Positions 1 to 48,106 of a stretch of 48,106 nt of DNA are shown here, one piece after another. This DNA is from Granulosicoccus sp. (GTDB lineage Bacteria > Pseudomonadota > Gammaproteobacteria > Granulosicoccales > Granulosicoccaceae). The notes under the pieces were generated by a model that ran no database searches, was not told where the DNA came from, and saw only the letters and a program-made list of their open reading frames with translations. Numbering within the stretch: the first letter of the stretch is position 1; each line of letters opens with the position of its first letter. The stretch lies in NCBI GenBank assembly GCA_013002205.1, contig JABDKN010000222.1, forward strand, positions 1-48,106, written 5' to 3'. The translations under genes and the position numbers were made by a program.

Positions 1-1
1 C

Positions 2-193
2 ACCTTCGCCGTGCCGACGTACGCTTATCACGTCAGCGGTGAATACGCGATGCTCAAGGCAGCCGCTGCACAGGGCTGGATAGACGAAAAAGCCATCGTT
101 CTGGAAACCATGATGGCCTTTCGCCGAGCTGGTTGTGATGCCGTGCTTACCTATTGCGCAGAGGATGTCGCCACCTGGCTGAAGTCCGCTTGA
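2..193 (+). CDS. hemB: Delta-aminolevulinic acid dehydratase (porphobilinogen synthase), C-terminal fragment
   Basis: The reading frame is open from the window edge, so the 5' part of the gene is missing. About the last 63 residues are present. They contain YHVSGEYAMLKAAAAQGWID and end in an RRAGCDAVLTY...VATWL tail, which matches the C-terminus of HemB. The enzyme condenses two 5-aminolevulinate molecules to porphobilinogen in cytoplasmic tetrapyrrole synthesis. The active-site lysines lie upstream, outside the window. The TGA stop is followed directly by the ATG of the next gene (TGAATG), so the two are probably translationally coupled. Confidence 0.93.
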   Translation, partial: TFAVPTYAYHVSGEYAMLKAAAAQGWIDEKAIVLETMMAFRRAGCDAVLTYCAEDVATWLKSA

Positions 194-640
194 ATGCGGC
201 AGGGCCAGCCGGTGAGGCAGCGGGGATTCTGGACGGACCCGGAATTCTGGCTGGCTCTGGCTGCAGCACCTGTCTGCTGGTATCTCATGCTGCACCTGGG
301 TGTCAGTCGACGCGCCGGCCCACTCTCCCCGGAGCTGCTGCTGATTGCCGTGATGGTCAGTCCGGTTCTCGAGGAAATCGTGTTTCGCGGTGGACTGCAG
401 AGTTGGCTACTGAGAAAATCGCCGATGAATACCGGCTTCGCCGGCGTTTCGCTGGCCAACCTGCTGACGTCGACAGTCTTCGCAGCCTTGCACCTGTTGC
501 GTCAGCCGCCATTGTGGGCAGCGCTGGTCATGGTGCCGTCTCTGGTGTTCGGCCGCGCCCTGGAACGTCATCGGACACTGGTCTCACCGATGATCCTGCA
601 CGTCAGCTACAACTCGGGGTTCATTTGGCTGTTCGGCTGA
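194..640 (+). CDS. CPBP (CAAX-like) family intramembrane metalloprotease, small form
   Basis: A 148-residue membrane protein with the three signature motifs of the CPBP/Abi family: EEIVFRG near residue 57, a helix ending in FAALHL near residue 98, and SPMILHVSYNSG near residue 133. The Glu pair, Arg and the two His residues are the expected active-site set. Four or so hydrophobic segments are visible. It is short for the family, whose members often exceed 200 residues. The short form resembles the glutamic-type proteases that accompany C-terminal protein-sorting tags, but that assignment is inference. It starts at the ATG immediately after the hemB stop. Confidence 0.85.
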   Translation: MRQGQPVRQRGFWTDPEFWLALAAAPVCWYLMLHLGVSRRAGPLSPELLLIAVMVSPVLEEIVFRGGLQSWLLRKSPMNTGFAGVSLANLLTSTVFAALHLLRQPPLWAALVMVPSLVFGRALERHRTLVSPMILHVSYNSGFIWLFG

Positions 641-657
641 GGCACCTGCACGTGACT

Positions 658-690
658 CTGCGCGGCAGAAAAAAATCTTCTGCCGCGCAG
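658..690. terminator. Strong stem-loop between convergent genes
   Basis: A perfect 13-bp inverted repeat (658-670 with 678-690, arm CTGCGCGGCAGAA) flanks a 7-base A-rich loop. It lies between the end of the CPBP protease gene and the end of purH, which converge on it. Neither side has a long T run directly after the stem. It most likely acts as a bidirectional terminator or 3'-end stabiliser. Confidence 0.65.
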
Positions 691-694
691 ACAC

Positions 695-2281
695 CTAGTG
701 GCGGAAATGCCTCACTCCGGTAAAGACCATGGCCATGTCATGCTCGTCTGCTGCAGCAATCACTTCCTCGTCATTGCGTGACCCGCCGGGTTGAATGACT
801 GCGGAGATGCCCGCCTGAGCCGCGTTGTCTATACCGTCCCGGAATGGAAAGAAGGCATCGGAAGCCATTACCGCACCCGCAACCTGCAGCCCTTCATCCG
901 CAGCCTTGATACCGGCAATCCTCGCCGAGTACACGCGACTCATCTGCCCGGCTCCCACACCCACAGTCGCGGCATCCCGTCCGTAGACGATGGCATTGGA
1001 CTTGACGAATTTGGCGACACGCCAGGTGAACAGCAGATCGGCCAGTTCGCCCTCAGTGGGCGCACGCCTGCTGACCACTTTCAGCTTATCCGGCTGTACG
1101 TCGAGTACATCGTCATCCTGCACCAGCAACCCGCCGGACACATGCCGATACTGCCAGCTGCCCACTTTGGAACCTGCAGGTACCAGGCTGCCGCAATCGA
1201 GCACACGAACATTGGGCTTGCCCTTCAACATTGCCTGTGCAGACTCATTGACCCCTGGAGCCACGATGACTTCGACAAACTGGCGGGCAATGATCTCCCG
1301 TGTCACTTCTTCATCCAGGGGTCTGTTGAAGGCGATGATGCCGCCAAAGGCGGATGTCGGATCGGTACGGTAAGCCTTGTCATAGGCTTCCAGCTGACTG
1401 CCGCCGATGGCCACACCACACGGGTTGGCATGTTTGACGATGACACAGGCATTGTCGGCAAACTGCTGAACACACGCCAGTGCCGCATCGGCATCCATCA
1501 CGTTGTTGTAGGACAGAGCCTTGCCCTGCAGCAGGCTTGCGGCCGCCACCGTACCGGGACCTGCATCTGCGGATCGGTAGAATGCTGCGCGCTGGTGCGG
1601 ATTCTCACCATAACGCAAGGTCTCATTCAACTGGAACTGCGCATTGAGCGTTCGCGGGAAGTCATGGGGTTGTTCATGCGATGCTCCGCCCGTTCGACGA
1701 CCGAGAAAATCGGCAATCATGCCATCGTATCGGGCAGTGTGTTCGAACGCCTTCACCGCCAGGTCAAAGCGCAGGGCCCGTTGCTCGGGCTCCGGGGCAT
1801 GCAGTGACCGGATGATGTCGGGGTAGTCGGCGGGGTCTGTGACGATGGCTACCGATGCATGATTCTTGGCGGCGGAGCGAACCATGGCGGGTCCGCCTAT
1901 ATCGATGTTCTCGATGGCGTCCGCGAAACTGACGTCTTCACGCGCTACCGTTGCCGCGAAAGGGTACAGATTGACGATGACGAAATCGATTGGCGCGATC
2001 CCACGCTCCAGCATGACCTGATCGTCTACACCACGCCGGGCCAGTATGCCTCCGTGTATGAGCGGATGCAGTGTCTTGACACGTCCGGCCATCATTTCCG
2101 CAGCCCCGGTGTGCTCCGAGACATCGGTCACCGGCAAGCCGGCTTTTCTCAGCGTCTCGGCTGTCCCTCCCGTGGACAACAGTCTGATACCGTGATCCAG
2201 CAAGGCACTGGCCAGTTCTTCGAGTCCCTGCTTGTCAGAGACGCTCAGCAGGGCGCATGAACCAGATAATTGATCTGTCAC
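695..2281 (-). CDS. purH: Bifunctional AICAR transformylase / IMP cyclohydrolase
   Basis: A 528-residue protein, the usual length for PurH. The N-terminal MGS-like IMP cyclohydrolase domain (about residues 1-200) has [27 protein letters not shown] and [17 protein letters not shown]. The C-terminal transformylase domain has the KHANPCG motif with the catalytic Lys-His pair, then [12 protein letters not shown] and the closing [12 protein letters not shown]...GVRHFRH. It catalyses the last two steps of de novo IMP synthesis in the cytoplasm. The gene follows fis by 72 bases on the same strand and may be read from the dusB-fis transcript or from its own promoter. No obvious PurR-type palindrome was seen in that gap. 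Confidence 0.97.
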
Positions 2282-2353
2282 AGTTGATGTATCCCGTTGT
2301 TAATGAAATTGCTACCGCGCAGTGCGGTTCCAGCGTGCACAGAACGTGGTTGA

Positions 2354-2950
2354 CTATTCCATGTCTGCAAGCTTGCTGCGCAGGTTGCCGCGACTGATAC
2401 CCAGCCACTCCGCCGCTCGACTCTGATTACCGCCGCACTCGCGCATCACCGTACTGAGCAGGGCCTGCTCGGCCTGACGAATCACCATCCGGTACAAGCC
2501 CGACGGTTTTTCACCATCGAGCAGTTCGAAATACCTGCCCAGTTCATCCTGCACACACGCTGCGATCGCCGTGGTGCCGGCCCTGACGGGTACGCCTGCT
2601 TCGGCTTTGGCTTTGGTGCCGGCTTTGGTACCGGCTTTGGTGCCAGCTTTGGTTCCAGCTTTGGTTCCAGCTTTGGTTCCAGCTTTGGTGTCGGCTTTGG
2701 TGCCGGCTTTGGTGCCGGCTTTGGTGTTGAGCTTTGCCCTGGACTTGGCCGTAGCTGCGGCTGAGACTGTGGCGTTCGAGGCATGGTTGCCGGTTCTGGA
2801 CGCGCTCTTGCCTGCACTGCGGGCATCCCGGGCAGTGCCGCCTGCACTGGCGCTACCGCCACGCGGAAGCGATGAGTTACGCCTGGCACTGGCCACCGGT
2901 CGATGGGCGGTAGCATGCCTGCCTGGCTTGTTACTGGAGCTGGTTGTCAT
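2354..2950 (-). CDS. fis: Fis-family nucleoid protein with long Lys/Ala/Gly/Thr repeat arm
   Basis: The last 75 or so residues are a Fis domain: an acidic dimerisation segment (GRYFELLDGEKPSGLYRMVIRQ), then GNQSRAAEWLGISRGNLRSKL, the Fis-type helix-turn-helix that contacts DNA. Canonical Fis has about 98 residues; this protein has 198. The extra N-terminal part is rich in Ser, Arg, Lys and Ala and contains about ten tandem four-residue KAGT units (coding 2611-2730). This recalls histone H1-like and AlgP-like tails. The chosen ATG (2948-2950) lies one base after the dusB stop, matching the known dusB-fis operon. An in-frame ATG further upstream (3001) would sit inside dusB. The Fis domain is certain; the role of the arm is unknown. 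Confidence 0.9.
   Translation of the reverse strand: MTTSSSNKPGRHATAHRPVASARRNSSLPRGGSASAGGTARDARSAGKSASRTGNHASNATVSAAATAKSRAKLNTKAGTKAGTKADTKAGTKAGTKAGTKAGTKAGTKAGTKAKAEAGVPVRAGTTAIAACVQDELGRYFELLDGEKPSGLYRMVIRQAEQALLSTVMRECGGNQSRAAEWLGISRGNLRSKLADME
2605..2730. repeat. 12-bp tandem repeats coding for KAGT units in fis
   Basis: The + strand core CTTTGG recurs at 2611, 2623, 2635, 2647, 2659, 2671, 2683, 2695, 2707 and 2719, an exact 12-base period. An extra core at 2605 is spaced by 6 bases. The complement encodes K-A-G-T tetrapeptides. Several adjacent copies are nearly identical, so the array could change length by slippage without breaking the frame. Confidence 0.92.
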
Positions 2951-2951
2951 A

Positions 2952-3938
2952 TCAGGCTGCTGCTGCGAACTGTGATGGCCGGGAGAAGAAATTCTCCACA
3001 AGCCTGAGTTGATCCACGGGATCTTCCAGTTTGTTGACCGCCTCCCGGAAAGCGGCAGCGTATTTCAATCCCTTGCAGTACCAGGCAATGTGTTTTCGAG
3101 CAATACGAACCCCCCGGTATTTTCCGTACAACTCATGACATCCCGTCAGCTGGGTCATCAGTGTGGTACCGATCTGTTCCAGAGTGGGCCGCACCGGAGG
3201 TGGCTGATGGCGCAAGATGGCATCGATTTCGGTAAAAATCCAGGGATTTCCCTGTGCCGCCCTGCCAATCATCACACCGGCAGCACCGGTTCTGTCGAGT
3301 ACCTGCCGCGCCTGCACACCGGTACGGATATCACCATTGGCGATCACCGGAATCGACACGGCATCCACTATCGCAGCGATGGTGTCGTACTCGGCATGAC
3401 CAGTAAAACGGTCGCTGCGTGTCCTGCCGTGCACGGCAAGGCAGGCGATGCCTTCGTCCTGGGCCAGACGCGCGATCTGCACACCATTTCGTGTCGCAGG
3501 CGTCGGTCCCGTGCGGATCTTCAAGGTAACCGGCACCTCTACCCGGGCGACGACTCGTCGCAGAATTTCGCGCACCAGTTCCGGATTCGCCAGCAAGGCT
3601 GAACCCGCCTGCCGGTTGCATACCTTCTTGGCCGGACAACCCATGTTGATGTCGATAATCTGTGCCCCGTGGGCCACGTTCAGCGCGGCTGCTTCGGCCA
3701 TGGCCTGCGGGTCGGCTCCGGCGATCTGTACGGCGTGCGGCAGATCGTTGTCGGCTCGAACGATACGATGCCGGGTCTTGGCAGTTGCGTACAGCAGCGT
3801 GTCGCTGGAAATCATTTCAGAGGCCGCGTACCCGACTCCATGCCGGGCACAGGCATCCCGGAAGGGCCGATCGGTCACACCGGCCATGGGCGCAAGAAAC
3901 ACAGGGGTTTTTACAACATGTGTTCCTATCTCGATCAT
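2952..3938 (-). CDS. dusB: tRNA-dihydrouridine synthase B
   Basis: A 328-residue TIM-barrel flavoenzyme that reduces uridine to dihydrouridine in tRNA. It begins with LAPMAGVTDRPFRD (FMN-binding strand) and has DINMGCPAKKV with the catalytic Cys at residue 101. Further FMN/phosphate motifs are AVHGRTR, IPVIANGDI and GVMIGRAAQGNPWIF. The DINMGCPAKKV block is diagnostic of DusB. The stop is one base before the fis start, so the two genes form a tight operon as in other gammaproteobacteria. Confidence 0.96.
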   Translation of the reverse strand: MIEIGTHVVKTPVFLAPMAGVTDRPFRDACARHGVGYAASEMISSDTLLYATAKTRHRIVRADNDLPHAVQIAGADPQAMAEAAALNVAHGAQIIDINMGCPAKKVCNRQAGSALLANPELVREILRRVVARVEVPVTLKIRTGPTPATRNGVQIARLAQDEGIACLAVHGRTRSDRFTGHAEYDTIAAIVDAVSIPVIANGDIRTGVQARQVLDRTGAAGVMIGRAAQGNPWIFTEIDAILRHQPPPVRPTLEQIGTTLMTQLTGCHELYGKYRGVRIARKHIAWYCKGLKYAAAFREAVNKLEDPVDQLRLVENFFSRPSQFAAAA

Positions 3939-3961
3939 GGCTGGAGCAAACGCGGCGGGGC

Positions 3962-3990
3962 CGTATATCCTAATACAGATCCAGGCTTAA
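3962..3990 (-). promoter_or_regulatory. Candidate sigma70 promoter for dusB-fis
   Basis: Read on the minus strand, TTAAGC (3990-3985) and TATACG (3967-3962) are separated by 17 bases. The -10 ends about 23 bases before the dusB ATG. The hexamers match the consensus only moderately. The location, right before the conserved dusB-fis operon, is the main support. Confidence 0.35.
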
Positions 3991-4011
3991 AAATACCGTA
4001 TGAGGAAACAG

Positions 4012-4029
4012 CGGTCGATCCGTCGACCG
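4012..4029 (-). terminator. Stem-loop between the DUF3426 gene and dusB
   Basis: A perfect 7-bp inverted repeat, CGGTCGA with TCGACCG, closes a 4-base loop. It lies just downstream of the zinc-ribbon gene on the minus strand. Only a short TTT follows, two bases after CTG. It could end or attenuate the upstream transcript before the dusB promoter. Confidence 0.4.
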
Positions 4030-4050
4030 TGTCGGGAGTACATCCGATCG

Positions 4051-5517
4051 TCAGTGAAAATCCAGTTCAAAGGACATGGCTGTGCTTCCCGGGTCCTCGA
4101 CGTTCAGACTGATGTCCAGTCGCTTGCCGGCATCAAGTACATCACCTTCCTGCCAGCTTTCAAGGTATTCGGCAGGTTTGAAGTTGTTCTTCACGACAAG
4201 CCGGCCATTTCTGTCCGTGAGGCGGATTTCCAGAATCGGATAGGGCTGGCTGAAGGTGGACTCGTTGACGAAACCGATGGTGATGATCAATACATCATCA
4301 AGAGTGGGGTGCGAAAATACGGAACGCCTGAGAATTTTCAGTGACGCAAGATCCACTTGCTCGGCCAGCGTGCAATCCAGCAGTGAACATGCAGATTCCA
4401 GCAAAGGGCGCAGATACGGGTTGTGCTGCAGTGCACTGCGCTCGCGATACCCGTACAGGCCTGCTGCCAGTAGCAACAGCACCAGGAACAGCAACGATCG
4501 GAACCACCAGGATCCGGCCGGGACGTCGGCCACACTGATCGGCGGTTCGATACGTCCGGGATTGAGCGTGCCATCCGGGGTTGAATTTGGCAGACCAGAG
4601 GCGTGATGTGTCTCTGTCCGGCCATTGAAGCTCCGTGCACGGGTCGGGCCGATACCGGGCGCCTGACCAGGAGATCGCGTCTCACGTTCACGGTAGTTGA
4701 AGATCAACGGTTCACGCGGAGCATCATCGGCGATGTAGTCGACATCACTATCCAGCGCGATATTCTGCAAGTCGTAGGTATCGTTGGCGTTGGCTGCACC
4801 AGTCAGTGCCGAACGCGCGTCCACCGTTACATCCTGTGCAAACAGAGAGTCATTGAAGGTCTCGTCATCCTGCTCGTCGGTCAACTCATCGAAATCGAAC
4901 GGCGGTGTCTCGCGGGTCTGGTCGAAGTAGGCAACATCGGGCAGGCCGGCATCCGCGGAGAACAGCTCGAAGTCCGAATAGGTGACGTCCAGCGGGGAGG
5001 TATCATTAGCCAGTCCTGCCAGTGCGGCGGCACTGGCATCGGTCAGGCTGGAGGCATCATGGTGGCTATCCGAGTCGTCGAGCCCGGGGCCACCGGTCCC
5101 GCGCAGGATGCGCCCGGTTCCCGCGGCGGAATCGTATCCGTGACCGGCTCCGTGTCGCGAACCACGATCGGGATCCATGACATTACCGTGTTGATCGAGC
5201 AGAAAGTCCTCTTCTACACTGTCGTTGTCGCGCAGATTGGCTAATGCGTCGAAAATGCTCAGACACTCTCCACAACGGACGCGTGTATCGCTGGAGGAGA
5301 GCAGTTCCAGCGAAACCTCGAATATGGTCTGGCAGTTCGAGCAGCATGTCTGCGGGTTGAGGTAGTCGTCCCCCGCGCCTGGCCTGGCGACATCGCGTCG
5401 ACCAGACGAGGATGACCTGCTCACACTGGCGGATGCGCCGGCCGCACCTTTCCTGTCCGGGTGATTACTACGTACGGTAGATGAGGCGAATCGGGATTGT
5501 TGGCTGGGTTTGCCCAT
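4051..5517 (-). CDS. MJ0042-type zinc-ribbon protein with transmembrane segment and DUF3426 domain
   Basis: A 488-residue protein. Near residue 58 are two CxxC knuckles (CSNCQTIFEV ... VRCGECLSIFDA) forming an MJ0042-type zinc ribbon. A long acidic, low-complexity stretch follows (about residues 95-330). One membrane helix (WWFRSLLFLVLLLLAAGLYGY) lies near residue 340, and a DUF3426 domain ends the protein, presumably in the periplasm. The position directly after prmA (7-base gap) is conserved in many gammaproteobacteria. Its function is not known. The first 50 residues are Ser/Arg-rich and may be disordered, and the acidic insert makes this copy longer than many relatives. Confidence 0.88.
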   Translation of the reverse strand: MGKPSQQSRFASSTVRSNHPDRKGAAGASASVSRSSSSGRRDVARPGAGDDYLNPQTCCSNCQTIFEVSLELLSSSDTRVRCGECLSIFDALANLRDNDSVEEDFLLDQHGNVMDPDRGSRHGAGHGYDSAAGTGRILRGTGGPGLDDSDSHHDASSLTDASAAALAGLANDTSPLDVTYSDFELFSADAGLPDVAYFDQTRETPPFDFDELTDEQDDETFNDSLFAQDVTVDARSALTGAANANDTYDLQNIALDSDVDYIADDAPREPLIFNYRERETRSPGQAPGIGPTRARSFNGRTETHHASGLPNSTPDGTLNPGRIEPPISVADVPAGSWWFRSLLFLVLLLLAAGLYGYRERSALQHNPYLRPLLESACSLLDCTLAEQVDLASLKILRRSVFSHPTLDDVLIITIGFVNESTFSQPYPILEIRLTDRNGRLVVKNNFKPAEYLESWQEGDVLDAGKRLDISLNVEDPGSTAMSFELDFH

Positions 5518-5524
5518 GTACTCG

Positions 5525-6451
5525 TCAGCGGCGGATCGCGCTCAGTAATGCCCAGCCATCGCGCACCTGGCCGGGTTCGAAATCAAAGTGTTCATTGTAA
5601 CGCAGGCGCAATGGCTCCATCTGTTCGCTCAGTATGCCTGAAATCAACAGTCGACCACCCGGCATGACAGCATTGCTTAAGGTATCGGCGAGCATCATCA
5701 AGGGCTTGAAAAGTATATTGGCCATCAGCAGTTCCACGGCCAACCGCTCCACGGTCTCCGGCATCCCCACCTCGAGCCTGTCAATGACACCGTTTCGCGT
5801 GGCATTCTCCCGGGTGGCAGTCAACGCCTGGGGATCGATGTCCACCGCCCATGCGTGCTCTGCGCCGAGCATCAGAGCGGCGATAGCCAGAACCCCGGAA
5901 CCGCATCCGTAGTCGATGACACGCCTGCCTTCCAGGGGACGCAACGAATGTGCCGTCTGTGCCCCCAGCCAGGCAAGGCACTGGGCAGTGGTCGGGTGGG
6001 TCCCTGTGCCAAACGCCATGCCCGGATCCAGCCGTAAATTGATCGCCCGCTCATCCGGCACTGGCGCGTTGCTCGGACAGATCCAGAAGCGTTCACCGAA
6101 CTGCATCGGTTCGTAGGTGTCCATCCAGGTCCGCTCCCAGGCACGATCGGCCAGAGAAGAGATCGAGTAATCCGGCACCGCCATGTTCAGGCCCTGCGCT
6201 GCCATTTCGAGGCGGCCATGCAGCGACTCCAGCGAGATATCGCGGGCAAACAGCCCGACCAGGGTAAGCTCGTCCCACAACCGTACCTCACCTGGCACCG
6301 GCTCCAGAACCGCATGGGAGAGATCCTCGTCGTCGTGACTGTCCTGCAGGGTAACCGACAGTGCGCCGGCTTCGAAAAGCCATTCCTCGAGTGCATCCAC
6401 CCTGTCACGCGTCGTGCCGAGTGTCACTTCAAGCCAGTCTTGTGCGCTCAT
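5525..6451 (-). CDS. prmA: Ribosomal protein L11 methyltransferase
   Basis: A 308-residue SAM-dependent methyltransferase. The N-terminal substrate-recognition domain starts SAQDWLEVTLGT. The catalytic domain has VIDYGCGSGVLAIAAL (SAM-binding glycine loop), then AVDIDPQALTATRENA and MANILFKPL, the PrmA counterpart of the NPPF motif. The conserved FGTGTHPTT block precedes it. It trimethylates lysines and the N-terminus of L11 in the cytoplasm. The ATG at 6449-6451 was chosen because it gives the family N-terminus; the open frame extends 18 codons upstream without similarity. Confidence 0.95.
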   Translation of the reverse strand: MSAQDWLEVTLGTTRDRVDALEEWLFEAGALSVTLQDSHDDEDLSHAVLEPVPGEVRLWDELTLVGLFARDISLESLHGRLEMAAQGLNMAVPDYSISSLADRAWERTWMDTYEPMQFGERFWICPSNAPVPDERAINLRLDPGMAFGTGTHPTTAQCLAWLGAQTAHSLRPLEGRRVIDYGCGSGVLAIAALMLGAEHAWAVDIDPQALTATRENATRNGVIDRLEVGMPETVERLAVELLMANILFKPLMMLADTLSNAVMPGGRLLISGILSEQMEPLRLRYNEHFDFEPGQVRDGWALLSAIRR

Positions 6452-6536
6452 GATGTTCGGTGGACTCGTGCAGCACTGATCGATCGCTGCACCGCGACAG
6501 CGCACGGCTGGGGTGAGCGTGCCCGGGCATGGCGTA

Positions 6537-7889
6537 TCAGCTTAATCCCAGCTTCTTTTCAAGGTAGTGAATATTGGTGCCGCCTTCCTGGAAAGCCGGG
6601 TCATTGAAGATGTCGATGTGCAGCGGTATGTTCGTCTTGATTCCATCGATAAAGACTTCGCTGAGTGCTCCACGCATGCGCGCCAGAGCCGAGTCTCGCG
6701 TATTGGCCGACACGATCAGCTTGGCAATCATCGAGTCATAGTGCGGGGGCACCGTATAGCCATTGTAGATGTGCGTCTCGACTCGTACACCCAGGCCACC
6801 AGCCGGATGGTACTGCCGTATGGTGCCGGGCGAGGGCATGAAATTGACCGGATCCTCGGCATTGATACGACACTCGAAGGCGTGTCCCTTGATTTTTATA
6901 TCCTCCTGCTTCCAGCGTAACTCCCGACCTTCGGCAGCGTAGATCTGCTCCTTGATGATGTCGATGCCAGTGATCATTTCTGTCACCGGATGCTCCACCT
7001 GCACGCGTGTGTTCATCTCGATGAAGTAGAAGTTTCCATCTTCGTACAAAAACTCGAAGGTTCCTGCACCACGGTAGCCCAGTCGCTTGCAGGCATCGAC
7101 ACAACGTGCTCCCATATCATTCCGGGTGGCCTCGTCGATTCCCGGCGCCGGCGCCTCCTCCACGACTTTCTGGTGTCGGCGCTGCATGGAGCAATCGCGC
7201 TCCCCTAAGTGTATGGCATTACCGTGTTCGTCGCAGATGACCTGAAACTCGATGTGCCGAGGCTTCTCCAGGTACTTTTCCATGTAGACCATCGGATTTC
7301 CGAACGCGGTACCCGCTTCGTTCTGGGTCATCGCAATGGATTCTTCCAGCTTGGCATCCGACCGTACGACGCGCATTCCCCGACCTCCACCACCACCTGC
7401 TGCCTTGATGATGATCGGATAACCGATCTCATTGGCCAGTTTGAGATTGGTCTGTTGGTCACTACCCAATGGGCCGTCACTTCCAGGCACACAGGGCACA
7501 CCGGCGGCTTTCATCTCGTTGATGGCACTGACCTTGTCACCCATCAGGCGTATCACATCGGCAGTCGGACCGATGAATTTGAATCCACTGGATTCCACCC
7601 GCTCGGCAAAGTCGGCATTTTCGGCCAGGAAGCCGTAACCCGGGTGAATTGCCTCTGCGCGGGTAATTTCGGCCGCACTGATGATGGCAGGGACATTGAG
7701 GTAACTCTTCGTCGATGGTGGCGGACCGATACAGACTGCCTCATCAGCCAGCCTTACATGCTTGAGGTCGCGGTCCGCCGTCGAATACACGGCCACCGTC
7801 TGGATGCCCATGTCGCGACAGCATCGCATGATACGCAAGGCGATCTCGCCACGATTGGCAATCAGGATTTTCTTGATGGGAGTAACCAT
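6537..7889 (-). CDS. accC: Acetyl-CoA carboxylase, biotin carboxylase subunit
   Basis: A 450-residue ATP-grasp enzyme, standard for AccC. It opens with [22 protein letters not shown] and has the glycine-rich ATP lid [13 protein letters not shown], the [15 protein letters not shown] segment, [35 protein letters not shown] with the catalytic Arg, and NAEDP. It carboxylates the biotin on AccB in the first step of fatty acid synthesis. The gene begins 12 bases after accB stops, forming the usual accBC operon. Confidence 0.98.
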
Positions 7890-7901
7890 TATTCAGCGTG
7901 C

Positions 7902-8360
7902 TCAGTCGATCACGATCAACGGCTCGCCGTATTCGACCGGCTGTCCATCCTCGATCAGAATGGCGCGTACCGTGCCACTGATCTCTGCCTCGATCTGGTT
8001 CATTATCTTCATCGCTTCGATGATGCAGACCGTGTCGCCCTTGTTGACACTCTGCCCGACCTCCACGAAGGCCTTGGCCGTCGGTGAGGAGGAGCGGTAG
8101 AAAGTGCCGACCATGGGCGACTCCATGATGGTACCGGGGGGCAACAGATCCTCGGCAGGCGCTGCATCCACCGCGGCTGTCACCGGTGCGACACTGGGTG
8201 GAGCGGCAGGTGCTGGCGGCACGGCATGGGCTGCGGCTGCGTAGCCGGGACTGGATGAACGGGCAATGCGAACCGATTCCTCACCTTCGACGATCTCGAT
8301 TTCGGAAACATCCGAATCTTCCAGCAACTCGATCAACTTCTTGATCTTGCGAATGTCCAT
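7902..8360 (-). CDS. accB: Acetyl-CoA carboxylase, biotin carboxyl carrier protein
   Basis: A 152-residue protein from the ATG at 8358-8360. The N-terminal [20 protein letters not shown] segment is typical of AccB. A Pro/Ala-rich linker runs from about residue 40 to 75. The biotinyl domain carries [12 protein letters not shown] and the biotin site EAMKIMN with the modified Lys at residue 118. It shuttles carboxyl groups between AccC and the carboxyltransferase. The open frame upstream of the chosen ATG overlaps aroQ and is not coding. Confidence 0.97.
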
Positions 8361-8386
8361 GCGAAATTCCTGGTCAGTGGTCCGGT

Positions 8387-8839
8387 TCAGTGGTGATCGC
8401 CAGCGGCAAGGCGAGCAGCGGCGGCTGTGAGCGCCAGGCTGTATCCGACAGGGCCGAAGCCTGCAAGTGTGCCAACCGCAATATCGGAGAAATAACTGTG
8501 ATGCCGAAAAGACTCGCGCTGATAGATATTGGATACATGTACTTCGATGAGCGGTAGGGAAACACCCAGAAAGGCGTCCCTGAGCGCAACACTTGTATGG
8601 CTGTATCCGCCCGGGTTGACGATGGCAATGCGGCATCCTTCGGTGGCGGCCAGCTGCACACGATCGATCAGCGCACCTTCGCTGTTGCTCTGGAAGAAAC
8701 CGATGCTGACACCGTACGCTGCCGCCTCCTGTGTCAGCCGCGCTTCGATATCCGACAGCCGCACGGCTCCGTAACGTTCCGGTTCACGTGTGCCCAGAAG
8801 GTTGAGGTTTGGGCCGTTGAGCACCAATACCTGTGACAT
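8387..8839 (-). CDS. aroQ: Type II 3-dehydroquinate dehydratase
   Basis: A 150-residue enzyme of the shikimate pathway. It starts with [22 protein letters not shown], with the catalytic Tyr at residue 23. It also has [32 protein letters not shown] and [20 protein letters not shown], the last carrying the catalytic His and the substrate-binding loop. Length and motifs match the dodecameric type II family. It heads the run of minus-strand genes; accB follows after 26 bases. The ATG at 8837-8839 gives the family N-terminus. Confidence 0.97.
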
Positions 8840-8976
8840 ACTTCGACGCTCCGCAGGGGGTGGGTTCGAGCACTGCTGGCCAGATGACCAAAGATGAATG
8901 TAACTGTAAAAGATAGCATCAAATAGAGCTGATTTGCAGACAATTGGCGACATTTAACGACGAAAAGGAGTTACTC

Positions 8977-9972
8977 ATCGACCAGAACACTGATGCTACG
9001 CTGGCTTTTCGGTCACTGGACCCGATGCAGATTCTCGACGCGATCGACAGCACCGGCTGGTGTACGGATGGCCGCGTGAGTGCGCTCAACAGCTACGAGA
9101 ACCGCGTTTATTCGGTTGGCATGGAAAACGGCGAGACGCTGATTGCGAAGTTCTATCGCCCGGGGCGCTGGAGTGATGAAACCATTCTGGAGGAGCATGC
9201 GTTCTGCGATGCACTGGTAGATCATGACCTGCCGGTCATTGCCCCACTGAAAGACAGTCGCGGCCAGAGCCTGCACCGGCACGGCCCGTTTCGCTTCTGT
9301 CTGTTCAATCGTGCAGGTGGCAGGTCTCCGGAACTGGACAATCCCGAACAACTGGCTGTCATCGGACGTACCATCGGACGGCTGCACCTGGTCGCCGACA
9401 CTTTCCAGTTCGATCACCGACCCTTCATCGATGCCTTCAGACTCGGTGACGACAGCGCGGACTACCTGCTGGAATCAGATGCACTGCCGCTGGAGCAGGC
9501 GCGGGTGTACGAATCTGTCATCGATGACCTGCTGCCCGAGGTACACGACCGCCTGGACGCGGTGGATTACCGGGAGATATGCCTGCACGGTGATTTTCAT
9601 CCGGGCAACATCCTGTGGGGAAGCGATGGCACACCCCATCTGCTTGATTTCGACGACACGGCCACCGGCCCGGCCACTCAGGACCTGTGGATGTTCATTT
9701 CCGGGGAGCGGGAATACGCGCAGGCAAGACTGGGTGACCTGCTGGATGGCTATCACGAGTTCCGTGATTTCGACGAGCGGGAGCTGGCCCTGATCGAACC
9801 CCTGCGCACGCTGCGCATCATTCACTACGCAGCGTGGATTGCCAGGCGCTGGGAAGATCCCGCCTTCGTGCAGGCTTTTCCCTTCTTTGCCGAGGCACGT
9901 TTCTGGGACGAACATATCCAGTCTCTGCGGGAGCAACGTGCGGCGCTGGATGAACCCGCCCTCATCTACTGA
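8977..9972 (+). CDS. srkA: Stress response kinase A (YihE/RdoA family), start probably AUC
   Basis: A Ser/Thr protein kinase of the APH-like fold with LNSYENRVYSVG, AKFYRPGRWSDETILEEHAF, catalytic HGDFHPGNILW and metal-binding LLDFDDTATGPA. SrkA counters stress-induced death, partly by opposing toxin activity. The frame has no ATG before the conserved region except one at 9025, which would remove residues aligned in relatives. The best ribosome site is AAAAGGAG (8963-8970), six bases before an in-frame ATC (8977). That start gives 16 residues before MQILDAI, close to the E. coli protein. A TTG at 8944 is the conventional alternative but has no clear ribosome site. Function is confident; the start is uncertain. 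Confidence 0.9.
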   Translation: MDQNTDATLAFRSLDPMQILDAIDSTGWCTDGRVSALNSYENRVYSVGMENGETLIAKFYRPGRWSDETILEEHAFCDALVDHDLPVIAPLKDSRGQSLHRHGPFRFCLFNRAGGRSPELDNPEQLAVIGRTIGRLHLVADTFQFDHRPFIDAFRLGDDSADYLLESDALPLEQARVYESVIDDLLPEVHDRLDAVDYREICLHGDFHPGNILWGSDGTPHLLDFDDTATGPATQDLWMFISGEREYAQARLGDLLDGYHEFRDFDERELALIEPLRTLRIIHYAAWIARRWEDPAFVQAFPFFAEARFWDEHIQSLREQRAALDEPALIY

Positions 9973-9973
9973 G

Positions 9974-10002
9974 CCGGCATTGACAGGATGTCACAGAGCC
10001 GG
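9974..10002. terminator. Imperfect stem-loop between srkA and the CheX-like gene
   Basis: CCGGC (9974-9978) can pair with GCCGG (9998-10002), enclosing an inner TGACA-GGA-TGTCA hairpin (9981-9993). The element fills the 33-base gap between convergent genes. No T run follows, so its role as a terminator is tentative. Confidence 0.3.
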
Positions 10003-10005
10003 AAG

Positions 10006-10461
10006 TCAGGTGAAATCGAAGACCAGCTCACCGGCACCGTAGGCCCCGAGCTGCAGCGTAAAGGCCTGCATCTCACTGCCCTCCGCCTGCAGGCGTCTAC
10101 CGGCATCCGTCTCCACGGTGGTCAATTTCAAATGCTTCGACTTGTTATCCATCAACAGGCTGGAGAAGATATTCATCACTTCGTAGAAGTTCTCCGATGC
10201 CACCTGCGTCAGCTCATTATCCTCCACCATCCCCTCGGCACCACCTGGCGGAATCATGGACAATGCGCATCCCAGCGCCGCCGCCGTGGGCAATGCGCAA
10301 CTGCAGGTTGCGACCGTCACACCCTCGTCGTTGGCGTACAGGGCGACATGACTCAGTCCATCGATAGCCGTTTCTGGCGCCTGGCTGGCCTTGGCATCTA
10401 CACCCAGGATCATCGTGAGCATCTCGACGAGCTGCGCTGCTTCCGGTTTCCGGTAGTTCAT
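10006..10461 (-). CDS. CheC/CheX-like protein next to a CheY-like regulator (tentative)
   Basis: A 151-residue soluble protein without a signal peptide. I do not recognise it firmly. The centre (LGCALSMIPPGGAEGMVEDNELTQVASENFYEVMNIFSSLLM) has the look of a CheC/CheX phosphatase helix, in which an E...N pair lies on the helix that attacks the phosphoryl group of CheY. It starts two bases after the CheY-like gene ends, so the two are certainly co-transcribed. A role in dephosphorylating that partner is inference from this context. It may instead be an uncharacterised regulator partner. Confidence 0.6.
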   Translation of the reverse strand: MNYRKPEAAQLVEMLTMILGVDAKASQAPETAIDGLSHVALYANDEGVTVATCSCALPTAAALGCALSMIPPGGAEGMVEDNELTQVASENFYEVMNIFSSLLMDNKSKHLKLTTVETDAGRRLQAEGSEMQAFTLQLGAYGAGELVFDFT

Positions 10462-10463
10462 GA

Positions 10464-10826
10464 TTATCCGATGACCGGTCGCAACGCCTTTTCGAAAGTC
10501 TCTGCCGTAAACGGCTTGGCGACCAGAAACTGAGCACCTGCGTTTTTTGCCTGTTCGCGCATCTCGGTGGTGGATTCCGTCGTCACGAACCCGAACTTCA
10601 CCTCGTTGCCGGCTGCCCGCAGGGCTTTCAGCAGATCAATACCATCCATCTGCGGCATGTTCCAGTCACAAAGTACCAGGTGCGGCATGTAGTCATCCAT
10701 CTTTGCCAGTGCGTCGGTACCATCGTCAGCCTCCTCGAACTCCATGTTGTCGAAGCCTGCCTGCTTCAGAGTGCGCTTGACGATCATCCTCATGGACTTC
10801 GAATCATCAACGATCATTACTTTCAT
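10464..10826 (-). CDS. CheY-like single-domain response regulator
   Basis: A 120-residue receiver domain and nothing else. Phosphorylation-site features are the acidic pair D7-D8, phospho-acceptor D54 in LVLCDWNMPQMDG, the Thr in FVTTES, and the Lys in VAKPF. No output domain is present, so it must act by binding a partner. It is paired with a CheX-like gene two bases downstream. No kinase, CheA or flagellar gene is in the window, so its input is unknown. CRP-like or chemotaxis functions cannot be told apart from sequence alone. Confidence 0.93.
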   Translation of the reverse strand: MKVMIVDDSKSMRMIVKRTLKQAGFDNMEFEEADDGTDALAKMDDYMPHLVLCDWNMPQMDGIDLLKALRAAGNEVKFGFVTTESTTEMREQAKNAGAQFLVAKPFTAETFEKALRPVIG

Positions 10827-10969
10827 GGCTCACTCACCAATTCATGGGGACATGAGAAGTAACGACCGATTATCGAGTCTTTGAAGTGCGCCGGTGGTTG
10901 ATGTAACCGTAAGCCGGTGCGGCACAGGTCGCACATTGCGATGCTGGCAAAGCGCGCTGCCGCGGCGGT

Positions 10970-12181
10970 TCAGAGGCGTCTGAACACCAGCGATGCATTG
11001 GTTCCGCCGAAACCGAAACTGTTGGACATGACTGTGTCGACAGTGGCGTTATCGATACGTTGTCGCACGATGGGCATGCCCGCCGCCGCCTCGTCCAGTT
11101 CTTCGATATTGGCCGATTCCGCAATGAAACCGGCCTGTTGCATCAGCAGTGTGTAAATGGCTTCCTGGACACCGGCTGCTCCCAGTGAATGACCGGACAG
11201 CGACTTGGTGGAGCCGATGTGCGGCAGGGAATCGCCAAAAGCCATTTTCACCGCACCCAGTTCGGCGATGTCACCCACCGGCGTACTGGTACCGTGAGCA
11301 TTGATGTAGTCGATCGGCGTGTCTACGGTTGATCTGGCAATCTGCATGCAACGCATCGCGCCTTCGCCAGATGGTGCAACCATGTCGTGCCCATCGGAGG
11401 TTGCACCGTACCCAACCACTTCGGCATAGATGGTCGCGCCACGTGCCTTTGCAATCTCCAGCTCCTCCACCACCACCATGCCACCACCCCCGGCAATGAC
11501 AAAGCCATCGCGATGAGCGTCATAGGCACGGGATGCAACGCTCGGGTTATCGTTATACCGGGTGGACAGGGCACCCATGGCATCGAACAGACAGCTCAGG
11601 GTCCAGTGCTCCTCTTCACCACCACCGGCAAATACCCGATCCTGCTTGCCCAGCTGGATGAGTTCCAGCGCATTGCCAATACAGTGTGCGCTGGTGGAAC
11701 AGGCTGAGGAAATGGAATAGTTGATGCCCTTGATTCTGAACGGTGTCGCCAGACAGGCCGAGACCGTGCTGCCCATGGTCTGGGTAACCCGATAGGGTCC
11801 GACGCGCCGGATACCGCGCTCGCGCAGGATATCGGCCGATTCCACCTGGCTGGCGGAAGAGCCGCCACCGGAACCTGCAATGATGCCGGTGCGGACATTG
11901 GAGACCTCACTGTCCTCGAGACCGGCATCGCCGATAGCCGCCTGCATGGCCAGATACGCATACGCCGCGGCGCCGCCCATGAATCGATACTGCTTGCGGT
12001 CGATCGCCTCCTTCAGGTCGATGTCCGGAGCGGCCGCCACATGGCTGCGCATGCCCATTTCCTTATAAATCTCACGAGCCGTGATGCCTGACCTTGCCTG
12101 GCGCAGGGAATCCGTGACTGTCTCCTTATCATTACCCAGACAGGAAATGATGCCGATGCCGGTTATAACCGCTCTGCGCAT
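10970..12181 (-). CDS. fabB: Beta-ketoacyl-ACP synthase I
   Basis: A 403-residue thiolase-fold condensing enzyme. It begins [17 protein letters not shown]. The nucleophile Cys161 lies in [16 protein letters not shown], and the two catalytic His residues lie in [11 protein letters not shown] and [12 protein letters not shown]. The C-terminus [17 protein letters not shown] is typical. It elongates acyl-ACP, including the unsaturated branch. It lies 12 bases after fabA on the same strand, the classic fabAB pair for anaerobic unsaturated fatty acid synthesis. Confidence 0.97.
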
Positions 12182-12193
12182 GATGCGATCTCT

Positions 12194-12724
12194 TCAGAAA
12201 TCTGACGTGGAGGTAAACAGGCCCACCCGCAGGTCGCGAGCAGTGTAGATTTCACGATCATCGACCAGCATGCGTCCATTGGCGATGCCCATGACCAGCT
12301 TGCGCTCGATGAGACGGTTGATGGTGAGCTCGTAGCGAACCAGTTTTGCCGTCGGCAATACCTGTCCAAAGAATTTTACTTCGCCGGCACCCAGTGCCCG
12401 ACCCCTGCCCGGATTGCCTTTCCAGCCGAGGAAGAACCCGACCAGCTGCCACATGGCGTCCAGTCCCAGGCAACCAGGCATGACCGGGTCAGCCTCGAAG
12501 TGGCAGCCGAAGAACCACAGGTCCGGGTTGATATCGAGCTCGGCGACGATCTCGCCCTTGTCAGCAGCACCACCGTCGGCCGTGATGCGGGTGATGCGAT
12601 CGAACATGAGCATATTGGGCAGTGGCAGGCGCGCATTGCCTTCACCGAACAACCGGCCATGGCCACAGTCGATGAGTTCGTCACGCCCGAAAGCGTTCCG
12701 GTCAGACAGATCTGGCGGATTCAT
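12194..12724 (-). CDS. fabA: 3-hydroxydecanoyl-ACP dehydratase/isomerase
   Basis: A 176-residue hot-dog-fold enzyme. The active-site His75 and Asp89 lie in [24 protein letters not shown], the FabA signature. It ends [14 protein letters not shown], also typical. It dehydrates 3-hydroxydecanoyl-ACP and isomerises the trans-2 to the cis-3 product, which FabB then extends. It starts 10 bases after the DUF4197 gene, so bioY, DUF4197, fabA and fabB read as one operon. Confidence 0.97.
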
Positions 12725-12733
12725 GGATTGTTA

Positions 12734-13471
12734 TCAGTTTCCGAAAACACGACGCAGGATTTCAGACGTACGCTTCAGTGGGTTTTCCCGAATAGCCTTT
12801 TCTTCCCGGGCGAGGTAATAAAAGATACCGTTGGTACCTTCCTCGACTACATGCCCGGTCAGGTCGGCTTCGACCTTGGGAGCCAGTGGTATGGCATTGT
12901 AACGTGACAGAAGCTGATTGAAAGTCGCTACCGCACCAACGTTGGACAAGGCCTGATCGACGATTGGTCGCATCTCATCCTGCAACCGGGCGGCCGTCTT
13001 GCCGCGGAAATACTCTGTCGCGGCATCATCCGGTCCCTGCAGGATACCTTTTGCATCATCCACGCTCATGGACTCTATGGCACTGATGAACAGTGCCCGG
13101 GCTTTGGGTGTCGCCTCTTCCGCTGCGCGATTGAGACGCAGTTCGAGATCGTCGAACGAGCCTTGCAGCCCCAGTTTGCCGGCATAGTCACGTGCTCTGG
13201 CCAGCGCAGAGGGCAACGGAATATGCACCGCAGGATCGTCACTGAAGCCATTGGTGCGTCCAAGCTGCGCCACCACGGTACTGGCACCGGTGGACAGCGC
13301 CTCTTTGAGTCCGCGCGTAATCTCATCCGTGCTCAGTGGCCCGCCAGCGCCATCCTCGCCACCCAGCGCAGATTCCGCAACCGCTCGCAGATCATCGAGT
13401 CTGCCGCCCTCGGCAGCGCATCCGCCGAGCAGTACAACGGAGGCCAGGAGGACACTCAGTGGCAACCTCAC
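12734..13471 (-). CDS. DUF4197 lipoprotein
   Basis: A 245-residue predicted lipoprotein. The signal is VRLPLSVLLASVVLLGGC, with the lipobox Cys near residue 18. The mature part is largely helical and matches the DUF4197 type (TDEITRGLKEALSTGAS ... TNGIFYYLAREEKAIRENPLKRTSEILRRVFG). No catalytic motif is visible and the family's function is unknown. The GTG at 13469-13471 overlaps the bioY stop (GTGA), suggesting coupled translation; a second in-frame GTG at 13486 is possible. Its place between bioY and fabA is noteworthy. Confidence 0.85.
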   Translation of the reverse strand: MRLPLSVLLASVVLLGGCAAEGGRLDDLRAVAESALGGEDGAGGPLSTDEITRGLKEALSTGASTVVAQLGRTNGFSDDPAVHIPLPSALARARDYAGKLGLQGSFDDLELRLNRAAEEATPKARALFISAIESMSVDDAKGILQGPDDAATEYFRGKTAARLQDEMRPIVDQALSNVGAVATFNQLLSRYNAIPLAPKVEADLTGHVVEEGTNGIFYYLAREEKAIRENPLKRTSEILRRVFGN

Positions 13472-14073
13472 TTGACGGTTTTCCACAGCGTCGGCAGGAT
13501 CGCCGCCACCATCAGAATCTTGGCCAGGTCCCCCAGCAGAAACGGTGTCATGCCCAGTGCAAGTACAGGTTTGTCCCATCCGATCAGGCTGCCCAGCCAC
13601 GCCAGACCACACAGGTAGATGATGGCATTGCCGATGACCATGGCGGCAACGGTGGTCATGAATGAGCGATCCCAGTGACGCTCGGCCAACAGTCCGGTGA
13701 CGAAGGCTGCGATGACGAAACCGACCAGATAGCCACCCGTGGTTCCCATCATGTACGCCAGTCCAATGCCTTTCTCGGGCGTACCGGCAAACACGGGAAT
13801 TCCCAAGGCACCCTGTGCCAGGTAAGCGATGACAGCGGCAGCACCGAGCCTGGGTCCGAGCACCATACCCAATGCCAGAACCACCATGGTCTGAAAGGTC
13901 AAAGGCACCGGATAAAACGGAATGGAGGCCTTTGCGGAGAGTGTCAGCAGTACACTGCCTGCGATGATCGCCAGCGCATTGCGCACCCACACTGCGCGTC
14001 CCGCCTGGCGACTGGGTAGCAATTGATCCAGCAGTGTACCGACAGGACTCAACGAAGATTCAGCATGTGCCAT
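13468..14073 (-). CDS. bioY: Biotin transporter BioY (S component)
   Basis: A 201-residue protein with about six membrane segments. Family markers are AKASIPFYPVPLTFQTMVVLALG, LGIPVFAG and the GTTGGYLVGF loop. BioY binds biotin at the membrane and works alone or with an ECF energising module; no ECF ATPase genes are in the window. Biotin is the cofactor of acetyl-CoA carboxylase, so a link with the fatty acid genes downstream makes sense. The ATG at 14071-14073 gives the best N-terminus; the open frame continues 23 codons upstream. Confidence 0.94.
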   Translation of the reverse strand: MAHAESSLSPVGTLLDQLLPSRQAGRAVWVRNALAIIAGSVLLTLSAKASIPFYPVPLTFQTMVVLALGMVLGPRLGAAAVIAYLAQGALGIPVFAGTPEKGIGLAYMMGTTGGYLVGFVIAAFVTGLLAERHWDRSFMTTVAAMVIGNAIIYLCGLAWLGSLIGWDKPVLALGMTPFLLGDLAKILMVAAILPTLWKTVK

Positions 14074-14122
14074 GGTGAGGAATTTCTCCAGTTTACTCGG
14101 GACGCGAATGCGAACGCGATAG

Positions 14123-14131
14123 AGTATATCA
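14123..14131 (-). promoter_or_regulatory. Candidate extended -10 promoter for bioY-fabAB
   Basis: On the minus strand, TGATATACT combines the TGn extension with a good -10 hexamer (TATACT), about 50 bases before the bioY ATG. No convincing -35 is seen, as is common for extended -10 promoters. Confidence 0.4.
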
Positions 14132-14226
14132 AAGCACTGCACTTAGCCTGACGAAGCACGCAGTGAATTGCATCGATGTGTACACGTCACCAACGGCGCC
14201 CCCGGCTGGTGATATGCTCTCGGCTC

Positions 14227-14862
14227 ATGACGCGCAGGATTCACCATCAGGCCGATGCAGACCAGACCCCGGCGGCGGTACTGGATTTCTGGTTCAGGGA
14301 CGAGGCCACTGGAAGAATGGATCTGCCACAGGGCCAGCGCTGGTTCAAGGGTGGCAAGGCACTCGATGAGCAGCTCGAGCAACGCTTTGCAGCGCTTCTG
14401 GCACGGGGACGGGACGGTCAACTGGATGACTGGCTGCAGGATGCGCAAGGCACCCTGGCGCTGATCGTCCTGCTTGATCAGTTCAACCGTAACATCCACC
14501 GCGGTACGGCGGAGGCATTTGCGGCCGACGCCCAGGCCCTGGCTGCGTGCCTGCATGCGCTGGAACAGGCATACCCTGCGCAATTACCCCTGACACAGCA
14601 GGTGTTCTGCTTTCTGCCCCTCGAACACGACGAATCCGTGGCATCCCAGGAACGCTCCGTCGCCCTGTTTGAAGCTCTGGCAGCGCAGGCACCTCCCGAG
14701 CTCCAGGAATTCGCACAGGGCACAGCAGACTTTGCCCGTGAACACAAATCCATCATCGACCGCTTTGGCCGCTACCCCTACAGGAATGCTGTACTGGGTC
14801 GGACCAGCACACCTGCAGAGTTGGAATGGTTGGCCCAGAGCAATACACGCTTCGGCCAGTAA
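14227..14862 (+). CDS. DUF924 family protein
   Basis: A 211-residue soluble, helical protein of the DUF924 family. Family features are AVLDFWFRDEATGR near the N-terminus, LALIVLLDQFNRNIHRGTA, FCFLPLEHDESVASQERSVALFE and FGRYPYRNAVLGR. The family has a TPR-like fold and no established function. It stands alone on this strand between bioY (divergent) and tag (convergent). The ATG at 14227 is chosen because similarity begins a few residues later; the open frame starts at 14176. A TGATATGCT box lies just before the ATG, so the transcript may have a very short leader. Confidence 0.9.
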   Translation: MTRRIHHQADADQTPAAVLDFWFRDEATGRMDLPQGQRWFKGGKALDEQLEQRFAALLARGRDGQLDDWLQDAQGTLALIVLLDQFNRNIHRGTAEAFAADAQALAACLHALEQAYPAQLPLTQQVFCFLPLEHDESVASQERSVALFEALAAQAPPELQEFAQGTADFAREHKSIIDRFGRYPYRNAVLGRTSTPAELEWLAQSNTRFGQ

Positions 14863-14900
14863 CGCCTGCCACGGCAGCACCTCTCACGCTAACGTCGTAA

Positions 14901-15476
14901 TCAGGCAAGTTCGGCGTGCCGCGGGCAACTTCTCAGGTGGTCGTTGACCAATCCGGCGGCCTGCATGAAGGCATAACAGGTCGTAGGGCCGACAAACGAG
15001 AATCCATGTGCCTTCAGCTGCTTGCTCATGGCCGTTGACACAGCGGTGCTGGAGGGTACCTCGCTCAGGGAGGTGAAGCCATTGTCCACGGGTGAGTGAT
15101 CGACATACTCCCAGAGAAGCGTTGAAAAATCCTGGCCGGAATCGCGTAGCGCAAGCCAGGCACGGGCATTGGTCCGCACCGCCTCCACTTTCTGTCGATG
15201 CCGGACGATGGCCGCATCGGCCGCAATCGTGTCCAGTTTCCTGTCGGAGAAGCGGGCAATCCTTAGCGGATCGAACCCGGCGAAAAGTCGCCTGTAACCC
15301 TCGCGCTTATTGAGGATGGTTATCCAGCTAAGCCCAGCCTGGGCCCCTTCCAGGTTGATCAGCTCGAACAACCGCACCGAATCGGTGCAGGGCACTCCCC
15401 ATTCGGTATCGTGATAGCGCCTGTACAGTTCGCTGCCGAGGCACCAGCTGCAGCGCAGCTCATCCTGCCGGGACAT
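14901..15476 (-). CDS. tag: DNA-3-methyladenine glycosylase I
   Basis: About 191 residues from the ATG at 15476. Tag hallmarks are RCSWCLGSELYRRYHDTEWG (N-terminal zinc Cys and His), LFELINLEGAQAGLSWITIL, and the C-terminal GFSFVGPTTCYAFMQAAGLVNDH with the remaining zinc ligands His and Cys. It excises 3-methyladenine from alkylated DNA. ATGs at 15485 and 15500 are alternatives; E. coli Tag starts very near the first Cys, so the inner start is preferred. A promoter-like TATAGT and two tandem repeats lie upstream. Confidence 0.95.
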   Translation of the reverse strand: MSRQDELRCSWCLGSELYRRYHDTEWGVPCTDSVRLFELINLEGAQAGLSWITILNKREGYRRLFAGFDPLRIARFSDRKLDTIAADAAIVRHRQKVEAVRTNARAWLALRDSGQDFSTLLWEYVDHSPVDNGFTSLSEVPSSTAVSTAMSKQLKAHGFSFVGPTTCYAFMQAAGLVNDHLRSCPRHAELA

Positions 15477-15559
15477 ACGAGGCATGTCCGTTGGTCGCAC
15501 CAGCTTGGCGTCGACGTGTCATGAATGCTCCGGGGTGGCGATCGCCTCCTTCGACCAGC

Positions 15560-15565
15560 ACTATA
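15560..15565 (-). promoter_or_regulatory. Candidate -10 box of the tag promoter
   Basis: TATAGT on the minus strand, about 85 bases before the tag ATG. No -35 at standard spacing is visible. The space upstream is taken by two tandem repeats, as expected for an activator-dependent promoter. Confidence 0.35.
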
Positions 15566-15571
15566 GTATGT

Positions 15572-15615
15572 CGGTGGTCCGACCTGCACAAGGGCGGTGG
15601 TCCGACCTGCACAAG
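15572..15615. repeat. Two tandem 21-bp repeats upstream of tag
   Basis: CGGTGGTCCGACCTGCACAAG occurs at 15572-15592 and again, identically, at 15595-15615, a 23-base period. Each copy contains the odd palindrome GGTC-C-GACC. The pair sits just upstream of the candidate tag -10 box and may be a regulator binding site. Confidence 0.8.
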
Positions 15616-15651
15616 CAGGTTCCGCCGGCACTGCTGTCAACGTCGGCTGAC

Positions 15652-17754
15652 CTATTCCCGGGACCCGTTCACCTCGGAAGGCTGAGGCAACTCCAGCAAG
15701 GCGGTCTGATTATCCGACTGCACGCCATAGGGCCAGCGTTCCAGCCAGTGCGTGTATTGATCCGAACTGAGCGGCTTGCTGATGTAATAGCCCTGGGCAA
15801 TGTCGCAGCCCTGGGATTTCAGAAAGTTCAGTTGCTCTTCATCCTCGACGCCTTCGGCAACCACCTTCATGTTGAAATGCTTGCCAAGTCCCAGCACTGC
15901 CTCGACGATCGCCACATCGTCATTGTCGCTGGATATGTCCGTAATGAACGCACGATCGATCTTCAGCGTATTGACCGGGAAGCGCTTCAGGTAGGCCAGC
16001 GATGAATACCCGGTGCCGAAATCGTCTATGGCCAGTTTCATCCCGTACTCGCTGAGTTCGTGCAATGAGAGAATGACCTCCTCAGGATCATGCATGACGG
16101 CACTTTCGGTAATTTCCAGCTCGAGCAGTTCCGGACTCAGACGGGACTGTTCGAGCGCTTTGCTGACCATGGGTAACAGATTGCCATCGGTGAACTGGAC
16201 GGCAGAAATGTTCACGGCCACGTTCAGCCCGTTGTAGCCCAACTGCTGAAGCTCGCGCGTCTTGTCGCAAGCTGTCTGCAGTATCCAGGCGCCCAGTTCG
16301 ATGATCATGCCGGTTTCTTCTGCCACCGGGACGAAAGCTTCAGGAGAGACGTAGCCGTTGACCGGATGGCGCCAGCGCACCAGTGCCTCGGCACCCGTAC
16401 ACTGGCGCGTATGAATGTTGATTTTCGGCTGGTAGTAAACCTCGAACTGCCCATCCTGAAGGGCCATCTTCAAATCCTGTTCCAGGCGGATTCGGGCGGT
16501 CAGCCGCAAACGCATCTTCTCATTGAACAACTGGTACTGGTTCTTCCCGTTGCTTTTTGATTCCTGCAGTGCCACCGCTGCATTATTGACGATCTCCTCA
16601 CCCAGCAGTTCCTCGGCCTGCTGTGCATGAACATCGTCCGGAAAACAGGATATACCTACAGACACTGCCGCCTTCAGGGTAAAACCCCGGTACTCGTAAG
16701 GAGCGGTTGCCACGCTCATGATTCGCCTGGCCACCTCTTCGGCCGACTCCGTATCCTGTACATCCTTCTGGATGACTACGAATTCGTCACCATCCAGTCG
16801 GGCCACCAGATCGATATCGCGCATCATGGTGCGCAGACGATTGCCCACCTCAGCCACCATCTTGTCACCCACCAGGTGACCGTACTGATCGTTGAAGAAC
16901 TTGAAGTTGTCCAGATCAACCAGAAAGATGGCAAACTTCAGTTGTGAAGCCATCGATTCATGCACCGTTCGTTTCAGTGCATCCTCGAACATCAGACGGT
17001 TCGGCAGGTGTGTCAATGGGTCATGGTGCGCGGCAAACTCCAGGTACTGCTGCTTTACCTTGACCTGTCTGGCGGCCTTGCGCTGTGCTTCAATCAGTCC
17101 GTTGAATTCTTCTGCCAGCGGACTCAGATCATTTCCCTCGATCACTTCGATAGGCTCGGGCACCTGCCCTTCACTGTTCTCGCGGCTTGCACGCAGAAGG
17201 CTGATCAGTCGCTCCATCGGCTCGATATACCAGCGCGCAGCTCCCAGCATGGCCACCGCCGCCGCAATCAGGGTGGTCAACACGGAAAAAACCAGGAAAC
17301 CGACCGATTTCCAGATGACGGACAGGGTCAAGTCACGCCTGTCCAGAAAACCGATGGCGGAGAGCGTCATGGATTCGGCCGGTATCTCCCAGACCTCCGC
17401 ATGAATCCACCGCGAATTTTCCGGCGCCACCCCACTGCCATGCTCATAGTCGAGCGTTTCACCCATGTTCAGCAGCAGTCGTCCGGACTCATCCACGAGA
17501 ACCAGCCCTACCAGTGACTGGTTGAGCAGTGTTTCAGGAATCTCGAGCGCATCAGGGTCGCTGTAGCGAAATGCCGTGCGTACCAGGGATCCCTCGATGC
17601 TGGACTGCTGCCTGGATGAGGACTCGTACTCATTGAATACGGAGGGGACGAAGACTGCCAGTTGAACCACGAACAATGCAAGCGCGACCGAACCAGACAG
17701 CGTACGAGCCGTCCGCGAGCGATATACCTTGGCTGTGAGCGCGCGAAAATTCAA
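15652..17754 (-). CDS. Membrane-bound GGDEF-EAL protein (cyclic-di-GMP phosphodiesterase likely)
   Basis: A 700-residue protein. TM1 lies at about residues 20-40, a periplasmic sensor region of some 110 residues follows, then TM2 at about 150-172 and a HAMP-like linker. The GGDEF domain (about 235-400) has RLDGDEF in place of GGDEF, with an RxxD inhibitory site (RDID) five residues before it. The EAL domain (about 420-670) is intact: EALVRWRHP, NISAVQF, LEITES, DDFGTGYSS, KIDRAFI and EGVEDEEQ. It probably hydrolyses cyclic-di-GMP, with the GGDEF part regulatory or weakly active. It is a single-gene unit on the minus strand. Confidence 0.93.
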   Translation of the reverse strand: MNFRALTAKVYRSRTARTLSGSVALALFVVQLAVFVPSVFNEYESSSRQQSSIEGSLVRTAFRYSDPDALEIPETLLNQSLVGLVLVDESGRLLLNMGETLDYEHGSGVAPENSRWIHAEVWEIPAESMTLSAIGFLDRRDLTLSVIWKSVGFLVFSVLTTLIAAAVAMLGAARWYIEPMERLISLLRASRENSEGQVPEPIEVIEGNDLSPLAEEFNGLIEAQRKAARQVKVKQQYLEFAAHHDPLTHLPNRLMFEDALKRTVHESMASQLKFAIFLVDLDNFKFFNDQYGHLVGDKMVAEVGNRLRTMMRDIDLVARLDGDEFVVIQKDVQDTESAEEVARRIMSVATAPYEYRGFTLKAAVSVGISCFPDDVHAQQAEELLGEEIVNNAAVALQESKSNGKNQYQLFNEKMRLRLTARIRLEQDLKMALQDGQFEVYYQPKINIHTRQCTGAEALVRWRHPVNGYVSPEAFVPVAEETGMIIELGAWILQTACDKTRELQQLGYNGLNVAVNISAVQFTDGNLLPMVSKALEQSRLSPELLELEITESAVMHDPEEVILSLHELSEYGMKLAIDDFGTGYSSLAYLKRFPVNTLKIDRAFITDISSDNDDVAIVEAVLGLGKHFNMKVVAEGVEDEEQLNFLKSQGCDIAQGYYISKPLSSDQYTHWLERWPYGVQSDNQTALLELPQPSEVNGSRE

Positions 17755-17884
17755 GAAGTTCGGTCCTGTGCGGTAGTCGGGTTACGAAAAGGGGGCAGAC
17801 TAGCCTTGCTTACACTCCGTATCGGCATTCACCGGAAGCCCTTAAGCGGAATGTGAGCACAGGACCGAGTTGGTCGTGCACAAC

Positions 17885-17910
17885 GCAAAACCCCCGCAGG
17901 TGCGGGGGTT
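17885..17910 (-). terminator. Rho-independent terminator of groESL
   Basis: A perfect 10-bp inverted repeat (AACCCCCGCA with TGCGGGGGTT, 17889-17910) with a tiny loop lies 46 bases after the groEL stop. On the minus strand the stem runs into TTTTG. This is a standard intrinsic terminator. The rest of 17755-17956 shows nothing else of note. Confidence 0.85.
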
Positions 17911-17956
17911 CTGGTCAATCGATTTGAGCAACAGCTCACATCATGCAGGCAAAGCC

Positions 17957-19606
<1,650 letters not shown>

Positions 19607-19693
19607 TTAATCCTCGTAGTTGTTTTAAAAATGACCGGATGGGAGCTTTAGCTGCAACCGCCGGTCCTGGGGAATCCAGTGACAGCCTGGCTG

Positions 19694-19981
19694 TTATTCG
19701 AAAACACCCATGATGTCGTCTTCACGCATTACCAGTACTTCTTGACCGTCGATCTTGATTTCAGTACCGGAATATTTGCCGAAAAGAACCTGGTCACCCA
19801 CTTTCAGATCAAGCGGCCTGATGTCGCCATTTTCAGCAATCTTGCCTTTGCCGACTGACAATACTTCACCGCGAACTGGCTTCTCGGTCGCTGAATCAGG
19901 GATCACTATGCCACCGGCACTCGTGCGCTCTTCTTCCATGCGCTTGACGACCACGCGGTCATGCAACGGACGAATGTTCAT
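19694..19981 (-). CDS. groES: Co-chaperonin GroES (Hsp10)
   Basis: A 95-residue protein starting [18 protein letters not shown], with the mobile loop region [16 protein letters not shown] and the tail [17 protein letters not shown]. It caps the GroEL ring. The ATG at 19979-19981 gives the standard length; the open frame extends upstream through the CIRCE element and is not coding. Confidence 0.98.
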
Positions 19982-20045
19982 ACCAATACGACTCCGAATA
20001 AATTCAACTGTTGAAAGAAAGACCCGATGGGTAACAGGCTCTTTG

Positions 20046-20072
20046 TTAGCACTCACCCTCGAGGAGTGCTAA
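20046..20072 (-). promoter_or_regulatory. CIRCE operator for HrcA
   Basis: TTAGCACTC (20046-20054), a nine-base spacer and GAGTGCTAA (20064-20072) match the CIRCE consensus in both arms without a mismatch. HrcA binds CIRCE and represses groESL at normal temperature. It lies 65 bases before the groES ATG and covers the likely transcription start. hrcA itself is not in the window. Confidence 0.95.
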
Positions 20073-20099
20073 TTCTAATGTCGGAGCCGACAATATCAA
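20072..20099 (-). promoter_or_regulatory. sigma70-type promoter of groESL
   Basis: On the minus strand, TTGATA (20099-20094) and TAGAAT (20077-20072) are 16 bases apart. Both are close to consensus. The -10 abuts CIRCE, so repressor binding would block initiation. No clear sigma32 promoter was seen. Confidence 0.7.
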
Positions 20100-20124
20100 G
20101 CCCCGGGGACAACAATTTTTACTG

Positions 20125-20141
20125 CCGGCACCAGATGCCGG
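20125..20141 (-). terminator. Short stem-loop between fxsA and groES
   Basis: CCGGCA and TGCCGG form a 6-bp stem around a 5-base loop, 29 bases after the fxsA stop. No T run follows on the minus strand. It may weakly separate fxsA from the groESL promoter. Confidence 0.3.
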
Positions 20142-20169
20142 AATATTGACCAGCAGAGCCCCTGGGTAG

Positions 20170-20778
20170 CTAGTCGTCCAGGCGCTTGAAATCGCTATCG
20201 AACACCTCGCCAGAGGGCGGTGATGCCGCAGAGGACGGCGGCTGTGGACGACCGCCGGCGGCAATGTCCGCAGTATCCCTGGTGGGGCTCTTGCGCGCAG
20301 CGTCGGTAGACCCGGAACCGACCGTGGTGCCACCGCCAGCAAATGGTGCGTCGGTCGGGCCGCGTTCGGTCGGACCGCGCCCGGTCCCCCTTCCCGACAC
20401 GCCAAAACCGGTGATACTGCTCATGCTGATTATCGAGCGAGAGGCAATGCGGCGGGCGATCCATTGTCGCGAGGCCGGCAGCAGGCAGGCAAACCCGAAG
20501 GCGTCGGTCACGAAACCCGGAGTCAGCAGCAGCACCCCACCCACCATCAACAACACGCCCTCCAGCATCTGCTGGGCAGGCATCTCACCGGCATCCAGTC
20601 GCTGCCGGGCAATATTCAGCGTGGCCAGCCCTTGCTGACGCAGCATGGTCGTGCCCAGCACCGCTGTGAGAACCACGATGGCAAGTGTCGGCAACCAGCC
20701 GATCGCATCGCCTACGCGCAACAGCAGGGCAATTTCCACTATCGGCATCAGGACGAACAGCAACAGTGCGTAGGGCAT
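20170..20778 (-). CDS. fxsA: FxsA family membrane protein
   Basis: A 202-residue protein from the second of two adjacent ATGs. The first 130 residues are the FxsA domain: PYALLLFVLMPIVEIALLLRVGDAIG, a second membrane pair with LTAVLGTTMLRQQG, and GGVLLLTPGFVTDAFGF. The C-terminal third is a Gly/Ser/Pro-rich cytoplasmic tail ending FDSDFKRLDD. In E. coli FxsA (YjeG) affects exclusion of phage T7 by F plasmid; its normal role is unclear. The position before groES is conserved among proteobacteria. Confidence 0.92.
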   Translation of the reverse strand: MPYALLLFVLMPIVEIALLLRVGDAIGWLPTLAIVVLTAVLGTTMLRQQGLATLNIARQRLDAGEMPAQQMLEGVLLMVGGVLLLTPGFVTDAFGFACLLPASRQWIARRIASRSIISMSSITGFGVSGRGTGRGPTERGPTDAPFAGGGTTVGSGSTDAARKSPTRDTADIAAGGRPQPPSSAASPPSGEVFDSDFKRLDD

Positions 20779-20946
20779 CACAAACTCCGGTGGTCGAGGG
20801 TTGAACCTATTGACGTGCCAACTCTCTTACAAGTCCTGGCTGTCACGGCAACAGGTGAATCGACTGTCCGTGACACACGCTCCGTGACAAAATGGCATGC
20901 GCAGTGAGAACACTACGCGGGCAGAATACACGCTGAGGCTGACACC

Positions 20947-21057
20947 ATGGAAATTCCGGTACAGATGATGCTGCAGGCTGCCAACAGGATCTCCCACGAC
21001 ACGCTGCAGGTGCTTCAGGATTGTGTCAGGGTATTTGCGTACCATGCTCTTCAATAG
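20947..21057 (+). CDS. Possible 36-residue small protein or leader upstream of dsbD
   Basis: An ATG at 20947, eight bases after GAGG, opens a 36-codon frame ending in TAG at 21055-21057. The peptide (MEIPVQMMLQAANRISHDTL...) looks helical and amphipathic with no signal peptide. It overlaps the proposed dsbD ATG by 14 bases in another frame, a layout that could couple translation. No family is recognised, and chance occurrence is quite possible. The remaining 20782-20946 shows no gene. Confidence 0.25.
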   Translation: MEIPVQMMLQAANRISHDTLQVLQDCVRVFAYHALQ

Positions 21058-23590
21058 ACCTTTGCCAGCAGGACGCTCCAATCAGGTGGGTGATAGCCCG
21101 GAACCATTCGTGACACCGTATACAGATCCATCTGCCGGATGCGGACATCCGTTATCCCGGCCCCGCCACCAGTGCAGTATCGCCGGCGCTCTGGCCACAC
21201 TGGTGTCGCTGACACTGCTGATGCTGACGGCACCTCTCGCCTGGCCAGCCGAGAACCTGCTCGGAGGTGAAGATCCACTGTCGCCACAGGAGGCATTCAC
21301 GCCCTCGGTGAGCGCCGTGGACCATGCCAGGATCACCCTGCATTTCGACATTGCCGACGGCTATTATCTGTATCGCGACAAGACCAGCTTCGAGGCGCAG
21401 GACATCAATCCTCCCACTGGGGGAGCCCCGGTAGACCCCGCCCGCCTCCTGCTGATGGCGCCGGAGTTCCCGGCAGCCATCATGGTCGATGATGAATTCT
21501 TTGGTGAGCAGGCCATCTACCGCAATTCGGCGGACATCGGACTGCCCTATACTGCGGACCCGTTTACCCGGGAGTTTTCCCTGGCAGTCACCTACCAGGG
21601 CTGTGCGGATATCGGACTGTGCTATCCACCGACCACGGTGTCCGTGAGCGTCGAACTACCCCGCTCGATTGATGCCGCCACACCTGGGCGTACCCTGAGC
21701 TCGCCGGTGGTCGGTACACCGTCCAGCAGGGGGCTGTTCGATGCGGCATCCACTCAGGGTGAGCTGCTGCCACCTGAACTGGCCTATCTGCCGCAGGTAA
21801 CGCGCGCCGATGACCGGCAGGTCACGGTACGCTGGCTTATCGAGCCCGGTTATTACCTTTACCGGGACAAGTTATCCTTTGCACTCGATGCCGCCGGTGG
21901 CGCTGGGGTTGCTTCTGTCGACATCGACAGGGGGGTGGAACAACATGACGAGTTTTTCGGCACCGTAGAGGTATTGCGCGAATCTGCGGAAGCACGACTG
22001 AGCCTGGCACCGACCGTACGTCCAGCCGATGCCGCCAACGCCTCCCTGCAGATCAATTACCAGGGCTGTGCCGATATCGGGGTTTGCTTTCCCCCCAGTA
22101 CGACCACACTGCCGCTGTCTTTTGACAGCACACCGTCCGAGTCCGACTCGCCTGCAACTGGCATTACCGGGGCCATCGGCACACAATCGGCGACGGCAAC
22201 GGAGCAGCGCGCCCGCACGGCGACAGGATCTGCCGAGCGCACTATTGCCACGGCGCAGGAACAGTCCGAGCAGGATCGCCTGTATGCGATGCTGGGCGGC
22301 AGCAGCCTGTGGCTCAATGTAGCGACGTTCTTTGGCCTGGGACTGCTGCTGGCGTTTACCCCCTGTGTGCTGCCGATGATTCCCATTCTCTCCAGCCTCA
22401 TCGTCGGCCAGGGTGCTTCGATGACCACAGGCCGGGCATTCCGACTCTCGCTGGTCTACGTTCTGGTCATGGCAAGCACCTATGCGGTCGTCGGCGTCGT
22501 CGTCGGACTGTCGGGGTACAACGTACAGGCATTTCTGCAGAACCCCTGGGTACTGTCGGTCATTGCCGTACTGTTCGTCCTGTTGTCTCTGTCCATGTTT
22601 GGTTTCTATGAACTACAGATACCAACCGGACTGCAAGCCAGGCTGACGCAGTGGTCCAACAGGCAAGGTGGTGGCCAGTATTCCGGCGTAGCTGCCATGG
22701 GTTTCATCTCGACATTGATCGTCGGACCCTGTGTCACGGCACCGTTGGCTGGCGCCCTGATCTACATTGCCAGGACAGGGGATGCGCTGATTGGCGGTGC
22801 GGCGCTGTTCGCACTGGGACTGGGCATGGGTGCTCCCCTGTTGCTGATTGGTACCTCTGCCGGCAAGTTTCTGCCACGAGCCGGCGCCTGGATGAATACG
22901 ACCAAATATATCTTCGGCATCCTGCTACTGGGCATGGCTGTCTATTTACTGTCCAGGTTTCTGCCCGGCCCGGTGACCATGGCCCTGTTTGGGCTTCTTG
23001 CACTGATGAGCGGTGTTCATCTTGGTGCTACCGACACGCTGGATAAAGACAGCAGCGGTATGCACCGCTTTGGTAAGGGGTCGGGAATTGTCATCGCTCT
23101 CTACGGCCTGGCGCTGCTGATCGGCGCCATGGCCGGCAGCAACAGCTACCTGACCCCGTTGCGCGGGATCACCACCGCCTCTTCAGGCCCGGGCGCCAGC
23201 GAGGCAGATCATGGCCTGCAATTTGCCGCAGTGAAAGGTATCGACGGTCTGCAGCAGGTCGTCTCCGAGGCCAGCAGCCGGAACAGGCCGGTCATGCTGG
23301 ATTTCTACGCCGACTGGTGCATCAGCTGCAAGGAAATGGAGGCGTTCACGTTCTCAGACAGTCGTGTACAAAGTCTGCTCAAGAACGCAGTTCTGGTCCA
23401 GGCGGATGTGACTGCCAACGACGATGCGGACAAGGCCCTGTTGAAAAAGTTCGACCTGTTCGGACCTCCCGGCATCATCTTCTACGACGTCAGCGGGCAG
23501 GAACTGCCGGCCGCGCGGGTAATCGGATTCATGAACGCGGAAAAGTTTGGCTCTCATGTCCAGCGCTTCATAGGCAGCCCAGCCAACTGA
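21044..23590 (+). CDS. dsbD: Thiol:disulfide interchange protein DsbD with duplicated N-terminal domain
   Basis: About 848 residues, against some 570-600 for usual DsbD. After a signal peptide (hydrophobic LATLVSLTLLMLTAPLAWPA) come two similar periplasmic alpha domains, each with GYYLYRDK and YQGCADIG-CxPP (near residues 185 and 341). The eight-helix membrane domain has the redox Cys motifs FTPCVLPMIP and IVGPCVTAP. The thioredoxin-like gamma domain has DFYADWCISCKEME (C759, C762). The protein passes electrons from cytoplasmic thioredoxin to periplasmic partners. The ATG at 21044 leaves a long n-region; GTGs at 21023 and 21110 are alternatives. Confidence 0.94.
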   Translation: MLFNRPLPAGRSNQVGDSPEPFVTPYTDPSAGCGHPLSRPRHQCSIAGALATLVSLTLLMLTAPLAWPAENLLGGEDPLSPQEAFTPSVSAVDHARITLHFDIADGYYLYRDKTSFEAQDINPPTGGAPVDPARLLLMAPEFPAAIMVDDEFFGEQAIYRNSADIGLPYTADPFTREFSLAVTYQGCADIGLCYPPTTVSVSVELPRSIDAATPGRTLSSPVVGTPSSRGLFDAASTQGELLPPELAYLPQVTRADDRQVTVRWLIEPGYYLYRDKLSFALDAAGGAGVASVDIDRGVEQHDEFFGTVEVLRESAEARLSLAPTVRPADAANASLQINYQGCADIGVCFPPSTTTLPLSFDSTPSESDSPATGITGAIGTQSATATEQRARTATGSAERTIATAQEQSEQDRLYAMLGGSSLWLNVATFFGLGLLLAFTPCVLPMIPILSSLIVGQGASMTTGRAFRLSLVYVLVMASTYAVVGVVVGLSGYNVQAFLQNPWVLSVIAVLFVLLSLSMFGFYELQIPTGLQARLTQWSNRQGGGQYSGVAAMGFISTLIVGPCVTAPLAGALIYIARTGDALIGGAALFALGLGMGAPLLLIGTSAGKFLPRAGAWMNTTKYIFGILLLGMAVYLLSRFLPGPVTMALFGLLALMSGVHLGATDTLDKDSSGMHRFGKGSGIVIALYGLALLIGAMAGSNSYLTPLRGITTASSGPGASEADHGLQFAAVKGIDGLQQVVSEASSRNRPVMLDFYADWCISCKEMEAFTFSDSRVQSLLKNAVLVQADVTANDDADKALLKKFDLFGPPGIIFYDVSGQELPAARVIGFMNAEKFGSHVQRFIGSPAN

Positions 23591-23601
23591 GCGCAGCGGC
23601 G

Positions 23602-24243
23602 TCAGCCTGCACGACCACGTCGGCACAAGTACGCGTGCCACAGCAGTCTGGCAGCAGCCCCTCGAAAGGGTCGCCAATGCTCTGCTCGTGCGTCCAGCTG
23701 CGCATAGTCGGGTATCGAATCCAGTGAATCGCATTCGGCGAGACTGACCGCCAGTGCCCGATCACCGCTGGCCCAGGCATCCGGTCGCCGCAGCGCCATC
23801 ATCAGGTAGACACCTGCAGTCCATGGACCGATACCCCTCACGGCCGTCAATTGTTCCATCACCTGCGTATCCGGACAGCGACGCAGCCGTGAAAAATTCA
23901 GCTCATCGCCCGTGATGGCCTGGGCAATCGATCGACAGTAGGACAGCTTTCTTTCACTGATGCCAGCCTGTCGCAACGAGGAATCCCGGATGCCCAGGAA
24001 ATCCACCGGCTGCATGCCTGGACACAATGCCAGAACGCGATTCATCACCGCCTGCGCACTGCCAAGCGATACCTTCTGTTCCAGCACCACGTGCACCAGG
24101 GTATGGAAATTCTGGCGCCGTTGCCACATCGGGGGCATGCCGAATTCTTCGAGCGTATTCGCCAGCATCGGGTCCTGTCGCGCCAGGGTCACCACTGCCT
24201 GCACAAGTGTTGCTCGTGTCATGGCTTTGCCAGGGTCGTACAT
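23602..24243 (-). CDS. AlkA-like DNA-3-methyladenine glycosylase (HhH-GPD)
   Basis: About 213 residues of the HhH-GPD superfamily. The segment LVHVVLEQKVSLGSAQAVMNRV starts the domain. LTAVRGIGPWTAGVYLMMAL is the helix-hairpin-helix, and the catalytic Asp is in RPDAWASGDRAL. It lacks the Fe-S Cys cluster of Nth/MutY and the long N-terminal domain of E. coli AlkA, so it is a short AlkA type that removes alkylated purines. The ATG at 24243 was chosen; 24276 is also possible. It converges on dsbD with an 11-base gap. Confidence 0.9.
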   Translation of the reverse strand: MYDPGKAMTRATLVQAVVTLARQDPMLANTLEEFGMPPMWQRRQNFHTLVHVVLEQKVSLGSAQAVMNRVLALCPGMQPVDFLGIRDSSLRQAGISERKLSYCRSIAQAITGDELNFSRLRRCPDTQVMEQLTAVRGIGPWTAGVYLMMALRRPDAWASGDRALAVSLAECDSLDSIPDYAQLDARAEHWRPFRGAAARLLWHAYLCRRGRAG

Positions 24244-24347
24244 GGGCAGGTATTCCCCTACTCTGTGGACATACACAGTATGCAGCAGGGCATCAGAGTG
24301 ACCTGCTGCAGTTGTTAGAATGCCACCAGACTACAGATACAGGCCGC

Positions 24348-27008
24348 ATGAGAAACATCAAACGCTCATTGAGTGCCGAGCAACGACGACTCAATGCCCA
24401 TGCCAGGCGCGATGCCAACTGGAAGCACTGGGGTCCCTACCTTGCCGAACGCGCCTGGGGCACGGTGCGTGAAGATTACAGTCACGATGGCAGGGCCTGG
24501 GCCTTCTTCCCGCATGACCACGCACGCAGCCGGGCCTATCGCTGGAACGAAGATGGCCTGGGAGGGTTCTGCGACCGCAATCAGTACCTGTGTTTCAGCC
24601 TGGCGATGTGGAATGGCCAGGATCCCTTTCTGAAGGAGCGCCTGTTCGGCCTGTCCGGGCCTGAAGGCAATCATGGGGAAGATGTCAAGGAACTCTACTG
24701 GTACCTGGACAGCACGCCAACACACAGTTTTGCAAGTATGTGTTACCGCTATCCGCAGAACGCGTTTCCCTATGAACACCTGGTGCATGAGAACGGACGG
24801 CGTGGCTATCGGGATCGCGAATTCGAACTCAGTGACACTGGCATCTTTGCGGATCAGAAGTTTTTCGACATCAGTATCTGCTACGCCAAGGTCAGCGAAG
24901 ACGACATCCTCGTTTCCATCGACGCCCATAATCGCTCGGAGGAACATGCCAGCCTGTCTCTGGTCCCGCAACTGTGGTTCCGCAACACCTGGAGCTGGGG
25001 ATACCCGGCAGGACCGCAGGGTAACCTGCATGCCAAGCCACAGATGTTCAGCGATGGCAGCAATTCGCTGGTTGCCGATCATCCCATGCTGGGTCGTTAC
25101 CACTGGTACTGGCAGGGTCATCCAGAGCTGATGATGACCGACAACGAGACCAATGAGCACAGACTGTACGGTATTCCCAACCGCTCCAGGTGGGTCAAGG
25201 ACGCCTTTCACCGGTATGTCGTCGACGGCGACCAGGAGGCTATCAATCCTGGACAGCGCGGCACCAAAGCCGGGCTTCTCTATCCGCTCCAGCTGGATGC
25301 CGGTGAATCGAAGACCATCCAGTTGCGCCTGTGCAGCCAGGCCAGCGCCAGACCCTTCTCCGGTTTCAGGCCGGTACTCAATCGTCGCAGGGCGCAGTCA
25401 GACACTTTCTATCGCCACCTGCAGTCCGAAAACCTGAGCGCGGAACAGCTTGAAATACAGCGACAGGCCCTGTCCGGCATGCTCTGGTCGAAACAGTTGT
25501 ACTACTATGATGTGCGCCAGTGGATGAACGGCGATCCGGACAAGCCTGCGCATCGCGAGAATCCGCGCAACGTGCACTGGCAGCACATGGACAATTTCGA
25601 TGTCATGTCCATGCCGGACAAATGGGAGTACCCCTGGTATGCAGTGTGGGACACCGCGTTCCACACACTGCCGCTGGCCGTTGTGGATGTTGCCTATGCC
25701 AAGCGACAGCTGCTGCTCCTGACCCGCGAGTGGTACATGCACCCCAACGGGCAGTTGCCCGCTTACGAATGGGCCTATGGCGATGTAAACCCTCCTGTGC
25801 ATGCCTGGGCGACGATGCGTGTCTACTCCATGGAAAAGAAACTTGGCGGCGCGGCGGATCGGGAATTTCTGGAAGGCGTGTTCCAGAAACTGCTGTTGAA
25901 TTTCACCTGGTGGGTCAACCAGAAAGACCGACAGGGCAACTCCATCTTTGAAGGAGGTTTTCTGGGTCTTGACAACATCAGCCTGTTCGATCGCAGTAAG
26001 GAGCCACCGACGGGCGGCCTGCTCAACCAGTCCGACGGAACTGCCTGGATGGGATTTTTCGCAGCCTGCATGTTGCGCATGGCGCTGGAACTTGCGCGCT
26101 CCAACCCGGTGTACCAGGCCATCGCCTCCAAGTTCTTCGAGCACTTTCTGCAGATTGCATACGCGATCAATGGCAGTGAGAAACATGCGGGGTTGTGGGA
26201 CGAAACAGATGGCTTCTTCTATGACCGCCTGGACCTGCCCGATGGTCGGTCAGCCCCACTCAAGGTTCGATCCCTGGTCGGGCTGTTGCCACTGATTGCA
26301 ACTTCGATCCTCGAAGATGAGGTTTATCACGAGTTCCCGGATTTCGTCCGGCGCATGAACTGGCTGATACAACATCGGCCGGAGCTGGCAGCTACCATGG
26401 CCAACATCCAGTTGACGGGCGAAAAGAATCGCCACCTGCTGTCATTTCTCGACGAGACACGATTGCGGCGGGTGCTGGGCTACCTGCTCGATGAAGCGGA
26501 ATTCCTGTCCCCGCACGGGATCCGCTCGCTGTCACGCTTTCACGCCGAGCACCCTTATCACTATACGACGGACACCGGCCATACTCTGGGTGTGGGTTAC
26601 GAACCGGGCGAAGGCGAGACTGACCTGTTTGGTGGAAACTCGAACTGGCGCGGACCCATCTGGTTTCCCATCAATTACCTGTTGATCGAATCCCTGCGAC
26701 ATTACCATGAGTTCCATGGCCCCACGTTTACCGTGGAATGCCCCACCGGCTCCGGGCAGATGATGACGCTGGAAGAAGTGGCCCAGGAACTCTCCCGTCG
26801 CCTGATCACCCTGTTTACCGTGGATGAGAACGGCCATCGCCCATGGTGCGGTGAAAACCGGGATCTTCAGAGTTCAAGCGATGCGGGCATGCATCAGTTC
26901 TTCGAGTACTTCAACGGTGACACCGGCGAGGGACTGGGTGCCAGCCACCAGACAGGGTGGACCGGACTGGTCGCCTTGTTGATGCAACCGGACCTGCAGT
27001 GCCTGTGA
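24348..27008 (+). CDS. GH63-type (MGH1-like) glycoside hydrolase
   Basis: An 886-residue protein without a signal peptide, hence cytoplasmic. The N-terminal beta-rich part is followed by an (alpha/alpha)6 barrel. GH63-like features are PWYAVWDTAFHTLPLAVVD, GQLPAYEWAYGDVNPPVHAWA, FLGLDNISLFDRS, GTAWMGFFAACML and the C-terminal GGNSNWRGPIWFPINYLLIESLR. These carry the acidic catalytic candidates (Asp in WDTAFH, Glu/Asp in EWAYGD). The substrate is probably an alpha-glucoside such as glucosylglycerate or an oligosaccharide, but sequence cannot decide. ATG 24348 is preferred; the open frame upstream overlaps the divergent glycosylase gene. Confidence 0.88.
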   Translation: MRNIKRSLSAEQRRLNAHARRDANWKHWGPYLAERAWGTVREDYSHDGRAWAFFPHDHARSRAYRWNEDGLGGFCDRNQYLCFSLAMWNGQDPFLKERLFGLSGPEGNHGEDVKELYWYLDSTPTHSFASMCYRYPQNAFPYEHLVHENGRRGYRDREFELSDTGIFADQKFFDISICYAKVSEDDILVSIDAHNRSEEHASLSLVPQLWFRNTWSWGYPAGPQGNLHAKPQMFSDGSNSLVADHPMLGRYHWYWQGHPELMMTDNETNEHRLYGIPNRSRWVKDAFHRYVVDGDQEAINPGQRGTKAGLLYPLQLDAGESKTIQLRLCSQASARPFSGFRPVLNRRRAQSDTFYRHLQSENLSAEQLEIQRQALSGMLWSKQLYYYDVRQWMNGDPDKPAHRENPRNVHWQHMDNFDVMSMPDKWEYPWYAVWDTAFHTLPLAVVDVAYAKRQLLLLTREWYMHPNGQLPAYEWAYGDVNPPVHAWATMRVYSMEKKLGGAADREFLEGVFQKLLLNFTWWVNQKDRQGNSIFEGGFLGLDNISLFDRSKEPPTGGLLNQSDGTAWMGFFAACMLRMALELARSNPVYQAIASKFFEHFLQIAYAINGSEKHAGLWDETDGFFYDRLDLPDGRSAPLKVRSLVGLLPLIATSILEDEVYHEFPDFVRRMNWLIQHRPELAATMANIQLTGEKNRHLLSFLDETRLRRVLGYLLDEAEFLSPHGIRSLSRFHAEHPYHYTTDTGHTLGVGYEPGEGETDLFGGNSNWRGPIWFPINYLLIESLRHYHEFHGPTFTVECPTGSGQMMTLEEVAQELSRRLITLFTVDENGHRPWCGENRDLQSSSDAGMHQFFEYFNGDTGEGLGASHQTGWTGLVALLMQPDLQCL

Positions 27009-27110
27009 CAGCGTGGAAGGTACCTCGATTTGGTCCCCTACTGAGGCATGAATTCGGAATCCAGCCTGATGGTAAAGCTGCAAGCCGACAGCATGCCCCG
27101 GGCCACAGCA

Positions 27111-28985
27111 TCAACGCCCTGCCACGCCAGCGGCATTCAGCGACTCATCCAGAAACCCACCCGACTGACGTGCCCATAGCTGTGCGTACAGCCCTTCGCC
27201 TGTGGACAACTCCTCGTGTGTCCCCTCCTGTACCACCATCCCGGCATCCAGGACCAGCAGGCGGTCCATGGCAGCAATCGTTGAGAGCCGGTGAGCAATG
27301 GCGATGACGGTCTTGCCATGCATCAGTGCACTGAGGTTTTCCTGAATGGCGGCTTCCACTTCGCTGTCCAGGGCAGAGGTCGCCTCGTCGAGCACCAGAA
27401 TCGGCGCATCCTTCAGGAACATCCTGGCAATGGCCAGACGCTGGCGCTGGCCACCGGAGAGTTTGACCCCGCGCTCTCCAACCTGGGCATCGTATCCGCG
27501 ACGCCCGGCAGAGTCTTGAAGCTCGACAATGAAATGATGGGCATTTGCCCTACGTGCTGCGGCCTCGACGTCTGCACGGGTGGCGTTGCGTCGGCCATAG
27601 GCGATATTGTCGTAGACGGAACGGTGCAATAGCGAGGTGTCCTGTGTGACGACGCCGATATGACGCCGCAGGCTCTCCTGCCTGACACTGCGTATGTCGG
27701 TACCATCGATCAGGATTCGGCCTGACTCCACGTCATACAGGCGCAGGAGCAGATTGGTCAGCGTCGTCTTGCCAGCACCCGAGCGCCCTACCAGACCGAT
27801 TCTCTCTCCGCCGGCGATGTCCAGATCCAGTGACTCGATGGCTCCCGTGTCCCGCCCGTAGTGAAAACGTACGGCCTGAAACTGGATCCGGCCAGTCGTC
27901 ACTGCCAGATCGCCGGCGTGCGCATCATCGGTTATTTCCTGACGTGTGGACAGCATGTGCATGCCGTCGTAAATCACACCGACACTTTCGAAAAGATTCG
28001 ACAACTCCCACATGATCCAGTTTGACATGCCTTGCAGCCGGAGTACCAGGCCGATACCCACTGCCAGCGCACCGACACCGGTCTGGCCGTTCGTCCACAG
28101 CAGCAGACCTGCAGCACCCACGGAGAACAGCAACCAGGCGTTCAAGGTATCAAGGCAGACATTCAGACCGGTCACCATGCGAAACTGAGGGTAAACGGTA
28201 TCGAGAAAGCGATGCATGCTGTTGCGTGCATAGTCCGCCTCGTGGCCGGCATGCGCAAACAGCTTGACCGTCATGATATTGGTGTAACTGTCCACGACTC
28301 GCCCCGTCATCTCCGAACGGGCATCTGCCTGTCTGCGTGACACCTGCTTCAGGCGTGGCAGAAAATACTGCAGCATCGACACATACAGGCACAGCCAAAG
28401 CACGAATGGCAACATCATCCAGCCGCTGAACGAGGCAATCAGCACCATTGCACCGATGAAGTAGACACCGACGTATACCAGCACGTCCAGAGTCTTGAGC
28501 ACAGCGTCTCGAATGGCCAGCGAAGTCTGCATGACTTTGGTGGCCACCCGACCGGCGAATTCATCCTGGTAAAAGGAGTAACTCTGTCCCAGCATCCAGC
28601 GATGTGCCTTCCAGCGAATCGTCATGACGAAATTGCCGTAGATCGTCTGATGCAGCAGCACGGAATGGATGAAACCTGCCAACGGCAGCAACACCAGTAT
28701 CACCAGCGCCATCCAGCGCAGGCGAGCTGACTCTTCCTGCAGCAGCGTTGCGGGATTCTTGTTACTGAGCCAGTCGACCAGGTTGCCCAGAAAACTGAAC
28801 AGGCTGATTTCCAGTATCGAGATAATCCCCGACAACAGCGCCATGAGCAGGAGCCATGGCCAGCAGTCCTTCACATAATGCCAGAGGAATGGCAGGAGTC
28901 TATCTGGCGGCCGAATCGGTGGCTGTTCGGGAAACGGCGATATCCGCGCTTCGAAATACCCCAGGAATCGACCAATCAATCTCAC
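27111..28985 (-). CDS. ABC transporter, fused permease and ATPase (exporter type)
   Basis: A 624-residue half-transporter. Six membrane helices fill about residues 30-340. The ATPase domain has Walker A GLVGRSGAGKTT, the Q-loop VTQDTSLLHRSVYDNI, signature LSGGQRQRLAIAR, Walker B ILVLDEATSAL and the H-loop IAIAHRLSTI. It would work as a dimer. Relatives export lipids, peptides or drugs; the substrate here is not evident. The GTG start overlaps the stop of the upstream membrane gene (GTGA), so both are co-translated. The 102 bases after it contain no clear terminator. Confidence 0.93.
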   Translation of the reverse strand: MRLIGRFLGYFEARISPFPEQPPIRPPDRLLPFLWHYVKDCWPWLLLMALLSGIISILEISLFSFLGNLVDWLSNKNPATLLQEESARLRWMALVILVLLPLAGFIHSVLLHQTIYGNFVMTIRWKAHRWMLGQSYSFYQDEFAGRVATKVMQTSLAIRDAVLKTLDVLVYVGVYFIGAMVLIASFSGWMMLPFVLWLCLYVSMLQYFLPRLKQVSRRQADARSEMTGRVVDSYTNIMTVKLFAHAGHEADYARNSMHRFLDTVYPQFRMVTGLNVCLDTLNAWLLFSVGAAGLLLWTNGQTGVGALAVGIGLVLRLQGMSNWIMWELSNLFESVGVIYDGMHMLSTRQEITDDAHAGDLAVTTGRIQFQAVRFHYGRDTGAIESLDLDIAGGERIGLVGRSGAGKTTLTNLLLRLYDVESGRILIDGTDIRSVRQESLRRHIGVVTQDTSLLHRSVYDNIAYGRRNATRADVEAAARRANAHHFIVELQDSAGRRGYDAQVGERGVKLSGGQRQRLAIARMFLKDAPILVLDEATSALDSEVEAAIQENLSALMHGKTVIAIAHRLSTIAAMDRLLVLDAGMVVQEGTHEELSTGEGLYAQLWARQSGGFLDESLNAAGVAGR

Positions 28986-29434
28986 GGAAGCTTTCCCAGC
29001 GCCTCACTCAGGGCATTGATATTCTGCCAGATGAACCAGAGCGTAGTCAGAGACGCTGCGGCGATCAGGGAGCTGACGATGCCGGTTGCCGGTGTGGCAA
29101 GCCAACCGAGCAATCCGGTGGCCACGACGAACAGGAACAGTGCTGAGGTTGCACAGCTGGTGCCGATGGTGCGCACGAGAACGACCTTATCCAGCAGGCT
29201 TTGTGGCAAGGTATCGAAGCCGGCCAGTTCGATACTCAGACGCACATCCACATACAGTGCCACGAGAAACAGCAATGATGAGAGCAGGAACAATATGAAA
29301 ACCAGCTGCGCGGTACCGCTGCGGATACCGTACCTGAGTACATGTGCTGCAATGGACAGGGAAAAGCCGGACATCAGGCCGCTGATGAATGCGACCTGCC
29401 CGGTTTGCAATTCCAGAATTTCTCGCATGGGCAT
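28982..29434 (-). CDS. Small membrane protein upstream of the ABC exporter, function unknown
   Basis: About 150 residues with four hydrophobic segments: VAFISGLMSGFSLSIAAHVL, LVFILFLLSSLLFLVALYV, CATSALFLFVVATGLLGWL and SSLIAAASLTTLWFIW. No catalytic motif is seen and I do not recognise the family. Its stop overlaps the ABC exporter's start, so it is probably a partner or accessory of that exporter. Start choices are ATG 29434 or ATG 29428; the longer open frame upstream overlaps the divergent GTPase gene and is not supported. Confidence 0.75.
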   Translation of the reverse strand: MPMREILELQTGQVAFISGLMSGFSLSIAAHVLRYGIRSGTAQLVFILFLLSSLLFLVALYVDVRLSIELAGFDTLPQSLLDKVVLVRTIGTSCATSALFLFVVATGLLGWLATPATGIVSSLIAAASLTTLWFIWQNINALSEALGKLP

Positions 29435-29477
29435 GATTGATTGAACAGGGCGGGCTTGCCCGCGGAGTATACGTGAG

Positions 29478-30587
29478 ATGAACTTTCGACCTGGATGGCG
29501 ACGCTGGATACAGGCTGTCCTGCAGCCTGAACCCAGCCCTGCCCTGGAATCCGCCTTGTCACACCACCGGGACACCTTGCCCGTGCTCTGGCTGCTGGGC
29601 AAGACAGGCTCCGGCAAGTCATCCCTGATACAGCGGCTGACCGGCGATACACGCGCCGAAATAGGTAATGGTTTTGAACCCTGCACACAGAGCGCCGTGC
29701 TGTACGATCACCCGCAGGACGCTCCGGTCATGCGGTTTCTGGACACGCGCGGTCTGGGTGAAGCCCGCTACGATCCGGCTGCGGACCTGGCGGCGGCCAG
29801 TGGTGGCAGCCACGCCCTGCTGATACTCACACGGGTCGATGATCCCGCACAGGAAGATGTGCTCTCTGCGCTGAGGGCTCTGCACAGCAGCGACCAGGAG
29901 CTGGCTATCTTGCACGTACACACCGCATTGCACACGCTGGGGCCATCAGAGCTTACGCGTGCCATCGATTTCAACACCGGACAGATCGCCACCGCGCTGC
30001 ACGGTGCGCCACCTACCGTTGCAGTGGATTTCACCGATCCGGATGATGGCTTTGATGATCCGGATGTCGGGCTGGGTGAGCTGCGTGAAGCAATCATCGA
30101 GCTGGTTCCTGACCTTTCACTGGTGCTGTCACGCATCGACGGACGTGATCGGGAGGAATCCCTGTACCTGGCGCAAAGGAGAGAAATCATCGGTTATGCC
30201 AGCGCTGCAGCGGCCGTGGACCTCGTCCCGGCCGTCGGCCTGGTTGCCGTCCCCAGCCTGCAGGGTAAAATGCTGCATGCACTGGCCGGGCGCTACGACA
30301 TCACCTGGGATCGGCGTATCGCCACTGAATTCCTGGCCGCGCTGGGTAGTGGATTCCTGTATCGCTACGTGCTGTCACTGGGCAGTCGCCAGTTGATGAA
30401 ATTCATCCCGGTCTATGGCCAGAGTGCCGGTGCCGCTGCTGCCGCGAGCATCAGTTTCGCCAGCACCTACGCGCTGGGACGGGCCGCCTGTCTCTACCTG
30501 TATCGCCGTAAGCATCATCAGGCACTCGACCCTGAAACACTGCGTGCCGCGTTCATCGAAGCGTTTGCCGAGCAGAAACGTCCATGA
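29478..30587 (+). CDS. GTPase with C-terminal DUF697-like membrane-associated domain
   Basis: A 369-residue protein. The G domain (about residues 35-200) has P-loop LLGKTGSGKSSL near residue 40, DTRGLGE (G3) near 88 and LTRVDDP in the place of the G4 motif. The C-terminal half has hydrophobic, glycine-rich segments (AAAAVDLVPAVGLVAVP, LMKFIPVYGQSAGAAAAASIS) like DUF697. Such proteins are peripheral or embedded in the inner membrane. The ATG of the next GTPase overlaps this stop (ATGA), so the pair is co-translated. The cellular role is unknown. Confidence 0.85.
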   Translation: MNFRPGWRRWIQAVLQPEPSPALESALSHHRDTLPVLWLLGKTGSGKSSLIQRLTGDTRAEIGNGFEPCTQSAVLYDHPQDAPVMRFLDTRGLGEARYDPAADLAAASGGSHALLILTRVDDPAQEDVLSALRALHSSDQELAILHVHTALHTLGPSELTRAIDFNTGQIATALHGAPPTVAVDFTDPDDGFDDPDVGLGELREAIIELVPDLSLVLSRIDGRDREESLYLAQRREIIGYASAAAAVDLVPAVGLVAVPSLQGKMLHALAGRYDITWDRRIATEFLAALGSGFLYRYVLSLGSRQLMKFIPVYGQSAGAAAAASISFASTYALGRAACLYLYRRKHHQALDPETLRAAFIEAFAEQKRP

Positions 30588-32254
30588 GACTCTTGCACGG
30601 ATTCAGGGGAACGACACGCAGTGCGCTGTGGTATCTCAGCCTGGTCGTGGTGGTGCCTCTAATCACGTTGAGCCTGCTTGGCCTCGTGTATCTCTGGCAG
30701 AGTGATCGCCTGCTGATCGTACTCACTGGCTGGCTTGGCATCACCCTGGCAGGGTACGGCGTTTTCATTGCCTGGCCGCAGCTGACAGGAAAAACCCGGG
30801 ACCCGGGAGCCTCGGCAGATCGAGGCCAGGCTGCGGATTCGCCCGAAACAGGAACCGCCGGGCGCAATGTGGCAGAACAGCTTCCGGACAACCTGGAAGA
30901 AGCCTCGGACTGGACAGAACAGGATCGCGCCGTCTGGCGCGAGATGCGCCAGCACGTCGAGACCAGGCTGGCCGGGGAGCTGTCGTGGAAAGCCCTGCCC
31001 GATGAGTCCCTGCGACTGCTGTCCGCCGTGTCGGCACATTACAATCCGCATCTCGTTCCAGCCACCGGCAAAGCCCGGGAAACGTCACGGCTGGAGTACC
31101 GCTTTACCCTGCCCGAGGCTCTACTCGTGCTGTCGGTAGCCAGTGAACGCTACCGTAACGTGATATTGCAGCACATACCGTTTGCCGAGCGGGTGACGGT
31201 GGCATCTCTGGTAACGCTCTACGGCAGACAGCGGGACATCCAGAAAGGCTACACCTGGTTGAATAACGTTCGCCGCACCGTGCGACTGGTCAATCCCCTG
31301 GCAGCGGTCGTGGGCGAAATACGGGATCAGTTCACCAATCGGGTTTTCGATCATCTGAGTGCCACCATGCAGAGAGACCTGAAACGCCTGCTGCTTCAGG
31401 AAGTGGTCCAGGTGGGCATCGATCTCTACAGCGGCAAGCTGAAGACCTCAGCCAGCGAGCTGCAGCATTATCGAAGCGGCGCTTATGCCCGTGACATGCT
31501 GCAAAAGGCCCCACTGACAGAACCTCTGCGCATTCTGCTGGTGGGGCAGACCAGCGCTGGCAAGTCTTCACTGATCAATGCCCTGGCCAGCACACTGAGT
31601 GCGGAAGTGGACATTCTGCCAACCACAGACAGCACGGTCATCCACAGCCTGCAGCTGGACGATGCCGCACCCATGCACCTGATCGACACTGTAGGCCTGA
31701 CCGGAAAAAAAACCGACGATCAGGCAGCACTCACGCACCTGGTCATCGACGCAGACATGATCCTGTTGATCGTGCGTGCCAACCAGCCTGCCCGTGCGCC
31801 GGACCAGTCGGCCTGGGAAGCCTTGCAGCAGGTGTTCGTCGACATGCCCAGGCGGCGGCCGCCACCGCTGATGCTGATCATGACCCACATCGACCAACTG
31901 AGCCCCAAAGCCTCATGGTCACCGCCTTACGACCTGGGTGGCGAAGACGTCAAGGCGCTGAACATCAGCAAAGCGCTGCGCAGCGCGCTCAGTCAGATCG
32001 GCCTGCCGGCGCATGTACCGGCGGTACCCGTCTGCCTGTCTGCAGAAAAGGGCTTCTACAATGTGGAAGCGGTCGCCGCACAACTGATGTTACTGCAGGA
32101 CAGTGCAACACTGACCCAACTGAACCGACGACGGCAGGAACGTGGTGAACAGGCCATCGGCTGGCGCGAACGCTGGGGCCAGGTCAAACGGCTCGGCCTG
32201 GTGCTGGGTCGGGCCGCCACTGGCAACGCGGCACCCGATGAGCCACCCGATTAA
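30584..32254 (+). CDS. Membrane-anchored GTPase with N-terminal helices and C-terminal G domain
   Basis: A 556-residue protein with the reverse layout of its neighbour. Two membrane helices (about 14-36 and 44-64) come first, then a helical region of about 240 residues, then the G domain from about residue 313. It has G1 VGQTSAGKSSL near 320, a threonine switch (LPTTDSTV), G3 LIDTVGLTG near 367 and G4 MTHID. It resembles the YfjP/Era-like or dynamin-like membrane GTPases without a clear family match. Its overlap with the preceding gene argues for a heteromeric complex at the inner membrane. plsB follows 48 bases later. Confidence 0.82.
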   Translation: MRLLHGFRGTTRSALWYLSLVVVVPLITLSLLGLVYLWQSDRLLIVLTGWLGITLAGYGVFIAWPQLTGKTRDPGASADRGQAADSPETGTAGRNVAEQLPDNLEEASDWTEQDRAVWREMRQHVETRLAGELSWKALPDESLRLLSAVSAHYNPHLVPATGKARETSRLEYRFTLPEALLVLSVASERYRNVILQHIPFAERVTVASLVTLYGRQRDIQKGYTWLNNVRRTVRLVNPLAAVVGEIRDQFTNRVFDHLSATMQRDLKRLLLQEVVQVGIDLYSGKLKTSASELQHYRSGAYARDMLQKAPLTEPLRILLVGQTSAGKSSLINALASTLSAEVDILPTTDSTVIHSLQLDDAAPMHLIDTVGLTGKKTDDQAALTHLVIDADMILLIVRANQPARAPDQSAWEALQQVFVDMPRRRPPPLMLIMTHIDQLSPKASWSPPYDLGGEDVKALNISKALRSALSQIGLPAHVPAVPVCLSAEKGFYNVEAVAAQLMLLQDSATLTQLNRRRQERGEQAIGWRERWGQVKRLGLVLGRAATGNAAPDEPPD

Positions 32255-32302
32255 CCCGGTATGATCGATTGATCATCGAAGGAAGGAGCAATACGCCCGT
32301 GG

Positions 32303-34759
32303 GTGCGCTATCCGATGGCTGAGACGATTCAGCATCTCATGCAGAAACTGCTGCTGCGCCTGCTGTCGCTGTGGGTAAAACCCCAGGTGATCCCCAGCGA
32401 GCCTGCCAGTCTCCTCGATCCGGCAATACCAGTGCTCTATGTGCTGGAGATCGGCGGTATTGCAGATCGCACGGTGCTGGCTCTGGCCTGCTCCCGCCAC
32501 GACCTGCCCGATCCTGCAGCCAGGCTGCACTACGGCACACTGAGCGAATCATCGTCGGTGGATGTCCTGCAGAGGCGGCAGGGCCTGGTGTTCCGCAAGC
32601 ACCGAAACGTGCAATCGCGCCGGCTGGGCAGACTGATCACAGCCGGACTGGACAGCCGCGCCGGTGAACTGCAGATCGTGCCTGTATCTGTCTATTGGGG
32701 CCGTGCGCCCGACAAGGAGTTATCCGTCTGGCGATTGTGGTTCACGGAAAACTGGCAGATTGCCGGTCGCACCCGCAAGCTGCTCACAACCATACTGCAT
32801 GGTCGGGATACTCTGCTCAGTTTCAGCGAACCACTGTCATTCCTGGCGCTCAAGGATTCGGAAGAGACAACGGAGGTTCTGCAACGCAAGCTCTCCCGCA
32901 TCCTGCGTGTGCATTTCCGGCAACGCCGTATCGCCAGTCTGGGTCCGGACCAGTCGCACCGACGCATGCTGATCAACCATGTACTCGCCGATACCTCGGT
33001 GCGCCAGGCCATCCTTGCCCATTCAACCAACGGGTCCGAGGAACGAGCGCGACAGCAGGCCGAGAAATACGCGTTTGAAATCGCGGCTGACGTCTCCTAC
33101 CCGACCATACGCATTTTCCAGCGACTGCTTACCCGTTTATGGAATGAACTGTACGACGGTGTCGAGGTCGCCGGCATCCACAGACTCAAGCATGTGGCAG
33201 ATGGACACGAACTGATCTACGTACCCTGTCATCGAAGCCATATCGACTACCTGCTGCTGTCGTATATCCTGTACACGCAAGGTTACTCATTGCCTCACAT
33301 TGCCGCCGGTATCAATCTGAACCTGCCGGTCGTCGGCGGTCTGCTGCGACGCGGTGGCGCGTTTTTCCTGCGGCGCAGTTTTGCCGGCAAGCCCCTGTAT
33401 GCCGCAGTGTTCAATGCCTATCTGAAGGAAATCCTGCAACGCGGGCACGCACTGGAATATTTTGTCGAGGGTGGACGCAGCCGTACAGGCAGACTGCTAC
33501 CAGCCAAAGGTGGCATGCTGGCCATGACAGTGAGCGCCTATCTCCAGGAACCCCGCACACCAGTAATGTTCATCCCGGTCTACCTGGGTTACGAGCGCCT
33601 GCTGGAGGGTCGGGCCTTCACCAGCGAATTGGCTGGTGGCAGAAAACAGAAAGAGACCGTGTTTGCCCTGCTCAAGTCGCTGCGCACGCTGCGGGAAAAC
33701 TACGGACAGGTGTACGTGAATTTTGGCGAGCCGATTGCATTGTCGCACCTGCTCGACGAGCATCAGCCCGGCTGGCGCGAACTGCCCGTATTCCACGACA
33801 GACCGGCGTGGCTGAAGCCAGTGGTAGACCAGCTTGGTCGGGACATCATGCAACGTATCAATGAGGCTGCCTGCGTAACACCGATCAGTCTGCTGGCCAT
33901 CACGATGCTGGCTACGCCCAGGGGCTGCATCAGTCGCGATGAGTTGCTGCAGCAAATAGACATGTACCACGCACTACTCAGGGGTGCACATGCGGATACG
34001 CTGGTGGTAGTGCCACAGGTGGATGCCAATGCACTGATCGAACACGGTATCCGCCTGGGCTTCATCGAGACACGACACGACAGCATCGGCCCGATGATTC
34101 GGCTGCGGCCGGGACAGGCGGCAGCGATGACTTATTTTCGCAACAACATCCTGCACCTTCTGACCCTGCCGGCGCTGATCGCAGCGACCTTCAACAACAG
34201 ACGGTCCAGAACCGATGAGCAGTTGCGCTACCTGGTGAACCTGAGTTACCCCTTTCTGCAACGCGAACTTCTGCAGAATACGGAACTCGGTAGCGCGGCA
34301 GTCGACCAGGCGCTGACAGCGCTTGAACAGGCCAGTCTCCTGGGAAAATCCGATAATCGCTGGCATCGGGCTTCGGCAGGCTCCCTGCACGCCGTCTCAC
34401 TGATGCGCCTGGCCCAGGTAGTGATGCCGGCTCTCGAACGAAACTACTTGTGTGCCTCTCTGCTGGCACGCGCACCCGAGGGCCGGATCTCGGGGGATGT
34501 CCTGGCCCACCGTAATCAGTTGAGCGCTGAACGCCTGGCCAGTACGCAAGGTCAGGATTCAACGGAACTGTTCGACAGGCACCTGCATGCCTCTTTCGTG
34601 ACAGAGCTGATCAGGCAGGGTTTCGTGCTGCGCGACGGGGACATGCTGATACCGCAGGCGTCCATGCTCGAGGTGGAAAACGAGGCTCGGACATTACTCG
34701 GTGAGCAGGTACGGCATGCCATCATCAGTGCAGCACTGGCGGCCAGTAACGCAAGCTGA
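32303..34759 (+). CDS. plsB: Glycerol-3-phosphate 1-O-acyltransferase
   Basis: An 818-residue inner-membrane enzyme; E. coli PlsB has 807. The acyltransferase blocks are all present: CHRSHIDYLLL with the HX4D motif (H310-D315), RRGGAFFLRRSF, FVEGGRSRTGR and MFIPVYLGYERL. It makes lysophosphatidic acid, the first committed step of phospholipid synthesis. A good ribosome site, AAGGAAGGAG, ends at 32288, so the GTG at 32303 is used; an ATG at 32315 is the alternative. It probably shares a transcript with the two GTPase genes upstream. Confidence 0.97.
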   Translation: MRYPMAETIQHLMQKLLLRLLSLWVKPQVIPSEPASLLDPAIPVLYVLEIGGIADRTVLALACSRHDLPDPAARLHYGTLSESSSVDVLQRRQGLVFRKHRNVQSRRLGRLITAGLDSRAGELQIVPVSVYWGRAPDKELSVWRLWFTENWQIAGRTRKLLTTILHGRDTLLSFSEPLSFLALKDSEETTEVLQRKLSRILRVHFRQRRIASLGPDQSHRRMLINHVLADTSVRQAILAHSTNGSEERARQQAEKYAFEIAADVSYPTIRIFQRLLTRLWNELYDGVEVAGIHRLKHVADGHELIYVPCHRSHIDYLLLSYILYTQGYSLPHIAAGINLNLPVVGGLLRRGGAFFLRRSFAGKPLYAAVFNAYLKEILQRGHALEYFVEGGRSRTGRLLPAKGGMLAMTVSAYLQEPRTPVMFIPVYLGYERLLEGRAFTSELAGGRKQKETVFALLKSLRTLRENYGQVYVNFGEPIALSHLLDEHQPGWRELPVFHDRPAWLKPVVDQLGRDIMQRINEAACVTPISLLAITMLATPRGCISRDELLQQIDMYHALLRGAHADTLVVVPQVDANALIEHGIRLGFIETRHDSIGPMIRLRPGQAAAMTYFRNNILHLLTLPALIAATFNNRRSRTDEQLRYLVNLSYPFLQRELLQNTELGSAAVDQALTALEQASLLGKSDNRWHRASAGSLHAVSLMRLAQVVMPALERNYLCASLLARAPEGRISGDVLAHRNQLSAERLASTQGQDSTELFDRHLHASFVTELIRQGFVLRDGDMLIPQASMLEVENEARTLLGEQVRHAIISAALAASNAS

Positions 34760-34873
34760 CCTGCAAACACGTATCACGGTACGGATCATGCAACTCCGTC
34801 ATTTTCAATACCTGCGCAACTGATCAGTCAGCCGGTCGACGCAGGTGCCCTGTGAAATGACCCTGAGGCTCCA

Positions 34874-36286
34874 ATGACCCGATTCCTGCCCGCCGCATCC
34901 GCCATCACGCCGCCAGTGAAAGCCAATGACAGTGACAGGGGGATACCTGCTGTTTTGCTGAATCGCTGCACTTTGCCTGCACTGGCTACGGTGGCCGCGC
35001 TGTCTGCCATGATGGCGACCCCGGTGTGGTCGGGAGATGCACGCTCCATTGCGCTGGGAGGTTCAGTCATCGCCAACGGCCAGGGTGTCCACGGTGCGCT
35101 GGAAAACCCCGCCTCACTCATGGCCATGAAACGCCGCAAGGAGAAGTTTCACTTTCTCGTCGGTATGTCTGCAGAAATTCGTGACACCGGCGACGCCATC
35201 GACACGCTCAGTGACGATGACAATCAGGGACTGATCGACGACCTGGAAAGAGAGATAGACATTCTGAGCAGCAAGGAGGTCCAGTGTGACCCATTGCTCG
35301 GCAGTGATCAGGACATCTGTGTGGAGGGAACCCAGCCTGTCGCCGATTTGTCCACCCGGCTTCTGGACATTCTGGACGTCATCGATGAAGAGACCATCGA
35401 TGGCCAGGGCAATCTGGACCTGGGCATCGCGCTGACGAAGAACAAGGTTCCCATGGCGGTCAACCTGCGCATGAGTGCAACCGGCGCAGGTCGACCGGAT
35501 ATCGCCGAGGAGGACATGGACTACATCCAGGAATTCGAGGACCTGCTGGGTGATGATCAGTTGCTGCTGGAGGAGCTACGCCGATCGGAATACATCGAAG
35601 CCAGTGCACTGGGTGTTCCGTTGGGTGTAGATCAACCGGAAGACGTGCTGTCATCGGAAGCACAGGGTAGCGCACTGCTTCGCACACAGCTCGGTATCAG
35701 CTTTGCCGCGACCTTTCAGGTCGGTGAGTTTCTGGTCGATGCCGGTGTAACACCCAAATTCTCATCACTGAAAGCCTACAACGTGGACGCCAACGTACGC
35801 GACGAATTCGATGACTCCACGCCATCGTTGCAGGATCGCTTCGATGACAGCGAAGTAACCGAGAGCTCATTCACCGTCGACGTGGGTGCATCGATGGCAT
35901 TGAAACGCTACCCGCTTCGGCTGGCAGCCACTGTGCACAACCTGATACCGGAATCCATCGAGACGACAGATGGGTATGAATTCGAAACCAGTCCACAACT
36001 GGTCGTCGGTGCGCTGTTCCAGAGAGGCATGTTGAGTGTCAATGGCGACCTGGCGCTCAATGAAGGCAAGGTGGACAATTTTGCCACGCAGAAAATGGGG
36101 GTTGGCGTGGAATATGGCACTGCCAAGTATTCGGTCCGGGGAGGCCTTAGTCATGATGCTTCCCGCGCGGCGGACGCCACGGCAGTGAGTTTCGGTGTCG
36201 GCCTGGGACCGTTCCAGATAGGTGGCAGGCTCTCTGGACTGGATTCACTGGAAGCCGGCGCACAGGTGGCCTACAGTTTCAAGTAA
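34874..36286 (+). CDS. TraF-like outer-membrane barrel protein (PF13729 type)
   Basis: A 470-residue secreted protein. The signal peptide is long, with a hydrophobic core LPALATVAALSAMMATPVWS near residue 50. The mature start, DARSIALGGSVIANGQGVHGALENPASLM, is typical of the conjugal transfer TraF-like family (PF13729), a FadL-like barrel fold. An acidic helical section (residues 100-230) precedes a beta-strand-rich C-terminal half ending in an aromatic-type tail (AYSFK). No conjugation genes are nearby, so a transfer role is unlikely; an outer-membrane channel is more plausible. Its 3' end overlaps the convergent gene by 16 bases. Confidence 0.82.
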   Translation: MTRFLPAASAITPPVKANDSDRGIPAVLLNRCTLPALATVAALSAMMATPVWSGDARSIALGGSVIANGQGVHGALENPASLMAMKRRKEKFHFLVGMSAEIRDTGDAIDTLSDDDNQGLIDDLEREIDILSSKEVQCDPLLGSDQDICVEGTQPVADLSTRLLDILDVIDEETIDGQGNLDLGIALTKNKVPMAVNLRMSATGAGRPDIAEEDMDYIQEFEDLLGDDQLLLEELRRSEYIEASALGVPLGVDQPEDVLSSEAQGSALLRTQLGISFAATFQVGEFLVDAGVTPKFSSLKAYNVDANVRDEFDDSTPSLQDRFDDSEVTESSFTVDVGASMALKRYPLRLAATVHNLIPESIETTDGYEFETSPQLVVGALFQRGMLSVNGDLALNEGKVDNFATQKMGVGVEYGTAKYSVRGGLSHDASRAADATAVSFGVGLGPFQIGGRLSGLDSLEAGAQVAYSFK

Positions 36287-37020
36287 CGCAACGGTCGACG
36301 GATGGTTGAACGGGCCTGGCGTTGTGCTCGTGTATCCAGTCCACTGTTCTCGAGATGTCTTGACCAGTCCCTGGCCTGCAGGCTATCCGGACTGAGTACA
36401 CCGATGGCATTCTCGTAGGCAGGCAGTGTCCAGCGATAGCCGTAGCCGAATCCTGCATCACTTAATTCGGCAACGGCCCGCTTGAGCTCGGGCGCATTGA
36501 CACAGTTGACCACCAGTATGCCCCGCGTATCCAGGTGTTCTCGCAACAGAGAAACCCAGTAAGCTGTCAGCGGGCAAGCCCGAACAGGTTCGCCCTCCTG
36601 ATGCCCGAACAGATCGTCGATGATCAGATCGAAGGGCTCGCCGTCATAGTCCGCCAGCCAGCGTATGGCATCAGCGTGAATCAGCTCGACCCGCTCATCG
36701 TTCACCCCGAACCAGAACCTGGCAATCTGCAGATGCTGTGCATCGACTTCGACCCCGGACAGATGGCTGAACTGGCACAGCTGCTGGAGCTGGCGGATGA
36801 CCGCCCCTCCCCCGACCCCAAGCAGCAGGATGCGTCGCGTGCACTCCACTGGTCGATACAGAACGGGCAGGCTCAGACAATCCCATACGCCCCCTGCAAA
36901 CGGCTTGTTCGCATTCCACTGACTGTGAAACACGCGATTGCTGTACAAGCGAATGGAGGCACCTGAACGTCTTACACTGTAATGGGTACCCAGGGAATCG
37001 AGTTCCCAGATTACGCTCAT
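36271..37020 (-). CDS. Spermidine synthase-like / SAM-dependent methyltransferase-fold protein
   Basis: A 249-residue Rossmann-fold protein. Motif I is ILLLGVGGGAVIRQL. The acidic end of strand 2 is SGVEVDAQHLQIARFWFG, and LIHADAIRWL and FDLIIDDLFG follow, as in the spermidine synthase family. The canonical catalytic Asp position is D in IIDDLFG. It is shorter than SpeE at the N-terminus, so substrate is uncertain; many such orphans are not polyamine synthases. It is the last gene of the minus-strand envelope cluster, 61 bases after the NnrU-like gene, and overlaps the convergent outer-membrane gene. Confidence 0.8.
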   Translation of the reverse strand: MSVIWELDSLGTHYSVRRSGASIRLYSNRVFHSQWNANKPFAGGVWDCLSLPVLYRPVECTRRILLLGVGGGAVIRQLQQLCQFSHLSGVEVDAQHLQIARFWFGVNDERVELIHADAIRWLADYDGEPFDLIIDDLFGHQEGEPVRACPLTAYWVSLLREHLDTRGILVVNCVNAPELKRAVAELSDAGFGYGYRWTLPAYENAIGVLSPDSLQARDWSRHLENSGLDTRAQRQARSTIRRPLRYLKL

Positions 37021-37081
37021 GATCGCGTCACGACATCATCCGTGGCCACTTCATCCGTGCATCGTACCGGTGCGCAGGACC

Positions 37082-37666
37082 TCATGCACCAAATGGACTG
37101 ACACCGATCAGGCGGACGTGCAGCCACAATGCAAATACCAGCCAGGCACCGGTTCCAGCCACTACTGCGATGGCATCCCTGCTCAGGCCGGGCATGGGAG
37201 TATGAACGATGCCCAGCCGCCGGTCCCGCTTGCGCGAACTGATGTAATCAAGCACTGCCCACGACAGGAATGCACCGAACAGGATCACATCGCCCAGGCG
37301 GCCGTTGGCGAGCAGATGGGCAAAGGCCCACACCTTGACACCCAGAATCATCGGGTGACCGACCGCTGACTTGATGTGCGTGCCGGGTATGTAGGCCGCG
37401 ACCAGCAGAATGAAGGCAGGCAGGGTCAGCAATGCCGCTACATGGGACATGCCGGCAGGGGGGTACCAGAGGTTCACCGGGGCCTGTCTCGTCTGCGAAT
37501 ACCCCATGACGATCAGCACCAGTCCAATCAGGGAGACCACGGAATACACCGCCTTGTAGGCATGCTCACCGCGTTGGTCGATCACTTCTGCCCGCCATGT
37601 TTCTGCGGCAATGCGCACCGAGTGCACAGCCAGAAACAGCGCAAGTCCACAGAGCAACAGCAACAT
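37082..37666 (-). CDS. NnrU family membrane protein
   Basis: A 194-residue protein with about six membrane segments. NnrU markers are VHSVRI near the N-terminus and GTHIKSAVGHPMILGVKVWAFAHLLANG in the middle, with conserved His residues that may bind heme or a metal. NnrU is linked to nitrite/nitric oxide metabolism in denitrifiers and is related to the isoprenylcysteine methyltransferase-like fold. No denitrification gene is in the window. It starts five bases after the TerB-like gene stops. Confidence 0.88.
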   Translation of the reverse strand: MLLLLCGLALFLAVHSVRIAAETWRAEVIDQRGEHAYKAVYSVVSLIGLVLIVMGYSQTRQAPVNLWYPPAGMSHVAALLTLPAFILLVAAYIPGTHIKSAVGHPMILGVKVWAFAHLLANGRLGDVILFGAFLSWAVLDYISSRKRDRRLGIVHTPMPGLSRDAIAVVAGTGAWLVFALWLHVRLIGVSPFGA

Positions 37667-37671
37667 GATGT

Positions 37672-38121
37672 CTAGTCCCCGATTACCCTGAGCTTGGCTT
37701 GCATGAAGTCACGGTGCTTGATATGGATCAGATCACACAGCTTGCGAATCGTGTATTCCTCGTGGCCATCGATGCTGCCGTCAGCCAGTGCCACTCGCCA
37801 CATCTGTTCCACCAGTGCCAGCTTGTTCCGCTTGTCAAAGTGTGAATTAATGATACTAACATGCTCATGCAGCGATACTGCACTGTCGGCCTCGTTGAAA
37901 GCCTCTGCAACCACCTCACGCAATTCGGTTTCCGGCAATGTTGAAGCCTGCTCCATGGCTGCCAGGATCGCTGCACGTTCTGTTGTGTCGATGTCGTGAT
38001 CGGCACGCGCTATTTCCACCAGCAATAACGCGCTGACTCGTTCGATATCGGTTGCTGATATCTGCCGGGACGCATCAGGTTCCAGTGTCGATGCAATTTT
38101 GTCAAACCATCTGCTCAGCAT
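37672..38121 (-). CDS. TerB-like (tellurite resistance family) protein
   Basis: A 149-residue acidic helical protein of the TerB fold. Two equivalent motifs are present: LLLVEIARADHDIDTTERAAI and MWRVALADGSIDGHEEYTIRKL. Each carries the Asp/Glu residues that form the metal-binding sites. Solitary TerB proteins are widespread and mostly of unknown function; the full tellurite operon is absent here. The ATG at 38121 gives a natural family start just after the upstream gene ends. Longer starts at 38169-38202 would overlap that gene. Confidence 0.87.
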   Translation of the reverse strand: MLSRWFDKIASTLEPDASRQISATDIERVSALLLVEIARADHDIDTTERAAILAAMEQASTLPETELREVVAEAFNEADSAVSLHEHVSIINSHFDKRNKLALVEQMWRVALADGSIDGHEEYTIRKLCDLIHIKHRDFMQAKLRVIGD

Positions 38122-38125
38122 GGGA

Positions 38126-39493
38126 TCAGTGGACCACCTGTCGCCGTTCACCTTCCAGCTGGATTCTGTCATCGACATCCGGCGCCCCATCGATTCTGGC
38201 ACGAGCCCCCGTTGTCAACCGCACGCCGTCGCGGTTGGTACACCAGTCCACCCCGGTTATCATCGGCGAGGCGGTGCCAAGCCGGGTAGCGAAAAAAGCG
38301 TCGAACCCAGGCGTTGAACCATAGACGCTTTCCAGAACCCATCGGGCTCGTGGGCTGACCAGCGGGTCCGCCACGCGGTTCTTTACACCCCAGCCGACGG
38401 TCAATTCACTGCAGCTGTAATGCTGTTCGTTCTGCGGCTTCTGCACAAAGGCGAGGTAATAGTCCAGATTGAATTCCAGCTTCATCAGTGTCGTGGCAAA
38501 CAACGTAGCGAAATCCTCACGCCAGGTACTGTAGGCATAGTAACGAACGGCGCCATCGATTGCCATTTCGCCTCCGACATAGGCAGGTGTCAGACCTGTC
38601 TGCAGCTCTGATGCCTGCTCACCGCCGAAGCTGACCAGCGCAAGGTCATACAGGGTCTGCGAGTAAAGCGGCAGTTCATTTGCCAGTTGCGGCGAAAGAA
38701 AGAATTCACGATTCTGGAACAGCGCATCGGTGGGTGTCATGGTGATATCCAGAGTTGCAATACTGGCAGCAGGAAGGTAATCGACGGCGTGCGCCAGTTC
38801 GTGATACAGCAACCGGTACATGGGAATTCGGATGTCCTTCAGAGTGCGTTCCTGCCTGTCGGTCAGGCTGAAATACCGGATGGCAGGACTGTTGCCTTCG
38901 CGCAGTGTGCCGATATCCCAGAACTGCAGATCCCGACCAAAGTCATTGCGATAATCCTGCTGGATCGATACGTTTGCCTTTTCATCGATAGTCAGCCATA
39001 GATTACCCGGATCCAGTTGAATACCACCGGTCCCGGTCCAGTAGTTGGAAGGGCGTACCGTACTGCCGATGACGATGGATGTCAGTGCACCAAATAAAGT
39101 TATCATGCCCTCCGGCGCATCATCAAGCACTGATTCGAAGTGTCTGCCCATCCAGTCATGGGTTACCAGTACCCGGTGCATGATGTCTTCGCGGGTAAAA
39201 TCCGGTGTAGCCTGTGAAATGAACGGCAACGTGTCCAGTGAGCAGGCATCATCGCTGGACTCTATGAGCGCACACTGCCTGAGTACCGTGGCGTAGGGAC
39301 TGTCTTGTCGGTAGGCATAGAGCCGATCAAGTCCCCTGACATCAGAGCGAGCTACCAGATCTTCTGCCGGTGTCGCCGCCGGATCGTCATTGTCCGGTGA
39401 AACACCCGTTTCAGGCAGTGATTCACCGGCTGAGCCGCCGCAACCTGCCAGCCATCCCGCCAGCACAGCGCCAAGTAGCCCTGCTCTGAACAC
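38126..39493 (-). CDS. Lipoprotein with HExxH zinc-metallopeptidase motif, uncharacterised
   Basis: A 455-residue lipoprotein. The signal is FRAGLLGAVLAGWLAGC, with the lipobox Cys at residue 18. After a Pro/Asp-rich spacer the only enzyme-like motif is HELAH (residues 231-235, in LLYHELAHAVD). A candidate third zinc ligand is Glu326 in WREDFATLFA, as in gluzincins with an ExFA motif. I do not recognise the family. It starts with GTG, seven bases after GGAG. It follows the OmpA-like gene by 33 bases and belongs to the envelope cluster. It may cleave or sense cell-surface proteins, which is inference. Confidence 0.78.
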   Translation of the reverse strand: MFRAGLLGAVLAGWLAGCGGSAGESLPETGVSPDNDDPAATPAEDLVARSDVRGLDRLYAYRQDSPYATVLRQCALIESSDDACSLDTLPFISQATPDFTREDIMHRVLVTHDWMGRHFESVLDDAPEGMITLFGALTSIVIGSTVRPSNYWTGTGGIQLDPGNLWLTIDEKANVSIQQDYRNDFGRDLQFWDIGTLREGNSPAIRYFSLTDRQERTLKDIRIPMYRLLYHELAHAVDYLPAASIATLDITMTPTDALFQNREFFLSPQLANELPLYSQTLYDLALVSFGGEQASELQTGLTPAYVGGEMAIDGAVRYYAYSTWREDFATLFATTLMKLEFNLDYYLAFVQKPQNEQHYSCSELTVGWGVKNRVADPLVSPRARWVLESVYGSTPGFDAFFATRLGTASPMITGVDWCTNRDGVRLTTGARARIDGAPDVDDRIQLEGERRQVVH

Positions 39494-39526
39494 CGCGTTT
39501 CTCCATCAAACAGACGCCTTGCAACC

Positions 39527-40615
39527 TTACCTTATCTTTATCTCCACACGGCGGTTCAGGGCACGACCAGCGGAAGTATTATTGTTACTGATGGGACGGG
39601 TTTCTCCATAGCCCATGGTGGTCATACGTGAAGGTGACATGCCCTTGCTGGCCAGATAGTTGTAAACCGCTTCAGCACGCCGGATCGAAAGACTCATGTT
39701 GTAGGACTCAGAAGCAATCCAGTCAGTGTGGCCTTCAATGACGATTTCCGATTCCCGGTCACGCATACTCTCGGCAAAAATATCCAGCTTGCGCATGTCC
39801 TCCTCATTGAGATCCGACTTGTCAAATTCGAAGTGCGGCACGGGAGACACAATCGGCTCGATCGAGACCGGGCTCTCGGGCACCGCGGGTTCGATTGCGG
39901 TCTTGTCGGCCGCCGGTACTGGCAAGGCGGGCTGTATCGGTGGAATCAGCGGCACTGCTGGCACGTCACCGAAACGCTTGAGAATGCCGACATTTGCATA
40001 TTGTGCATCCGTGTCCAGGCTCATCAGTTCGGTACGCAGGGCGAATCCATTGCGGAACCCGTACTCCAGACCCAGGCCAAAGGCTGCATGCGTCGGATAG
40101 TCACGGAAGTAGTCCACACGGTCTGCATCGTTCTCCATATGCCCGATACCCACACGAGCATAGACCGACAAACCTTCTCGCCTGAACAGTCCTTCAGGTT
40201 GCGAATCAGCCAGTACGAATCCGCTACGCGAATTCACCAGATAGCCCAGCAGACTCAAACCGAATACCTGGTAGTCGACAGATCCCGCAGCAGTACCCAG
40301 AAACTCGACTTCAGCCGTACCAAGATCGGCCACATAGACTTCGACACTCAACATGCGGTTGAGGTCATAGCCCAGGCCGAGGTGGGCGCCAGTATCACTG
40401 TTGTCACTGATCGTCAGTGCATCCGATGGCGATTCCGGTTCCACGCGGGTCAATCCCAGCCCGCCGGTCACGTAGACGCGCTTGCTGAAATCAGCGTCGC
40501 GCATCTCCTGCGCGTGCAGGCCTGGTATGGCCGCACCGGCCAGCAGTGCGGCAGAGGTCACCACCAGGCTTATCGTGTGGGCAATCGCCTGCGCTTTTCT
40601 GATAGGCAACCTCAT
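39527..40615 (-). CDS. OmpA-like outer-membrane protein
   Basis: A 362-residue protein with signal peptide (AHTISLVVTSAALLAGAAIPGLHA). A small beta-barrel (about residues 40-215) begins RVYVTGGLGLTRVEP. A Pro/Ala/Val-rich linker follows (PLIPPIQPALPVPAADK...), then an OmpA C-terminal peptidoglycan-binding domain: FEFDKSDLNEEDMRKLD, VIEGHTDWIASESYN, LSIRRAEAVYNYLASKG and GRALNRRVEIKI. It links the outer membrane to peptidoglycan. The ATG overlaps the stop of the preceding SdrD-like gene (TGATG), so translation is coupled. Confidence 0.92.
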   Translation of the reverse strand: MRLPIRKAQAIAHTISLVVTSAALLAGAAIPGLHAQEMRDADFSKRVYVTGGLGLTRVEPESPSDALTISDNSDTGAHLGLGYDLNRMLSVEVYVADLGTAEVEFLGTAAGSVDYQVFGLSLLGYLVNSRSGFVLADSQPEGLFRREGLSVYARVGIGHMENDADRVDYFRDYPTHAAFGLGLEYGFRNGFALRTELMSLDTDAQYANVGILKRFGDVPAVPLIPPIQPALPVPAADKTAIEPAVPESPVSIEPIVSPVPHFEFDKSDLNEEDMRKLDIFAESMRDRESEIVIEGHTDWIASESYNMSLSIRRAEAVYNYLASKGMSPSRMTTMGYGETRPISNNNTSAGRALNRRVEIKIR

Positions 40616-42780
40616 CACGACACTCCTCTCTCAGCCTGCAAAGCGGTCGCTCTTGCCCTGGCGCGTCGGCGCCAGGCTGCAACTGTGAGCAGAATCCAGG
40701 CAGTGAACAGAGACAGGCTGCCAATACCGGAACCGTGGACGCCGGTCTCCAGTGTCAGGTTGTCACAACCACACTCGATGAAATCGTTCTGCTGATTGTC
40801 GTTCAGATCGCTGTAACGTATCACCGTGACCAACACATTGCCCGTAGAACGTGTTCCATCCGCATCCTCCATCACGTAGAAAAAGGTATCCGCGCCATAA
40901 AAACCGTAGTCTGGACGGTAGTCGAGCATATTGTCGACGATGGTGATTGTAGAGTTCGGTGACTCGGATACGGTGATCAAGGTCAGTCCGAGACCGGCAC
41001 CGTCCACATCATTGAGCAGTACGTCGAGCGTGGCCGAACGTCCCTGATTGACTTCAAATTCATCATCGATGGCATCCGTAGTCGAATCGTCTATTGGTGT
41101 GCCGCCATCGGTACCACCATCGCCGGTGCCGGTGGTCGTGCCGCCATCGGTGCCGCTATCGGCAGTGCCGGAGTCCGTGCCGCCATCGGTACCAGCGTCG
41201 CCGGTGCCGGAGTCCGTGCCACCATCGGTGCCGCTATCGGCGGTGCCGGAGTCCGTGCCGCCATCGGTGCCGCTATCGGCGGTGCCGGAGTCCGTGCCGC
41301 CATCGGTACCAGCATCGCCAGTACCGGTAGCCGTGCCATCTGTCGAACCGCTGTCTACGGACCCGTTACTTCCATTGGCATCAATGAACGGGAAATACAC
41401 GGGTTCTGTATCCCCGCCGGCCACCATCAGCGGATGCGGGTTGGTCCCCGGCGCTGCAACCAGACCAGGTGGCAGTTCGGGATCGGATTCGTCCATGACC
41501 ACGAGGTAATTCCCATCAGGAATGCCCGGCAATACGAAATTACCACTCATGTCACTGTCGATGGGGTCGCCGACCGGCGCATCGACGCCGACGTCCAGTA
41601 CCCCATTGCCGTCGGCATCGACATACAGGGTAATACCGATGTCACTGATACCGGCTTCGTTTGGTTGCCGCACACCGTCCTCGTTGACATCATTGAATAC
41701 GGCACCGCTGGTCACATTCAACTCATCTGCGACAAAGTAGCCGGACAGCCCGCCGTAGATATCTGCATCGTCACCGGGAACGATATAGTCATCCGATGTA
41801 TCGTCCGGGAAGCTTGCCGGGTCCAGCAGGTTGTGATCCTCGGCATTGACGTCGTCAGCGAAAAAGGAAAACCCGTAGTAACGCTGTCCGGGGTTCAGAC
41901 CAAGACTGGCCGTAGAGACGAAAGCCATGCCAACCGACTCGAACGAGCGTTCGGTTTCGGCAGGATAGCTGTGTGGTTCGTTGTATTCGTTCTGCAGGAA
42001 TGAATAGGTGTGCTGCAGATCGGTGACGCCATAGCACAGTGCAGGTTCGACACAGCCGTTGGCACCGACCAGCATCATGGGTCCATAGGCTGCTGGCTGT
42101 CCCAGCATATCCAGTTCGAGGATCGCCGCCATCTTGACCGGATTGTTGCTGGACTTCTCGGAGGCAACATGCCCGGCCAGGCCCATTGCATTCTGATCGA
42201 ACGGTGCCAGTACACCGTAGTCGAACACGTAATCCAGGCGCTCTATATTCTTGGCATCCGGCAATTTGTTCGAGAACAGGTCGACCGCTCCGCGATTCAG
42301 TACGCGACTGGCCAGCATGGCAGGAATATCGCAGTTTCCGGTAGCAGAACCATCACTGGGGTAGTCGGCTGCAAACTGTCGCGACGCCTCTCCATCTGAA
42401 AGTCGCTCGACAAAGATCCCGCAGGGCTCCCCGGTGGTGACGCCGGGAATGTCGTCCCGCCGCAGCTCTACCCGGTCCGCAGCCAGCGCGTAGGAAAACT
42501 GGCGACCATCACTGGTAAAGCCTTCCATGATCTGATTGGAGCCCATTCCCCACTGGTATTCGATACCTTTCGCTGTATAGGTGAACGGCGTAGCCGGCAC
42601 CAGGCTCGTCTGGATGGAGGAAACCTGCCCGGCCGCCTGCGCACCACACGATGCGGCGACACCGGCGAGTAAGAGGGCCATGCTGCGCAGGCGGGTATTC
42701 TCCCGTCGCTGACCTGCCTCGCTGGCGCCAAAGCTGCAAGGCGCGGCATGTCTATGCGGTCTTCCACTGCAAATCGCCAT
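40615..42780 (-). CDS. Secreted SdrD-like repeat protein with hydrophobic C-terminal anchor
   Basis: A 721-residue surface protein from the ATG at 42778-42780, which has GGAG five bases upstream. The signal peptide has a long n-region and core MALLLAGVAASCGAQA. Then come about 300 residues without a clear family, an SdrD B-like domain (about 354-445) with Ca-binding loops DVNEDGVRQPNE and DADGNGVLDVG, and a Gly/Thr/Asp/Ser repeat (about 482-560). A cadherin-like domain (AIDDEFEVNQGRSATLDVLLNDVD) follows. The end has CGCDNL, a TM helix (SLFTAWILLTVAAW) and RRRARARA, a tripartite sorting-type tail. Adhesion or surface display is likely. Confidence 0.82.
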   Translation of the reverse strand: MAICSGRPHRHAAPCSFGASEAGQRRENTRLRSMALLLAGVAASCGAQAAGQVSSIQTSLVPATPFTYTAKGIEYQWGMGSNQIMEGFTSDGRQFSYALAADRVELRRDDIPGVTTGEPCGIFVERLSDGEASRQFAADYPSDGSATGNCDIPAMLASRVLNRGAVDLFSNKLPDAKNIERLDYVFDYGVLAPFDQNAMGLAGHVASEKSSNNPVKMAAILELDMLGQPAAYGPMMLVGANGCVEPALCYGVTDLQHTYSFLQNEYNEPHSYPAETERSFESVGMAFVSTASLGLNPGQRYYGFSFFADDVNAEDHNLLDPASFPDDTSDDYIVPGDDADIYGGLSGYFVADELNVTSGAVFNDVNEDGVRQPNEAGISDIGITLYVDADGNGVLDVGVDAPVGDPIDSDMSGNFVLPGIPDGNYLVVMDESDPELPPGLVAAPGTNPHPLMVAGGDTEPVYFPFIDANGSNGSVDSGSTDGTATGTGDAGTDGGTDSGTADSGTDGGTDSGTADSGTDGGTDSGTGDAGTDGGTDSGTADSGTDGGTTTGTGDGGTDGGTPIDDSTTDAIDDEFEVNQGRSATLDVLLNDVDGAGLGLTLITVSESPNSTITIVDNMLDYRPDYGFYGADTFFYVMEDADGTRSTGNVLVTVIRYSDLNDNQQNDFIECGCDNLTLETGVHGSGIGSLSLFTAWILLTVAAWRRRARARATALQAERGVS
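41100..41335. repeat. 39-bp tandem repeats in the SdrD-like gene
   Basis: The + strand core CCATCGGT occurs at 41105, 41144, 41183, 41222, 41261 and 41300, an exact 39-base period over six copies. Each unit codes for 13 residues of the type GTDGGTDSGTADS. The period keeps the frame, so copy number can vary without inactivating the gene. Confidence 0.93.
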
Positions 42781-42870
42781 GATGACTCCGGAAAAGTCGT
42801 AAATACGCACTGCCACCCATAACGGGTAATAGCGCAGGAAAATCTCTATGTATGCGGCCACCGGCCGTTG

Positions 42871-42887
42871 ATCACGTGCAACGTGAT
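42871..42887. promoter_or_regulatory. Inverted repeat in the leader of the SdrD-like gene
   Basis: ATCACGT (42871-42877) and ACGTGAT (42881-42887) are perfect 7-base arms around GCA. It lies about 90 bases before the ATG. It could be an operator for a dimeric regulator or an mRNA hairpin. Confidence 0.45.
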
Positions 42888-42983
42888 TGCCAGGCATGAA
42901 ATCAGTGACAGCCACGTCATCCATGCCACCGCACAATTGCTACATATTACATGACACTACAGTAGCGGATGGTGTCAGACATT

Positions 42984-42995
42984 GTGATAAATCAC
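42984..42995. promoter_or_regulatory. GTGAT-N2-ATCAC palindrome near the end of nudK
   Basis: A perfect 12-base palindrome with the same GTGAT/ATCAC half-sites as the inverted repeat at 42871. It lies upstream of the SdrD-like gene. CRP or FNR sites have different spacing, so the regulator is not identified. The rest of 42781-43006 has no gene. Confidence 0.4.
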
Positions 42996-43006
42996 GGTTA
43001 GAAAAA

Positions 43007-43633
43007 TCATGCGCTGAAAATATGCAGCTGGGCGTGCTGTAACAGGATAATCGTCTTGGCGTCGACGATCCGGCCGCAGCCTACCCAGTCGATGGCCTCC
43101 TCCATGCTGACCTCCAGAACTTCGATGTCCTCGCCCTCGTCCTCCAGCCCGCCACCCGTTCCAGAGCGACGGTTGGTGTCGTACTCCGCAGTATAATAAT
43201 AAAGCTGCTCGGTGACCGACCCGGGCGTAGCGTATGCCCTGAACAGAAACTGCGGCGTACCGATCAGAAATCCGGTCTCCTGCTGCGTTTCCCGCTGGAT
43301 GGTGGCCTCCGGGTTACCCTGCTCGATGATTCCGGCGGGTACTTCAAGCAGGAAACCGGCCTCGCCCAGCGTCCAGACTGGAAAGCGGAACTGCCGAATG
43401 AGGACGATGGATCGCTTCTCGAGATTATAGAGCAGAATCGCGGCACCGTGACCTCGATGGTATATCTCGCGTTGCTGCATTTGCCAGCGACCATCGGCGC
43501 GCCGGTAGTCGAAAGATACCCGTTCCAGTGTCGCCCATTGCTCGGAAAGGACAGTTCGACTGCGAACCTTGACTCGCTCGGAACGTGTTCGGGATCGCGG
43601 GTTCGACGTGGGTACGGGATAATTCGATTTCAC
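43007..43633 (-). CDS. NudK-like Nudix hydrolase with altered Nudix box
   Basis: About 208 residues. Outside the active site it follows E. coli NudK (GDP-mannose pyrophosphatase): HRGHGAAILLYNLEKRSIVLIRQFR, AYATPGSVTEQLYYYTAEY and GGGLEDEGEDIEVLEV. The Nudix box AGIIEQGNPEATIQRETQQETG has the NudK spacing, but the first Glu of the EE pair is Gln (Q118) and an upstream Glu is Asn. This may reduce metal binding or change substrate. The GTG at 43633 is preferred; a TTG at 43657 would add eight residues. Its family is clear; activity is not assured. Confidence 0.85.
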   Translation of the reverse strand: MKSNYPVPTSNPRSRTRSERVKVRSRTVLSEQWATLERVSFDYRRADGRWQMQQREIYHRGHGAAILLYNLEKRSIVLIRQFRFPVWTLGEAGFLLEVPAGIIEQGNPEATIQRETQQETGFLIGTPQFLFRAYATPGSVTEQLYYYTAEYDTNRRSGTGGGLEDEGEDIEVLEVSMEEAIDWVGCGRIVDAKTIILLQHAQLHIFSA

Positions 43634-43676
43634 GAAAGCAGGCCTGGCAGATGTCAAGTATCAACCACTATTCTGC

Positions 43677-43696
43677 CTGTTACAGCTTGTTACAGG
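43677..43696. promoter_or_regulatory. Direct repeat resembling a CpxR box, upstream of the Spy-like gene
   Basis: On the + strand TGTTACAG occurs at 43678-43685 and 43688-43695. Read on the minus strand this is GTAAC-N5-GTAAC, close to the CpxR consensus GTAAA-N5-GTAAA. The ten-base repeat spacing suits an OmpR-family dimer. It lies in the 175-base gap between nudK and the Spy/CpxP-like gene, which is followed by an OmpR-type regulator and sensor kinase. Confidence 0.55.
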
Positions 43697-43808
43697 CTGT
43701 AGCGCTTGCGAAAAGTTTGCCCGGGATCTTTGGACGACACTGTCCCTGTACCTTGCAATGAAGCACGGTCATGAGTTTTCACAATAATCGAACTTTCAGA
43801 GGACTGAC

Positions 43809-44255
43809 ATGATGAAACACCTTAAACAGATTATTATCGGGACCGTCGCCGTTGCCACGGTCGCAGCCGGCGCCACTGTATACGCGCAACGAGGCGAAGG
43901 CCACGGCCAGGAGCGGATGATAGAGCGCGTGAGCAGCAGACTGGAACTTGACGACAACCAGAACGCGGCGCTGAGTGCCTTTGCCGCCGAGCTGACAGAC
44001 ATGCGCGACCTGATGCGCGGTAACGGCACCAGTATGCGGGAAGAGTTCAAGGCCCTGATCGAGGCGGAAACCTTCGACCAGACCAGGGCGTTGAGCATGA
44101 TCAACGAGCGTGTGGCAGTCTTGCAGGCCAACGCACCGGAGCTGGTAGTTGCCGCTGGCACGTTCTTTGACGGGCTCTCGCCTGAACAAAAATCACAGGT
44201 CCGGGCGCTTGCAGAACGAGGTGGCCACCGCCATCACGATCGCTGGAATCATTGA
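43809..44255 (+). CDS. Spy/CpxP-like periplasmic chaperone-type protein
   Basis: A 148-residue periplasmic protein. The signal peptide (KHLKQIIIGTVAVATVAAGATVYA) is followed by a helical, charged domain with the Spy/CpxP features: RLELDDNQNAALSAFAAEL and a later LSPEQKSQVRAL copy of the LTxxQ motif. The tail RGGHRHHDRWNH is His-rich and may bind metal. The family blocks misfolding of envelope proteins or restrains the sensor kinase. AGAGGA lies five bases before the first of two ATGs. The regulator and kinase genes follow, giving a CpxP-CpxR-CpxA-like arrangement. Confidence 0.88.
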   Translation: MMKHLKQIIIGTVAVATVAAGATVYAQRGEGHGQERMIERVSSRLELDDNQNAALSAFAAELTDMRDLMRGNGTSMREEFKALIEAETFDQTRALSMINERVAVLQANAPELVVAAGTFFDGLSPEQKSQVRALAERGGHRHHDRWNH

Positions 44256-44306
44256 CAGTACTGATCGACGCCGGTGAGCGGCACCGATTACGCTAAGCTG
44301 TAGATC

Positions 44307-45020
44307 ATGCAATCGGTGCTGCTCATTGACGACGACGGCAAGCTGGCAGAAGTGCTGGGAGAGTACTGCGCGCGCTTCGGTATCCGGATCGACCCGGCAC
44401 TTACTCCCGGTGCCGGCCTGGCCAAACTGGCGCGTGATCACTATGACGCCGTCATCCTGGATGTCATGCTGCCGGAAATGGACGGCTTCGAGGTGTGCAA
44501 GCGCATTCGACAGCAAAGCGACGTCCCCGTCATCATGCTCACCGCTCGCGGTGATGTGACCGACCGCATCGTTGGCCTTGAGCTCGGTGCCGATGACTAC
44601 CTGCCCAAACCGTTTGATCCCCGGGAATTGATCGCCCGACTTCAAGTCAACATCAGGCGTCACGCCCGTACCGCCGCCGCTGAGGGGTCACCAGCTGGCG
44701 CGGATCTCCATTTCGACGGACTCTCCCTGTATCCGCTGCAGCGCGAAGTCCAGGTCAATGGAATTCCTGTTGCGCTGACCACCATGGAGTTTGCCCTACT
44801 GCATCTGCTGAGTTCCGCACCGGGCAAGGCGTTTTCACGCGATGAAATACTGGGCAGTCTGAAAGGCACCGACAACGAGCTGTTCTCCCGATCGGTGGAT
44901 ATCCTGGTCAGCAGGCTGCGCGCCAAACTGAAGCCATTGCAGCCGATCCGGACGCTGCACGGGGCCGGTTATGCCTTCGTGCTGCAGCCGCAGGACCTCG
45001 CCTCTGGCGGCAAGACATGA
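44307..45020 (+). CDS. OmpR/PhoB-family response regulator (CpxR-like)
   Basis: A 237-residue regulator. The receiver has D8-D9, phospho-acceptor D52 in AVILDVMLPEMDG, the Thr in MLTAR and the Lys in YLPKPFDP. The winged-helix output domain (about 140-230) has LTTMEFALLHLLSSAPGKAFSRDEIL and RSVDILVSRLRAKL. Its stop overlaps the kinase ATG (ATGA). With the Spy-like gene 51 bases upstream it forms an envelope-stress unit. Whether it is an orthologue of CpxR or a related regulator (RstA-like) cannot be settled here. Confidence 0.95.
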   Translation: MQSVLLIDDDGKLAEVLGEYCARFGIRIDPALTPGAGLAKLARDHYDAVILDVMLPEMDGFEVCKRIRQQSDVPVIMLTARGDVTDRIVGLELGADDYLPKPFDPRELIARLQVNIRRHARTAAAEGSPAGADLHFDGLSLYPLQREVQVNGIPVALTTMEFALLHLLSSAPGKAFSRDEILGSLKGTDNELFSRSVDILVSRLRAKLKPLQPIRTLHGAGYAFVLQPQDLASGGKT

Positions 45021-46402
45021 TCCGGATGCTGGCATCGTCACTGTCCCTGCGTCTGCTGGGTATCTTCGTGGTGACGGCTGTGCTGGTCATGCTCATCCTG
45101 ATTGCACTGTTCACTCGGGGTCTCAGTGTCCAGTGGGCCCGCTCGATACGACCACATCTGGTGCAGTACGTACAGTACGTGCAACAGGACCTGGGCAGCC
45201 CGCCACAACCGGCCAGAGCCGCCGCGCTCGCGCGTCGGCTGCCGGTGGACATATACATATTCCGGGCGGAGCGACTCCTGCATTCCACTACCAGCCGAAA
45301 GCTGGACATCGAGCAGCTCGATTTCGAACCGGTTGCCCGACACCTGGATGGTCGTGCCCTCGACTGGCAGGACAGATCTGCCCCGAGCGGAGTACCCATT
45401 GCCTCGCTGTCGCATCAGCACGGTCCCCATCGAATATTGCGCATCCTCGATGGCGAGTACACGATCTACTACGATCTGCGCGAATCAAATCTGCGACGTG
45501 GCGGCCGGCGTGCCAGCGATGATGAGCTGCTGCTGGCACTGGCGGCACTGGCACTGGTACTCAGTGGCAGCTATCTGCTCATTCGCCAGCAACTGTCACC
45601 CATCCGCCAGATTCAGAAAAGTGTAGGCATCATGAGTGAGGGCACCTTGAGCCACCGTATCGCGCGTAAAGGTAACAGCGACCTGGATGAACTGGCCAAC
45701 AGCATCGATGCCATGGCCTCACGCCTTCAAGCCATACTCGATGCCAAGCGACAGTTGCTGATTGCCCTCAGTCACGAACTGCGTTCCCCGATCACACGTG
45801 CGCGGATCAACGCCGAACTACTCCCCGAATCCCGAAACCGATCCAGACTGCTGGAAGACCTGTCGGACATGGAACAGATGATCCGCGACATCATGGAATC
45901 CGAGCAGCTTCAGGGACAGCATGCGGTCCTGAATCTGGAAAAGCTCGATCTGGCGGAGCTGTTCCGCACTGAACTTGCGCGACTGGCACCGGGCACTGAA
46001 CTGCAGCTGGGAAAATCCGGCAGCACGCTACCTTTCAGCGGTGACGCGACCCGGCTGCGGATCATGCTCAGAAACCTGGTCCACAACGCTCAGCAACACG
46101 GTAAGAGCAAGGATGGTAAAACGCACCTGCAGGTCTTCCTGGAGGCAAAGGCTGATGGATACCAGTTGCGCGTGGAGGATGAAGGGCCTGGTATCAGCAG
46201 AGAGCACCTGGGCGAGGTTTCCGATCCGTTTTACCGACCCGATGTGTCACGCAGCCGGGAAACGGGTGGGTTTGGTCTGGGGCTGACCCTCGCCCGTCTG
46301 GTAGCCGAAGCTCATGGCGGAGAACTCTCAATCGAGAGCGACCCTGCCCTCAGGCCGGGCACATGCGTACGCGTGCAACTGCCCCTTCGGCAACGGACAT
46401 GA
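45017..46402 (+). CDS. Membrane sensor histidine kinase (CpxA-like)
   Basis: A 461-residue kinase. TM1 lies near residues 13-36, a periplasmic loop of about 135 residues follows, and TM2 near 175-192 leads into a HAMP linker. The HisKA domain has His253 in LIALSHELRSPITRARI. The ATPase domain has N box MLRNLVHNAQQHG, G1 VEDEGPGIS, F box DPFYRPDVSRS and G2 GGFGLGLTLARL. It phosphorylates the regulator encoded by the overlapping gene. The periplasmic loop has no recognised sensor domain; the Spy-like protein may be its ligand or target. Confidence 0.95.
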   Translation: MIRMLASSLSLRLLGIFVVTAVLVMLILIALFTRGLSVQWARSIRPHLVQYVQYVQQDLGSPPQPARAAALARRLPVDIYIFRAERLLHSTTSRKLDIEQLDFEPVARHLDGRALDWQDRSAPSGVPIASLSHQHGPHRILRILDGEYTIYYDLRESNLRRGGRRASDDELLLALAALALVLSGSYLLIRQQLSPIRQIQKSVGIMSEGTLSHRIARKGNSDLDELANSIDAMASRLQAILDAKRQLLIALSHELRSPITRARINAELLPESRNRSRLLEDLSDMEQMIRDIMESEQLQGQHAVLNLEKLDLAELFRTELARLAPGTELQLGKSGSTLPFSGDATRLRIMLRNLVHNAQQHGKSKDGKTHLQVFLEAKADGYQLRVEDEGPGISREHLGEVSDPFYRPDVSRSRETGGFGLGLTLARLVAEAHGGELSIESDPALRPGTCVRVQLPLRQRT

Positions 46403-46566
46403 TCTCCAGCAGCGACTGGTCCGGGAAAGAAAATTAGGGAAGGTAGGAATTTTCCGACGAAACGGGAGGGAAATACTGACATCTGAAGAGCTGCAATCCG
46501 ACGGCAGAATAAGGGAAATCCGATTGAGCCGACACGGGCGCCCCGGCATACTCAGGTCTTGTTCAG

Positions 46567-46648
46567 GGACGGACATCCGCGGGAGGCAAGGGATTCGTGC
46601 CATTGGCAAAAGGGATTCTGGCGGATACCACGCACATCCGTCCTTTTG
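46567..46648 (+). ncRNA. Possible structured RNA or long terminator downstream of the kinase gene
   Basis: GGACGGA (46567-46573) pairs with TCCGTCC (46637-46643), and ATCCGC (46575-46580) pairs with GCGGAT (46621-46626) inside it. The outer stem is followed by TTTTG on the + strand. This nested fold lies in the 308-base gap 46403-46710 between convergent genes, which holds no supported gene. It could be a terminator, a 3'-UTR-derived RNA or a separate small RNA. Confidence 0.35.
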
Positions 46649-46673
46649 ATCCCGCAAATTGCCAGGGATGACC

Positions 46674-46697
46674 ACCCCGGCCAGGATGAGCCGGGGT
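46674..46697. terminator. Stem-loop between the sensor kinase and acyltransferase genes
   Basis: ACCCCGGC (46674-46681) and GCCGGGGT (46690-46697) form an 8-bp perfect stem with an 8-base loop. On the + strand it is followed by TCTCT; on the minus strand it lies 14 bases after the acyltransferase stop. It may serve both convergent genes. Confidence 0.5.
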
Positions 46698-46710
46698 TCT
46701 CTAGCTCCAA

Positions 46711-47997
46711 CTAGCGCCGCCCGTACAACAGCCGCCAGCTGATTTCCAACCATTCCCGCAGCATCGCGCTGAGGTGTCCTGCAAACCCGTCAAGGGATCG
46801 TGTCAATGTCAGCCACGCCAGCAGGACAGCGCCCTGCTGGCTGCGTTCATAAAGTGGATCAAAGTGTCGTGTACTGACCTGCAGTCGGCCGCCGGTTATC
46901 ATCGACGCCATGGGCGGGGCGATTCGCAGCGCGACATTGACGACAAGCACGGCAATGGCCATCGAGATGACTGGCGCTAGAAGAAACCAGATTATGAACA
47001 GTCCAGACTCGCGCCCACCGAAAAGTGGTTGCCATACGCCATAGAAAACCAGGGTCAGCATCAGGTAATGACTGCAGTAGGCAGCAAACAGGTACGGCGT
47101 AAAGCGCTGGACCCAGGCCTGCAGTCTACCGCCCAGCAGCAGGGGAATGAGAGTCCAGATAGCCAGGGAACCGAACAGTCGCCCGATGGGATACAGGACC
47201 GTTTCATCAAACTGCATGCCGCGTAAGGCGAACGCGGTTACCGCAGCATCGGCCACGCCACTGTGAACCAGCAATATCAACAGGGCAGCCAGAAGGGCCA
47301 GCAGTGTAAACAGAGGCCAGTACCGGTCCAGTGCGTTCAGTCGTACCTGCCGGCTGGCCAGATATAGACCGATGGAAAAGGCAAAGACCACCAGCGGTCG
47401 GAGAATCAGAATCGAGGACTGATCATGTTCCAGCAGATAGAACGCACCCAGCACAGGAAACAGCAACCAGGCAATCCGCTGCACGGCAAACAACAGCAGC
47501 GGTGACAGCAGTATGCAGACGAACAGGTCTCTGAGAAAGCCGAGATGCATGGTCGCACCGCTGACGTTCTCGGTCAGAAAAAAGATCACGTTCAGCCTGT
47601 CCATCAGGCTTGTCAGGTCATCCAGAAAGGTTGCACGCGACTGCGAAGCAAGCACATAGACCAGATAGGTGACTGTAGCCCAGAACACCATGGGCACGAC
47701 AATGGATACGAAACGTCGCCTGTAAAGGGACAAGGCCGAGCTGCCCGGCTTGAGCAGGGTAGTCGCCGCCAGGAACCCCGACACGACACTGAGCAACGCG
47801 GCACCTGCCCTACCCGGTCCTTCAACCAGCATGCCTTCCATGAACAGGAAGACGTCAGCTGATGTCAACGTATACACGATGCCGGCCGTCTGTCCGTCAG
47901 GAACGTGCACATAGATCATGCACAGCACACAAAGCATGCGCGCCATGCCTATTCTTTCTCGTGTCTCGAGATCTATGGGTAATCTTGCCGCCGACAT
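46711..47997 (-). CDS. Membrane acyltransferase (acyltransferase 3 family)
   Basis: A 428-residue protein with about ten membrane segments. The N-terminus ETRERIGMARMLCVLCMIYVHVP fits the acyltransferase 3 pattern, in which an Arg is followed by a membrane helix ending in a conserved His (here in YVHVP). A later loop with YRRRFVSIVVPMVFWA is also typical. Such enzymes O-acylate glucans, lipopolysaccharide or other envelope sugars; OpgC is one relative. The ATG at 47997 is preferred; an upstream ATG at 48072 would add 25 unsupported residues. No neighbouring sugar gene indicates the substrate. Confidence 0.78.
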   Translation of the reverse strand: MSAARLPIDLETRERIGMARMLCVLCMIYVHVPDGQTAGIVYTLTSADVFLFMEGMLVEGPGRAGAALLSVVSGFLAATTLLKPGSSALSLYRRRFVSIVVPMVFWATVTYLVYVLASQSRATFLDDLTSLMDRLNVIFFLTENVSGATMHLGFLRDLFVCILLSPLLLFAVQRIAWLLFPVLGAFYLLEHDQSSILILRPLVVFAFSIGLYLASRQVRLNALDRYWPLFTLLALLAALLILLVHSGVADAAVTAFALRGMQFDETVLYPIGRLFGSLAIWTLIPLLLGGRLQAWVQRFTPYLFAAYCSHYLMLTLVFYGVWQPLFGGRESGLFIIWFLLAPVISMAIAVLVVNVALRIAPPMASMITGGRLQVSTRHFDPLYERSQQGAVLLAWLTLTRSLDGFAGHLSAMLREWLEISWRLLYGRR

Positions 47998-48106
47998 ACA
48001 GCTGTCGATTCCTGCACCAGAACAGCTAATGATAGTGAACACGGAGCAACCTGTATGGATATTTCGTGACAATGTCGCAGTGGTGACGGGCAGGGGCGAC
48101 TCAATT

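Follow-up and report, generated by a model that had tools for sequence, protein, structure and literature searches.

The first two genes of a six-gene block in Granulosicoccus sp., here called A and B, probably encode a two-part surface unit of the TraA/TraB kind made at a 1:1 ratio, and the joined A-B forms found outside the genus would then be polyproteins cut twice; we put this reading at roughly 0.68. It draws on the architecture of the two proteins, their conservation, the coupling of their genes, joined forms carrying both cleavage signals and the presence of sorting enzymes.

The block lies in the 48,106-nucleotide stretch of DNA that was analysed (the window), and all six ORFs are present as the first-pass annotation gave them, on one strand with gaps of at most 61 bases (Table 1); spacing by ORF coordinates is -1/-4, 33, 4, 5 and 61 bases from A to F, and terminator-like sites within the block were not above chance expectation. 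That annotation had suggested one six-gene system, which the block is not: all six genes occur together in only three genomes, including G000, the genome carrying the window. Synteny across 23 congeners shows A, B and F as the stable frame, with D and E coming and going. A adjoins B in G000 and in all 21 congeners with both genes on the contig, and F is syntenic with A-B throughout the genus, although A-B-F synteny in one genus is partly shared ancestry. Beyond these 21 congeners the A-B pair is found in other Gammaproteobacteria and is retained across families where C-F are absent. Of the six genes, just A and B make up a widely recurring unit. A defence-system reading was discarded, as a PADLOC search gave nothing but a weak methyltransferase match for F.

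Table 1. Features of the window that bear on the A-B pair and its neighbours
Feature	Coordinates	Strand	Remarks
Block A-F	36271-42780	minus	six ORFs
Gene A, secreted surface protein	40615..42780	minus	ATG 42780, TGA 40617-40615
Conserved N-terminal domain of A, ~290 aa	41773..42636	minus	without Pfam name
SdrD-type B (CnaB-like) domain of A	41371..41724	minus	VIA match to S. aureus SdrD
Big_9 / tandem-95 domain of A	40825..41073	minus	Pfam E 1.6e-12
GlyGly-CTERM-like sorting tail of A	40618..40743	minus	GVHGSGIGS + hydrophobic helix + RRRARAR
Gene B, OmpA-type outer-membrane beta-barrel	39527..40615	minus	C-terminal peptidoglycan-binding OmpA domain
B signal peptide	40511..40615	minus	MRLPIRKAQ...AAIPGLHA/QE (slash, cleavage site, assigned by eye)
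B beta-barrel domain	40007..40534	minus	OMP_b-brl PF13505, residues 29-204, E 3.1e-12, over cut-off
B OmpA peptidoglycan-binding domain	39551..39832	minus	PF00691, E 5.3e-24, over cut-off
Gene C, lipoprotein	38126..39493	minus	LAGC lipobox, HELAH, conserved downstream ED motif
Gene D, TerB-domain protein	37672..38121	minus	Pfam TerB
Gene E, NnrU-family membrane protein	37082..37666	minus	Pfam NnrU
Gene F, spermidine-synthase/methyltransferase-like	36271..37020	minus	Spermine_synth/Methyltransf_25
MrtJ, JDVT-CTERM system glutamic-type intramembrane protease	194..640	plus	106.8 bits, cut-off 75

The lipoprotein C had been proposed as the protease of a display-and-shedding system, cleaving A at the surface with D to F in support. 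The trio of SdrD-like, OmpA and HExxH genes does recur, C lying directly after B at the locus in 13 of the 23 congeners, so the outcome that the annotation had named as refuting its proposal, a trio absent from other genomes, did not arise. Both HELAH (residues 231-235) and E326 of C fall in predicted helices and are conserved in most of 19 rows, and the model of C resembles several gluzincin (M34/PPEP-type) peptidases at VIA Z 5.7-7.8, which is below the level that stands out; a Pfam/NCBIfam scan of C gave no match and Foldseek nothing at E 0.001. Against an obligatory role, C is missing from the locus in nine congeners that retain A-B-F, it occurs outside the genus in four genomes with no detected A (G070, G162, G220 and G267) and in a fifth, G213, on a different contig from A, and some C copies (L080, L084) have lost the HExxH motif. 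An A-B-C shedding system is therefore unlikely. C is an accessory neighbour, not core; as a putative gluzincin metallopeptidase, it may trim surface proteins without being required. D, whose most plausible start is ATG 38121, 4 bases past the C stop, and E had been cast as helpers and are better described as variable passengers of the block, since the positions separating B from F are variably occupied by TerB, NnrU, YdjM-like, DoxX-like and MscS-like genes.

Protein A runs from a signal peptide through an N-terminal beta domain, an SdrD-type B domain, a Thr/Gly/Asp-rich linker and a Big_9 domain to a sorting tail, and it looks to be displayed at the surface, as was first supposed. The label 'SdrD-like' is borne out by fold for a single B-type (CnaB-like) domain (VIA Z 12.9 against SdrD over 105 residues, rmsd 2.4 Å), the remainder of A being a separate N-terminal domain plus Big_9. 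SdrD-type domain aside, the N-terminal domain is poorly covered by the listed structure matches; its homologues carry differing sorting tails in other Gammaproteobacteria, Bacteroidota and Verrucomicrobia. Searching solved structures by sequence returned none matching A or C, and a literature search on Granulosicoccus surface proteins yielded nothing relevant. No LPXTG cell-wall anchor was matched in A, which ends in GVHGSGIGS, a transmembrane segment and RRR.

The last 42 residues of A comprise a Gly/Ser motif, a transmembrane helix and a basic C-terminus, an arrangement shared by complete congeneric A proteins. GlyGly-CTERM is the sole tail model matched by the window A, and weakly, at 12.9 bits against TIGR03501 (curated cut-off 15.5); orthologous tails exceed the cut-off in G032 (17.7 and 16.0 bits) and G021 (20.1 bits). 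Rhombosortase (TIGR03902) is encoded in G000 (G000:C86:21612-22070, 147 bits, cut-off 84) and is over cut-off there and in 22 of 23 congeners, compared with none of 14 controls; G021, a MAG that is 94% complete, has a tail above cut-off yet no rhombosortase over cut-off. Within a 369-genome sample of the class, rhombosortase was found in 12/12 genomes with the full A domain and in 114/357 others, an association weaker than the count implies, since many members of the class have the enzyme and the 12 A-bearing genomes represent just five families. Type II secretion, judged from GspD (612 bits, over cut-off), is also present in G000. Rhombosortase, encoded outside the block, is the predicted processing enzyme for A. 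MrtJ, which lies in the window but outside the A-B operon, is instead predicted to process JDVT-tailed relatives elsewhere in the genome.

For B, matches to both barrel and OmpA domains agree with its earlier description as a probable peptidoglycan-linked barrel. Its start is either ATG 40615-40613, forming a TGATG junction with the A stop, or GTG 40618, giving a 4-base overlap. The A stop overlaps the B start in 19 of 21 separate pairs (18 by 4 bases, one by a single base), and the other two are spaced by 3 and 12 bases. We propose that B would serve as a dedicated outer-membrane barrel partner of A, gripping peptidoglycan, and that the overlapping stop and start codons would yield A and B in similar amounts.

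A single gap-free ORF can also encode both A and B outside the genus; in it the A tail continues into the B signal peptide with no stop codon. Joined ORFs free of N runs are L113/L161 (1079 aa), L163, L166, L169 (1186) and L174 (1358); what looked like a fusion in G002 (L087, also L159) is instead two pieces bridged by a run of N (residues 602-636) and was rejected. Both states exist within one genus (G074 joined, G317 and G213 separate), and on the A-domain tree, which excludes L170 and L172 (A-domain contigs labelled Campylobacterales), the joined state corresponds to about four changes, at least two of them forced by well-supported branches. Of 20 further long barrel ORFs that were inspected, 19 show the same succession of sorting tail, Arg/Lys loop, signal peptide and OmpA barrel; L217, among the 20 picks, turned out to be a separate barrel ORF. 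Tails of the long barrel ORFs are mostly JDVT-CTERM-like, 15 of 24 matching NF033191 at E <=1 (best 3.4e-12).

In these joined relatives, which lack the stop, the A tail, Arg/Lys loop and B signal peptide form an internal hairpin, and rhombosortase (MrtJ for JDVT-type tails) together with signal peptidase would cut the polyprotein into the same two products. We lean slightly towards this polyprotein layout being widespread: internal tail and signal peptide would share the loop, the hairpin so formed would be removed by two cuts, one by rhombosortase or MrtJ as sorting protease and the other by signal peptidase (I or II), and lineages would switch between joined and overlapping separate genes. 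Alternatively, the joined ORFs could be stable fusions, A being held covalently by the barrel and OmpA domain of B, with the internal tail and signal peptide left over from gene fusion. One chain indeed holds both parts, but two hydrophobic segments flanking a net-positive loop persist in 24/24 internal junctions, an AxA-type site or lipobox is kept at the right place in most of them, and an uncut transmembrane hairpin would keep the barrel at the inner membrane, all of which makes stable fusion quite improbable. That A and B are unrelated envelope genes on a shared promoter, overlapping through operon compaction only, is very improbable: the D/E slots do show entry of unrelated genes into the operon, but A-B outlasts C-F across families, nearly always retains its overlap and has been fused into one ORF more than once.

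To speak of an undescribed system, as the first-pass annotation did, was too strong, because TraA/TraB of Myxococcus xanthus, a kin-recognition adhesin for outer-membrane exchange (PMC3325183, PMC6626042, PMC12045341), is a close architectural precedent. The TraA and TraB ORFs have a four-base overlap, their products are reported to form 1:1 complexes and TraB combines a barrel with an OmpA domain (PMC3325183, PMC12045341). Like A-B, this is an overlapping gene pair for a tagged surface protein followed by a barrel-plus-OmpA protein, and TraA, like A, has a signal peptide, a stalk and a C-terminal sorting tail. Unlike A with its GlyGly-CTERM-like tail, TraA carries MYXO-CTERM; neither PA14 (Pfam scan) nor Cys-rich repeats were matched in A, no relation between TraA and A was detected, and B reaches 69.6 bits against the TraB model NF033763 (cut-off 700), through the OmpA domain only. 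By analogy, the A-B pair would most likely be an adhesin or surface-recognition complex in which B binds A and ties it to the cell wall.

For the joined forms the nearest relative in layout is MXAN_5598 of Myxococcus, which holds an adhesin, an internal MYXO-CTERM, a barrel and OmpA in one chain, in the same order as here, and whose N-terminal part was proposed by its authors to be processed and surface-anchored (PMC11980579). It was presented as a single atypical protein, whereas the present layout covers many loci in several genera with at least two tail types and also occurs beside separate overlapping A-B forms. Rhombosortase substrates such as VesB of Vibrio cholerae resemble A in their tripartite tail and in sharing a genome with rhombosortase and a type II secretion system; GlyGly-CTERM has been described at the extreme C-terminus (PMC3237569), whereas in the joined forms the tail is internal, and A, unlike the described substrates, has a dedicated OmpA partner. 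In the JDVT-CTERM system as described, MrtJ is paired with one target in a two-gene unit (PMC11980579), whereas here MrtJ would act on several large targets encoded in other parts of the genome. The proteobacterial dedicated sortase system with PdsO likewise encodes a sorted surface protein with an OmpA-like partner; B scores 54 bits against TIGR03789 (cut-off 152.2), via the OmpA domain, and A lacks an LPXTG tail.

Descriptions of C-terminal sorting tags usually place them at the extreme end of a protein. Should the joined forms undergo the proposed cuts, a tag could be recognised without a free C-terminus, and a removable hairpin would link each surface protein 1:1 to a dedicated barrel that grips the wall. 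A protein with this joined layout, MXAN_5598, had been noted in Myxococcus; here the layout is widespread and comes with other tails. The succession of tail, Arg/Lys loop, signal peptide and OmpA barrel offers a simple signature for partner anchors of large adhesins. If our reading is true, the TraA/TraB plan would reach past the myxobacteria to Gammaproteobacteria and to rhombosortase.

The six ORFs of the envelope cluster lie where the first-pass annotation had placed them, with gaps of -1/-4, 33, 4, 5 and 61 bases, and its gene names match the domain calls. Domain search finds Big_9 in A, a beta-barrel plus an OmpA domain in B, TerB in D, NnrU in E and a spermidine-synthase/methyltransferase-like match in F; C was assigned no family, its lipobox and HELAH motif being visible in the sequence. 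The SdrD label holds for one domain of A only (model residues 317-434, similar to S. aureus SdrD B-type domains, Z 12.9). Terminator-like sites within the block show no excess over chance, so that a single transcript is possible. The window corresponds to contig C59 in a draft genome of 4.46 Mb (G000), and the closest A genes in named relatives are found in Granulosicoccus and Granulosicoccaceae MAGs. Most of the genomes compared throughout are MAGs.

Comparison of congener neighbourhoods, judged only as far as each contig extends, returned a constant frame order: CpxP-like, response regulator, kinase, NUDIX, A-B ... F, TraF_2, PlsB. A adjoins B in G000 and in 21/21 congeners having both on the contig, and F lies on the far side of the block in every congener whose contig reaches it. 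The B-to-F interval is variable: C is present in G000 and 13 of the 23 congeners, D in most C-bearing genomes plus two without C, and E in five genomes; other genes found there are YdjM-like, DoxX-like or MscS-like (named by eye). Because this content varies and the complete set occurs in just three genomes (G000, G012 and G018), what had been read as one six-gene unit is instead a variable operon on a stable A-B-F frame. No C-F gene turned up beside A-B beyond the genus, apart from a distant TerB match at locus L161; L165 does carry C-F beside A-B, but is a congener. The TraF_2 gene is convergent with F and syntenic genus-wide. Cpx-like genes are divergent neighbours of the block in many congeners, which suggests envelope-stress control nearby.

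Coordinates of features in the window and in related contigs
Feature	Location	Strand	Remark
MrtJ, JDVT-CTERM intramembrane protease	window 194-640	+	106.8 bits, cut-off 75
TraF_2 / PorV-like protein	window 34874-36286	+	
Six-gene block A-F	window 36271-42780	minus	
CpxP/Spy-like, response regulator, CpxA-like kinase	window 43809-46402	+	
L085 pair	G000:C217, about 6578-10017	minus	JDVT-tailed adhesin ORF overlapping lipobox-bearing barrel + OmpA gene, ATGA-type junction
L073	G023:2226000-2244000		second C copy, then fragment like start of D

In the model of C (pLDDT 86), HELAH lies on one helix and a conserved glutamate on a second; structural matches to gluzincins (lethal-factor-like, PPEP-3 and BACCAC_01431) are middling, at Z 5.7-7.8. 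Its proposed role as core protease is not borne out, given its patchy presence in the genus, a HExxH that is absent in L080 and damaged in L084 and, in the class sample, four of seven C genomes showing no A. C is plausibly an accessory surface peptidase. The second C copy of L073 lies away from any A-B pair.

Complete congeneric A proteins carry an (E/Q)xGxxGSGxGS-type Gly/Ser motif, a hydrophobic helix and an Arg-rich C-terminus. Against TIGR03501 (GlyGly-CTERM, cut-off 15.5 bits), window A scores 12.9 bits, below the curated cut-off; its orthologues reach 17.7 and 16.0 in G032 and 20.1 in G021. Rhombosortase, the protease that goes with this type of tail, is above cut-off in G000 and 22/23 congeners (G021 being the exception) and in 0/14 control genomes. 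Across a 369-genome class sample it is present in 12/12 genomes with the full A domain vs 114/357 others, an association of small effective sample since those 12 fall in five families. G000 also encodes a type II secretion GspD that scores above cut-off.

Among 21 distinct separate A-B pairs examined for possible B starts within the last codons of A, 18 allow a 4-base overlap and one allows an overlap of a single base, the other two having gaps of 3 and 12 bases. Outside the genus, A and B also form single ORFs without assembly gaps at L113/L161 (genome G074), L163 (open at its end), L166 (open at its start), L169 and L174. In each, the A sorting tail leads through an Arg/Lys loop and B signal peptide (called by eye and hydropathy, as are all signal peptides here) into mature B, as in the L113 junction ...TGVDGIGVGSAGFGVLALSLAAVFRRRPRQVSRLIPALLPAGALVALSLVGAAVAD-VSPDDREF.... 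Both states occur within genus g53 (G074 joined; G317 and G213 separate), and the joined label requires about four changes on the A-domain tree (bootstrap 3-5), at least two changes being forced by well-supported branches. An apparent fusion in G002 was dropped as an artefact of an N run.

Twenty other long ORFs with B-type barrels were hand-picked, mainly for long frames (18 from the genus, of which three belong to the complete G023 genome, the other 2 from G032); 19 have an internal sorting tail, then a signal peptide, directly before the barrel, and many of these signal peptides have a lipobox (LSGC, LTAC, LVAC). All 24 internal junctions show two hydrophobic segments flanking a net-positive loop. 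NCBIfam assigns the internal tails, at E up to 1, to JDVT-CTERM (15/24, best 3.4e-12), MYXO-CTERM (5) and GlyGly-CTERM (2), many single matches falling below cut-off. With frames up to 7519 aa and the order tail, Arg/Lys loop, signal peptide (often lipobox) and OmpA-type barrel, loci L205-L216 and L218-L224 (genus and G032) likely encode polyproteins. In the window, about 40 kb separates MrtJ, the JDVT-CTERM protease, from the A-B pair, and ten congeners have a MrtJ match on the A-B-bearing contig. L085 is a separate, non-joined adhesin/barrel pair within G000.

Read most simply, A would be a sorted surface protein and B its own outer-membrane barrel partner, the two being produced in equal amounts. 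In the joined form, sorting helix and signal peptide would make a hairpin whose positive loop is left in the cytoplasm, A being released by the sorting protease and B by signal peptidase; cleavage and pairing mechanism are both proposals from sequence. Internal sorting tags were earlier held functional, and comparable processing was proposed by the myxosortase authors for one protein, MXAN_5598 (PMC11980579); in the open-licence literature, the two rhombosortase papers searched for this, PMC3237569 and PMC13393428, make no mention of internal tags, polyproteins or OmpA partners. SdrD-type, Big_9 and linker composition point to A as a putative adhesin. Overlapping genes, a tagged adhesin and a barrel + OmpA partner recall TraA/TraB, which form 1:1 complexes where adhesin function requires TraB, itself proposed to tie the adhesin to the wall (PMC3325183, PMC6626042, PMC12045341); by analogy, A-B may be their functional counterpart.

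Bacteroidota proteins with T9SS type A tails (6/6 tested above cut-off) share the unnamed N-terminal domain of A, as do proteins of Verrucomicrobia/Opitutales MAGs, whose tails are PEP-CTERM-like (L204 above cut-off, L188 below). Such loci, with T9SS tails or the Opitutales PEP-CTERM tail, include L184, L187, L191, L193, L195, L202 and L204. Campylobacterales-labelled contigs, possibly misbinned, encode very long proteins that have the A domain but no barrel (L170, L172). Across these lineages the N-terminal domain of A is coupled to the sorting system that each one possesses, which supports its facing outside; the domain is predicted to be one surface module carrying several interchangeable sorting tags.
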